Assembly: GCF_000003815.2 (NCBI RefSeq)
Contig: NC_049994.1
Coordinates: 6,544,858 to 6,608,857, forward strand
Reading direction: 5' to 3'
DNA from: Branchiostoma floridae
Taxonomy: Eukaryota > Chordata > Leptocardii > Amphioxiformes > Branchiostomatidae
Length of the DNA: 64,000 nt
In this document: piece after piece, positions 1 to 64,000 of the stretch
Layout of the letters: each line of letters starts with the position of its first letter
Position numbering within the stretch: the first letter of the stretch is position 1
Notes under the pieces: generated by a model
What the model saw: only the letters and a program-made list of their open reading frames with translations
Databases searched by the model: none
Told to the model about the DNA's origin: nothing
Made by a program: the position numbers and the translations under genes

Positions 1-789
1 GCTAAGACTACTGATGCCGGATGGTGAGACATCACCAGTGCTACTTACCTGAGAGATCTTCTGCTTGCAGCCACAATCTCTGATTTACTAAATGAACGCT
101 AGCGCACTCGCACAGCTTGTAGTTGCTAGACGATCAAGTAGAAATCCGCCCAGATCTCATTCTGAATGACTCCTTCCACAATTTAGCTCATTCGTTAACT
201 GAGCACCCCGTTACAGCACAAAGCATTGGTCTAAACATTCGATGAGATTTTGACAACAAATTCTAAAAGAGCTTAAAGTTGTTCAAGAAATTGTATCTGA
301 ATGAGCCATATGATGTATGTGTCAGGAACACATACTAGAGTTAATAAACAATAAATAAACCTTGATTTCGGGATGAAAGGAGTTTAGCGGTGCCGATGTT
401 TAGCCGAATAAAAAGTGCTTGCTATGCATGGTGAACATAGTTGATCTCAGTGTCTCTTTGTGACAATGAATACTGTAGCGGTTAATGTTGGCTAACAATA
501 TGATACAGAAAATAAATGTTCACTTCCCCTCCTCTGAGGGAGGCGCGCGTCAAGAGGACGGTCCATGAAACTGGAGTCACAAACGTCGAAAACAACATAT
601 GGGGTTTTCAACAATCAGCTCCTTCCCTAAACAAGGGACGCCTGCGCTTGTGGAAGGTGGACTAGAATTATATGACCTACTAAGAAAGGCATAGCTTTGC
701 ACGGTTAAACGAAATACATATCATTGGAGTGTGTAAAGAATGTGTGGTGACCTAATCACTAAGAGTTGCCATGATGCAGGCATAGAGTT
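1..789. other. No gene seen
   Basis: AT-rich DNA without a coding signal. A minus-strand donor-like site (CTCTCAG/GTAAGTAG near 45-60) has no supporting open frame. Confidence 0.5.
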
Positions 790-1570
790 TTGCATACTCA
801 GCCGTTTCTTTGTAGCCATGGGACAGTAGTCAGACACTCAGCCAAATTGCGCAATTTCCGTGGCTCCTGAGTTTGACTTTGGCCACATGGCATGCATGTT
901 GTGTTTATTCAGTCTATCAGTTCTTTAGAGGTGTATTTGTCTTGCCCCAAACGTCAAAAATCTATCTGCGTAGAAAGAACTCAACACACCTTTTTATCGC
1001 GACTAGTAGGTGGTGATGCGTGTGGTATGCTTGTACATATGTAACAACAGGAATGTTCTTGCCACTATTTTTATCACTGGTTAATTTTTTTAATACAGCT
1101 AGTATCTTTGGCTCATCAGACACTAATGGGGACGTGATCCTAAAAAAATGTGTATATCAGCACTATAAGTGTATTTCCATTGTGTCTACTGACTGCGCAT
1201 CTCCACTATGACCTCTGCACTACATAGCCATTTGTTCGAAGCCATGGCACAGTTTTCCACTCTGCCAAATTGCGTAACTTCTGTGGCTCCTGAGGTAAGA
1301 GTTTGACTTCGGCCACTTGACACGCATGTTGTGTTTATTCAGTGTGTCGGTTCTTTTTCAGGTTAATGTATTGGTCTAACCTCAAATCTAGCTGGTTGTA
1401 AAGAACACAGCACACTTAAGGTGAAGGATAAGGCGACCCGGCATGCCAGTTACCAGTACGGCTTGTACAGAAGTAACAACAGTGATGTTCGTGCTGCCTT
1501 TGCCAATTTTCTTTCAAATGCAGCCTAGACATTAAAGGGGACCTGGTCCTGAAAAATCATGTATGTTTCA
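790..1570. repeat. Diverged tandem duplication, two units of about 440 bp
   Basis: About 800-1,130 and about 1,235-1,545 align in order. Shared blocks are GCCAAATTGCG, TGGCTCCTGAG, GCATGTTGTGTTTATTCAGT, AAAGAAC..CACAC and GTAACAACAG. The copies differ at many sites and by indels. No open frame runs through either. Confidence 0.6.
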
Positions 1571-1596
1571 GCTATTTTTCATCTCTCGCGTTTTTT

Positions 1597-1700
1597 TTGC
1601 ATGTGTAGCTTTGATTAAGACAGCGAATGAGGCAGACGAAAACGAGGCCCCAGAAACATCCTCTTTTCTGACATTGACGTGGATACAGCACACGAAATGT
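1597..1700 (+). pseudogene. Exon-like remnant with DVDTAH, copy 1
   Basis: Aligns with 6,094-6,200: both have a T-run and TTTTTGCA, then a frame rich in Glu and Asn (..NEADENEAP here), then after a frame change a segment reading SDIDVDTAH. DVDTAH recalls the PRY part of B30.2 domains (LDxDTAH), but this is too short to assign. Treat as a decayed repeat copy. Confidence 0.25.
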
Positions 1701-2439
1701 CTCGCCATCGGTTCTTTACAAATGTGCTTTATTACAGTAAATATACCTTCAATGCACCTTTGACCCTTTGCTGACGTCACACTTCCGTTCCGGATGTGTG
1801 ACTTAGGCTCTATGTCATTTCAACTTGAGAAGGAACAGAGGACTGATCGAAAGCTTGTTGGTAAGCGCTTTATTTTGTGCACAGATAAATGGTCTTTAAA
1901 TTGTAACATAATACCTTCAATGTGTCTAAAGAGATTACGGTTACGAGAGTTGGAAACCGTAGCGTTACTCCTATCTGGAAAATACTTTTCGTATCAGGCA
2001 ATTATAAAATTTCTGTCACTTCAGCACGCATTGTATCATTGTCTTCTAGCATTAATCATTCCATAGTTAACAATAGGAGTAGCGGTCCCTGATAATTTCT
2101 GACGCATAACACCGTGAATGAGCAGGATCCTTACTTCTGCTTGGAGAATACCATTCCTAAGATTAGTCGGATCTTGTCTACGCTCCCAGGCTCAGCATGG
2201 CAGCTCTGTTTCAACAAACTGCCACGGTATAGCACAGTAAACATGAATGCACTCTTCATGAGGTGTAGACTCAAATATCAAGATGTACTTGAGATACACA
2301 GCAGGACTGGTCCGACCATTTTAAAGCTAAGGGCACAACCCGCCTTACGTGGTGTCTACGTTCCACAACTGGTGCTGGTAAACGGGCTGCTAACTTCAGC
2401 TCGGTCTTGCTGATGGGGCCTTGTGGATGGCTATAATTA

Positions 2440-3540
2440 CCTCCATGAAATGTCATGGAATGGAGGTTATATTTTCTGTTATGTGTCTCTGTCTGTGTAG
2501 ATGATTACTCAAGAACGGCTGGATGGATTGGTTTCATACTTGTTGTGTTGGTGGGGTGTGATAAAAGCTCGAATCGATGAGATTTTGGGAGCCGTATCTG
2601 TCGTTATAATCGATGTAATAATATCAGAAATCACCCCTATATTTGAGATATATTGGTACAGGCATCGTGCTTTATGTGTTTGTTAATGGGCTTAGCTCCA
2701 AGCAGATGGTGAGGTGACAGCTGTTTGGGGAACCCCGAGTTTTTTTAATATGATAATTAGTTTTATTTATGTCTGCTTAGGATATCATGGAGATGTGAAG
2801 CGTAAGTATAATTGTAAGAAGTTGAGGTACATTTAACGATAATGCTTAACAGGTATGGATGTCTCACATACTGTACTGCTGATTTGAGTGACATGGTGAT
2901 TAAAATGCCATTAGGTCCTCTCATCTGGGTTGGGTGTCAGTTTTATTGGCGTTACAGATGTTCTGATTTTGTTACGATAAGGGACAGTTGTTAGTTGTCT
3001 CTTTCGTAGCCAATGGTACTTGTTTTTTAGCAGACGGGGTTGGCGCCAAGTATTCATCTTACAGTTGGTGTAGGGCTGTCAGAGGAAAGTGTGCATCTCG
3101 TTTTTGTACCGTGTGAACAGCTGATGTTATGACATATTGGTGGAAAATCAAATCACCATCGACTAAAGTTGGCCACATCCCTTCTTCTTTCTGAGTTTCC
3201 CAACTTCCTCCCACCACACAGCTCTGAGGCACATAGTCGAACCTCAATAATGCTGACAACCTTAGACATTTTAAATGCCAAACATCAAGCTTAAGGAACA
3301 CCACGCTACCATACGCCGTCGACCTCTTAAACGCACATTACACAATTAAGTGTCACATTTTGATAATTACTAATCAGATGGACATCCTCTGTGTCATTAA
3401 ATAAATACACCACTACTTTCCCATAACATTTATATTATATAACCATTACTCTCAAATACAACCGACTATAAACATACATACCATCCACAAAAAAAGCAAT
3501 AAATATTTCATGGAGGTATGAGGTCCCCGAACTCTAGTTG
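2440..3540 (-). mobile_element. CTCCATGAAA-ended repeat element, copy 1
   Basis: Begins with CCTCCATGAAATGTCATGG and ends near 3,538 with ATTTCATGGAGGTATGAGG followed by CCCCGAACTCTAGTT. The same two ends occur in the opposite order at 30,226-31,285, with a shared internal stretch (ACTCAAGAACGGCTGGATGG). Non-autonomous; class unknown. Confidence 0.55.
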
Positions 3541-4071
3541 TTACTTAATTTGAGGTGAGATATGGTCAGTGAGATAAGATCGTCCGTGTTGTGTTTAATA
3601 AGGTCACCTTATAGCGTTTGACGGTTCATTGCTTATGAAATCCTATACTGGTCTTCCCATAACTGTTGGTAGGCATAATTTGACAAGATGTTAATGTTTT
3701 GAAGGGATAATAGACAAGTAAGAGAAGACGTCCTAGTAACAAAGAGGTTTGATTAGAGGATGTAGTGCTAAAAGATGACAAAACAGGACAGCCCACGATA
3801 CAGAGCTAGTGATGTCCATTTTTTTAAGAGCAATAAAGTTGGGTATCACCGGCTTATACATGGTTTAGCGGTTTCTGTGTTTGTTCAGGCCTAGTTGACA
3901 GATCAGAATAAATGTGTTTCTGATAACAAGAGCCACCCGTGAGAGAGGGCCACGAGGAAATAAGTACCACATGATCGCCTCCCCCTTCCACGGAGATGTA
4001 AACAAACCGCCACTGATTACTAGATACAGAACCACTCACACTTACAGAACAGAGCAGAACCACCGCGACGA

Positions 4072-4364
4072 NNNNNNNNNNNNNNNNNNNNNNNNNNNNN
4101 NNNNNNNNNNNNNNNNNNNNNNNNNNNNNNNNNNNNNNNNNNNNNNNNNNNNNNNNNNNNNNNNNNNNNNNNNNNNNNNNNNNNNNNNNNNNNNNNNNNN
4201 NNNNNNNNNNNNNNNNNNNNNNNNNNNNNNNNNNNNNNNNNNNNNNNNNNNNNNNNNNNNNNNNNNNNNNNNNNNNNNNNNNNNNNNNNNNNNNNNNNNN
4301 NNNNNNNNNNNNNNNNNNNNNNNNNNNNNNNNNNNNNNNNNNNNNNNNNNNNNNNNNNNNNNNN
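4072..4364. other. Assembly gap (Ns)
   Basis: 293 unresolved bases. Every reading frame across it is meaningless. Confidence 0.99.
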
Positions 4365-4662
4365 GCTGCATAGTTATTCTGCCATAGACGCACGGCAAAA
4401 GCCACCACGTAGGTCACATGGGAGGGCACCCCGTGGCTGGCATGGGCCCGACGAACACGTGTCCCGGCGGAAGAGGCGGTACCCTAGAATTCTTCGCCCC
4501 TCGTTTGAGGGTAGCATTAGAGGGCAGACGTAAAAGTCGGAACAGGTCGTCGACCCGAATTGCCACCGAAGTGACATGTACACCGAGTAGCACGGAACAA
4601 AACTAAGTCGGTATGAACAGTACTAGTGGCTTCTGCATCATAATCACGTCCTAATCTCGCGG

Positions 4663-4794
4663 TAGCCTCCATAGCAGGCTCTCTGGGGCCTTTTGGGCTC
4701 ATAATACACCTTTGCTGGTTATTTCTATTTGTACTCGGTCGCTGATTGCATTATGAGCACAAAAAAAGACCCAGAGAGCCTGCTATGGAGGCTA
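4663..4794. mobile_element. TAGCCTCC MITE, copy 1
   Basis: TIRs TAGCCTCCATAGCAGGCTCT and AGAGAGCCTGCTATGGAGGC, with an inner GGGCCTTTTGGGCTCATAAT. Flanks ATCTCGCGG and CTCTCGCGG match at 8 of 9 bases, a TSD. The same element is at 54,772-54,932. Confidence 0.75.
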
Positions 4795-7226
4795 CTCTCG
4801 CGGAGAGTATTCCAAAGTTGGAAGTCTCCGATGAAGGATTGTCCGTTTGCGTTTTAATCACAGCTGGCACGTTTAAAGATCCACGAAACGCCAGATCTTT
4901 TACCCGTATTTCAACGGAACCGAGAAGTTTTTACCCGCAAGTACAAACCTACCGTAACTTGGTTGTATCTCCCTGTATGTCACAGAAGGTCGTTCGGCTC
5001 TTGATCTTTGAGCAGATGTTATAGAATGGCTTATTCATACACCTATGTCAACATTGCGGCGTTGGGCAGATACCTTGCTCCCTTGGAACCGATGACATAA
5101 AATGGATTACCCGAAACCCAACACTTACCTGGCCAGGAGCAGATTATTGCACAATATCAATTTAACATGTAGCATGCTTGAAATAACCTTTCTAATTTCA
5201 TCTTTGTTAATTGTTTTGATATTTCTCTATGATAATATTCAACTTGTGCGAGGTTATATGCATCTTACAAACGAGACGTTTAAATAATGCCGTAATTACG
5301 CGCGCGTTCAGCTAAGGCTGTCGTTTGTCTAAAGTACAAATCTGCGGTGGAATTTTGCGGTCCCCCTGTAATTAGAATTTATAACATTGCAAATTACACT
5401 AATGAGGCATATTTCATTGTTGCATATGATCTGAGCATTTCCACACCGCCATGGACCATGTTTCGAAGCGGTATCCTTCCTGTTGGCCATGATCACCTTG
5501 GTGTACAGCCATGTGTACATTTGGTCCGCTCAGAAAAGGTCGCTATGGACGTAACAGTACAACATAAAAGCTCATATGATAATGGTGTGTTCACTCACAC
5601 GCACAGACATAGATTGCAGGGACTAATATGTTTTGCGTTCCTTTTATGCGCGTATCTATATCGATGTACTTAAAGGTGTACAGAAAAAGCACAAACCTCA
5701 ATGTTGCAGTTGTTTCCAATATCTTGGTATTTGTTGTCATCGGCAAATTACAGACGGTTTCACATGAACATTGTGATAGATTGCAACAGACCGCATTATC
5801 TATGTATTTGATTCCACACAGGTGACAACATATTCACTTTAATACTACAGACCTTGCTACCAATCCATATACAACACCATCTAAGCCACACCATTAACAA
5901 CATCATACTACATAGCACATCAAGGACAGCGTGACGCGACACTACGACACTAGCACATACAGCCCGGAACATGACCATGACTTATCAAGCATACAATTCC
6001 TCAATCATCTCTATCAAGAAACCACATACATGTATAACCAAGACAAACGATATTACCGTCGCCATGACAATGCTTTTTCATTGCCACACTTTTTGCAGAT
6101 GAAACTTCGATCAAGGAAGTGAAGGAGGCAAACGCGTACGAAAACGGATCCCCACACCGTCCTCTTGTCTGACCTTGACGTGGATACAGCGCACGCAGAA
6201 AATTTTGGTTTTGACTTACGCCATGTTGATTTGATTATATGGATGACATTTTCTGGGAACCCAAAACTGATGCGAGCGTGCGAATACAATAAAAAAAGTT
6301 TGGCGAAGAAAAAGTTGCCTTCATTGTGAAATCAGTGGTCAGGAAGATTATCTGTAACGTTACCCCTTTGACCGTGCGTACACTGAACCCATGCGTTATC
6401 TAGGGTGAATGACCCTTCGGTCACATATGCAACTTTATTTGAACCATAGGAATACATTGATGTACTGAAGTTAGTTAATCTCACCTCACACTGTAAATCG
6501 ACTATTACATCTTTGAAAATGATACATTCTAAGTACAGTCAAACCTGTCCTGAGCAACCACTCTATGGACCGAGCAAAAATGGTCGCTGAGGACAGGTGG
6601 TTGCTCCCGACAAGTTGGTTGGTTGGCGAAAAAAATGATAAATGATACAGTTTGCATTCAGCATGATATACACCTTTCAGGTAGTTCCCAGGAAACATAT
6701 CTATAAGAGATGCACGCAGTTTTTAATCTCCATGCCGTTATGTAAACAAACTTCAAGAAACCATTGTTAAGCATTCAGAGCCGAGTTTGTCTAACAATCA
6801 AACATGGCTTGTTTAGTAGTTGTCTGCTTCCTTGAACAACACAAACAAGTGCTTTCAATTTTTCTACCACTATGTCAAAATTCCAACTGATAATCATTTT
6901 GCACGGTGCACATTGTTGATATGCTTGACTGATATTCACTTACATAAGGAAAAGAATTAAGAACTCTCAAAGTCCAGGGTAACTGTGCCCACATAATTTT
7001 GCATATAAAATGACTGCTAGCTGCTGTCACTCAATTTTGGTTGGTATTGGCAGGTTGAATGCCCCTTTGGGACTGTAAAAAAGTGGTTGCTGGTTGGGGA
7101 AGAATTTCCAAATATAGCCTTGATTTCCATTGTGTCTAATGTTGCTTATTTATAGTTAATTGCAATTAGAAATTCCTGTTGTTGAACATTCTGACATTTT
7201 AGTCTTCTGCTTGTTTTCTTCATATC
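4795..7226. other. Gene-poor stretch
   Basis: No gene supported. A minus-strand donor-like site (CTGGCCAG/GTAAGTG) is at about 5,115-5,130. 6,537-6,615 has one end of a pogo/Tigger-like element (ACAGTCAAACCTGTCCTGAG) with inverted GGACAGGTGGTTGCTC close by. The rest is AT-rich and unassigned. Confidence 0.4.
6094..6200 (+). pseudogene. Exon-like remnant with DVDTAH, copy 2
   Basis: Follows a good acceptor (CACTTTTTGCAG) and reads ETSIKEVKEANAYENGSP before a stop. The next frame reads LLSDLDVDTAHAENFGF. Homologous to 1,597-1,700 in sequence and layout. The frame break argues against a working exon. Confidence 0.25.
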
Positions 7227-7421
7227 CATGCATACCTTTTCCAGTTTCATATAATTATTATGTATATGTTGGGCACATGAATTTTCTACACAGCTTGCAG
7301 TAGTGACTCCTACTCTTTTCGCATATCGAAAAGAGTAGGAGTCACTACTGCAAGCTGTGTAGAAAATTCATGTGCCCAACATATACATAATAATTATATG
7401 AAACTGGAAAAGGTATGCATG
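7227..7421. repeat. 95 bp perfect inverted repeat with 5 nt loop
   Basis: Arms 7,227-7,321 and 7,327-7,421 are exact reverse complements (outer word CATGCATACCTTTTCCAG, inner word TACTCTTTTCG). The loop is CATAT. There is no sign of decay in either arm. Confidence 0.9.
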
Positions 7422-7423
7422 TC

Positions 7424-7566
7424 CCACTGAGTGAAGTTAGGAAAGTTGTGTAAAAGTGACTTTCCCAAGGGCACATGATCGGCAACTCATCAACAGATTT
7501 GAACCCAGGACTTTTGGTTTCTTTGGCAATCACCCTGCAATTGATGACATGACCCCTAAAAATCCT
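7424..7566 (-). mobile_element. tRNA-derived SINE, truncated
   Basis: On the minus strand: a B-box-like GGGTTCAAAT, then the conserved core TGCCCTTGGGAAAGTCACTT and a TTTCCTAACTTCACT tail. The same core is at 35.7, 49.7 and 60.6 kb. Confidence 0.6.
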
Positions 7567-8199
7567 AACCATAGTACGTTCACAATGAAAGACATGAAAA
7601 CCATAACTCCTATTAATCTAGATTAGATACATTTGAGTTCTATGTGCGTCTTGTAAACCGCATCACAGCTTACCCATTTGGCAGTTAAAAATTACCAAAA
7701 AAAAATCATAAATAGCTGGACATATGGTTGTTTTATCACAACTTTATTCACCAAGAAAATTGATAATGTCTATTGTACATAAATGCAGTTAGTCTATTTT
7801 AGTCAGTATTTGCAACAATGTATATTCCTACTATGAGGTTTAGAAGTATATCATTCATGATTCTAGATGTCAAATACCCTTGCATGAAACAAAGTCACTA
7901 TGTAGTGCAATACCAATCAGTGTCACTAGAGGCCCCCATTCACCCTACAGTACATGTGAACTATACCAACATAGCAGCAGTTTGTTTTATCAAGGTATGT
8001 GCCTTCCCAACATTTAGATAATTATATAAACACTCTGTTCCCACCAATACACAGGATTTCATGACTTTCTAAATTTCATACATAAACAGTACATGCATCA
8101 GATTTCAATAAAAGTAAAATCTAATTGTAATTTCCTGATTTGGGGCATAACAGCCATTTCATATACATGTATTCTTTTTTTTCAGGAACACTGCTCTTT

Positions 8200-8894
8200 A
8201 GAACTTTATTCTACACTTATTTTACATAACCAATCATTTTCCTTGATTAAAGTCAGCCTTATAACACTTCCAAGACAGCATATGGGATCGGCCAATCTCC
8301 AACCAATGAGAAAGGCAAAAGCTGTGTAATTGACATTTGATTGGTTACTTTTCTGGACCACAACTGGCTTTGCATGTAATTGGCAAATACACAAAGCCTA
8401 AAAGTGCAGCATCAAAATTTCATGTCCAGTTGGTAGAGCTGTGCACTAGTGCCTAAAGAAATTTTAGCTACAGGTACACAGGTTTAGGTACAGGTCCGGA
8501 CCTAAACGTGTACTTAGAAAAGTTTGATCAATTGTCTCTAAGTTATAAATGTAGCCAACTGTCTTTTTTAGTGAGAAATTGTCATCTTTGTATATAGGAG
8601 GATTTAGATATTTGAATCTCTAAACAAAGTTTTCTAAATTTTCAACTGCAAGATAATCACAATTGTAACCTTTGATTTGGAATTTACTTATCTTTAGTCT
8701 CAAAAAGTGGTGTTCAATAGTGATTAAATTTCAAATTGTTTAGGTACAGATACAGGTACACAGATGTTTAGGTCCAGACCTGTACCTAAACAATTTTAAA
8801 GGTACTGTACCGGTACAGGTATTTAGGTACACAGCTCTACCAGTTGGTCAGCTGCTTGGCAACAACTACCTATCCAAAGGAGGGGTCTTTGGGG
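8200..8894 (-). other. MASTL: Candidate MASTL 3' untranslated region
   Basis: Downstream of the stop on the minus strand there is no AATAAA before a hAT-like MITE occupying 8,434-8,839, which starts only 55 bp past the stop. Read on the minus strand, AATAAA occurs near 8,210 and again near 7,745. A transcript using either would carry the whole MITE in its 3' UTR. This is inference; a closer variant poly(A) signal is possible. Confidence 0.35.
8434..8839. mobile_element. hAT-like MITE with GGTACAGGT words
   Basis: TIRs TAGAGCTGTG and CACAGCTCTA, flanked by a perfect 8 bp TSD CCAGTTGG (8,426-8,433 and 8,840-8,847). Inside both ends the word AGGTACAGGT and its complement recur many times; the middle is AT-rich. 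It lies just past the MASTL stop codon. Confidence 0.85.
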
Positions 8895-9052
8895 TCAAAG
8901 GTCAATGTCGGACATCTGTAAGTGCTGCGCGTTGTTCCTTGCCTCAAAGTACGAGGTGTCCGTGTCATCATCAGGACAGGGTACGAAGGGGGCCGCCATG
9001 TCGTGAAGGTTTGCCCAGTCTAACCCTTTAAACAATGGGTGTGATTGGAGCT
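8895..9052 (-). CDS. MASTL: MASTL coding exon 10 with stop (residues 1048-1099)
   Basis: 158 nt from acceptor TTGTTCCAG to stop TGA at 8,895-8,897. Encodes the AGC C-tail: [30 protein letters not shown] and a short end HLQMSDIDL. The last coding block closely follows vertebrate MASTL. Confidence 0.96.
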
Positions 9053-12000
9053 CTGGAACAAGAAGTCAACATAAAATCAGTAATCAGAAATTTGGGATCT
9101 CCAGTTAAGCACTCATCTACATTATACTATTCAATCACTTTATACTTTGTTCCAGGGTTGTAGCCAGCCTGAAATTCCGTCCCCTCAACTTTTAATCCTT
9201 AAGCTATTTCCTGCATTTTGAGGAGGAATTTTGTTGGTAGACTATGCTGTTCAACACCATCTGTTTTGGTAAAAAAATTACACAAGGGAGACAGTTTTTT
9301 TTATATCTTTACAATTACATATCAATTTTTGTCCATCACAGAGGACAGAATGGGCAAAATCATTTTTCTTCCCCAGCTGCAAAATTTCGTCAAAGGACGG
9401 AAGGACGGGTGCTGGCTACAACCCTGCTTTTATTTTATACATTATTCCAAATGCGAGAACAGATCACTCATACATGACTGTGCTGTTATCTATAATATTT
9501 TGTTGTTCTGTATATAACCTCGTAGTACCATTGTCTGTATAGCTAGTAGTTGTTATTGTTTGCCATACCTTGTACCTTGTGCGATTGTTGAGCAATAAAA
9601 TTTATTAATCACTCAGTTGCTCATTCATTCACTGTGTATCTACTTATTGATACATATTTTACACTCACTGTTAAAAACTTCACCCTCTTTTCTCCCTCTC
9701 TCCCACCCTTCTCTCTTCCTCCCTACGCCTTTCTTCCTTCCCCCATTTTTTTCTATCCTAGAAAGCCGAAAGAAATGACTATTCTTTACCAGTTGGTCCA
9801 GGCCTGTTGTAGTCCTCCATAGACAGGAGAGAATTAATGGCATCTCTAGCCTGGTCTGACAGGGCCTCCTCACCTTCAGGCCAGGGGATGTCTGTAAACA
9901 ACAAGCAGAATTATACAGAGAACTAGTACCAGGGTTCTCACAAGTGCAATTGGGCATATAAGGGCCCCTATGCTGTGATTTGTATCCCCTGCACTGTGAT
10001 TTGAGCCCTATCCTGTGTTGCAATAGCCTGGGTACCATCCGCTCCTATGTTCGCTTCTGCTATCCGTCTGGAGACGTGCGCATTCAAACCTTTTGGTGGT
10101 AACGTCAGTTAATAAGCGAAGTAAGGAATGGGTTCTAGAGCACTCGTTCGATGACAACAGCCCGGCGCCTGCATGCGCAAGGGGACGCAGGGCTTTTCCG
10201 GTGTTGGGACACCTGTTCGAATGAGCGTTTGAACCCATTCCATAATTCGCTCATGGGTAGGGGCCAATCAGCGCGTGCTTCCACTTTTTGTACGATTCCA
10301 AACGTTGAGATGGTCCACGTTCCCAGACGGAAACACAGAGAAGCGACTGTATATAGTGTATAATGAATGTCAGAGCTAGAAGCGACTGTTTATAGTACAT
10401 GTATATAATGAACGCCGGAGCGAACTACTTTCCGGATGGTACCCAGGCTAGTGTTGCAAGGCCTTGGAAAAAAAATGTTGTATGTCCTGTTTCAGTCCTG
10501 AAAAAATCAGGGTTGGTAGGTAGGGATTATACTTCTTTATCTTGTACAGTAGATGCCAGTTAATTGCACAACAGATAATCGCACACTTCTGTTAATTGCA
10601 CAAAAGCCCCAAATTCCGTGGTGGCGCAGTTCAGCTAAGTAACTTTGCTTTTTTGCACCACTCGGATAATTGCACGAAATGCACAGGCAAATGGGTTGTG
10701 CAATTAAGCGGCTTCTACTGTATTCTATTTTCTTAAGACTTTGACCAATTCTCTAGTGATGCGATACAGTTTATCAAAGTAAAAGAGAAATGGATGAGGG
10801 CAACTCAATAGGAAACACAACTTTTTTTTCCCTAAGCCCAAACAGTGTAGGGGCCTTTCTGTTGCTTGGTTAGCATCTTAGCAAAAGTAAACAATGTTGG
10901 CTTTGTTTCATAAAATTTAGCCCTCATATTTCAGGTTGCAGAAAAAAGTGTTTCTGGAGGTTATGAATTTGAAAATTCTCTCTTAATTTTGGGTAGAATA
11001 CGTAGAAATTTAGGGAGACCTTCAGGCCTGTTACCGCACTCTTCCGCCAAGACCTAAAGAAATCTCACCTCTGTGGAGGATGTTCTGGAATACCAGGTCT
11101 GGTGTTTGGTCGTTAAAGGGAGGAACTCCTGTCAGGAACTCGAACAGACAAACTCCCAGGGACCACCAGTCAACCCCAGCTCCTGAAACGAAATGCAACA
11201 GGTTTATTTACACAATAATTAATGATGCAACAGTGTACCTGACCTGTTGCACACAAGAAATGATGATGTAGGGTGTCCACCTGTACTGATGATGTAGGGG
11301 ATCCGCCAGTCAATCCGCCATGCAAATTGATGGTTGTCGAATATAGTTCAGGGCCTAAAACTTCAAGATTTTTTTCCTGGTCAAATGGGTAGAAATCCTG
11401 GCAGTTTTGAGGTGGGTGTGACAGGGGAGGGTTTCTACTTTGTGATTAGGGCCAAAAAGCTGAGTTTGTGTGGTTTTTAGGGGTATAAAGTTGGGACTTT
11501 TTTGTCCTAGCACATGGCCTCCTCACTGGGTTGTGGTGCGGTTTTGAGGTCATGGGTCAATCTTTCAGTTTCCCGGAAGTTTTCACCGTTAGATTCATGC
11601 CGAAATGTGATTTGTCGGATAGCTGAGATGTCGGGCTTTCATATGAGGGTATGTTTGTGCGCCAGTAACGTCAGAAAGTTGAGTTATTAACAGTTGCTAT
11701 CTCCTCATTTTTGTATAGGGAACCATTGTTTAGAGGCTGCAAATTGAATCACCTGCGGATACCCTGTAATAGTGTGCCTGACCTGTTGCACACAGGAAAT
11801 GATGATGCAAGGTGTTCACCTGAACTGATGATGTAACAGTCTACTCTCATGTCCCTAATAAACATACCTTCCGGAATAAACATACCCCCCGGACAAATCT
11901 TCAAAATCTAATAAACATAACCCCCCGGAAAATGACCAAATTGACATGTAGACTGTGTCCATGCTACTTCTGTTCAAGGGAAAGAAGATAATAAGCAGGT

Positions 12001-15000
12001 AGGTTATTTTTATTTACATATACCTGATCACCAAATCAGTTAAATATAGCTGTATGAATAATGAATATTGAATAACTATAGATATCTTGTTCAAATTATA
12101 ATATTTTCTCCATTTTCTAATGAATGGTATACAGACTCCTAACCGGGGGCCAACAGTGCTTTCAAATTCAACAAGTGAAAATTTACATGATACATGAATT
12201 TTCTACTCAGAACTTGAAGCAAGTAATCAATAAATATTTTTGTACATTACTTAGAATTACTGGCATATCAATAAAATCATTATAAATATAGCTCCAAGTA
12301 CTCAACCATATATGTTTTAGACATAACCACCAATTAAAACACACATCAACATTTCCAAAATGGACACAAACTGTTCACAAAGTTTTTGTGAGAGCTCGTC
12401 TGTGAAGTAGCCCAGCATTCAGGCCACAAATACTAAATATGTTACAGATTATATTTTGACACTAGAAACCGCTAAAATTAGAAAATTTTATGATTATTTC
12501 TGAAATTCAACACTCTGAAAATATATATGACATTTTGTGCCCATCATTAGGCCACACCAATTTAATTTCTTGGTTCACGGATTTTTTCATAAAAAATATG
12601 GAGCGAGAGGGCGAAATAAAAATAAAAATAAAAATTGTAAAATGGTTGGGGTAAAGGTAACGGCTAATCCAAAACATAAAGAAAAAAAGTTTTCAGCTTG
12701 AAAAAAGTACAAAAATACTATTTTTGTACAGTAACAGCACCTGTACCCACACTTTAAGGAGCTTATTATATAAAGGCCAATTTGCTACACCAGAAAGTTG
12801 GTGAATGGTTTCATCAATGGTGAAAATTTGCTGAGTGGTAATTTTTATTTTTATTTTTTTTCCCAAAAAATAGGAGCGAGCGAATCCGTGAACCAAGAAA
12901 TTAAATCGGTGTGGCCTTACACCGAAATAAAATCATTTTCACCCGTTTACGGCCTCATTTTAGTGATTCGAATCTGCATGCAACAGGGTGCTAGCTTTAC
13001 TGTCAGTGCGTGTTATTCCTGGCAGCCATGTTGGATCAGTTTCGGTCTTTTCTTCAAGTTTAAAGCTGTTTTTACGGACGGATTTCTGCTGTTTTTGGAG
13101 AATTTGCGGCCCCAAAACTCACATTACAAGGGAAAGAAGGTTCGAATTGTTGTTTCTTATGTGAAGGAATTATTCGTCCGCCCCGTTGACGCTGCCGATA
13201 GCGCATGGAACCACATGGTCGGAAAATTTATATACTGTACCTGTACATGCTAAAATTATGTGATCAGTGTGTTCATTTACGATGTAAATAGAGACTGTAA
13301 AAGTTGTTTATATAAAAAATTGTGCTTCAAAACGTCAGTGTGGCGGCTTATTTTCCCAATAATAACATTTACTTTGTACATTCATAGCGAAATCGACCGA
13401 TATTTTACATAATCGCTAGGATGTTTGGGTCACAGTGGAGGGGAAATCCGAGCCGCTTCGGCCAAAAATAGTGAATTTTGAGCAAAAATACCGCGGACAT
13501 ATGGACAGAAAACCCCAAACTTTTTATCATGCGGTTGTCCCTGGTCAGCAAAGCCCCAATTTTCAAAAAAATAATAAACGTACCGTCCCAAATAAGAACG
13601 TACCGGGTGGAATTTTCCTGGAAAAAAAATAAACGTCCCGGTACGTTTATTAGGGACATGAGAGTACGTGACCTGTTGCACACAGGAAATGATGATGTAA
13701 GGTGTCCACCTGTACTGATGATGCAACAGGGTATATGACCTGTTGCACACAGCAAATGATAATGTAAGGTGTCCAACTGTACTAATGATGTAATACTAAT
13801 TGTATACCGTAGAACCCAGTAGAAGTCTTTTTACTTACACGTGCACAGAAAAGAATGATAACACCTACCAAGACGAACATTTCGTATCTTCAAAAGCCAT
13901 TGTCCTCACAAGGGCAAGTTCAATCAACAGACAAAAGTGGGTATAGAACTTAGAAGGTACATATACTTTCTTGCCTACAATGTTTTTGAAGTTAGAATTT
14001 CTATCACTGATTATCAGGCTATGCACAGTCTCATCTCATATCTAAGCTCTCTGGGTTCAAGACTACAGTAGCAATAGACATTTAAGCTAAGAGGATCTTT
14101 AGAAGGAAATGTTATTTCTAAGGATAAGAGATAGCCTGTAGGGGGCAGGATGAACACTTGATCCTACCATGTTTCTTCCCCAGGAGCAGCTCTGGTGCCA
14201 GGTAGTCTGGAGTGCCCAGGACTCTACCATCCTCTTCCGGGGGTGCAGGGCCCCTACGCACGCTCTTGGGGGTCCTGAAGGGGGTTCTTGCAGGGGTCTG
14301 GTGGGGAGTTTTCTGTATCCAGCCCATGTTCTGCAATTTTTGGAATGTAAAAATATGCTATTAATGAGTGAACCACTGATCATTGAAGATTTGCTCAACT
14401 GCAGCTATATACTAGTATATATAATACACGTGTTAAAGCACTGTTTAATTGGTGCAATGGCCGAGTGTTCACCTTGCATTCGGTAGGTCATGAGTTTGAT
14501 CCCAGCCAAGTCATACCAAAGACTTTAAAAATGCTACATGCTGCTTTCTCTGCTTAGCACTCAGCACTAATGAGGAAAAGTATGTGTCCCCGAGTTAAAC
14601 ACACATTACTACCGGCAGACCAGCCCCATGCTGTAGTGGCTTTCGCAAATGTGTGGCCCAAGGGCTACAGAAATGGAGATTGGCTCTACCCCACCTCCAC
14701 ATCAGCACAGATGTATGTGCAACTTAAACTTTTTAAACTTAATTTGTTAAAGGTTTGCATGTACATGTATACCTGAGGTGTTCCTTTGGAATCCTTTCGG
14801 CCTCCATTCATTGGGGTCCCAAAAGGAGTGGTTGTCATTCCTACGCGATCCACACGTCCGTCCACACTACACACAGACGAGTCTGCCCCGGACGAGTAGT
14901 TACTGTGGTCGCTTCGTGCGTAGATCTCGCACGAGTCTCGGAACATCACCTCTCGCTTCGGCGTCTCCTTGATCATTCCCGTACTCTGCCGACGCGGCGG

Positions 15001-18000
15001 TGGATTTGACGCGACAGGATCCGCCGAACAGTCTTCCCAGATGACATCTAAGTTGTCGGCAGAATGGTTCAAGCTTCTTGAGCTCGGTCGCGAGTCTTCC
15101 TTCGTGTGGTCGAGACTTTCGATGGAATAGTTCATGTTGCGGGAATTTGGCCTCGAGTCGTCGTCCTCGACGCTCAACAGACTCATGTCGTGCTCTAAGG
15201 TTGTGTCGGCAGACTTTAGAGGAGACGTGACGTTATCACGTGGGGGAGGGGCATCTAACGGAAATGGCTGTGGGTGTGAGTCGATTGGGCTTGGCGGATT
15301 GCTAAGCATCAGGATTGGATCCATCTCATCCTCATTCCCAGTTGCCTGCTTTCTGGTGCTTTCAAATGGTCCATTTTTCTCTCTAACTTGATTTCTAGAA
15401 TAATCTTCTGAAGCGGATGTATTTTCCGACGAAGACGTTTTCGTGTTGGACTCTTCCTGGTATTTTCTGCAATTTTCTCTCTTATCATTTTTGTCAGCAG
15501 CTGAGTCAAGCATAGACTGCACAGAGATCCTGTCTAAGGCTAGAGTCAAGCCCGTGGACCTCAGAGGAAATGTGTCCTGAGTTTTGCATAGTTTGTCTGT
15601 CTTCTGCTCACCATTTTCCCATTCTGGGCTCAACTCTACCATCTCAAACGCCCTCTTCACTCCACCTGACCCGACTATGTCTCCCATGCACTTTGCACCC
15701 GGGTCATGACCTATCACCTTTGACCCATCACTGGTACCGTTGACACCAGAGTAGGAATGCCTCTTGATATGCGCAAATGCTTCCTTTTTTCTATCACTGC
15801 CACATACAACATTCCCTGACTCTTTCTCTGGAGAGAAAAACTCTTCCTCAGTCTCTATGATGGAGTCACTGTCGTCATGACCTACCACCTTTGACTTCTG
15901 ACCTGTGACACCAGGGTGAGGCTGCCTTGCATTCACTTCACAGCTTTCCATTTTTCTAAAGTGGTTCTGAAATGGTGCCACCGAGTCTTTTTCCGGAGAG
16001 AGGATCTCTTCGTCCGTGTCGACAACACACCCGCTGTCTGGGAGGGATGCAGTGCAGATGTCTTGTTTTGTGTTGTTTGCGTTAGCAGCATGATTCATGA
16101 AACTCTCTTCCCACTGTGGACTGCAACAGTTGGGCCAGGAGCTTGCCAGGGAGGAGAGGTTCAGAATGGCCTTCGGGGAAATGTTCCTTGCTGGTGTGTC
16201 TCTCCTAGGGGTTTCCAGATGCATGATGTCTTTATCAGGGTGTACCGCTGGGCTAGGGGTCCTCAGTTTGGCCGCGCTCACGTCTGATGTTGTAAACACA
16301 TTGTCTGAACCTGCAGAGCCAATCCTTTCGCCTACCTTCCTTGATGAACTAGCTCTTGTTTTTGATTGCACAACCAGGAAATTCTGGTCTAACCCAGACT
16401 CCTGCGTAGGGGCATCCCCTCGATCTGAATTGCACCATGGGATGGACTTCCCAGAAAGCTTTGCGCCACTTCCTGTGGAGGAACGACTTCCGTCTTTGCC
16501 AAAAAACATGGAGGAAACCGAATTCTTGGACGGTGGGCCTTTCCCAAAGAAGTTTATCTCACTCGTGGACGAATCGGGACAACTGCTTGCCTCTCGGAGG
16601 GTTGGTGTGAGGCATTTCACTGGAGAGGGCTCTACAAAACTAGAATCTAGCAGTCTGGGCTTTAAAGGAGCACCTCTGGTCACAAGACTTTTCAGCACAC
16701 TGCAGACACTTCCATAAAAGGAAGAGCCACTAGCTGATTGGTTGGTGCCTCTGGAGCTTGCTGATTGGTTGAGACTGAGGGGGCTTGAGTGAACAGAGCT
16801 CATTGGGCTGTCCTTCATGCACTGACGAAGCTGCTTGTGTTTTGCTACAGGAGTGCCTGATTTTTGTGCACTCTACAGAAAGAAGGAAAAAGGGGAATTA
16901 TATAGGAAGTCCATTATTGCATGACAAAATTGCATAAAGGTTGCTTTCAAGATGAAACTTTGAGACTAAGACTGCAGATTTAGTTGTTTTTAACATTCAT
17001 AGCAGTAGCAACAATAACATTATACTACTTTTAAATAGAAGTCTGAATGAAAAGCCAAAAATCTGTGTAAAATAAATGTAGCAATAGAGCTGTGTACCTA
17101 AACAAATTTAAGGTACAGGTATAGGTACACGGGTTTAGGTACAGGTCTGGAACTTTACCTGTACCTAAACAAGTTTGATCAATTATCTGTAAGTTATAAA
17201 TGTAGCCAACTGTCTTTTTATGTGAGAAATTATTATCTCTGTATGAGGTTTGAGGTATTCAAAACAATGTTTCCTACTTTCCTTCATGTTCAACTGCAAG
17301 GTAATCACAATAAATTGTCATCTTTGATTTGGAATTTACTTATCTTTAGTCTCAAAAAGTGGCGTTCAATAGTGATTAGTTTGTTAAGGTACATGTGTTT
17401 AGGCCTGGACCTGTACCTAAACAATTTAAAAGGTACAATACAGGCACAGGTATTTTAGGTACACAGCCCTACTTAGATAAAAGGTTCAGCAGTAACGTAA
17501 AGATATCTATCAGACTTACGAATGACAAGGCCATTGTGAGAGACAACAGTTGTCCTGGTGTGCGGTTGTAGTCGTTACTCGTTTTCACCTGTGATGGAGT
17601 GCCCATCACATCTGCCATGTTGATTTCTGGTCAAGAATAAAGAAAACATCCATTGTAGAATAGTTACACATATGATATATAACATGTTGTGCATAGAAAA
17701 CATATTCTAAGTGTAGGAAAAATACCCCCACCTAACTCCTGCTTTGCCCCGTTATCCTCATTCCTTGTAATAAATCTTTAGACTGAGAAGGATTTATATA
17801 AATTATAATGCAATACTTTTGTCTGCATACCTGAAACATTGGAAATTACCTGCACCAGACAAATTCTACCTGCACCACTCAGAAGTATTGAACATACATA
17901 ATCTGTTCAGAAATTATTGTCATTATCTATTTCATACTCCACAGTCAATGATACCATGAATCCATAATACAGCAAATTAGTATCAGTACATATTATAAAA

Positions 18001-21000
18001 ACAGTACATGGACCAAGGTTAGGTGCAGGTAGACACAAGAAGTACCTGCACAGCTCGAGTTTTACTTGCACTAACCTGTATAAACCAAGTTCATGAACCA
18101 GTGCAGGTTAGGTGCAGGTAGACACCAGAAATACCTGCACAGATTCAATTTTACTTGCACTAACCTGTATATGCAGGTGGCATTTTGAGCCCTGTAAAGG
18201 CACTTGTAATGAGGTTCAGAATGTGTACCAGACCATCGGTTACCTAAGATTCCTTGACACGATCTTTAGTCTTATCATTACTTTGAGTTTGAGGTCGAGC
18301 TGCTAATATTTAAGACAGCATGGACCTGTAAATGTACCTCTATTCAGGTTGAACTTGGAAAGTCCAAAGTCAGTCAGCTTGATGTGCCCATTGTTGGTGA
18401 TGAGCATGTTGTCAGGTTTGATGTCCCTACAAGAGAAGAAATTAAAAATCTTCAATGTTCAACTTACGTGGAGGTGTAATAGAGTGCAGTATGGCATGTA
18501 CACTCATGTCTAGAAGATACCAAACTTGTAAGTCACTCTCACTTAGTTCTGAGATGGCACAAGGAACACTGTGAGCAATGACCCCAGGAGAGGCTTAATC
18601 ACCGTTCCTCCGGTGGGGAGCAGGGCTCTTTGGTCAGAAAGCACGATTCTCTGGTCACTGTACAAGGACATAACCATATTTGGGACACAGTCCTGTGGCT
18701 TTCCATCAACTGCCCAGGATATAAGTCATCATGATTAAGACACAGAAAAATGTAACTTTCACTAATAGATAAGGAAACATATAAATAGTAGAGCAGCATT
18801 ACTGTAGAGAGTTCAGATTGGAGTGAGAGTTAAGATCAGAGAGAGAGAGAGGGTGAACAAAGAAGTACCGACGTAGCACCGACTCCTCGTGTTTTTCTTG
18901 GGTTTTGCATGTACATTTAACATTGGCAGCTAATCGCACTAACTCCATGTAAGGGACGCCATCGAAACCAGCTACCACACTACCACTACCCTCACAGAGG
19001 CAAAAAGCTAGTACTAGTATATGACATTCAATGATTGTGTGAAATTATTATCTTCTATATCTTATCCAATAGGACTTTTCTGTATCTAACAGTGCAAAAA
19101 TAATTATGGATCACATGTTATTCACAACTACTAGTACTTACCTCCCCTAGGGCTGGGTACACTGTAAGCATCATAAGGACTGTTACTTTGACAGTATATC
19201 GCATGCATGGGCATGGTGCTTAAATTGTAAGTAGAAACTAATAAGTACATATGTAGGTAGATATCAATACTGTATACAATAAACTCTATACTACTTCACT
19301 CATTTTTTTAAGGTCAGGCTCTGTTAGTTGGCTATATCATGTATGATATACCAATTATACTACAATTAATTCATACCAGCTTATTCAACACCAGATCAAA
19401 ACTCGGTCATATGCCTTAACCACTATAATTAGTATATATAAATACAGTTTAACTGCACAGCCTATTTGCCAGTGTATTTCGTGCAATTATCCAGCTGCAC
19501 CACACCGGTTTGGTTGGAATTTTGCAATTCCGTGCAGTTTATAGAAGTGTGCGTTAATCTGTTGTGCAATTTACTGGCTTCTACTAGTACTGTACTATAA
19601 AATAATCTAACAGGTGCCTTCCTGTCCACACTTACCTGTGAATGATGCCATGACCATGTAGATACTTCAGGGCCAGGATAACTTCTGCTGTGTACATGAT
19701 GGCCATGTCTTCATCAAAGTACCCGTAGATGTGTAACAGGGACTTCACATCCCCTCCTATCAGGTATTCCATCACCTAGGGTGGGGTGGGGGCAAGTGTC
19801 ACATGCTTTATTCAATTTCTATAAATTAGAAGCCATTTAATTACACACCTCATTCGCCAGCATATTTCATGCAATTAGCCAGATGGTGCAACAAAGGGAA
19901 ATTATCCAGCAAGACCACACTACCAGGTAGGATTTGGTGACCCTGTGCAATTAACAGAAGTGTGTGATTATCTGTTGTGCAATTAACTGGCTTCTACTAT
20001 ACTGTAAATCACAAAATTTTGTAGCAACTTTTTTTTTTCTGGTGACCTCTCTGACCTGAGTTCATGACACCTTGGACATGTATCGACTCCCTTCTAGCTA
20101 TGACTACAGACTACAGAGTGCAGTAAGTACTGCAATTACAAAATTGTTCAAACGAAAAGTTTCTAGAAACTTTAGAGATTAAACCACCATCCAATAACAA
20201 CACTTACTGAAAGTCTACAGTTAAACATACACAGTACAATTTTGTCTTTTACGCCCGGCATTGCACAGGCCAAGAGTAACTACATTCTTTGTACACTACC
20301 AATCGTTTTATCTGTTTGAAGAAGAATAAAAAAACAGAGAAAAAACAATGTCGTGAAGGGGAACATAACGAATGAATGTCACAAACACAATATTGTAAAA
20401 TAAGGGACACCCTTACCAGATAGATGTTTTGTTTGGACTGCAGAGAGTAGTAGAGGTGAACGATGAAGGGACTTTTGACCAGAGCCAGAGCGTCTCTCTC
20501 TGCGATGGTCTGATGAACCATGTTCTTCTGCACCATGTCAGCCTTTCTCACCACCTGCAGGATATACAGAGATTACAGAGATGTAGCGTTCAGCTTGGAA
20601 TCTAGAGGTCCTGAGTTCCATACCCGCCGTGCCCCAGACGTTGTGCCCTTCTGCACCATGTCTGCTTTTCGCACAACCTGCCGGATACAAAGAGATTACA
20701 GAAATGTAGCGTTCAGCTTGGAATCTAGAGGTCCTGAGTTCCATACCCGCCGTGCCCCAGACGTTGTGCCCTTCTGCACCATGTCTGCTTTTTGCACAAC
20801 CTGTCGGATACACAGAGATTACAGAAATGTAGTGTTCAGCTTGGAATCTAGAGGTCCTGAGTGCCATACCCGCCGTGCCCCAGACGTTGTGCCCTTGGGA
20901 AAGGCACTTTACATGACCTTTCTCACTTCACCCAGTTGGAAAAATGGGCACTGTACTACTAGTACCTGAATTGGGATGGGGTTTTGTGCGCGTGAAAAAT

Positions 21001-23182
21001 GTGCGCGTGAAAACTTGCGCGTGAAAAATCTGCGCGTGACAATATGCAAATTAGCTGATTCCCAAGGGATTCAAAAAATATTTGCAGTTTTAAACTTAAA
21101 AAGCTGAAACAAGATGGCACAGAATGGAATTAAGTATTGTATTGTTGCATTCTAGGGTACAAAATGTCGATCTGATTGATTTTCAAGTGATTTTCAAATG
21201 TTAAGTTTTCACGCGCAAAAAAGTTTGAAATCTGCGCGTGAAACAATCTGCTTCAAAAAAGATGAAATGAAGCTTCTAGAATGGAGAAAAGCCTCAAATT
21301 GTAACATTTTACAATATAAAACCTCATACACACACGTACAAGTAATTTTTCCATGTTATTTCTGTGCTATTAATGGGATTTTGGATTGTTCAAAATATGC
21401 AAATGAATCTATTCCCAAGGGATCTAAAAATCAGGATTTTTTCAAACCAAAAATTCTGGTTACATATGGGAAATTATATCATAGGATCAAATTTTTCTGC
21501 CTTAGAATTCCTTGCTGCACATTTTCTGACATATTTCAGGAACTTTATTTTTTCACGCGCAAATTTTTCACGCGCACGCGCAAATTCTCCACGCGCAGAA
21601 AACCCGTTCCCCCTGAATTCGGTCAGGGAGGTAAAATTTGACCCTTACAAAATTGTTGTTTTTCCCTGACTGGGGCTCAGAGACTGCTATGGTAATTTCA
21701 CAGTAATTTTATCTGTCAAAGTGGCCATCCCCTGACCTGTTATCTTGCAGTGCCTGGCTTGCACTAATTACATACAGGTCCAGTGGTACACCAGTGTTCC
21801 GGTATTTTGTACCTGTACCTAATTGATTGTACCAGTACTGTATTGGTACACTGTACTGGTACACAGCTCTACTAGTACATTTTGTTTTTGTACTACTTTT
21901 ACCTTCCGTCTGTACTACTTGTATATGTGGCACAGTTAATATAAGTTACAAACTTGAGTGCAGTGCCACATTGTCATTGTCTACATCCAAAACCAAATAA
22001 AAAAAAGAGAGATTACAAAGTACAAAATAATATCAGCTATCGCAGTTTTTGTTTACATCCGTTTTTTTTACGACTGGCATGCAATAGGCAGGCAAAATGA
22101 TTAGCATATGTCATTGGATAATCTGATTATTTGATATTCAGCTTAGAGAATCAACAAGTAAATCTTTTGTCGACAATCTGCCTTTTGTCTACCACTGCGT
22201 CACTTATTGTCGCACTCATATACAATATCTCAAATGAATTGCAATTGGACTCATTAAATAGGCATGAGTATAACATATGATACTCAGACATTTACTTTTT
22301 AGCCAGGCATGTGTCCAGGCATCATTTGGATGTGCCGTTCTAAAAATGATAAGAAATTTGACGCTCTACACACTAAGATTGAAATACAATAGGGCCCTGG
22401 GGGAAGATACCATGGAAAGCCTGAAATTCTGATTTTTGGAACCATTAATTATAATAAAATCCTAGCAAAAAGCCTGATGAAACTGTATTTGATGTCTGTT
22501 AGTGTTAATGATTCTAGTTTCTACCCCTGGACCATGATATTTGTGGGTTTGGAACTTTGGATGCAAGACAAGTCAGACAATTGTCAACTTGTACCATGGC
22601 TAGTCTGAATAAATTCAAGGAGGTTGAAAAGAGGTGGCAACATAAAATCTGCTGTTTATTTACCCAGTAACTGAAGATTTCGAGGTATATCTGGAAATCT
22701 GACTGCAACCAACTTGTCTGAAAATTGTAGACAATAGTTTCATTTTGTCCATGAAATCAACAGAATAGGAACTTGTCAAAACGTTTCAAAAGTGTTGGCA
22801 ATTTCCTTTTGTTTGTCCTTTTCACAACAACATGTCAAAGGTCAATAATAAGCAAGCAAACAGGCCAGGTCAGGCAAGTCCGGGCAAGCATGTGCGCATT
22901 TAGGAACAACAAAACCTGTAAAACATCTTCTCAGAACGAAAAAATACACACACACATTTGATTCACAACGCTTGCCAAACTAATTTTGCCTACCTTCATG
23001 GCGTACAACTTCTGGTTGTTCTTCTTTCGTGAAAGAAAGACCTTTCCAAACGCGCCCCGGCTGATCGGCTTCAAGATCTCAAAGTCGTCGATATTTGGGG
23101 CTTTCGGAACCTCCACTTTGGTCTCCTGCGAGTTGAAGACTCCAGGTGTGACAGGAACAACATTCTCCTTGTCTTCAGACAT
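8895..23182 (-). CDS. MASTL: Greatwall kinase MASTL, 10 coding exons
   Basis: Serine/threonine kinase of the AGC group that, in known animals, phosphorylates ENSA/ARPP19 to block PP2A-B55 and allow mitotic entry. Joined exons give 3,300 nt, 1,099 residues (human is about 880; the excess lies in the middle region). Visible landmarks: glycine loop GAFGKV at 43-48, lysine AMK at 63, helix-C Glu82, HRDIKPDN at 155-162, DFG at 175-177, then a long insert to about residue 940 that splits the kinase fold (the Greatwall hallmark), and GTPDYLAPE at 960-968. TP sites at 195, 208 and 941 (RTPKSVRR) match known activating positions. The C-tail ends in [13 protein letters not shown] with Ser1095 at the known tail-phosphosite position. 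The start ATG has A at -3 and an in-frame TAG 15 nt upstream. All introns are GT-AG. Head-to-head with the plus-strand gene at 23,670. Confidence 0.97.
9420..9610 (+). mobile_element. 3' end of a non-LTR retrotransposon (likely)
   Basis: In MASTL intron 9, antisense to the gene: a stretch ending TTGTTGAGCAATAAAATTTA, typical of short LINE 3' ends with a weak A-rich tail. No coding part is attached. Confidence 0.4.
9790..9891 (-). CDS. MASTL: MASTL coding exon 9 (residues 1014-1048)
   Basis: 102 nt with acceptor TTTACAG and donor GTAAAG, phase 1. Encodes [20 protein letters not shown] and the end of the C-lobe ([12 protein letters not shown]). Confidence 0.95.
10024..10450. mobile_element. 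TAGCCTGGG element with 9 bp TSD
   Basis: TIRs TAGCCTGGGTACCATCCG and CGGATGGTACCCAGGCTA; exact 9 bp TSD GTGTTGCAA on both sides (10,015-10,023 and 10,451-10,459). Lies in MASTL intron 8. 427 bp, no coding content. Confidence 0.85.
10547..10721. mobile_element. ACAGTAGAAGCC MITE, copy 1
   Basis: Ends ACAGTAGATGCCAGTTAATT and TTAAGCGGCTTCTACTG, with repeated TTGCAC / GTGCAA words inside. In MASTL intron 8. Copies at 19,443 and 19,827. Confidence 0.65.
11069..11182 (-). CDS. MASTL: MASTL coding exon 8 (residues 976-1014)
   Basis: 114 nt with acceptor GTTTCAG and donor GTGAGA, phase 1 on both sides. Encodes helix F and following: [20 protein letters not shown], with the structural Asp and Trp pair of the kinase C-lobe. 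Confidence 0.96.
11212..11842. repeat. Degenerate roughly 66 bp repeat, CCTGTTGCACACAGGAAATG
   Basis: Copies at about 11,240-11,300, 11,770-11,842, 13,671-13,730 and 13,738-13,800. Each has CCTGTTGCACACA(G)GAAATGATGATG, then GGTGTCCACCTGTACTGATG. The 1.8 kb element at 11,843 separates them. Confidence 0.6.
11843..13663. mobile_element. 1.8 kb TIR element, ACTCTCATGTCCCTAATAAAC
   Basis: TIRs CTACTCTCATGTCCCTAATA at the left and TATTAGGGACATGAGAGTA at the right. Just inside each end are repeats of AATAAACATACC / GGTACGTTTATT. It sits inside the 66 bp repeat array of MASTL intron 7 and contains a PIF-like MITE (12,550-12,916). No transposase frame is visible, so it is non-autonomous. Confidence 0.65.
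12550..12916. mobile_element. PIF/Harbinger-like MITE, copy 1
   Basis: TIRs begin GGCCACACCAATTTAATTTC and extend about 40 bp through TTGGTTCACGGATT. TSD TTA on both sides. Internal word AAAATTGTAAAATGGTTGGG. A 3 bp TWA duplication is characteristic of PIF/Harbinger. Confidence 0.8.
14168..14330 (-). CDS. MASTL: MASTL coding exon 7 (residues 922-976)
   Basis: 163 nt with acceptor AAATTGCAG and donor GTAGGA. Encodes the re-entry into the kinase fold: [18 protein letters not shown], then [17 protein letters not shown]. The APE motif and P+1 loop are intact, and Thr941 aligns with the conserved RTPKS site. Confidence 0.96.
14448..14700 (+). mobile_element. tRNA-derived SINE, second type
   Basis: In MASTL intron 6, antisense to the gene. 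A-box-like TGGCCGAGTG and B-box-like GAGTTTGATCCC, then a body with TGCTTAGCACTCAGC, TAGTGGCTTTCGC and AAGGGCTACAGAAATGGAG. It stops close to the exon 6 donor. Confidence 0.6.
14773..16872 (-). CDS. MASTL: MASTL coding exon 6, long middle region (residues 222-921)
   Basis: A single 2,100 nt exon, open throughout, acceptor TTTCTGTAG and donor GTATAC, phase 0 on both sides. It encodes almost all of the non-conserved middle region: Ser/Thr/Pro-rich, predicted disordered, with many SP/TP sites. [11 protein letters not shown] (about residues 627-637) matches a short block also present in vertebrate MASTL (KRNFELVDSSP). It contains two in-frame internal duplications (residues 500-611 and 790-834). 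One exon of this size among exons of 89-189 nt is what gives the protein its extra length. An antisense ORF over this exon is a shadow. Confidence 0.96.
17085..17471. mobile_element. hAT-like MITE with GGTACAGGT words, copy 2
   Basis: Same family as 8,434-8,839: TAGAGCTGTGTACC at one end and GGTACACAGCCCTA at the other, with the same middle (TTTGATCAATTATCTGTAAG). Located in MASTL intron 5. The flanking TSD is no longer clear. Confidence 0.75.
17520..17626 (-). CDS. MASTL: MASTL coding exon 5 (residues 186-221)
   Basis: 107 nt with acceptor TTGACCAG and donor GTAAGT. Encodes the start of the activation-segment insert: [12 protein letters not shown] and [12 protein letters not shown]. Thr195 and Thr208, each followed by Pro, align with human Thr194 and Thr207. 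Confidence 0.95.
17822..18194 (+). mobile_element. CAGGGCTCGAAA MITE, 5'-truncated, in MASTL intron 4
   Basis: Ends GGTGGCATTTTGAGCCCTG. It has the family middle (CAGTACATGGACCA) and many ACCTGCAC words. The right end is duplicated in tandem: GTGCAGGTAGACAC and the following roughly 80 bp occur twice. Confidence 0.7.
18338..18426 (-). CDS. MASTL: MASTL coding exon 4 (residues 156-186)
   Basis: 89 nt with acceptor TCTTGTAG and donor GTACAT. Encodes the catalytic loop DIKPDNML and the DFG motif (KLTDFGLSK). The position equivalent to human Glu167 (in NEGHIKL) is Asn here (NNGHIKL). Confidence 0.96.
19443..19592. mobile_element. ACAGTAGAAGCC MITE, copy 2
   Basis: In MASTL intron 3: starts ACAGTTTAACTGCACAGCC and ends TGGCTTCTACTAGTACTG. 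Shares TTCGTGCAATTATCC and AGAAGTGTGCG..ATCTGTTGTGCAAT with the other copies. Confidence 0.6.
19636..19775 (-). CDS. MASTL: MASTL coding exon 3 (residues 110-156)
   Basis: 140 nt with acceptor CACCCTAG and donor GTAAG, ending two bases into the Arg of HRD. Encodes the hinge ([14 protein letters not shown]), helix E and GHGIIH. The reading frame joins exon 4 to complete HRD. Confidence 0.96.
19827..20005. mobile_element. ACAGTAGAAGCC MITE, copy 3
   Basis: In MASTL intron 2: starts TAGAAGCCATTTAATTACAC and ends TTAACTGGCTTCTACTATAC. Same orientation as copy 2. Confidence 0.65.
20417..20554 (-). CDS. MASTL: MASTL coding exon 2 (residues 64-109)
   Basis: 138 nt, phase 0 on both sides, acceptor ATCCTGCAG and donor GTAAGG. 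Encodes helix C and the hinge approach: [20 protein letters not shown], with Glu82 pairing with Lys63. Its acceptor and first ten codons are repeated twice more just upstream in intron 1 (see the 123 bp tandem array), but only this copy continues into the kinase sequence. Confidence 0.96.
20525..20893 (-). repeat. Three 123 bp tandem units over the MASTL exon 2 acceptor
   Basis: Units start at 20,525, 20,648 and 20,771, exactly 123 bp apart. Each holds the exon 2 acceptor AG and its first ten codons on the minus strand (copy 1 = real exon, [10 protein letters not shown]; copy 2 [10 protein letters not shown]; copy 3 [10 protein letters not shown]) plus a SINE-like piece (GAGGTCCTGAGTTCCATACC, then CCGTGCCCCAGACGTTGTGC). 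After unit 3 the SINE core GCCCTTGGGAAAGGCACTTT continues. Confidence 0.85.
20894..20940 (+). mobile_element. SINE core fragment after the 123 bp array
   Basis: CTTGGGAAAGGCACTTTACATGACCTTTCTCACTT is the same core as in the tRNA-derived SINEs at 35.7 and 49.7 kb, so a SINE took part in forming the array. Confidence 0.55.
20968..21626. mobile_element. TIR element with GCGCGTGAAAA word arrays
   Basis: Left end CTGAATTGGGATGGGGTTTT and right end AACCCGTTCCCCCTGAATTC are inverted partners. Inside the left end GCGCGTGAAA(AA) occurs four times in a row; inside the right end its complement TTCACGCGC is repeated, and single copies lie between. In MASTL intron 1. No transposase frame. Confidence 0.7.
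22994..23182 (-). CDS. MASTL: MASTL coding exon 1 (residues 1-63)
   Basis: 189 nt, starting at the ATG and ending AAG before donor GTAGGC, phase 0. Encodes an acidic leader and the first N-lobe strands: [18 protein letters not shown], ending on the catalytic lysine in YAMK. The residues around the glycine loop ([10 protein letters not shown]) are the same as I recall for vertebrate MASTL. Confidence 0.96.
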
Positions 23183-23669
23183 CGTGTGAACGCTCTAGAA
23201 AGATCTTAACGCAGCAAAAAGGTGGACACAGTTGTCTTTGTCTCACTTTCCGCCATCTTTAACATTTTGAAATACGCGCCCAAAGCATGCTGGTTCAGAC
23301 TATTCCATTATTTCAAGATAGGGATAGATATCTTCTATAAAAAAGTGATTGAGTGGAATAAAGAATGATCATTGATACAGAAATAAGTCCAACATGATAT
23401 TATTTTGATGATTGAAACTTGCTAGACTAGTTATGATTTCGATGAGTCGCTATATTTGAAAATACCCCGTTGTTATCACTGGGAAGGTCCAAGAAAGATA
23501 AACCTTAATTGACCAATCAATACCCAGTATTTGCTCACATGACTCGGGTCATGACCGCAACCATCTGGGCTCCTTGATGAAAAGTGAAAGTGATCAACAC
23601 AAGAACATAATGCCATCGATCGCCGAGAAAGCGCCTCGCCGTCAGCTAGAGCGCTAGCTAGCTGTCGCG
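23183..23669. promoter_or_regulatory. Divergent promoter region, MASTL and plus-strand gene
   Basis: 487 bp between the two start codons. On the MASTL side, minus-strand AAGATGGCGG at 23,250-23,259 resembles a YY1 site, often found just after the start of transcription. Next to it, 23,266-23,284 holds TTTGAA (the CHR word of cell-cycle genes) three bases from CGCGCCCAAA, an E2F-like site. A CCAAT box lies at 23,513-23,517. No TATA box is evident next to either start. MASTL is a G2/M gene in known animals, so CHR/E2F control is plausible. The functional reading is inference. Confidence 0.5.
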
Positions 23670-23870
23670 ATGGCGGACTCAACCGCGAGGCCCGCCGTAC
23701 CGACGCTCGAGATCACCGAGGCGACTGGCAAGGCGGACGGGGACCCCGAGCCGTATGTGCCGAACGGAGCGGCTGCGAGTGCCGGTGAGGGCGGGGCGCA
23801 GCTTGCACCGCCCTGCACGGGGAGCCCTACGGGGGAGGGGCCGCGGCCGAGGCGGAGCAGTCTGAAAAAG
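23670..23870 (+). CDS. First coding exon of an unrecognised gene
   Basis: 201 nt, 67 codons, from an ATG in good context (G at -3, G at +4) to a strong donor AAAAAG/GTAAGG, phase 0. It sits in a GC-rich island about 250 bp long in otherwise AT-rich DNA. The peptide starts MADSTARPAVPTLEITEATG, is rich in Gly, Ala, Pro and Glu, and ends in a basic RPRRSSLKK stretch with a PKA-like RRSS site. It looks like a disordered N-terminus and does not identify the family. If the next exon begins V-x-F, the junction would form a PP1-docking motif; I could not find that exon. Continuation past the donor (the longer reading to 23,942) is unlikely. Confidence 0.6.
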
Positions 23871-24405
23871 GTAAGGATGAGGATGCTGCACACGTTTAAC
23901 AAAGTACATCACTTCCAACAAAACCATCTCAAGTTGTATTAGATTTTGGTAATCATAAAATGATAATTTCGCTGTCAGGGCGCACACACGCACTATCTTA
24001 TCTAACGGTAGACTAGGGAAAAGAGATCCGTCTATAGTATAGGAGGATGATGCTGAACACGTACCCCGTTACCACCAGTGCTATTTATATCCCATCCCGA
24101 TCCACCACGCCAATCACTCACGTGGTGAGGTAACCACCTTGGGGCCGCCTTTCAGCGTCTCCAAACTCAAGCGCTTTTTTCCATGGCAGAACATCGCGAT
24201 CCCCTATCCCTAAAGGATATTAGCTATTACTTTCACAGTGTATAGATTATCCAGGCGCCAGTTGGACAGATAGAAATTAACCCCGCATTCGTCAGCGTGG
24301 ATGTTTTGAAATGATCATTTTGAATTCGTAATAGGAAGAAGACCTGGTGCGTGCATTCATGTAGAAATGTGACATTTACGCATCACTGTCACATTCACAA
24401 TAAGA

Positions 24406-25370
24406 AAATGATAGCTGAATGTTGGGATTTTTTTTCATAGACTCATGTTTTCTAAAAAAAATTGAAATGATACAAAATGTTCCACTTCGTTGACATTTGA
24501 ATACAGGTGGTTCTTCAACAAATGATTTTCGGATTCATCAATCCCAGGTGTCAAAATGATTTTTCATTATAGATTGTGCAGTGATTTGTGCTGAATGTTG
24601 GGGTTTTTATTCATAGGCACACTTTTAGATTCTATTGTCTCATGTTTTCTAAAAAAAAACGGAAAGGACACAGAATGTTCTAGTTTGTTGACATTTGAAT
24701 ACAGGTGGTTCTTCAACAAATGATTTTCGGATTCAGCAATCTCAGGTGTCAAAATGATTTTTCATCATACATCGTGCAGTGATTTGCAGCTCAGCAATTT
24801 TACATGTCATTTGAAAGAGATCCCATATCTTCTTTTGACACTTTATGCTTTCTTTCTTATATATTTTTTTAGATGTTGATATTGATCATCAGATATATGA
24901 TATGAAAAATTGCTGGAAGTGTATTTTGTAGTATGTTATAAATTGGAAGTGTCAAAATGATTTTTCATCATAAATCGTGCAGTGATTTGCTGCTCAGCAA
25001 TTTTACATGTCATATGAAAGAGCTCCCATATCTTCTTTTGACACTTTATCCTTTTTTTACTTATATTTCTTTTTAATGTTGATATTGATCATCAGATATT
25101 TGATATCAAAAATTGCTGAAACTAGAATTGGTAGTGTCTTATAAATGGGAAGTGTCAAAATGATTTTTCATCATAGATTGTGTAGTGATTTGCAGATCAG
25201 CAATTTTGCATGTCATTTGAAAGAGTTTCCTGCCTTCTTTTGACACTTTATGTTTTTTTTTTTGGTAATTTTTGATTCTGTTGATATTGACTATATCACT
25301 ATATCAGATATTTGATGTAGAAAATTGCTGGAACTAAAATTGGTAGTGTCTTATGAAAAGGAAGTGACCT
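24406..25370. repeat. Tandem array, five roughly 180-200 bp units of two types
   Basis: All units share GTGTCAAAATGATTTTTCAT followed by a TGCAGTGATTTG block. Units 1-2 (24,406-24,770) have CATGTTTTCTAAAAAAA and TACAGGTGGTTCTTCAACAA. Units 3-5 (24,771-25,370) have CAGCAATTTTACATGTCAT, TCTTCTTTTGACACTTTAT and GTTGATATTGA. In the first intron of the plus-strand gene, if it extends this far. Confidence 0.75.
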
Positions 25371-25565
25371 TACTGTGTCACTAGGGTGACCTTGGAATGG
25401 AAGCCTGTCTGAATGAATGGACTCTGGTGACAAATGGCAGGAAGGGGCGAGTTGATTACTTGGTAATAGAAAGGGGTTTAAGATGAAAGTGAAAGTGGAT
25501 GAAGGAAAGGGGCATCCTAAGGGCCCTTTCACTCAGTAGGTGAAGCAGGAAATGAAAAGGTTTGT

Positions 25566-25773
25566 AACGCTAGTTCACCTTTATCCACAGGGGAACCAAT
25601 ATCCGTTCTTTTCTAAACAGTATTTTGGCACATCAAGCCAATGGGTGGTAGTTTTAAACTGCAATATACTGAGAATATTTGAAACCAACGTCCATTAACG
25701 TGATATCCCCAAATACCCTGTACTATAAAGCCACGGATATAGGTAACCCAACGGATAAAGGTGAACTAGCATT
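25566..25773. mobile_element. AACGCTAGTTCACC palindromic MITE, copy 1
   Basis: Ends AACGCTAGTTCACCTTTATC and GATAAAGGTGAACTAGCATT, next to CCGTT/AACGGATA inner words and a centre with TTTTAAACTGCAAT and TTTGAAAC. Confidence 0.75.
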
Positions 25774-26121
25774 ATGTCCCAGAAGCCTCCTGTGGCTGCA
25801 TTAGCGGCCAAAGTTGGGTCAATGATTTTTCATCTTAAGATAGATTTGGAGACCTTCATATTAGAAATAGTGTCACGTAATTTTTTGATTTAATAAAGAC
25901 AGAGGAGTTTGACAGTTACATTCCCCAGAACCACATTTTCCACCCCCTTTAATTCCCTACATTTAGGCCCAAATAAGGTTATGAACTCCACCAATCATAT
26001 TAGTCAGCTTGCTTGCTGGAACATCTCTGGCTGGCAAACTCCAGAAAAAAAAATCCCATTTTGGCTAATTTCCATTCGGTCAAGGGGGATGTAACTGTTA
26101 AACTCCTATCTTTATTCAACA

Positions 26122-27206
26122 GTAACCATGGAAACCTTGGGAGGGGTAACCATGGAAACCTTGGGAGGGGTAACCATGGAAACCTTGGGAGGGGCAACCT
26201 TGGAAACCTTGGGATGGTTACCAATAACTTACCATGGAAACCTTGGGAGGGACAACCATGGAATCTTTGGGAGGGACAGCCATGGAAACCTTGGGCAGGG
26301 CAACCCTGGAAACCTTGGGAGGGGCAACCATGGAAACCTTGGGAGGGGCAACCATGGAAACCTTGGGAGGGGCAACCATGGAAACCTCAAGGGAGGGGCA
26401 ACCATGGAAACCATGGGAGGGGCAACCATGGAAACCTTGGGAGGGGCAACCATGGAAACCTCAAGGGAGGGGCAACCATGGAAACCTTGGGAGGGGCAAC
26501 CATGGAAACCTCAAGGGAGGGGCAACCATGGAAACCTTGGGAGGGGCAACCATGGAAACCTCAAGGGAGGGGCAACCTTGGAAACCTCAAGGGAGGGGCA
26601 ACCTTGGAAACCTCGGGAGGGGCAACCATGGAAACCTTTGGAGGAGCAACCTTGGAAACCTTTGGAGGGGCAACCTCGGAAACCTTGGGAGGGGCAACCA
26701 TGAAAACCTCGGGAGGGGCAACCATGGAAACCTTGGGAGGGATAACAATGGAAACCTTGGGAGGGGCAACCATGGAAACCTTGGGAGGGATAACCATGGA
26801 AACCTTTGGAGGTATAACCATGGAAACCTTGGGAGGGATAACCATGGAAACCTTGGGAGGGATAACCATGGAAACCTCGGGAGGGGTAACCATGGAAATC
26901 TTGGGAGAAGTAACCATGGAAATCTTGGGAGAGGTGTCCACAGAATGCTTGGGAGGGGCAACCATGGAAACCTGAGGAGGGGCAACTTTGAAAACCTGGG
27001 GACAGGTTACCATATAGAAAGCTTGTTGTTACCAAGGATACCTGGAGAGGGGAAACCTTGGTAACGGGGAATTAAGGGTTACCGTAGAAAGCTTGGGTGG
27101 AGTTACCATGGAAACCATGTGATGGAAACCTGGTTAGAGAATACCATGGACACCTGGGGAGGGTCAACCTTGTAAATCTGATGAGATATGACCGTGGAAA
27201 CCATGG
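26122..27206. repeat. 24 bp minisatellite (CAACCATGGAAACCTTGGGA GGGG)
   Basis: About 35 units of 24 bp, with some 26 bp variants containing CTCAAGGGAG. Units are regular to about 26,990 and decayed after that. All six frames stay open over most of the array, because 24 is a multiple of 3 and the unit has no stop in any frame. The predicted peptides are 8-residue repeats (GNHGNLGR; GQPWKPWE; GATMETLG). No splice or start context supports translation; I call it non-coding. Confidence 0.9.
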
Positions 27207-27252
27207 AAGAGATAAATTACAAAGCAGAAGAGGGGATACCACTGGAGCCTAT

Positions 27253-27455
27253 AACGCTAGTTCACCTTTATCTGCGGGGTAACCTATATCCGATTCCGTT
27301 CTCAAAACTGGGTATTAATTAGGGCTATCGTGCCGACAAAATGTGTTCAAACTGCTATATTACAATTTGAAACAACGGTCCGTCGACTTGATATCCCTAA
27401 ATGCACTGTTCAGAAAAACAATGGGTTACACCATTGATAAAGGCAAACAAGCGTT
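27253..27455. mobile_element. AACGCTAGTTCACC palindromic MITE, copy 2
   Basis: Left end intact (AACGCTAGTTCACCTTTATC), right end diverged (GATAAAGGCAAACAAGCGTT). It abuts the 24 bp minisatellite. Confidence 0.7.
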
Positions 27456-27867
27456 GTCTCCAAACTCAATACAAGTCAGAGAGTCAGAAAAACTTTTACA
27501 TGATAAGATAGCTCAGATGCAAAGTCTTAGAAAGGGTGATACTAGCTAGTTTTCCTAAGACAAAAACAGTACTAAGTACTTCCTTCATCTTTTATCATAA
27601 TGGTGCCATTTCTTGCGGGAAATCAAATGATAACGTTTTGTTAATCTGCAAAAGATGGACAGGAAGTGATTGTGGAAGGGAGGTTTGTACTTATCAAAGT
27701 TGAACAGTGCTTCCTTTCACAGGAAGATGCCAGCTTTCAGACAGGCTTCTGTTTAAGTAAGACTGCTCAACGTTGCACGTTTCTTAATGAACTCAACAAG
27801 AGCATCAATATCTACATTACAGGTTTATATACTACTCATCTGAGCATACTTTAAAGTAGAAGTATGT

Positions 27868-28071
27868 TTTTCGTTGCATAATGATGAAAGCTACAAACGT
27901 AGTGTTGCGCAAACTGATATCTTCTACTAGTAACGATCTGTAGTTATTAAGAATTAAATTTTTTTAATTAGATGAAAACAAACATTTTCTAATTACTACA
28001 TCTATCATTAGTAGATATCAGTTTGCGCAACACTACATTTGTAGCTTTCATCATTATGCAACGAAAAACGA
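27868..28071. mobile_element. Foldback MITE, roughly 60 bp arms
   Basis: Left arm TTTTTCGTTGCATAATGATG..GTTGCGCAAACTGATATC is repeated inverted at 28,012-28,071 (GATATCAGTTTGCGCAACAC..GCAACGAAAAA). The spacer is AT-rich. Confidence 0.75.
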
Positions 28072-28736
28072 AGTTTCATTACAGTGGTATGTACCAAAGT
28101 GCTGTATTTTGTCATAGAAAAAAATAATATCAGAGCCAATAAAAATGATGACGTCATCAATTTGGCCCCCCAAAAAATCAGATTTAGAATTCTGTAATGC
28201 CCATCTATCAACATTCGTTACGGCTCCATTCTTTCTTAATTCATTAATAAGAAAACATTTGAAGGTCAAAATGCCAATTTAGCCAACCGATTTACCTTAA
28301 GTGTACAAATGTAGTTGTCTCAGAATAGAATTATTGTACCATACTGATATATGTTGTATCAAGGCAATGGAGAATTGAAGATACTGTATAATTTTGCCTT
28401 GCATACTAGCCATGAAATTGATGAAGGAGGAGGAGAATGGTTTTCTGGTTCCCTTTGAAAAATGATGCATTGTTGAAAGTATAAAAGAAAGCCTAGTTTG
28501 GTCTTTAGCTGCAAGCTGTATTATTGTCTCTGGAAGGTACTGCCTGAATCCAAATCCCATGGATTGATATGTCAAGCATGAGGAATATCCAGCTATATAG
28601 AAAAGAATTGGTAATACTATCTGTATTTCTTGGAGCGGAGGCAAGCTCTTAAGAAATCTTTGAATGTGTCTTTGTAGTTATCTGCTGACAAATTGGTCTT
28701 GTTCAAGTTGTTGAGATATGGTAATGCCTGTGTTAA

Positions 28737-29030
28737 GGCCACACCAATTTCATTTGTCGTTTCTTGGATTTTTGCCGGAAAAAATTGGGTCGGTCGGTCG
28801 AAAAAAAAAATTGTTAAAAAAAGTCCAAAGTTTGAAAAAAAAAGTTAAACGACCATCAATAGGCTTGTACAGCTACTGGAATTTGAGGCCCATAGTTGAT
28901 TTGAGATAGGAAAGGCAGTGAAATTTTGTCAGAATGAGGTGTGGCCATCAATTTGAAAAGTTTTTTTTCTTTTTCAAATAAAAAAAAGGGTCGGGAAATC
29001 CGAGAAACAACAAATAAAATTGGTGTGGGC
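28737..29030. mobile_element. PIF/Harbinger-like MITE, diverged copy 5
   Basis: TIRs GGCCACACCAATTTCATTTG and its inverted partner, TSD TAA. A second subfamily, with TCGTTTCTTGG in place of TTCTTGGTTCACGG. Confidence 0.7.
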
Positions 29031-30149
29031 TAATGTACACTGTAGGTCGGTCTGAGATTCACTGAGATTTATTGGTGTATACATGTACACACTGGTGTAT
29101 CAGGTAAAATGCTGCTGTATGCTAAATCTACTTTATATATATATATAGCGCTTGGTCTCGTTTGCCCAAAGACATCTCCAACAAGTAGGGGAGCATTTGT
29201 TTTAGAATAGAATATCTTGGAGCTGTACCAAGGTTTCTAGAAGTCTTCACGGTATCTTAAGTAATGCAATAGTATCTTGAGAATACTGTTCATCCATTAT
29301 CATATATGCACAGAAGGAGCTGTAGCTAGGTACTGACCTAAACTAATGCTCTATTCTACTGATTGACAGATCTGATATACACATGTATCATTACAAAAAG
29401 ATTATCTATTGTTTTTTTCTTCATTTTCTAATTTTTTTCTTGAGTCGTGTACACATTTTTTTATATCCTTATATTCTTTTAATGGAAATTCTCACAAGAA
29501 TCATTTTCTTAAGAAACTATTTCTTACCAGGATTTTCACTCTAAAGAATTTCAAGTTTTTTCTTGATCATGAAACACTTAACTTGTGGACAGAATGTATT
29601 CTTAAATAGCAATTGTATCTAACTTACTTAAGAAAATTATTCCCTGTATAAAAAGAAAGAAGAAAAATAAGATTAAGGACATTTTTGTAGTGATACAGGA
29701 ATTTTTGGAATATGTTGCTTTAGGGTTGTGGTAACTTTCCTGACGTTTTGACCTATGATACATACATGTACTACATTTAGACAGAGGAGTAAATTACATT
29801 TCTGTCCCTGTTTTAGAAAGGAATGATTTGGAAGTAATAGTCATTTCAAGGGTCCAGTAATTTAATTGTCTTACTTCCCTGACCGATGCTCACAGGTTCA
29901 ACTTGATTATAATGACCCCAAATCTTGTAATAGTTGTAGATTAATCTTTCTATGGACCACCTCTAACAAGGTTACATCTTCAGTAATCCTCTGAGATTCA
30001 AATCTTATGCCATTTCATCCTTCCTCAACCTAATTAGATCATGCAAACTCAATCTTGTAGCTAATGGACATGAATACACATTATTTTTTTTTAGATGATA
30101 TCGTAGAAATGAAAATAGCCAGGGATCTGAATTTTGTACGTTATTATTA

Positions 30150-30225
30150 GGCCACACCAATTTCATTAGTTGCTTCACGGATTTGCCTGTCCATTTTTCG
30201 TTTCATTTTCAAAAATAGAAAATAA
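30150..30225 (+). mobile_element. PIF/Harbinger-like MITE, half copy 6
   Basis: Left end only (GGCCACACCAATTTCATTAG, preceded by TTA). It is cut off where the CTCCATGAAA element begins. Confidence 0.6.
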
Positions 30226-31285
30226 CTAGAGTTCGGCGACCTCATACCTCCATGAAAATTTAGAGCTTTTGTAAATTTCATGCAAATGACTACCATTTAC
30301 ATAATTTATGTATGGCGATGTTCATTATTGACTAACGTACACATGTCACAATTATAAAATTCCCAATATTAGTCATTATGTGGATTTGCTATTTCTGTAT
30401 ATATTGTGCAAATCAGTTCCTCATTTGCATATTTGGTATCTGCTTATCTCTCACCTATCATAGATTACATGTGTTACATTTACTTAAGTTCAGCTATTGA
30501 AAACAATGGAATTGTACAATTTCCTCGTTAATTATGCAAATTAAGTCCTCATTTGCATAAAATGTATATCATTATAAACATCTTTGCCTAAGCTACCTGC
30601 ATGCCAAAAATGATGGCAATCCATCATTCCTCTCTATAGTTATCCTCTTTGGAGTGTCTTGACAAAAACACCCCTGCAGTTCCACAATTAAATGTTAGGG
30701 GGCTGAAACTTGCCCCACTTTGTCATGACGTTGAAAGCTATCTACCACCTAAATATCAAAACCAGATCATGTCCGGTACAAGAGATACATTAAAAAACTG
30801 CTATGAAAGAATAAGCTCATTAATTATGCAAATGTAATCTAATTTTGCATAATTTGTATTTTATCTTGTATAACATTGTCTAAGGTACCTACATACCAAA
30901 AATCATGAAAATCCATTGTTCCCTTCTTGAGTTATCCACTTCAGAAGTTTCTGACAAAAATGCCCCTGCTATCCCGAAACCAGACGCTAGGGGGCCCAAA
31001 CTTATGTCACTTATTCCTAAGCACAAGAGCTATCTAACACCCAAAAATTGGGACCATATCTTGTTCAGAACACGAGATAGCAAAACCGGAAGTGGCACTG
31101 CAGTACCAAGGAAAGTTGCTAGGGGGCCCAAAATCTAATCACTTCTAGCTTTCATCACACCCCACCAACATACCAAATATGAAACTAATCCATCAAGCCG
31201 TTCTTGAGTTATCTTGTTGACAGACAGACACACAAACGCAGGGTAAAATATAGCCTCCATGACATTTCATGGAGGTAAATATTAA
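30226..31285 (+). mobile_element. CTCCATGAAA-ended repeat element, copy 2
   Basis: Starts ACTAGAGTTCGGCGACCTCA and ends GACATTTCATGGAGGTAA. It contains two tandem units of roughly 300 bp (about 30,520-30,815 and 30,816-31,120). Each has TTAATTATGCAAAT, a CATnCCAAAAAT block, a GTTATCC word and a half-open frame reading DKN-PA-P..RG-KL. It lies against a truncated PIF-like MITE at 30,150. Confidence 0.6.
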
Positions 31286-31752
31286 TTCCCGAGAAATAGT
31301 GATACAGATTTAGCTATGACAAATCTTTAAATATTACCATCCAGAGCCACATACACATAACTTTGGTCTAAACACAATGCCTTTTACTCAGGACATTTGT
31401 AACAAATCAAAGGAAGGGATTCATTGTATAAAAGGTGCCATTAAACTCCTTAGGCTGTTGTTTTTTTGTGTATTTAAGCCGTATATCTTCACCACCGACC
31501 TTTTATTTAAAAAGATTCATTTTTTAAAATCTTACAGTCCAATTTTTTCTCTGAAAAAAATCCAAGAAGGAACAAATAGATTTGATATTGCCTATCATTC
31601 ATTTTTTTTTTTTTTTTCATTTTGAAAATATGTATTACGAGCCCCCCCCCCAAATTGCCCAAATTTTTAGCTTTTGCTAATGGTATTTATTTGTGTTCAA
31701 GTTCTTTCTCCACAGATATTCCCTGTTCAAAAAAACAATTCCCCTGATGATA

Positions 31753-31959
31753 TACTGTAAATGCAGAAACTTTAATGTTTGCGGCATTTGCGTCAGCCGC
31801 TTCACCGCGAATTTAAAACCATTGCAAACTTTTTTCAATAACAGTAAAAATAGAGACTACAGTGCATGGTGCTACCGGGAAATTAAAACCACTGCAAAAA
31901 AGTCCATTTTCCTGCAACGGCAAGGATTAATTCTCCGCGAACTTCAATGCATTTACAGT
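31753..31959. mobile_element. ACTGTAAATGC MITE, copy 1
   Basis: Ends ACTGTAAATGC and GCATTTACAGT. Inside, repeated AACTTTAATG, GCGAA and AAACCATTGCAAAC words, and a central ACTACAGTGCATGGTGCTACC. Confidence 0.75.
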
Positions 31960-33035
31960 CGTACGTTTGGGCTAGTTCAGTTCCAGGCCTGAGGTTTGCT
32001 ACATGTAATGCAGGGCCATGCAGGCATTAGCCTTGTTTCTGCCAATTGCAGGTTCATGAGGGGATTCAAGGGCGGCCACAAGGTTGAACCGCTTGGGGGG
32101 GGGGGGGGGATGAAATGTGATCTGATTGTCAAAGAGCTAATGATCCACTTACACAACCCTTCAGTTATGACGCCATTACTGCCGATAGCAAGGACATCGA
32201 ATCATGTGACCTAAAGCCTCATGGAAGAAGATAGAATCTCAGATTCTCTCTTTATTCCTCCATATACTGTGATACATGTACACGCTCATCCTATCAAAGG
32301 CATGTAGGGTTCATAATCTAGTCTAAATGCCTTTATGGTTGTAGGGATTAAATTGTACAGTTGGGAGAAAATGGTCAGTGTTTGCTGTTTTTTTTAGTAT
32401 GTGCAAGGAGAGACTGATAAAAGCTCCTTGGTATGTGGTTGACACAAGGACCATTGCAGATGAAGATAGAACAAGCATTTTTGTTGTGTAAGTTGTAAGG
32501 TTGTGTTGAAGAAGTTACTCTTGAAAACTGCAAACATTAAAGCAGCGTGACAATTTCAACATTGATTTTACAGTTTTTGTTGTTATATACTAAATATAGA
32601 AAAATGATGCCCCCATACTTGCATCATCACATGCACATTAACCAAATCTCCATTATTGCTTTATAGTTTAAATGTTTGTATATATGAAATAATGTGAGAT
32701 TGACCCTATATTCATGTGCTTATGATATATGCAAAAAAGTTTTTTTATTGGGCAGTCTATCAGTGAGACTTGATTGTCATAAGCCAAACCCTCTGAAGAA
32801 TCATTTGCAGATAGGAAGAAGAGTGCATTCAGGTGCTTTAAATGGAAAGTCATTAAGATACCATTATATAGAATACACTGTTCATCAACTTTTATGGAGG
32901 ATTTGATAGTGATATGGAAGCACTCTTGCATTTACAGCTAGCATCTAAACTTAAGAGGTTTTCTATCCCGCTTTATTAGTTAGTGCATAAATATAACACA
33001 TATTTCTTGGTTCATGTATTTTGATCTTAGGTTGG

Positions 33036-33259
33036 TAGCTGGTTCACCTTTATCCGAGGGTAACCTATATTCGCTGTTTGTACAAAAAACGTATATAGAG
33101 ATATAGAGTCGACGGATGCATATATGGTTTTCTTAAATCGGAACATTTTGAAAATATTGCAAATTTGAAACCACTGTCAGCAGACCTAATACTCCTAAAT
33201 GTGCTGTTTTTAAAGACAACAGATAAAGGTCACCCCACGGATAAAGGTGAACGAGTGTT
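33036..33259. mobile_element. AACGCTAGTTCACC palindromic MITE, copy 3
   Basis: AGCTGGTTCACCTTTATCCG to CGGATAAAGGTGAACGAGTG, with GTCGACGG near the centre. Confidence 0.7.
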
Positions 33260-34744
33260 ATAGATAATATGTTTTTTGCACAATGATATATTTGACAAAC
33301 TGAAACTGAAACATTTGATTAACAATTTTGTCTTTGATGAGTATGATATTATATGATAATAAATTGTCAATTCCAATACCCCACACTGTTTCTAAGTATT
33401 TTCTCTGTGTTACTACTGACAGATTTCCTTTTATTCTTTGCAAACAATATGCTGTCCAGCAACGCATGCATATGAATACATATTTCGTGGCAAAGGGTTA
33501 CTGTTGATGCATTTTAAAAGTTAGCGTTGATTTGATTTCGCCGCAAGGACAAAATTCGTTTGTGGTGTTTTTGAGGTCGCGATTAGTGCTTTAGCCAAAT
33601 TGTACTCGTAATGTAATGAAAATGTCTGGCACCTTTTCCGGTAACCAGTAAAGGAAACCACCTTAAGTTGGCAAGGATTTTATTAAATACAAATGTACTG
33701 AACAATCACTTCCAGCATATCATAATACTTACCATAAATCTATTATACTTAGACAAGGGAGTAGGCAATTGCAAGCAGAAGACAAAACAATTTGCCCATG
33801 TTTTGAGTTTTGATGAAGAAAATTGTTCATAAACACGGCAAACTTATTTCATTCATTGTATGTCAGCAGCGATAAAAGATATGAAAATTTAGAAATCGAA
33901 ACTACTCTCAGCTCCAATATTATCAATGACATATACAAATGCACCAGCACAGTACAATGTATGTAGCGATTCATGTCCCACCTGATATTCTATTTTTCAA
34001 TCGACATTTAAAAGATTGTTACATGGCATGGATGGATGTTCACATGCATACAACCGTACACTACACATGTGTGCAAAACACCATTTTTTATTGCTTGCTG
34101 TATGTTTTACAATTTACATGCCTGAGGCCAACTACTGACAGTCTAACAGAGGCACTTTCTATGCAGATGTCAAATGTCTAGTACCCTTCTGTTGTTTTAT
34201 GTCAATTCTTACCATCAATTAGCAAGTTGTTAATATGTATAATGAACAGGTACGCATGTCATAATTATATATTTTACTTGCTTAAAAGGCCTGCTGTCAA
34301 TACCAATGCATTTATAGAAACATTTAACATGCAACACTGGTTTTGAATTACCCCTTTATGTACCTCTCTTCCTTTCTGCAGATATGTGATACTTACAATG
34401 TAGCATGATTTGTTGCACGAGATAGATGAAATCATTGTTCCCTTAGGAATCAAGTGAAAGTTAGCGTGTGGTAAGGTATTTTCTAACTCTATATGATTCA
34501 TTGTGGCATAGTTCTAAAAATTCAAATAAGAAATTATTTAATCATATATATAATTTCCTTTTCGGCTTTTGTAATCTGATTCTCTAACTTTCAAAATAAA
34601 TTAAAGAGGTGGCGCAAACTCACAATATTTGTGAGATTGTCAGTGTTGTTCCTGCATGCAAATTGAGACAGACGATTTTTCATCTCCAAGCCTTGCTAAT
34701 TGATCTACGTGCGGTGATTTACAGCAGCTTGTTTCCAATGTTCA

Positions 34745-35031
34745 TGCCTGGATGACCCCCGTACACGCCCTATCACGACTTGATTGCAATGCGGTCAGTT
34801 TTCCCCACAGACATCAGACTTGCTGAGGGATCACTTCTCTCGAAATTAAGTGATAAATCTCTTGGTGATACTCTAATTGGCACCACCCTTCAACTGATGG
34901 ATGCCCTTAATTCCGTAGCTGTATCGGGGAGGATGAGATACACACTTTTGGATGGTGTTACTATGGTAACAAATGTGTTTTTGATGATGTGTATATCAGA
35001 ACTGCTGGATATGTCTTTACCAGTATCATGA
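34745..35031 (+). other. Weak exon-like island
   Basis: A good acceptor (GTTTTCCCCACAG) at 34,801 is followed by one open frame of about 77 codons to TGA at 35,029-35,031, including RLAEGSLLSKLSDKSLGDTL and GRMRYTLLDG. I do not recognise a family. It could be a terminal exon or chance. Confidence 0.2.
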
Positions 35032-35100
35032 TAAGGAAACACCACTCAAGAAAACTTCTTCATGACAATTCTTCATGACTACAGTCAGGATTTATACGTA

Positions 35101-36222
35101 TGAGGGGTGATCAATAAGTTATTGGCCTCACCCAGTGATTATAGGTCTAACTCAAATAATTTCGAGGCACAACTTTATAGTTTGAAGCCTTTTTCTCATG
35201 ATCAATATCCTCAAAATTTCAAAATCATTGCAGTCATTTCTTTCTATGTCTTTTTGAATATCAGCTAGAAGGTTGCAAGAAAAACAACCTTGGTGAACTA
35301 CAAATGTATGATCAGACAATAAAAAAAATCCACATTTATTAGGTTTCTCCATTTGGAGGGTATGGCGAAACAGGTGTTAAGGACACCTTTTCAAAGCCGC
35401 CATACACACATGTGCACATGTTCGCACATGTCTACACGCGGCGAGGTTATACCGCCCCTTACGGGGTGATATACCCTTTCGCTGGCTGATACAGTACGTA
35501 GGTTCGCCAGGCCTCCAACCGGGTGATTTGAAGTGAATCACCAACTCCAGACAGAAAGGTTTGCTCCATCTCACACCGCACCATCGCACGTGTGGGGGTT
35601 CTTTAACGTGCATAGGGTGTGACTCTCCCCATACACGGGACCTCCATTTAACGTCCTATCTGAGGGACGGCCCTAGCCGAAGCTAGGTACTCATTTTCAC
35701 CTGAGTATAGTGAGGAAAGTCGTGTAAAGTGCCTTTCCCAAGGGCACAAGATCGGTAACACAGCAGCTGGATTCGAACCCGCAACCTCTCGGTCACGAGG
35801 CGAAGACAGTACCACTGTGCTAGGCGGTCCCCCATGAAAGCTGATCTGTGTTGATTGCTTTTTCTCTATGATCAGACATGTGGGCTGAGTTCCCCATTCC
35901 GTAAATTCTTTGAACTCAAGGCATTACCAAAATATTTGATAAGGATTTCCTAAAAAGCATTTCAAGTAGAAAGAAGTGGGTATCTGACTTTCAAGCAGAG
36001 CAAGTTGACCCACACATCTCAGGTTGTAGCTCAATTGTCCATGTTTTTTCCTTCTCTTTTATATAACGTTACCTACTGTTACTGGGTGTTTGTTGTAAAG
36101 TAATGATCACAGTTATTTGAATTTTTGTACACACTTGTAAAAGACATTATACTTCACATCCATGCTTCGAAATGTTAGTTATTATTTCTGGGTGAGGCAG
36201 AGAACTTATTGATCACAACTTG
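35101..36222 (-). mobile_element. Mariner-like relic interrupted by a SINE
   Basis: Ends TGAGGGGTGATCAATAAGTT and AACTTATTGATCACAACTTG, each next to TA; the inner TIR parts ATTGGCCTCACCCAG and CTGGGTGAGGCAGAG also pair. The middle holds a nested tRNA-derived SINE (35,377-35,832). No transposase frame remains. Confidence 0.65.
35377..35832 (-). mobile_element. tRNA-derived SINE, fullest copy
   Basis: Read on the minus strand: tRNA-like head GGACCGCCTAGCACAGTGGT (A box) and GGTTGCGGGTTCGAATCC (B box), core TGCCCTTGGGAAAGGCACTT with CGACTTTCCTCAC, then GAGTACCTAGCTTCGGCTAG and GTCCCTCAGATAGGACGTTA, to a 3' part ending near 35,377. The core resembles the widely conserved central domain of Nin-type SINEs; that link is from memory. 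Confidence 0.75.
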
Positions 36223-36666
36223 TATAAATGTATGAGCCTTGCATCTTTAATAAGAACACAAGTAGTATACATGTACGTTCAGTCATAATCATATGCAGAA
36301 AAATTAACATACAGTAACTGGTAACAATTAATAGCCCCCTATATGATGTTCTAGTAGTGTCCAAATTTAAAGTGTCAGTGGCCATGTGCACACTCAGTGA
36401 GAGCAAAATGTCCCAGACATACTAGGATTGCAATGAATAATTAAGCTTGTCGCTTGCAGAATTCCCTTGGGCAATATTCTTCTTGTACTTTGTGATAGCT
36501 GATTCGTTCTAAGGATGTCTTCATTTACACTCTGCATAATCTTCCCATTCCTGTTCACACTTAGCAACAAAAAGGCATCTTTCTTTAAGCTAACAAGATT
36601 GGCCAAAGACTGAAGACCTAACCACAACCTGGAGTGTGGTTGGCTCTTCCTGTTTTAATCAAGTAA

Positions 36667-37028
36667 GGCCACACCGATTTAATTTCTTGGTTCACGGATT
36701 CACTCGCTCCTATTTTTTGGGAAATTAAATGAAAATAAAAATTACCACTCAGCAAATTTTCACCATTAATGAAACCATTCACCAACTTTCTGGTGTAGCA
36801 AATTGGCCTTTATATTATAAGCTCCTTAAAGTGTGGGTACAGGTGCTGTTACTGTACAAAAATAGTGTTTTTGTACTTTTTTTCAAGCTGAAAACTTTTT
36901 TTCTTTATGCTTTGGATTAGCCGTTACCTTTACCCCAACCATTTTACAATTTTTATTTTTATTTCGCCCTATCGCTCCATATTTTTTATGAAAAAATCCG
37001 TGAACCAAGAAATCAAATTGGTGTGGCC
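36667..37028. mobile_element. PIF/Harbinger-like MITE, copy 2
   Basis: Same TIRs, TSD TAA at 36,664-36,666 and 37,029-37,031. Inverted relative to the 12.5 kb copy. Confidence 0.8.
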
Positions 37029-37336
37029 TAAAGTGTCAGTTACTGGGTATCATGATGAATGAAGAAGGGATATCATTTCAGACCATCTCTTGCCTGTCTA
37101 CTGTGCTGTGCTGATAAGTCTAAAATCCTCTCGCCTATTTCATTAGAACTGACATTTTTCTTCAGTTAGTGATAGTAATACCTCAGATTTCTGCATAACA
37201 AAACACAGAATTGTACAAGGAAGCTCTCGCTCTTATCCCATATACAAAGTTTCAACCTTATATATCAAGCTTAACTTATGGTTCTACTCAAGAAGGTTTG
37301 TTTTTAAGCTTAATCTTGTTGTTTTACTTGAAGTAT

Positions 37337-37558
37337 AACGCTGGTTCACCTTTATTCGCAGGGTAACCTTTATCCGTTGCATTTAAAAATAAATTTTTCA
37401 GGGATTTTAAGTCGACAGACTGTGGTTCACATTGCAATATTTCAAATACAATGCAATTTGAAACTGCCGTCTATCAACTTGATATCCCTAGTTACTAAAA
37501 TTTTGAATACAGCGGAGTCGGACATAGGTTACCCCGCGGATAAAGGGGAACCAGCATT
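37337..37558. mobile_element. AACGCTAGTTCACC palindromic MITE, copy 4
   Basis: AACGCTGGTTCACCTTTATT to GGATAAAGGGGAACCAGCATT. Centre has AAGTCGACAGAC and CAATTTGAAAC. Confidence 0.75.
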
Positions 37559-37759
37559 AGCCATTTGAGTTAATTGTGTGTATTCTATGAGAAGTATAAA
37601 TTTATGTATGTGTTGGCACCCAATATCAGTTAAACTGCCTGGGTTTTCCATGTATTGCATTGTCTGCAATCTCAATTAAATAAATAAATAGATAGATATC
37701 ACCAATACTTGTTTAAATGGTTAATCACTATGAGTGGATTAAAATAACAAAAACTGTTT

Positions 37760-38470
37760 TACTGGTAATCAGTCAAGGCTGTTGCATTACTCATGGCCAC
37801 ATGCTGTTATCAAAGGCTCCCCTCAAGCCAGGACAAGAAGTTTTTGCATCAGATTTTCTGTTTGAAAATGATGGATTTGACTGGTGGAGAACTGTTGAAA
37901 TACTGTAAATGCAGAAATGTTCGCGGTGGATTAATGTTCGCGGTTTTCGCGGTGACCACTTAACCGCAAACTTAAAACCAACGCAAACATTTTTCTATAA
38001 TGGTATTAGACTGCAGTCTATGGTGTTACCACAAACTTAAACCCACCGCGAAAAGTCCCTTTTACCGCTACCGCGAAATTAAATCCCCGCAAACTTAAAT
38101 GCATTTACAGTTATGTAAACCATCCCTGTCCTTGGTGCTGATTATGGTTAGGAGAACAATCTCACAACATACTGTTCAACTGTTTATCTACAAGGAAGCT
38201 TTTGCTCTCAAGCCAATGTCATCAATACTTGTTATCATCAGTACTGTTATCAAAGGCTAGCCTAAAGCCAAGACAAATACTTTTTGCATCTGTTTAAAAG
38301 TGGTGGATTTGATTGGTGGAGAAATGTTGAAATATATTGTACATGTTGAAATACATTGTACATGTAAATTATCCCTGTCCTTGGTGCTGAACTTGAATAT
38401 GGTAAAGAGAACAGTGCCACAGGATACTGTTTAACTGTTCAATCACTGTTTTACTCATATTATCAGACAC
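37760..38470. repeat. Tandem duplication with one MITE-filled and one empty unit
   Basis: Unit 1 (about 37,790-38,190, minus the 210 bp MITE) and unit 2 (about 38,230-38,450) share TTTTTGCATC, GATGGATTTGACTGGTGGAG / GGTGGATTTGATTGGTGGAG, TATCCCTGTCCTTGGTGCTG and ACTGTTCAA. Confidence 0.65.
37902..38111. mobile_element. ACTGTAAATGC MITE, copy 2
   Basis: ACTGTAAATGCAGAAATGTT to CTTAAATGCATTTACAGT, with GTTCGCGG words at the left. Inserted in the first unit of a tandem duplication whose second unit has an empty site. Confidence 0.8.
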
Positions 38471-38662
38471 ATTTGCCCCTTATTATCTATATATAAGCCT
38501 GAAATAACTGTCCTGGGACAAAAAACGTATAAATTTTGGCGTCTTACTTGTTTTTTCTTCCACAAGACTTCCTGAGAAATATTGTTGCCTTATTTCTTAT
38601 TTGTAAGCCTTGACATTAGAATCAATTCCAAGTCACTGAGAGGCTTTTAAAATGATATTTGT

Positions 38663-38712
38663 ATTACCTACCTACCTACCTACCTAGTCCCTTGACCTCC
38701 AGGTCGTTGGGG
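38663..38712. repeat. CCTA microsatellite with a CCTTGACCTCCAGGTCGTT stem
   Basis: ACCTACCTACCTACCTACCT followed by TTGACCTCCAGGTCG, a small palindrome. Confidence 0.5.
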
Positions 38713-39193
38713 GGACAAGGTAGACATTTGTATTAAGTTCAAGTAAAAGAGAATTTCCGTCACAATAGTTCGAACTTATGTTGGAAACTTTTTGAAAGCA
38801 AAGGTACAAATTATTTAGAACAATTTTCAAACATCAATGTGGACAGTTGTGGTTCTTTGTGGGAAGCTGGCAGACAAACATAATTTCCTGTACTTGGCAG
38901 GAATGTGAGAATTGTCCTCTTTCCCATCCCACTGACCAAGATACAAAATACTGTATCAATGTTTCAACAAATGACGAATCTTTGTTGCAACAGTTTAGAA
39001 ACTAAAAGAAAGAAATGTATTTGATGTTAGAAATGTTTCTAACATGTATGATTACTTTAGAAAATATTTAGAACGTCAAACAGATGTTATGAATAGTTCT
39101 AAACAGTTTCTTATCACAGTTAGATTGTTATAAAGATTTCCAAAATGTTACATCAAAAGAAAAATACCCTCTTGGTAATGTGGAATTGTCTCT

Positions 39194-39683
39194 CAGGGCT
39201 CAAAATACCACCTGTGTATAGTGCAAGTAAAACTGGAGCTGTGCACTGCCAGGTATTTCTGATGTCTACCTGCACCTAACCTGCACTGGTCCATGTACTG
39301 GGTTTTATACATGAATGTCATATGATGTAGGTATATATGGATTGTTATTAGCTGCATTGACTGTTGCCACCTATAAAATATTTTTAAAAAAGAATAGCAA
39401 TTATGGTTCTTGAACAATTTTAGTATGAAAAGTTCTTGAACAATTTTAGTATGAAAAAAGGCGCTCAGGTATTATGAAAAGGCACTGCAGATGAGCCGGA
39501 GTATCTACGGTGAGGACACTGTACATCCTGACATCGCCAGATCACTTGACAGCTTGGGTATCGCCTGGGGCAATTGATCCATACTTCCTAAATTGTGGTG
39601 CAGGTAAAATTTGTCTGGTGCAGGTTATTTTCGTTGTTACCTGCACCAGTGCAGGTATGCAGAAAAAAGTATTTCGAGGCCTG
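39194..39683 (-). mobile_element. CAGGGCTCGAAA MITE carrying a TPR unit
   Basis: Inverted copy: CAGGGCTCAAAATACCACCT to AGTATTTCGAGGCCTG. Compared with 53,628-53,957 it has an extra block at about 39,453-39,574 that encodes a tetratricopeptide unit, plus a 26 bp tandem doubling of AGTTCTTGAACAATTTTAGT just before it. Confidence 0.8.
39455..39574 (+). pseudogene. Single captured tetratricopeptide (TPR) unit, 40 codons
   Basis: 120 nt in one frame, starting [13 protein letters not shown], then [19 protein letters not shown] and LGIAWGN, directly followed by TGA. This is the 42-residue TPR pattern of kinesin-light-chain and NLR-type arrays (YYEKAL..YGED..HPDIA.SL..LG). No start codon or second unit follows, and it lies inside a MITE, so it is a captured fragment, not a gene. 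Confidence 0.8.
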
Positions 39684-39858
39684 ACTCTAGATAGCTATGG
39701 AAAGATACATATATGCTGGAGATTGTTAATATCCCAGACACACTTGTCTGCTCACGTAACAAATCACGAGGTAACACCTTTAGATCTGAAGAACGTCACT
39801 CTGTGGCAGCTACGTGACTTGACTCAGCTCTGAAGGTTTGCGTGGCTCTGTTCAGTAA

Positions 39859-40307
39859 GGCCACACCAATTTAATTTCTTGGTTCACGGATTTTTTCATA
39901 AAAAATATGGAGCGAAAGGGCAAAATAAAAATAAAAATAAGAATCGTAAAATGGTTGGGGTAAAGGTAAGGGCTAGTCTAAAATATAAAGATTAAAAGTT
40001 TTCAGCTTTAAAACAATACAAAAACACTATTACTGTACAGTAACAGCACCTGTTTGTTGAAAATTACAAAAGTAGTGTCAGTTTTTATGTTTGTCCCATT
40101 CTTCATGAATGAAAAATATAACTTCAATGATAATACCCACACTTTAAGGAGCTTATAATATAAAGGCCAATTTGCAACACCAGAAAGTTGGTAAATGGTT
40201 TCATTAATGGTGAAAATTTGCTAGAGTGGTTAACTTTTATTTTTATTTTTTTTCCAAAAAATAGGAGTGAGCGAATCCGTGAACCAAGAAATTAAATTGG
40301 TGTGGCC
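39859..40307. mobile_element. PIF/Harbinger-like MITE, copy 3 with insertion
   Basis: Same TIRs and TAA TSD. It has about 80 extra bases (TTTGTTGAAAATTACAAAAG onward) placed between GCACCTG and TACCCACACTTTAAGG, which are adjacent in copy 1. Confidence 0.8.
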
Positions 40308-40327
40308 TAAGGGCCAAATAAACTGGA

Positions 40328-41745
40328 AAGAATTAGAAATCAGTTTGGGTGTCTAGTCTCCCACAATAAAGAAGTACAAATAAAGAAAACCATACCAAGA
40401 TCATCAGACATTAGAAATCAGTTTAGGTGTCTAAGTTTCTACATTAAAGAAGTCCAAAGAAAACCATACAAACTACAAAGATCAGACATTAGAAATCAAT
40501 TTGGGTGTCTAAGTTCCTACCATAAAGAAGTCCAAAGAAAACCATACAAAGATCAGAAATTAGAAATCATGATCAGTTTGGGTATCTAAGTTCCCACAAT
40601 AAAGAAGTACAAAGAAAACCGTACAAAGATCAGACATTAGAAATCAGTTTGGGTGTCTAACTTCCTACAATAAAGAAGTACAAAGAAAACCATACAAACA
40701 TCAGACATTAGAAATCAGTTTAGGTGTCTAGGTTCCTACAATAAAGAAATACAAAGAAAACTATATACAAAGATAAGACACTAGAAATCAGTTTGGGTGT
40801 CTAACTTCCTACAATAAAGAAGTACAAAGAAAACCATACAAAGATCAGACAATAGAAATCAGTTTGGGTGTCTAACTTCCTACAATAAAGAAGTACAAAG
40901 AAAACCATACCAAGATCATCAGACATTAGAAACCATTTTAGGTGTCTAGGTTCCTACAATAAAGAAATACAAAGAAAACTATACAAAGATAAGACATTAG
41001 AAATCAGTTTAGGTGTCTAGATCTTAAGTTTCTACACTAAAGAAGTAGTACTACAAAGAAAACCTTACATTAGAAATCAGTTAGGGTAGGTGTCTAAGTT
41101 CCCACAATAAAGAAGTACAAAGAAAACCATGCAAAGATCATAAGATTTAGAAATCAGTTTAGGTGTCTAAGTTTCTACACTAAAGAAGTACAAAGAAAAC
41201 CTTACTTTAGAAATCAGTTTAGGTGTCTAAGTTTCCACAATAAAGAAGTACAAAGAAAACCATGCAAAGGTCATAAAATTTAGAAATCAGTTTAGGTGTC
41301 TAAATTTCTACACTAAAGAAGTACAAAGAAAACCTTACATTAGAAATCAGTTTAGGTGTCTAAGTTTCCACAATAAAGAAGTACAAAGAAAACCATGCAA
41401 AGGTCATAAAATTTAGAAATCAGTTTAGGTGTCTAAGTTTCTACACTAAAGAAGTACAAAGAAAACCTTACATTAGAAATCAGTTTATGTGTCTAAGTTT
41501 CCACAATAAAGAAGTACAAAGAAAACCATGCAAAGGTCATAAAATTTAGAAATCAGTTTAGGTGTCTAAGTTTCTACACTAAAGAAGTACAAAGAAAACC
41601 TTACATTAGAAATCAGTTTAGGTGTCTAAGTTTCCACAATAAAGAAGTACAAAGAAAACCATGCAAAGGTCATAAAATTTAGAAATCAGTTTAGGTGTCT
41701 AAGTTTCTACACTAAAGAATTACAAAGAAAACCTTACAAAGATCA
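40328..41745. repeat. Satellite with 133 bp higher-order repeat
   Basis: Monomers of about 60-80 bp contain TTAGAAATCAGTTTAGGTGT, CTAAGTTTCTACACTAAAGA and AGTACAAAGAAAACC. From about 41,128 two monomer types (73 and 60 bp) alternate with an exact 133 bp period: the word CATGCAAAG starts at 41,128, 41,261, 41,394, 41,527 and 41,660. Earlier units are irregular. Confidence 0.9.
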
Positions 41746-41801
41746 TTTGCCTTTGGTAGCATTGATGCAAGATACGTCTATCATATACAACTTTTCATGA
41801 T

Positions 41802-41948
41802 ACTGTAAATGCATTTAAGTTTGCAAAGATTTTTGTTTGCGGTTAAGCGGGAGAAAGGACTGTTCGCAGCAGTACCATGCATGCACTGTTGTCTCTTACT
41901 GGTTTGAGTTTGCATCCGCGAGCATAAAAACATTGCTGAATTTACTGT
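41802..41948. mobile_element. ACTGTAAATGC MITE, copy 3 (inverted, shorter)
   Basis: ACTGTAAATGCATTTAAGTT to GCTGAATTTACTGT, with ACCATGCATGCACTGTTGTC at the centre. Immediately follows the 133 bp satellite. Confidence 0.65.
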
Positions 41949-42094
41949 AGCTTGTCGATCATGCATCAAGCAATTGCACATTGTCTGGAGAATTGTGCAA
42001 CTTTTAGGTAATAAGATTTTCTGGCACACTGAAGTTAGGATAATAGTTACTATAGTTGGTTATATTGAGCTTGTTGTATTGAGCTCAAGTTGAT

Positions 42095-42368
42095 CAGGGC
42101 TTGAAATTCATTTTTGGGATTAGGTGCACTGGTGCACCCAGCTTAAAAAATTGGGTGCACCAAAAGATTTTTGGGTGCACCACTTAAATTTAAGTAATAA
42201 CCTAATAATAAAACTTAGTTACAGGCTATCGAATCCTGAAACAAGTACCATGGCAAACATTTTTTATAATCTTTCTAACACTTAGATGTCAAGAATATGA
42301 TGTATACTAGTATACTTTGATATCTTTACATACACGTGTCGAAAAATATTTGGGTGCACCCTGTGCAT
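42095..42368 (+). mobile_element. CAGGGCTTGAAATTC element with GGTGCACC words, truncated
   Basis: Same middle as 44,433-44,795 (CACTTAAATTTAAGTAATAA). It stops at CCCTGTGCA, without the right terminal repeat. Confidence 0.65.
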
Positions 42369-42556
42369 TTACAGTAGCTATAGTCTGAGTGGTTCTGTTT
42401 GGTTGTAAGTCCAGTCTGGCTTGCCTGAAGGCACAAGTCCTACACATATCCGGTGGTGTTTGAAGTGTCCATTTGGGTCAGGAATCCTCTGTAGACTCAA
42501 GGTTGTGGACGTGCATCAGGCAAAATTTAGCTAGGATCTTATCATATGGTGTCCTA

Positions 42557-42851
42557 ATTTCTTGCAGTTCGGCGAGCGTTGCAGGACGCGAGTATTGTAG
42601 GGGGTTTGGGGACATCTTCACTCAAACAATTTGGACAGAGTGGGATGGGAAAAACTTCAAAGCTGGCAGCAGCCCTGCCGCAAAAACTCAATCAATTTAG
42701 CATAAAGCATGCAAACTATAGTCAGAAACACCAGCTGGCAAGATGCTGCCACTTACATAAGAGACTTAGAGATGCAGAGCTTACATCTCTTTTTGTTTTT
42801 CATGATTTTTTTATGTCAAGGTTTGAACATTACACATGTTTGTTTCTCTAA
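42557..42851 (+). other. Weak exon-like island with P-loop-like word
   Basis: A strong acceptor (TAATTTCTTGCAG, ending 42,566) is followed by two open frames. One reads RRALQDASIVGGLGTSSLK, then GQSGMGKTSKLAAALPQKL, where GQSGMGKT fits a Walker A pattern. No convincing donor. Could be an exon of the plus-strand gene or chance. Confidence 0.22.
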
Positions 42852-43304
42852 CTCTAAGGTGAACATTACTTGCATATGAAAAATACATAACTGCAAAAAT
42901 ACAAACACACAAACACTGGCTGAAGCAATACCTTCCAATTAATATTGATTAGTAGCCTTTTCTATTTGACTACATGGCCTGGGATGTCTGTCATGATGTC
43001 TGATAAATAAGTAGTTCTTCTACCTTTGAACATTTCTTCCTGTCACTTATGCACGTCTGAACATTGCAATGACATTACCTCCCCCACCTACTCCTGTCAC
43101 TCTACTGAAAAATGTATTCAAATAACTGCAAACATGCAAGAAAACATCCAGACTCACCGAATAAATACTTCATACACAAAGGCAATAAGAAAGCTCAGTA
43201 ACACAGTAAAGAGTTATGGTTATGTTTCATTGTATTAACTTACCAACAGTGTTTTAAATGATGCTACCATAGAAGTTTTGGTTAACCTGGCACATCAAAA
43301 TCCC

Positions 43305-43421
43305 TAGCCTGGTATCTGGTATCCAGTCGTAATATAGCTCCCGAGTCTCTTCTTTCCTCTTCATAATTGCGAAGAGGAGAGAAGAGACTCGGGAGCTATA
43401 TTACGACTGGATACCAGGCTA
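43305..43421. mobile_element. TAGCCTGG foldback MITE with 9 bp TSD
   Basis: Arms TAGCCTGGTATC..CAGTCGTAATATAGCTCCCG and CGGGAGCTATATTACGACTG..GATACCAGGCTA around a short centre. Flanks CAAAATCCC and CAAAACCCC match at 8 of 9. The left arm has a 7 bp TGGTATC doubling. Confidence 0.8.
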
Positions 43422-44432
43422 CAAAACCCCTTATGATAACAGCCTTCCGCAGTCAGTAGTGTCTGTCCCTGGTGCTGAAAGTAGTGATCATTAATATGTA
43501 TAGGTACATGTAAGTCCTATCAATAGATAGACAAGTGTTTGCAGCACTCTCTACATAATTTCATCCCTTTATATGTGGTGCCTTGAAAATTTAGAGACAG
43601 TTACTGATACTGTAATTCACTGCAAACTCAAAACCACCTATGGTTCCATTACTGTATACAGACTATAGTGCAATGATGTGAACATAAAACCCCTGCCGAC
43701 TTTAAAAAATAAATAACTAGGAACTAATTATTTGCTTACAGTCCTTGTTTTGTTAGATCCTGTCCTTGTGGACTAAATAAGCATAGTAATGTTGAATTTG
43801 GTATCCTTAGCCAAATGAAAAGACCACAAAATACACAAAAATTAACAAAGACATTGTTATAAATGTCTAAGAAGATATCTTATCTGTAGAAACTGTTATT
43901 ACTAGTACCTTTCAGTTTCAGAAAGAAGAAGCCCAAAAAGCCATATGCAGTGAAGTCTTGCTCCTTGGGGTTTAACTTTAAAGAGCCCTTTCATAAAACC
44001 CTGCTATGAGACTAGACTTTGTTGATCACACCTGCCAGGCCACTTTGCTTGCTGCGTCTGTCACATGAAGTTGATGCCGCTAAGACTAAGTAAGTCCTGA
44101 AACTCTAGATGGACCGGCCCTTGTGGCACTATGAGTATTAACCTTTAAGTCTCCTTTGATTCTGTTTCCAGTAAAGTAGCTCCCGTAGGTCCTGATGCCC
44201 TTGAATTTTATTGGTCGCTATTTTGAGAAGCACTTAAATCATGCAGCAAATCTGTTGTTACATGTATGCCATGCAAACTTGGCTGATGGTATACTCTGTA
44301 TATTCTGAATTTATACAAGAATCACTAAGAAATCACACTAGTGTGTTAGAGTAGGGTGACATGTGCTAAGTTTTGTGGACTCTTTCATGAACTGATCGAT
44401 GTTTATAACGTGGCATCTACATGTAATACTGT

Positions 44433-44795
44433 CAGGGCTCGAAATTCATTTTTGGGATTAGGTGCACTGGTTCACCCAGCTTAAAAAATTGGGTGCATCA
44501 AAAATGTTTGTATGCACCACTTAAATTTAAGTAATAACCTAATAATAAAACTTAGTTACAAGCTTTCACACTCTTAAACATTCATTGACAAGTACCATGA
44601 CAGACATTTTTACTATCTTTCTAACACTTTCTTAGATGTCAATAGTATGATGTATACTAGTATACTTTGAACTTTTCATACATAAACGTAAGAAAATATT
44701 TGGGTGCCCCCTGTGCACCCACAGAAAATAATTGGGTGCACAGCTCCAATTTTGGGTGCACCTGGGTGCACATGCACCCAGTATTTCGAGCCCTG
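44433..44795 (+). mobile_element. CAGGGCTCGAAATTC element with GGTGCACC words
   Basis: TIRs CAGGGCTCGAAATTC and AGTATTTCGAGCCCTG with a perfect 5 bp TSD ACTGT (44,428-44,432 and 44,796-44,800). Repeated GGGTGCAC / GTGCACCC words inside both ends. Its right end is 15 bp from the next CAGGGCTCGAAA element. Confidence 0.8.
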
Positions 44796-44810
44796 ACTGT
44801 GGTTCCTCTA

Positions 44811-45143
44811 CAGGGCTCGAAATACTTTTTCTGCATACTTGCATTGAAAATTAACTGCACCAGACAAATTTTAACCTGGTGTGCACTACTCTACACTACT
44901 AAAATTATAGGATCATACTAAAGCTGTTCAGAAACCATTGCTATTTTTTCTTAACACTTAATAGTTGGTACCAGTCAATGCAGTTAATAACAAATCCATA
45001 TACACCTGCATCATAGGACATTAATGTATAAAACCCAGTACATGGACCAGTGCAGGTTAAGTGCAGGTAGACGCAAGAAATGCCTGCACAGCTCCAATTT
45101 TACCTGCACTAACCTGCATATGCAAGTGATATTTTGAGCCCTG
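44811..45143 (+). mobile_element. CAGGGCTCGAAA MITE with 5 bp TSD
   Basis: CAGGGCTCGAAATACTTTTT to ATATTTTGAGCCCTG, flanked by CTCTA on both sides. ACCTGCAC / GTGCAGGT words lie inside both ends. Confidence 0.8.
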
Positions 45144-45739
45144 CTCTATAAATGGATCAAATGTATTGTTTAGTTCTTATCGCCTGGTTTCCTGTATTAA
45201 AGACTATAGGGTATCACTGCCTATCTTTTGAAAGGATAAAATATTTTTAGGAAGAAAGACAAAAATCAATTTATATGCGCATGATATGCACTCTTGACCT
45301 TTCAATGTGACATTTAGCTCAAACATGCTTAAACCCAGTCCATACAATGAAATGTTGTGCAAATGCTTTGAAGTGTATGCATAACAAATGCTGCTCTGCT
45401 CTACGATATTAAAGCTTAATGATCTATATGAAGCATGACCTTTTGCATGACGTGTTTACTTTGATTCGTACCATGTTCTGGAGAGAACAATAAACTTGTT
45501 TGATGATAAAAACAATATCTAACAGCTACATGACTTCGGAAGATGAAAATTTTCATGGTGAATTATGTTACAGCTGGTTCAACCTGTGGAAAGAGAACAA
45601 ATAAAACTGCTTGACATATACAACAGAATTAGGTCAAGCAAGCTGACACGTGTGGCCACATTGATTTGGATAAACAAACAAATCCCACTCCACTCGACAG
45701 ATGTGCCATAAAACTGTGCACCTTTAACCATAGCTGCTA

Positions 45740-46288
45740 CGAGGGGCGGTCAATAAGTAATGCCCCTGACCCACTTCCAGTCGTCTGATGAAATTTTGTC
45801 TGTGTAATGATTCATATCTTTATGTTGCAAAAAACAGCTCTGAACTAATTGTGGTTTTTGATTTACTGGTGTTTGAACTGAGTCAGGTGCGAAATGGACC
45901 AGGTGTGAAATGGAACCAGTTGAGTGTCGCGCAGTGATCCGGTTTTTGTATTTGAAAGGACGCACCCCAAAGAAGATTTTTGATGAAATGAAAGAAACTT
46001 ATGGTGATGATGCCCCATCATATGACCTTGTAAAATGCTGGCATCCTTCAAACATGGCTGGAAGTCTGCGGAAACAGCTCCCTCCCTCTTCTGCCATTGA
46101 TGAGGCATTTGTTGGAGGACCAACCTGGAGTGTCCTACAAAAACGGTGTCCAGAGCTGCATCAAACGATGGGAGAAATGCATAACTCTGGGTGGTTCCTA
46201 TGAAGAGAAAGACTAATAACTGTGCCAAGTTTCATTAATCTCCTGCTATGGAAAATGGGTCGGGGCATTACTTATTGACCGCCCCTCG
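45740..46288 (+). mobile_element. Internally deleted mariner element with transposase relic
   Basis: TIRs CGAGGGGCGGTCAATAAGTA and TACTTATTGACCGCCCCTCG, each next to a TA target site. Inside, a frame from 45,910 reads like the N-terminal helix-turn-helix of mariner/SETMAR-type transposases (ECRAVIRFLYLKG, then DDAPSYDLVKCWH). After about 46,140 another frame reads the transposase C-terminus (SCIKRWEKCITLGG) to TAA. The catalytic middle is gone, so it cannot move itself. Confidence 0.85.
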
Positions 46289-47135
46289 TACCTCACCCGG
46301 CAGTTCTCGAAATACTTTTCATCCAGGTTGTGCCATCAGTTTTTCAGGTTGCCCCACTTCGGAGTTATGATTGCTTTCTTCAAATCAGCTTAAAGTTACC
46401 CATTTTCTTTTCTTCTAGTTACATTTTACATGGCTTACGTATTATCTTAATATATTAAGAAGTAAATACAAAAGCTTACGCACGTATGTGGGAAAAAAGC
46501 AGTGTTCTAACTGCAAAATTTCAGGTTACAACTGCAATACCAGGGTTTAAAAGTAAGTTGTGCTAAGCAAAATGTGGTAATCGTTGCATTCGCAAGTGTG
46601 CATGTGGGTATTTTCAGCACTGCCCAGTACTAGTAACCTTATAATTATTATTATAGAAGATTTGTAGCGAAATAGCTTAACTTTAGTGCTAAAGGTTAGA
46701 CATTTCATTAAAAGAAAGGAATAAAATAATTTTTTTTTTACTTTTTGCATCAGTTTAACTCCAACTGTCCCCAAAAGATGTCTTTTACACAGACTGATAA
46801 TGTTTGCTTTAACCCTTCACCCTTAGGTGAAATACAAGACATGCAAGCAGGAGCATGTCAAATTGTGCTGCGAAAATCTGTTGACATTTCTTCTACTAGT
46901 AGTAGTGTGACATATTTGTTGACAGCCAGAACCTTTGAGATCAAACAGCTGAAGTAGGGCAGGACAAACATGGGGGTATTTTAAAGGTTAAGTATTGATA
47001 GATGACAATCTAATATGTGGAAAAAGCTGAGAAAATTACATGTTGTATGTTTGCTTTAAAAGATTATTAACCAAAGACATAGCTCGGTGACATGTATACT
47101 GCCTCTTGGATGGCATTGTCACCTTTGACACTATT

Positions 47136-47353
47136 ACACTAGTTCACCTTTATCCGCAGGGTAACCTACTATATGCTTTGTATAAAAAATTGTATTTAGG
47201 GATAGCAAGTCGACGGACAGCAGCTGGTTTCAAATTGAAACACTTTGAAAAAATATTGCAGTTTAAACCTACTGTCAGTAGCCTTGATCCCAGAATACTC
47301 CATTTTAAAAACAACAGATTTTTTCTACCCCGCGGATGAAGGTGAACTAGCAT
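47136..47353. mobile_element. AACGCTAGTTCACC palindromic MITE, copy 5
   Basis: ACACTAGTTCACCTTTATCC to CGGATGAAGGTGAACTAGCA, with AAGTCGACGGAC in the middle. Confidence 0.75.
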
Positions 47354-47954
47354 AATTTCTGGTAGCGTATTTGGAGGAACAGCATAAGATACTTTGGATA
47401 CGGATTGTTGTGAAATTTCGTATAACTGGCTAGGCCTTGTCCTACATTAAAGAAAATATTTAGATTTTGGTCTCTTGCTGCTTGTCTTATGAATTTTTCG
47501 TTTGATATCTTGTCTTCTGCTTTGGTCATGATAGCTCTTGTGCTCAGGGAAAAGTGGCGTACCTTAACCTAACTTTGTGCCCTCTAGTAAGTAACTTTCA
47601 TTTAAGTTGTAGACTTTAAAAAAATCTACTCCGGTAAAGAAGGTATAAATAGATATATATCATATTTGTTCTGTAGGTAACCAATATGATAGTATAAAAT
47701 AATCAAGCAAATTAGGACTTGATTCACATAATCAATGTATTTCGATTGTGCTAAATGACAAGAATTTCATACTCATAACATATTAATATGTATATTATAT
47801 ATACTACATTGTATATGGATATCAGTATCGACATGCAAATTATGGCCTAGAGTCCATTCCAAGTCACCGCAAGGCTAGGCTGTGACAATATTTGTAAGAA
47901 TTTTGAATTGTTTTGAATAAAATGATATCCAAGCCATTGTGATTATGACAAATA

Positions 47955-48255
47955 TGTTAACTCGCCAACCAACCAACCAGCCAACCAATCAATCTATCAA
48001 TCAATTATCCAACCGCCTAGCCAACCAACTGACCGACCAACCAACCAACCAAACAAGCAACCAAGCAAAAGTTGCAACCAGCCAACCTACCAATCAATCA
48101 ATCAATCAATTGATCAATCAATCAACCAATCAAGCTATTAGCCAAACCAATCCACCAACCAACCAACTAACTAATCAATCTATCAACCAACCAACCTTTT
48201 AATCAATCAATCTATCAGCCAACCAGTCAACCAACTAACCAGCCAACCAACCAAG
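47955..48255. repeat. CCAA/TCAA tetranucleotide repeat
   Basis: About 300 bp of mixed CAAC, CAAT and CTAT words in steps of four. The open frame through it (QPTNQSINQ) is a by-product. Confidence 0.9.
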
Positions 48256-48586
48256 CATCAGTAGCAAGAGCATTTAGCCTCCTTGGTGGATAGATTGAAC
48301 TCTGCATCCGGCAATGTAAATGTAGGTTTATAATGCAGGGCACGAAATGCATTGTACTTTATTCTGTTATCTACAAAATTGCAGGTTGGCAACGTTCTAT
48401 AAAATTGCCTCCTAGGACCAGAAATTAGACTTTGAGGCGGCAAATGTTAGTGATTTCGGAGGCCAGGAAGATAATTTCAGGCAACTTATTGTGTTATTCA
48501 TGCTTGGGTAACATGGGGATTTTGCAACTGTGGGCAAGGTTCAGGGTATACACATTAAGATCAGCCTCCATCTTGTAGAAACCAGT

Positions 48587-48793
48587 AACGCTAGTTCACC
48601 TTTATCCGTCGGGTAACCTATATCCGTTGCTTTTTAAAAACAGTGTATTTAGGCACATCAAGTCGACGGGTGATAGTATTAAACTGCAAAATCCTGAAAA
48701 TATTGCAATTTGAAACTAATGTTCGTCAAATACCGTTTTTAAAAGCAACGGATATTGGTTATCCAACGGATAAACTTAAGGTGTACTAGCTTT
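48587..48793. mobile_element. AACGCTAGTTCACC palindromic MITE, copy 6
   Basis: AACGCTAGTTCACCTTTATC to GGATAAACTTAAGGTGTACT, with AAGTCGACGGGT in the middle. Confidence 0.75.
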
Positions 48794-49571
48794 AAATGTT
48801 GATGAGCTGGGAAGAAAGGGAGGCCATGACAGTTTTTGTGAGTGAAGTTGTGACAGTCTGACTAGAGTGTAGAAATGGTTTGATGGTTTTGGACAGCAAC
48901 ATTGTAGAAAAATACTATTTTTCTGAAGATGAAATCCAACTAATTTCAACTGAAACACTCACAATTTAATCCTTATTTTGTTGATTAGCAACATAATGGC
49001 ACAAACATTTTTCATGTTATTATTTTGCCGCTCTGGATCCATTTGCTGATCTGATCATACATCACTCACACTCACTCACTATCCGGTTTAACATCTGGTT
49101 GTTAATTCATTTAAACTGAGAAGCTAACAGAATCTATGAAAACTTTCCCTAACAAACAGGAAGGTCAAAAATTCCCAATTTGAGTCAGAGAATGGTTTAT
49201 CATCAGCAAATGTATAATTATGCATGTATTTCGCCAGCTCAGTTTCATCCTTTAACCGTAAAACAAGACTACTTTGCAGACGCCATTGAAACTCAATCAG
49301 TCTGAAGCCACAGAAAAATCTATATTTTGCATTTTTGCTGTTTGACTGGTTTCCATTTAAGCCCTGGAGTCAAGGTATTGAAGTTGTTAAAAGGATCACC
49401 TGATTTACCTTGACTTTGGCAAGAGCTTGATAATACCTTTCTCATCTAAATTCTAATTGCCTTTCTAACATTATCAAGTTTTACTTCAGGAGCGCAAAAC
49501 TTTATGTAACAAGTTTGTGGTACAAAAAAATGTACCTTGTATGGTTGAATCTAAAAGCATAATGACGTCTA

Positions 49572-49845
49572 GTGAGAACGCATGGTGCAGTTGGCAGCGT
49601 GTTGGGCTCAGGCCAAAGAGGCCCCAAGTTTGAATCCTGCCGTGTCTCCGATCGTGTGCCCTTGGGAAAGGCACTTAACACGACTTTCCTCACTTGACTC
49701 AGGTGTAAATGAGTACCTAGCTGCGGCCAGTGGCAGTGGCAGACATAGGGGCATGTTCTGGCATGATGCACTTGCAATACACGAGTCAGGGGTAGAAGGA
49801 ACCCCTTTTATCCTTGGTCAGAAGTCCTCCTAGGAGACGGAAACT
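49572..49845 (+). mobile_element. tRNA-derived SINE, sense
   Basis: A-box-like TGGTGCAGTTGGCAGCGTG, B box AGTTTGAATCC, then TGTGCCCTTGGGAAAGGCAC, TTCCTCACTTGACTCAGGTG and GAGTACCTAGCTGCGGCCAG. Confidence 0.75.
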
Positions 49846-49925
49846 CCAAACAACAAACCTGCATCTGCTTGGGCCGTCTTACATGTGGCATGCAGTTCTA
49901 GTCCCTGTGGTACTTAATGCGCTAA

Positions 49926-50240
49926 GGCCACACCAATTTAATTTCTTGGTTCACGGATTTTTTTCATAAATAATTTGGAGCGAGAGGGCGAAATAGAAAT
50001 AGAAATAAAAATTGTAAAATGGTTGGGGTAAAGGTAAGGTCTAATCCAAAACATAAAGAATAAAAAGTTTTCAGCTGGAAGAAAGTACAAAAGACTATTA
50101 CTGTACAGTATGTTTGCTACACCAGAAAGCTGGCGAATGGTTTCATTTATGGTGAAAATTTGCCGAGTGGTAATTTTATTTTTTTTCCAAAAAATTGGAG
50201 CGAGCAAATCCGTGAACCAAGAAATTAAATTGGTGTGGCC
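49926..50240. mobile_element. PIF/Harbinger-like MITE, copy 4
   Basis: Same TIRs, TSD TAA on both sides, shorter middle. It immediately precedes the exon-like island at 50,246. Confidence 0.8.
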
Positions 50241-50245
50241 TAATA

Positions 50246-50395
50246 GATGAGTGGGTGGAGAAGGATGTGCACATTCCTCCTTCGCCTTCAAAATTAGTCA
50301 CAGGCCAGGCAGATAGGTCGCCTAACTCACAACGGCGAAATGACTCTACCTACCATCGTCTTCCGAGACAGATGGACGCCAACAAGAAAAAAGAA
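50246..50395 (+). other. Exon-like island next to a PIF-like MITE
   Basis: An open frame of about 50 codons with coding-like composition: EWVEKDVHIPPSPSKL, then DRSPNSQRRNDSTYHRLP and a basic KKKEK end before a possible donor GTATGG. The acceptor would be TAATAG at the MITE border, with a poor pyrimidine tract, so the MITE may have inserted in or near it. Family unknown. Confidence 0.25.
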
Positions 50396-50562
50396 AAATG
50401 TATGGTACATGTACAAGGGATGATCAATAGGTTTTCAACAAATATTTTGTGATTTGGGAGAACATCAAGTAGATAGGAGGCAACATATTGTGTTATTTAT
50501 CCTTAACCAACATGGAAGTGCAATTGTTAAATGTTGGAAATGCCATATAACATAAAATCCAT

Positions 50563-50730
50563 AACGCTAGTTCACCTTTATCTGTTCTTTTAAAAGCTGG
50601 GTATTTGCAGATATCGCGTCATGTTAGATTTTCAAAATATTGTAATATCTATCGTCTTGATAACCCTACATACCCTGGTTTTAAAAACAACGGATATGGG
50701 GTACCCCACGAATAAAGGTGAACTAGCATT
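50563..50730. mobile_element. AACGCTAGTTCACC palindromic MITE, copy 7
   Basis: AACGCTAGTTCACCTTTATC to GAATAAAGGTGAACTAGCAT. Shorter than the other copies through loss of the left inner repeat. Confidence 0.7.
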
Positions 50731-51184
50731 GACTCTTAGAGTTGTTTTTTACAGAAAAACAATAACAAACACAAGTTCCCCAAATCGTAACTTTTGTGTC
50801 TAAGATGCATACCGGTAATAACCGTCAAATTGTTGTCTGGAGTTCATATCATGTTCTGCCTACAAAATCACATAAGTTGTAAATTGCATATTCTCTCAAC
50901 TGACTTGTATCAAATACATGTTGAAAAGAGTTGATTGATTTCAACTGGGAAGGCTGTAGACCGTGACCAAGACTGTCTGGGATTTTAACAAGGTACTCAA
51001 TAAAGTGCCAGTCTGCATAGTTGCATGTAGTTGAGTGCTGGAGTTTGGCTGTTACTTCATCTTGGGAAAGGCTCCCACATTAATTGTATTCAGCAACTGC
51101 ATACTTTGAAAATGATCTCTAGTCATATCTGTATAGAGGGTAGCCTACATTCGCCAGTTTTGCTCTTTTTTTTGTGTGTTTATA

Positions 51185-51999
51185 CCCGCCTCACATTATA
51201 TACGATCTTCAGACGTACTTCGCAATCGCAGGAAGGTTGGCTGATTTTAAGATCTTAAGATGGTCTTGCGTATTTTTCGCCCGAAATCTGTCCCCCTCAC
51301 ATATAAGCGAGCCTTGTGCGATCGACGGTGAATAAATCTATGATAATGAACCTCCCATGACATCTTGCACGCGGACAAGGGAACACAAAACGTTCCTCAA
51401 AAAAGGCAAGAGATCAATAAATGTTGCTTATTTTGTTGTCAGAATCTTTTTAACCAATGAATGGAATGCGCGGGCATAATAGAAATGACACAAGAAAGGA
51501 AAATGTGACACAAAGCCAGCCTACATATTGTCACAGGGGCCACAATGTTAGAATTACCCTCACATTCCCAGAAATTCAATATTTGTAAACAATCAGAAGC
51601 CGGGTGAACGTCGCCCGAACGTCGCCTGACTAACGGGCGTTTGCCATCCGATTTGTGCTCGATGATTAATAACTATGTCTGTGCTCGCCTATCGGTCTTC
51701 AATCGTTGGATTGACGCAAGACTATTGCCCGATACCCTTGCAAGGTACGCACGATTTGCACGCACGATCTGCGACTTGGTAACGAGCTCTGCGATCTCAG
51801 AGATCTCCTGCGACTTGTCGCTTATGTTAAGAACATGTTTCGCTGCACCGCGACTGTCGTAAGACTCCTGAAAATTGCCGGCGATCCCTAAAAATCGCAA
51901 GATGATTGTGAGAACACCGGACGTCTTACTCACAAAAATGTCATTTAGAGCTCGTAAACTAGTCTCCCGATCGAATCGCGCCTAATGTGAGGCGGGCAT
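51185..51999. mobile_element. CCGCCTCACATTA TIR element
   Basis: Ends CCCGCCTCACATTATATACG and GCGCCTAATGTGAGGCGGG. Inside both ends are repeated CGATC / GATCG and CGCACGATC words. About 815 bp; no coding frame longer than chance. Confidence 0.6.
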
Positions 52000-52138
52000 T
52001 CCAGATTTTGTATAACAGGTTCAATACACACAGAATATCATGTGGTGTAGTCAGTATCACCAGACATATCAGTCTGAGTGCAGATCCGATTTTATGACTT
52101 CTGAAGGCTGGAGGACAAATCTGACTTACAGTCTCAAG

Positions 52139-52577
52139 TAGGGGTGGGTACCAGTACAGAAAATTCAGGTCCAGGTCCGGTTCAGGTCCAGAGGATCAGG
52201 TCCAGGTTTGGACCTGAACCTGGACCTGATTCAATATGTGAGAATTTGTGAATGGACGATACTCAATATTGCAACAAAGAAATCTGTTTTGTGTAGTATT
52301 CGACTGGCATTTCATATTCCTACAAGGCTAAATGCCTCTGTACGATTGACTGTAAAACTTGGTAGAAATTACTGTAGACTCTATTCTGCTTCGCTCTTGT
52401 TATTTTCCTCGACCGGTACCTCCGAAATGCCTGAATGCCTCATCATAAAATCTGTTCATTTTCCAATAGGTCCAACATCTGGTGCACTAATTTTTTTCAG
52501 GTCCTGTTTTTCTGGATTGGTCCAATAAGAAAAAAAAAGGTTTTGTACCAGTACACCGTACCGATACCCCACCCCTA
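52139..52577. mobile_element. hAT-like MITE with AGGTCCAGG words
   Basis: TIRs TAGGGGTGGGTACC and GGTAC.GATACCCCACCCCTA; flanks GTCTCAAG and GTCTCATG match at 7 of 8 (8 bp TSD). The left end has AGGTCCAGG / CCTGGACCTGA repeated several times. Confidence 0.75.
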
Positions 52578-52849
52578 GTCTCATGACTGGTTACACTCCT
52601 ATATTCAAGCACGCCTATATTCTGTAAACACCCGTATGTTACGGCTGCCCTTATATCTCTAGCCATAACCCTATCCCTAGTATAGGAGTGTTGCAAAGCA
52701 GGGCTGTGGGAATATAGGACTGTCAGTATGCAGGAGTGTTAGGACATTAGATTGTCCCTAATAACAGCCGGACATTCAGCACCACAAACAGACATCAGTG
52801 TGCATGAGAGGCTTCCAGGATTTTTTAAAATCTCATCATCATATCGTGC

Positions 52850-53070
52850 CAATACTGCAGACAGGCCACGGGCCTCTCATTAGCTTCTAGCAGGTACTGG
52901 TTTGAGATTTTGGTGCCTAACATGCAGTACTTTGTAATGTGTCCCATAGATTTGGTACGGTGACCACAACGATACTCAGCTGAGTTCACCCGTCCCCATT
53001 TCAGTAGATTGTCCCTGGTCCTACCTACTCCGCACCTGGCTCTGTTCTGGTCCACCCATTCCCTTCTGGG
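52850..53070 (-). pseudogene. C-terminal fragment of a LINE reverse transcriptase ORF
   Basis: On the minus strand: REWVDQNRARCGVGRTRDN, LLKWGRVNSAEYRCGHRTK and SMGHITKYC. This is the Cys/His knot after the reverse transcriptase in many non-LTR retrotransposons (R.R.G....LLKWG..S..C.CG...T..HI...C), with Tyr in place of one Cys. Short and truncated upstream. Confidence 0.6.
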
Positions 53071-53627
53071 TAGTTGAGTGCCATGAGGAAGGGACTCTCA
53101 AGAGGTCTGGAGAGCTTCATTTGGTTGAAGAGTGTCGGAAGCTTTCCAGCAATCTACTCTGTATTTGGCAGACTCCTTAGGGTTCAAACTCTGTATGGTC
53201 ATGAAGCACCTGCTCTTTCTGGACTTGAGTCTTCAGTTCTAATATTGTGACAGTAATATAGAGGATGTCAAGAGTCCTGTAGTCATCAGTGTGCATGGGA
53301 GACCCTGCAGTATTTTTTATCTCAAGCTAAAGAAGAAAACGCAAAGCCAAAGATCTGTGACTACAGTTGGTTTTAAGAGCTTATTAGGGATGTAGTCATT
53401 TCATACCATTTCAAACAGTTTAAACTGAAAATTTTAATATATCAAAGTAATTCATCAGAAAGGAATCCTTCTCTGTAATCAAGGACTTAGGAAAGATCCC
53501 TTTTGTTGCCTTAAATTGTATCAGGGGGCTATCTCATTTGGTCTGGCTTTCGCTTCTGCTCTATGTAATGTGCAGCTTTTGTTACTGCCAATGAAATGGC
53601 TTAATTTGCTACCCAGGGTTGCATCTA

Positions 53628-53957
53628 CAGGGCTCAAAGTGCCACCTGCATATGCAGGTTTAAGTGCATGTAGATTGAAGCTGCGCAGGTATTTCTGATG
53701 TCTACCTGCACCTAACCTCACTGGTCCATGTACTGGGTTTTATTATATGATGTAGGTGTATGTGGATTTTTACAAGCTGCATTGACTGCTACCACCTATG
53801 AAGTATAAAAGAAATAATAGCAATGGTTTCTGAACAATACAGTATGATCCGTACTTTCTTAATTTTGAGTGGTGCAGGTAAAATCTGTCTGGTGCAGGTA
53901 ATTTCCAATGTTACCTGAACCAGTGCAGGTATGTAGAAAAAAGTATTTTAAGCCCTG
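53628..53957 (-). mobile_element. CAGGGCTCGAAA MITE, intact reference copy
   Basis: CAGGGCTCAAAGTGCCACCT to GTATTTTAAGCCCTG; flanks ATCTA and ATCTG. It serves as the empty-site reference for the TPR-carrying copy. Confidence 0.75.
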
Positions 53958-53959
53958 AT

Positions 53960-54227
53960 CTGGTTCCCCGAGGTGAAAGCATAGTGGCAATCGCCCTTTG
54001 CTCGTGGCCGGGGGTGAGTATCTTATCGCTCGTACCAAGCCTATCAGGGCCAAAATTGATTGTGGGATGCAAGGATATTGAAAGAGCATTCTCTGAGTGT
54101 TTGCCCTCAGCTCTGCAGCATATTCATCACTGAGTAGTTTGTTCTGAATGACAGCACTAGAGTTAGCTATAGGCTGCACCAGTTGACTGCTTTCGTTCTT
54201 AGGGCTTTCAAAATAAAATGAAAGCAT
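53960..54227 (-). other. Open frame of unknown identity
   Basis: About 89 codons open on the minus strand before it runs into the CAGGGCTC element: FYFESPKNESSQLVQPIANS, SDEYAAELRANTQRMLF and QSILALIGLVRAIRYSPP. Composition is coding-like, but I recognise no family and see no clear splice sites. Confidence 0.2.
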
Positions 54228-54389
54228 TCAGAGGCTTGAACTCGATTTGATAAAAAGAAGATCAATCCTTTCAGATCAAATGTTTGAAATCTGGAAAAGA
54301 TGTACAAATTTTATTTGTGTAGCCTGGCGTAAAGATTGTATGTAGAACAATTTCGAGTTATACCACTAAGGATTGAAATAATCTTGATT

Positions 54390-54664
54390 ATAGAATAAAG
54401 AGACCTTTTTTTTTTACCCAACCAATGCTTTATTCTCACCGACGTTTCAGTGATCATCTGTCATACTTTTCAGGGCAATTCTGACTGGTTCATATTGTAC
54501 TGCAGGATAGGTGTGGCTGCAGTGACAAACGTAAAGTATCTGAACTGTGAGCAGCGACACCTGTCCTGCAGTACAATGTGATCCAGTCAGAATTGCACTG
54601 AAGAAGGTGACAGAAAACTTCAGTGAGAATAAAGCATTGATTGTGTAAAAAGAGTCTCTTTATT
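54390..54664. mobile_element. Foldback element ending GAATAAAGAGAC
   Basis: GAATAAAGAGACC..AATGCTTTATTCTCACCGAC at the left pairs with CAGTGAGAATAAAGCATTG..GAGTCTCTTTATTC at the right. The inner arms TGCAGGATAGGTGT and ACACCTGTCCTGCAGTAC also pair. Confidence 0.65.
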
Positions 54665-54771
54665 CAGTGAGGTACCAACCTGATGAAACTATCCACAAAA
54701 TCTAAATCATGTCTTGCAAAGCCATACAAACTCTGTATTCATGATCGCCATTCTGCAAAAGTCCAAAATTC

Positions 54772-54932
54772 TAGCCTCCATAGCAGGCTCTTTGGGGCCT
54801 TTTTTGGGCTCATAATTCACTTTTGCTGGCCATTTCTATTTGTACTCGGTCACTGATTGCTGGCGTTTTCTGATTGCCGGCCGGCCTATTATGAGCCCAA
54901 AAAAGGCCCCAGAGAGTCTGCTATAGAGGCTA
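54772..54932. mobile_element. TAGCCTCC MITE, copy 2
   Basis: Homologous to 4,663-4,794. TAGCCTCCATAGCAGGCTCT to GTCTGCTATAGAGGCTA, with perfect 8 bp flanks CAAAATTC (54,764-54,771 and 54,933-54,940). Confidence 0.8.
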
Positions 54933-54940
54933 CAAAATTC

Positions 54941-57189
54941 AACTTCAGAGCAAGAACGAAAACACATTAGTCAGAAGATGTTTTAAGGCTCACATGCAAC
55001 TGTTTGGCAGTTTTACAACACTAAACCTCACTTTATGAGGGACTCTATTAGGTACCTACTAGTTTGCAGTTACTTTGGTGCCAAAATATGTCGTATTTTG
55101 ATGTACATGAAGCAACATTTGTTGTCATAAAACTGACTCAAACTGATGCACACAGGAATGTCAATCATGAAACTCCACGTTATTTCTTTGCCTTGATACT
55201 ACAGGTAAATGGTGGGCATTCTGTTCAAGAAAATTGACTGCCATATTTCCTAGAATTCTCATTAAGCACTGTGAATTGCCTGAAGTACTTCTTGGAATTT
55301 TTATGAGAGACTTGGAGCATCTCTTAAGGGCACTCAGACACCCACAGAGTTTTCCCATACTGGTAGCTTGCTGACAATCTCCATGTTGTCACTTGGAAAC
55401 CATTGCTGCGTCAATGCTGTTTTGTGGATAGATAGTGGTGGGGGATCAGTTTAAAACTGCATGGCATCATTGCTTCTGAACAGATTGCTATATATTCGTG
55501 TTTAGATGGCACATCAAAGCAGTGAAATGAATGCTCTGTGATGTTATCATGAATGTCTTGAATGAAAGTTTTTGCTGGCTGTTTATCCCATCGTGGTAGC
55601 TATGTGACAATAGCCCAGAGACTGTCAGCTACTGGAAGAACACTAAGAAACAGTCAGAACATCTCAGTGACATTTGCCAGAACGAAAAGACTGAAGCAGT
55701 CTTTCGTGCACTGTGACCTATAACAATTCTGCATAGCACATAGCGTGTATGTTTAACGTTTTCGACTATGACTGTTTAGTAAAATTATTGTACATATTGT
55801 ACCCAATTCAGGGAGGCTTGCATAGCTCCCCCTGCCTATGTACTTTTGAGGAATGATAATAAATAAATCATATTCAATGGTAAATAAAATAGGTAGTCAA
55901 AACAGTTAAACATATTAGTATTCAGAACCATGTTTAAATCATATGTCAGGGTTTCTTGAAGACTATTGCAGCTTGAGATTTCCCATGCAATCAAGTTCAA
56001 CTTTCAAATTGTTTCTTTTTATAGTGCAAACCTGATGTATTTTCGCTTGTCTCCAGCTGCTTTTAACGCATGTATGGTAGGTCATATACGAAGGTCAAAC
56101 CTGAGTGCAAAACATTTTATCTTGTTGGTTAATAGCACACTTTCTTCATTCTTAAAACCTTTTCCACGAAAGTGGCAATATTCCTCCTCCCACTCTCTTG
56201 TATTATCCGGTGAGTGATTTGAGAATTCAGCATCAGTTGGCACGGACAGAAAGGAAAGTCTTGAAAGGTTACGTATAATGCATAGACTGTCTAACAGATA
56301 AAAGCCTTGTAGCCCAGAGATCACTTCTCAACAGGTCCTGATTGGGCAGGGATTTAGACTACCTGATGACAAAGTTTGTCAATGCTATGTCCAACTTTAT
56401 TTCACAAGAAAAACATGGAATGACAAACAGACTTTGATAATGTGGTACCTATATTAAACGGTTACATTTTCAGCAAGATGACCCTGTAGATTAAGTTCAC
56501 TTTCTTGCTTGCTAATTGCACATAACAGCCTATATCTAAATCGCAGGAGGAAAAAAGGAAAAACAGTTTCCCCGATGGAGTTCAAAATGTGATGCAAATG
56601 TGTAACCATAAGTGTTATAGTTTTGCTAGTGCCATCTGTTGCACACTTTGCTTTAAATATATGTGGTTTAAGATTGATTTTGTGAAATTATTATCTGCTT
56701 TAGTTGAGATTGATATACTTTTATATAATGTTTGTTGATTGTAAATTTTAATCAAAATTTTGTTGTTATTTTATCATGTTTTAACTGCATTAATTAGGCA
56801 GTCATGAATTTTCCATAGAGAGTCAATCGTGTAGTATGATGTACAAAATATGAAGGATTTTAGTATTGCTTCTCCATGAAGGAAACAAATTATTGTTGAG
56901 CACCAGCTACTTAACAAGCTTGAATGGCTACGAAATGACATACTTTGAAGTGAGATGAATTCTATGGATACAAGATATGCCTGCAGCTGTAATAGAAGAA
57001 CAAACGTAGAAATAAACGACTATGCTGCTTGAAATATGATAACAGAAAGGTTAACGTATTGTTCTCGGTAATGGTAAACAGTAGAATCCTCTAGAGTAAT
57101 TTGTCGTGAGCTAGAGGATGCTGGCAATGTCTGACTCTCAACTGCTAATGTGATGGGAAAATGTATACCACTATGTCCACTTACATTAT
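54941..57189. other. Gene-poor stretch
   Basis: AT-rich with no clear exon. A minus-strand frame of 65 codons at 55,161-55,358 has no splice support. Confidence 0.4.
55800..55870 (+). mobile_element. Probable LINE 3' tail
   Basis: GGGAGGCTTGCATAGCTCCC (a small hairpin) followed by GATAATAAATAAATC, as in several non-LTR 3' ends. No coding part. Confidence 0.3.
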
Positions 57190-57300
57190 AACGCTAGTTC
57201 ACCTTTATCCGAGGGATAACCTATATCCGTTGTTTTTCAAAACAGTATTTAGGCAATAAAGCCGATGGATGGTAGTTTTAAACTGCATTGTATTAAATTC
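57190..57300 (+). mobile_element. AACGCTAGTTCACC palindromic MITE, half copy 8
   Basis: Left half only: AACGCTAGTTCACCTTTATC, then CCTATATCCGTTG and TAGTTTTAAACTGCATTG. The right half is missing. Confidence 0.65.
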
Positions 57301-57952
57301 AGGTCGGAGCAAAACAAACACAGATTTTATAGAATCATGGTAGAATACAAACCATAACGTTACAATTAAGTTTGGTGGACCATTATAAAACAATACAGAA
57401 AATTCCTGCATTTTGCAGTTTACAGACCAAAGGCAAAGTGTAATAATATTGTCCTACTATTTTTTATTTTGAATCAAAAGTGTTGTTAAAAAGGGGAAAA
57501 ATGCAATAATTTGACCAAGTTGACTACCGTGATTCTGCTATTGATTGACAGGGAAAATTAATGTAAATTCATTGCAATAGGTTGCTGAACCTGTTACTTA
57601 TGTGCAAGCTGGATGAAGTGATTTGAAATTCATCAGCCTCACAACATACATAATCATCCTAATTTAATCTTATTAGTGTTACCCGAAGTACACCATAATT
57701 CCATCAAAGAGATGTCAAACATAATGTATCACCTCCAGTGACTTATTCTATACGATTATGTATGGAAGTACTGGATGCAGCTGATTTTGTGTGGTTGATT
57801 TGATTTGCAGTTGTAAGTAGATTTACCTATTATTGATAAGCTTGCATTTCCAAAAATATAACATCAGCTCTCATAATTCCACCGGGTGCCATAAAAGCGC
57901 AACATAAAAATTTTGTTATAGAGGCCTTCTAAAGATTGTCTTGAACTCTTAA

Positions 57953-58489
57953 AGGCACCCAGAGCAATTTTTTTGTATTTTTGATTTCAATTTTCAAGTC
58001 ATATTTTACACACTGTAAGGTTAAATAACACTATCTCATTGCATATCAACCTTCATTGAGCAAAGTTGAGCGGCTTTGGGTGGTGAGAACTCATGGAAAA
58101 TCTGAGCGCTGCACGTGTCATTATTTCAAATTTTTGAAACGCACGCAAACATGACCAATGAATCCCAAACGCTTCCGGAGATATCGTCACTAAAAATTGT
58201 TCGAATAAGGTTTCGATTTGCGAACAGGCTTGGTGACCTCACGCATTCGAAAATCACCAATATTACCAACGGAAAACTGTTGGTGGCTTGATCCTGTGCT
58301 GATTTATTGAAGGCCCAAATAAATCAAAGGGGTCCGTTTGCGGCATGTTTGTGTGCCCTTTTAATCACTGAAAGTAGAAAATGATTATACAAAATGTGCT
58401 AGTATGTTGAAGTAAATGTCAATATCGTACCGATTGTCTCATCCAGAATATCTTTGATTTAAATACTCTAAAAACTGCTCTGGGCGCCT
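57953..58489. mobile_element. TTAA-flanked element
   Basis: TIRs AGGCACCCAGAGCAATTTTT and AAAAACTGCTCTGGGCGCCT, each next to TTAA (57,949-57,952 and 58,490-58,493). The TTAA target points to piggyBac or Kolobok. 537 bp, non-coding. Confidence 0.75.
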
Positions 58490-58695
58490 TTAAAGATACA
58501 TCAAGATTGCTGATGGTGCATTGGTACATCTCTTTAAATCAATGTAAATTATTGAATTTTTTGTAATGTGGCAGTATCATGCATATGACATCCAGTGAAA
58601 TCATAGAGTTGATGTTACAAAGAATTTCTGTCACACAGTTTCATTAGCTATGAATAGATTTTCCAGGGTTTCCGGTAAGACATTGAAAAGAGTAA

Positions 58696-59002
58696 CAGGG
58701 ATCGAAATACTTTTTCTGCATACATTTGTACCTGCACTGGTGCAGGTAACATTGAAAATTACCTGCACCTGACAGATCATTCGAAAATTGTTCAGGAACC
58801 ATTGCTATTTTTTTCTTATATCTTCTATAGGAGGTAACAGTCAATGTAATGAATCCATATAAACCTACATCATAGGACATTTATGTATAAAACCCAGTAC
58901 ATGGACCAGTGCAAGTTAGGTGCAGGTAGACATCAGAAATACCTGCACAGCTCCAATTTGACCTGCACTAACCTGCATATGCAGGTGGCATTTCGAGCCC
59001 TG
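58696..59002 (+). mobile_element. CAGGGCTCGAAA MITE with 5 bp TSD AGTAA
   Basis: CAGGGATCGAAATACTTTTT to GGCATTTCGAGCCCTG, flanked on both sides by AGTAA (58,691-58,695 and 59,003-59,007). Confidence 0.8.
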
Positions 59003-59156
59003 AGTAAGCTTTCTGGATAGCAAGGTTAAGTACCCTAAGCCTGGCATAGCAACAGTTACTCTAACCTAAGGCTATGATTTGCATGCTGCTGATGATAGGG
59101 CCTTCACATTGAAACCAAATCAGCAGGAGTCAAGTAGAACCAGCGGGAATGGATAA

Positions 59157-59590
59157 TTTGCCACATTCGGGTGGGAATTCCTAGTGGACGTTATATCCGT
59201 TTCACACGAGAAAGAATGAGCTAAAATGCTACATGTAGTAAAATAACTATTCTTTGTCTGTTCTTGGGTATTTATAGTGTTTACAGAAGTGGCTTGCTGT
59301 TTTGGTTCTGCAACAGATGAGATGGAAATGATTCAAAACATGTTGGAATGCAATAGAATGCGGTCATATTGCAGTAAACACGCAATTTGAATGCCCTTTG
59401 ATATTTCTCTGCTTCAAATATAAATTATAACGCACCTCAAAAGTTTTGAGCATGACAAAAATATTCGGGATGGCCCCAAGAACAAAGTGAGAATTTCTAG
59501 AATGCATTTCGAATACCTAGGAATATACAAAGAATAGTTATTCTCATGCAATTCTAGCTAATTCTGCTTCTCATGTCAAGGGGCCTTAAA
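59157..59590. mobile_element. GAATG-word element, copy 1
   Basis: Shares CACATTCGGGTGGGAATTCC, TTCACACGAGAAAGAATGAG and TTCTCATGTCAAGGGG with 62,797-63,345. Scattered ATTCnnnA words. Confidence 0.45.
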
Positions 59591-60424
59591 CGTTGCAGAA
59601 ATAAACTGATCTTAAGATGGAATTTCAAATGCCTGTGCCTGGTGAGGGCCACACCTTTAGCATATTAAACATCTATCCCACTATCAATCAAAAAAGAAAT
59701 CTACCTCTGTCAATGTAAGTTGATCAATCCATGTCCAGTCTGGGGTATAAGGTTTTACAAAGTCATGCAATATCCTAGTTATGTAAAACAAACAATTAGG
59801 TCATGTACGCATTGAGTACGTTTCTTAAATATTGTAAATTAGCGATAATTCAGATCATGTTTTTGAAATGAAGTTTGCCAAATGCTCTGAAATTCTCTGA
59901 TGATTTGATGATTGTACAGCAAAAGCTAACTGTTTTCTTCTCTTTCATGTGCTGTCTGCTGTTGCTGTCCTCCTGCCGCTTTGCTGTTCTGATGACCTTC
60001 ATTCTGTGACCTTGGTGATTGCAATGCACATAACATAAAGGTGGGGATTTGTAGGAATATTAAGTGTTTCTACAATCAGATAAAGCTTTATCATGTAGAT
60101 TTAATTTCTGTCCAATCTATTCCCAATAGTAAAAAAATTGGTAACTTTACAATGTTGGACTGTCATCATTACAAGTTGTTGGAAGATCATATGAAAATTA
60201 GCATTAGATTAGTCCTTTTTCATCTCCAATATTTGTACAGTAGCCTATGTCTTTTGTGGTAGATAGAAGCAAACCTGCATAATTCTAAACCAAGAGGTCT
60301 TGTATATAGCTGCTGTCCTTGGATCTTCTTCATTATGTGCTTGACCTCATTAGTCCAAGGGCTGCAAGCACGGTACATCAGACTTATACAACACTGTAAG
60401 CTTTGATCCAATCACACTGGGAAG

Positions 60425-60670
60425 GACCCCTACTCTTTTAGATAAGTGTGGCGGGTTCTTTTACGCGTGTGGGGTGTGGCTCTCCCCGAACACTGGACCT
60501 CCATTTAACATCCTATCCGAGGGACGGCCCCAGCCGAAGCTAGGTACTTATTTACACCTGAGTGAAGTGTGAAAAGTTGTGTCTTTCCAAATTAAGGGCA
60601 CAAGATAGGTGATATGGCAGACCTTTTGGGCCTGAGCCCAACATGCTGCCGATTACGCCACACGGTCTCA
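60425..60670 (-). mobile_element. tRNA-derived SINE, antisense
   Basis: GGCGGGTTCTTTTACGCGTG, ACTGGACCTCCATTTAACAT, GAGGGACGGCCCCAGCCGAA, then a decayed core and a tRNA head reading, on the minus strand, GGGCTCAGGCCCAAAAGG. Confidence 0.65.
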
Positions 60671-60873
60671 TGCTTGTTGTTTTGAATTGAAATGTTGCAA
60701 GCAATAGTCAACTGTTTATAACTGATATCAACCATTTAAGTATCTCTTACTGAGAGGTTCAGAGTTTAAGCATATACAATTAACTATACAGTTATAATGA
60801 ATGTACTTTTGAACATTGTACATAGAGTCTGCTCTATATGACCATTGGGAGAATATGGTTATTAAAACTGAAT

Positions 60874-61079
60874 ACTGTAAAATGCAGATTTTTTTGTGGT
60901 TTTATGTTCGCAGTTTTCGTGTTGCCAACTCACAAAAACTTGAAACTGCCACAAACATTTATCCATGGCTGTAAGGGACTACAGTGCATGTTGCTACCAT
61001 GAACTTAAAACCACTGCAAACAGTCCTTTTTCCTGCTACTGCAAAATTAAATCCCGGCAAACTTAAATGCGTTTACAGT
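60874..61079. mobile_element. ACTGTAAATGC MITE, copy 4
   Basis: ACTGTAAAATGCAG to CTTAAATGCGTTTACAGT, with central ACTACAGTGCATGTTGCTACC. Confidence 0.75.
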
Positions 61080-62796
61080 ACCTTATCCTCTTCAATAGCC
61101 ATGTCCACTGTCTTACAGCCACCCATCTACATGTACTTCCTGCGGTGTGTATTTTTCAATCAATAAGTTTGATTTGTTGGAAACCTGTCAAGTTTAGAGA
61201 GCAGCAAGAATGTTTTAGGTGTAAAATGGTCCATAAAGCTGTATAGTGTAGTACTGTCCTTGGTGCTGAATCAGGGGATATTGTGTAATTCAAGGTTTCC
61301 ATTGCCATTTCTACACCACAACTCAACTTTCTGCAATGTTTTTTGCTGATGCATTGACTGAAGTTATTGTCTTTTCTTTTTGAGTTCATTGAGATATGCA
61401 GAGTACATTCAAATTTGAAAGTTCAACGGTTATAGCACCTTGAGACCACATCTAGCAAAAATAGACATGAAACATACACACCACTAACAACAGTTATGAC
61501 CCTTTCTTTTTGGACTCATTGAGATACACAGAGTACATTGAACTTTGAGAGTTTGTGCAAAGGTTAAAGTTAAAGCGCATTGAGACCACATCTATCAAAG
61601 AAATAGTAAGACATATAACAAGCAAACCATTAATAACATTTTTGGTATCCATTTCAGGTTTAAGTTTTCAGCATTACCAATATGTTTCCATACTTTAGAC
61701 CTATTTTTTTCTTTACTGTATTATTCCACACCTGTGAAACAAGGATTTATATTATATTATAGAATAGAGGATACAGCAGATCAAGCTTAATATGGTCATT
61801 GCTCTGCAGATCAAGGCACCATACTTTTGTTTGAAGTACAGGAAGCAAAGTTAACTCAGTTCTAATATCAGTACTGGTGATGCTAATTGATGCTTAGATG
61901 TGTAGTTTGATACACCACAAGGTAGGCTCAAAGTAAATCAAATAACACAGAATTAACAGAATTGGGCATGACTAAAACAATTACAGAGTAGGTTTATTAG
62001 AGGGAAGCTGTGTCTTTTCATCCTTGCTGTTTAATGTAATGTGATCATCTTTGGCAACTTTGCAAAATTAAATTGTACACCTAAAGCGATATTTTTTGCT
62101 GTAGAGCACTTATTATTAGTTAATGTTACATGTCCGATTGAAAACAGGAAAAACACTTTCTATTTTTGTTGTTGTCTGTAGTAAAAGTTTTGCCTATTCT
62201 GTCTCCATGTGCCGGACAAAAATCAGGATGTAAAGACTCTAATTGGACCAAGCTTGAGTCTACCAGCAAAATTTGCCCCTCAAAATAAAGAAAATAGCAT
62301 GTCAAAGGGTCTAGATTTCACAATTTTCCTGGGGAGCATGCCCCCAGAACCCCCTAGGATTGTCGGGCCTGGGCTACAACATTTCCATTCAAAATCAAGG
62401 AGACGGAAAAAAAAGAATTCTGGCTAACTAGAACACTGGTTTGATCAGAGCATATTCACACATTCAAAATTTTAAATCATTTTAAAATTTCTTTGTTTTT
62501 TGACAGAGTGAAAATTCAGTGCACAAATGAAGTGGGGCAGAGGTGATAACAATATTATCAACTTCACCAAGAATAGACACTGGCTGTCATCAAAGATGAA
62601 ATCATCCATCGCTTTTCCTCTCTGTTTCATCCTCATGTGATCTAGTTGGCAGCAACTGACAATAGATTGTGAAGTATCCACTATATTCAACACCCATAGG
62701 ATCACGAGCACTTTAATATGATATTTATCATTTCTTTGGGTTTCTTACTGACCATTGATTCTGCCCATTTGGCAGCGAATGGCTGAGAATCTGTTG

Positions 62797-63345
62797 ATAA
62801 AGCCCCCTTCACACGAGAGCACGAATGAACCGGAATGTCGTCCGAATGAATTTTTTTTCTATTTGTGGCAATTTGTACTGTATTCTAAACATTCGTACTG
62901 CGTTCCAGATATTCTTCCCCGTTCTTTTGGCTGGCATTGGAAGTGTAGAAATATCGAATGGCATTCCAAGTGGATTCTAACTATTCTTACTGCAGTCTGA
63001 CCGCATTCTGTGGCATTCCAACATTATTCGAAACGTTCTTATCTCATTCGATGGAGAACCGAAACGGCAAGCCATTTCGAATCCTGCCCAAATGTGGCCA
63101 AAAGAACATCTCGAATGCAGTAAGAATTTCTAGAATACACTACGAATTCCCAGGAATAGAAAAGAATTTTCATTCTGATGGCATTCTGGCTCATTCCTTC
63201 TCGTGTGAAGGGGATATCAAGTCCATTTGGAATTCCTACTCGGAATGGCCCCGAATGTGTCATGAATTTTGCAAATACTTCATTCCGACTGGTTTGGCTT
63301 GATTCATGCTAATTCGATTTCCATGTGAAGTCCCTATAACCATGA
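62797..63345. mobile_element. GAATG-word element, copy 2
   Basis: CCCCCTTCACACGAGAGCAC at the left and CTTCTCGTGTGAAGGGG at about 63,220 are inverted partners; a further TTCCATGTGAAGTCCC follows. GAATG / CATTC and TTCTnnnATTC words fill the interior. Confidence 0.55.
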
Positions 63346-64000
63346 GCAAGCATGTCTGACTCTCACTAGTGCCTATCACACACAAGGGCAAGTCTGAATA
63401 CTAAGTATGTATTCAAACTGGGGAGAGGAATTGTTAGGCAACCTTTAATAGCACATTTCAGTTTTATAAGTAAGTGTCTCAATGCGAGTCTGTAAGTCTA
63501 GTTACTACATGTACTAATAACTGCTTTCATGCTTGTCAGAAAATGTTATAACTTCTTTTGGCATCTTTGATAAAAACTTGCCATAGCCTGAACTTCAGTC
63601 TTAGAAACTTAATTGTTTTTTCAAGACTATGGTGATCCCTTACACTTTCAAGAAGTGCCCTCCTGTCTTATGAGAACAATTTTTTTTACAGAAACCAAGA
63701 ACAAATTGAAGATCTCATACTGACCCAGAATGTCTAGAGTTTCAAGGAAGTTCTTGTTATATTTGGTTTTGTAAATTTGTTACCAATTCTGTCTAGAAGT
63801 AAGCATTTTACTGCATGCCTGAGGGATTTTTGATCAGGGCAACAACTTTGGCAACAACCTTGGACCCGGGCCAAACAAGCCTTTTCATTATGCAAGTCTG
63901 CAGGTACACCATTTTCTGCCTCACATCTTGCCATTTTGGATCTGGGGCCAGTGGGATTGAGCTTACCTAGACAAACAACCAAATGAAAGAAAGGAATACA
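63346..64000. other. No gene seen
   Basis: AT-rich DNA. A minus-strand frame of 82 codons (63,734-63,982) includes RCEAENGVPADLHNEKA but has no recognisable family. Confidence 0.4.

Follow-up and report, generated by a model that had tools for sequence, protein, structure and literature searches.

A partial TPR-coding piece within a hAT5-like MITE of Branchiostoma floridae: probably a one-off break-repair patch

Results

The window analysed here, a 64-kb stretch of Branchiostoma floridae contig NC_049994.1, contains a MITE that holds a short block of TPR-coding DNA, together with other copies of the same MITE family, a second MITE family and a kinase gene (Table 1). The borders of the insert-bearing MITE are exact, its ends read CAGGGCTC...GAGGCCTG, both of its arms are present, and the TPR piece lies inside the element, as had been proposed in an earlier reading made from the sequence only.

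Table 1. Coordinates of the features discussed, as positions in the 64-kb window.
Feature	Position	Strand	Basis or remark
Insert-bearing MITE copy, hAT5-like	39194..39683	+	sister-copy alignment; profile match to both arms, each once
Left target-site duplication, TCTCT	39189..39193	.	4/5 bases match the right one
Right target-site duplication, ACTCT	39684..39688	.	
26-bp doubling, first copy: MITE sequence to AGTATGA, then AAA	39406..39431	+	Tandem Repeats Finder; AGTATGA begins at 39422
26-bp doubling, second copy; end adjoins TPR codons	39432..39457	+	AGTATGA begins at 39448
In-frame TGA before the block	39452-39454		
Foreign block: AAA and 39 codons of kinesin-light-chain-type TPR	39455..39574	+	
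In-frame TGA after the block	39575-39577		
TGATCC, MITE sequence resumes	39575..39580	+	TGA repeats 39426-39428
Sister MITE copy c53628+, insert site unbroken	53628..53957	+	alignment and profile
Sister MITE copy c45143-, insert site unbroken	44811..45143	-	alignment and profile; flanks TAGAG/TAGAG
Sister MITE copy c59002-, internal deletion	58696..59002	-	alignment and profile; flanks TTACT/TTACT
More diverged MITE copy c18194-, without TPR	17805..18194	-	5' arm doubled, 3' end degraded
MITE family member	44795-44433	-	flanks ACAGT/ACAGT, read by eye
MITE family fragment	42217-42095	-	starts past the insert site
Two adjoining MITE family members	44433-45143		
Second MITE family, copy just downstream	39858-40308		35-base perfect inverted ends (AGGCCACACCAATTTAATTTCTTGGTTCACGGATT)
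Inner 80 bases of that copy	40054-40133		
Second MITE family, close relatives	12549-12917; 36666-37029; 49923-50243		
Second MITE family, weaker relatives	28734-29033; 30147-30186		
Greatwall (MASTL) kinase gene	14121-23194	-	
Greatwall frame	22937-23194	-	best PDB match Greatwall kinase, E 1.4e-10
Greatwall frame	20252-20572	-	best PDB match Greatwall kinase, E 2e-19
Kinase-like frame	14121-14357		recognised by eye
728-residue open frame	14689-16872		no Pfam match
Three 123-bp tandem copies	20525-20896		
Open frame	20517-20969		only weak Pfam matches: GST_N_3 0.004, HA70_C 0.0076
24-bp minisatellite region	26122-26998		about 31 copies at 26231-26986
Open frame	27319-27546		weak Pfam match: EF-Ts_N 0.0056
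Open frame with mariner-type HTH	45877-46200		HTH_48, 1e-7; also Clr5, 0.02

Two frames identify the Greatwall gene, in keeping with an animal source. The kinase-like frame suggests that the gene reaches to 14121; its long middle region may correspond to the 728-residue open frame. Three tandem copies overlap the 5' part of the Greatwall frame at 20252-20572, and it would seem from these that part of the exon is repeated upstream. The minisatellite is open in several frames on both strands, and the mariner-type HTH is that of Mos1-type transposases. A Pfam search of 10 chosen open frames of the window returned nothing in 8, and a search of three other window frames returned nothing in two.

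The MITE family is represented in the window by seven copies or fragments, six of which reach the insert site; the family profile was built from three of the window copies, and those three match it by construction. The members are short, lack coding capacity of their own, bear terminal inverted repeats and occur in several copies, as MITEs do, and the four copies that have both ends and no insert measure 307-363 bp. The family ends are CAGGGCTC / GAGCCCTG, with variants, the right end being GAGGCCTG in the insert-bearing copy, GATCCCTG in c59002- and AAGCCCTG in c53628+. The flanks of four copies (TCTCT/ACTCT, TAGAG/TAGAG, ATCTA/ATCTG and TTACT/TTACT) match at 18 of 20 bases when taken at length 5, which was not attained in 20000 random draws, while in the four copies repeats of lengths 2-4 and 6-10 are at chance level. 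Given these 5-bp target-site duplications, hAT5-like would be the best filing of the family, hAT5 being hAT families with 5-bp duplications (PMC12730594).

Two family members that belong to different subfamilies (41.5% divergence) lie 15 bases apart and point in the same direction, and each has its own 5-bp repeat. Within the second MITE family, 80 inner bases of the copy just downstream of the insert-bearing MITE are absent from the relatives at 12549 and 36666, and the relative at 49923 is without a longer stretch.

Relative to the unbroken site, AGTATGATCC, which the alignment shows in both c45143- and c53628+, the insert-bearing copy has a net gain of 149 bases: 26 from a doubling, 120 from the foreign block (AAA and 39 codons) and 3 from a repeated TGA. 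None of the MITE bases at the insert site has been lost. The sequence-only reading had described about 120 extra bases that read as TPR codons and then TGA, with AGTATGA before them, TGATCC after them and a 26-bp doubling alongside, and all of this is borne out. It had compared them with c53628+ as a clean copy; the site is indeed unbroken there, but the insert-bearing copy has three close sisters, and c53628+, one of them, is missing 10 bp present in the other two. The doubling consists of 2.0 tandem copies that are 100% identical (Tandem Repeats Finder), and the AAA at 39455 is at once the start of the foreign block and the end of the second doubled unit. A repeated TGA does bound the captured piece, as had been pointed out, but a 3-base repeat arises by chance in about 1 of 64 cases and is weak evidence.

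Since an in-frame TGA stands on both sides of the block, the TPR piece cannot be read into the adjoining sequence unless it is spliced. The GC content is 53.5% in the block (39459-39572) against 39.8% elsewhere in the element, which is in keeping with foreign coding DNA. The block is found in one of the seven copies or fragments of the family in the window.

The 39-residue peptide matched Pfam families TPR_12 (E 1e-4) and TPR_10 (E 1.5e-4), both below the Pfam curated cut-off, as is to be expected of so short a piece; the best non-TPR family was UBA_RAD5A, at 0.11. None of nine residue-shuffled peptides matched any TPR family, and a single one had a match to DUF6900 (0.039). At E up to 0.1 the peptide matched 22 PDB sequences, all of them designed or consensus TPR proteins or kinesin light chains 1 and 2, with a best E of 9.9e-6 that is a score summed over several repeats, no single stretch being below the limit alone. 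At E up to 1 it matched 8 of 72,556 plasmid records (best 0.01; identity 38-50%), annotated as tetratricopeptide repeat in five cases, as CHAT-domain in two and without a listed gene in one; TPR-CHAT genes are described as expanded in corals (PMC12314368).

A TPR profile was made from 13 bacterial units recognised by the motif HP-x-V/I/T-A; of four plasmid loci retrieved, three supplied these units. The profile contains no window sequence, but it is not wholly independent, as the plasmid proteins were found with the peptide itself. When this profile was run against the 2869 stop-free six-frame pieces of the window, the insert scored 32.3 bits (E 9.1e-9) and the next-best piece 4.6 bits, and the best of 20 Markov-simulated windows reached 10.2 bits. 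Neither the profile search nor tblastn (best non-self E 0.41) found a second TPR in the 64-kb window, nor did the block have a second match there that could be its donor. A neighbouring intact set of TPR exons, which the sequence-only reading had named as the observation that would tell against it, is thus absent from the window.

That reading had gone on to describe the captured piece as exactly one TPR repeat unit, which does not stand. The block spans positions 21-54 of the 77 of TPR_12, running from the last part of one repeat into the first part of the following one, and its 39 residues make up most of a period, out of phase, incomplete and closed by stops. In the plasmid TPR proteins, the spacing between units is a multiple of 42 residues in 9 of 10 cases, and G-x-E-H-P is read in 11 of 13 units, against G-E-D-T-V-H-P in the insert; judging from this spacing and the longer motif, the unit of the insert's own TPR would presumably be 44 residues long.

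Against its three closest sisters the insert-bearing copy shows differences at 43 of 293, 50 of 318 and 51 of 313 sites (15-16%), and the chance that a doubled 26-mer of that age would stay identical is P 0.010-0.016. A perfect doubling in a copy that has diverged this far from its nearest relatives looks younger than the spread of the MITE family, and the capture of the TPR piece looks likewise younger if it was one event with the doubling. What this timing argument dates is the doubling; it extends to the TPR piece on condition that a single event made both, and gene conversion, by holding the doubled 26 bp identical, could spoil it.

Other copies have inner scars of their own: in c18194- the 5' arm is doubled, and c59002- has a deletion. 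This deletion starts at the point corresponding to the entry of the TPR piece in the insert-bearing copy (AATGATCT, then the gap), perhaps a fragile place in the MITE.

Discussion

The element, its sister copies, the insert and its TPR nature, the junctions and the doubling are directly observed. Break repair with template switching leaves lossless insertions, a few shared bases and local re-copying. Taking into consideration that: (i) the block is TPR and no second TPR was found in the window, (ii) the site is unbroken in two sisters and all MITE bases are kept, (iii) a perfect doubling adjoins the block while the sisters differ by 15-16%, (iv) the block is GC-richer than the rest of the element, as foreign coding DNA would be, (v) other MITE copies bear internal scars of their own, and (vi) such patches are a described class, the class 2 templated sequence insertions (PMC5110952); we consider it probable that the locus holds a one-off break-repair scar within an old MITE, where a scrap of a TPR gene was patched in once. 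Break repair had already been suspected from the doubling; it is the likeliest maker of this structure, and the lossless junctions and the adjoining doubling support it.

The break, the template switch, the timing and the donor are what we infer. A short hAT5-like MITE would have landed at the locus and later suffered a break between AGTATGA and TCC. The broken end would have gained about 117 bases of a TPR exon, by copying or by joining, from another place in the genome. Such a templated insertion might have come about through polymerase-theta end joining, through microhomology-mediated replication or through the uptake of a cDNA piece, and the patched end would then have rejoined the MITE without loss of MITE bases. 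The doubling could belong to the same event, the end having been copied twice, or to later slippage, and the product would be a dead scrap with stops on both sides, from which no function is expected. Against the one-off patch it must be said that copying from a presumed donor elsewhere is unproved, that the repeated TGA, 3 bases long, may be a very small target duplication instead, and that the arms and the near-matching target repeats are intact, so that movement with the insert is possible.

A variant of the same reading has the TPR piece enter once and the 26-bp doubling follow as a separate scar, by replication slippage. The doubled unit includes the AAA ahead of the TPR codons, which is absent from the unbroken site, and this AAA was therefore present before or during the doubling; however, the doubling stops exactly where the TPR codons begin, and we regard separate scars as rather unlikely. 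Were they separate, the capture could be older than the doubling. An origin as a class 1 templated insertion, that is, a reverse-transcribed cDNA piece inserted by retroelement machinery, would agree with the coding sense of the piece and with the short TGA repeat at both borders. Class 1 insertions are described as having target duplications of 5 bp or more, typically together with a poly(A) tract (PMC5110952), whereas the block has a repeat of 3 bases and no poly(A) at its 3' end; such a retro-insertion is disfavoured and we hold it to be quite improbable. Very improbable indeed is insertion of the MITE into a TPR exon or pseudogene already present at the locus, or an assembly error at the join: the TPR piece lies inside the MITE, with the MITE arms and target repeats outside it, and the lack of a second TPR anywhere in the 64 kb led us to reject insertion into a TPR exon.

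The remaining explanation is a mobile carrier similar to Pack-TYPE elements, in which the MITE took up the TPR piece before landing here and has since spread it. Full ends and target repeats (4/5 bases) flank the loaded MITE, and plant Pack-TYPE elements of the hAT superfamily are described as carrying gene pieces (PMC8903248). The block is nevertheless confined to one of seven copies or fragments in the window and sits mid-element, and a doubling without mismatches speaks for a recent event at this locus. The uptake route described for plant Pack-TYPE elements is tandem insertion followed by re-mobilisation (PMC8903248), from which an element end would be expected at an inner border; none is seen, each arm matching once. 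We therefore judge a mobile carrier improbable, and find no support for the earlier suggestion that it would be a route for spreading TPR units, the piece being out of phase, shorter than a unit and closed by TGA on both sides, in a single copy of the window and beside a doubling that looks younger than the family's dispersal. It is hard to credit that the loaded MITE is still mobile and seeds TPR scraps at several loci, some of them joining TPR genes as partial repeats, as an animal Pack-hAT would.

The TPR scrap in the MITE has the look of a common kind of genomic scar, and no observation made here shows a spread of repeat units. As a case of gene capture by a repeat element it is tidy and legible, the empty site, the patch, the stop codons and the local doubling all being visible. 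Other loaded copies, if they existed, would point to a mobile means by which TPR pieces travel in animal genomes; nothing here shows that.

Compared with known systems, the family shares 5-bp target repeats with hAT5 MITEs (PMC12730594), and its CAGGG ends resemble the CAG(G/A)GG ends described for the hAT MITE Mar (PMC3517528); it differs from hAT5 MITEs in that its superfamily is assigned from ends and target repeats rather than from an identified transposase or autonomous parent. The insert has the YYEKAL...HPDIA.SL..LG pattern of kinesin-light-chain-type TPRs (Pfam TPR_12/TPR_10), but is limited to 39 residues and out of phase, and unlike the bacterial units (n=13) it has two extra residues ahead of HPDIA. 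As in the Pack-TYPE and Pack-hAT elements of plants, which are described as non-autonomous terminal-repeat elements holding coding DNA (PMC8903248), host coding DNA lies between terminal repeats; in contrast to them, the host is an animal, a single loaded copy is seen in the window, the inner borders show no element end and there is no sign of spread within the window. Human class 2 templated sequence insertions are described with NHEJ-like junctions, microdeletion, microhomology and added bases, and as free of target duplication or poly(A) (PMC5110952). The present case differs in its place inside a MITE, in not being human, in the local 26-bp doubling alongside and in a donor that is presumed; it resembles the class 2 insertions (TSI/TSIP) in being a short piece, presumably of a distant region, set into a locus, with NHEJ-like junctions and no poly(A) (PMC5110952).
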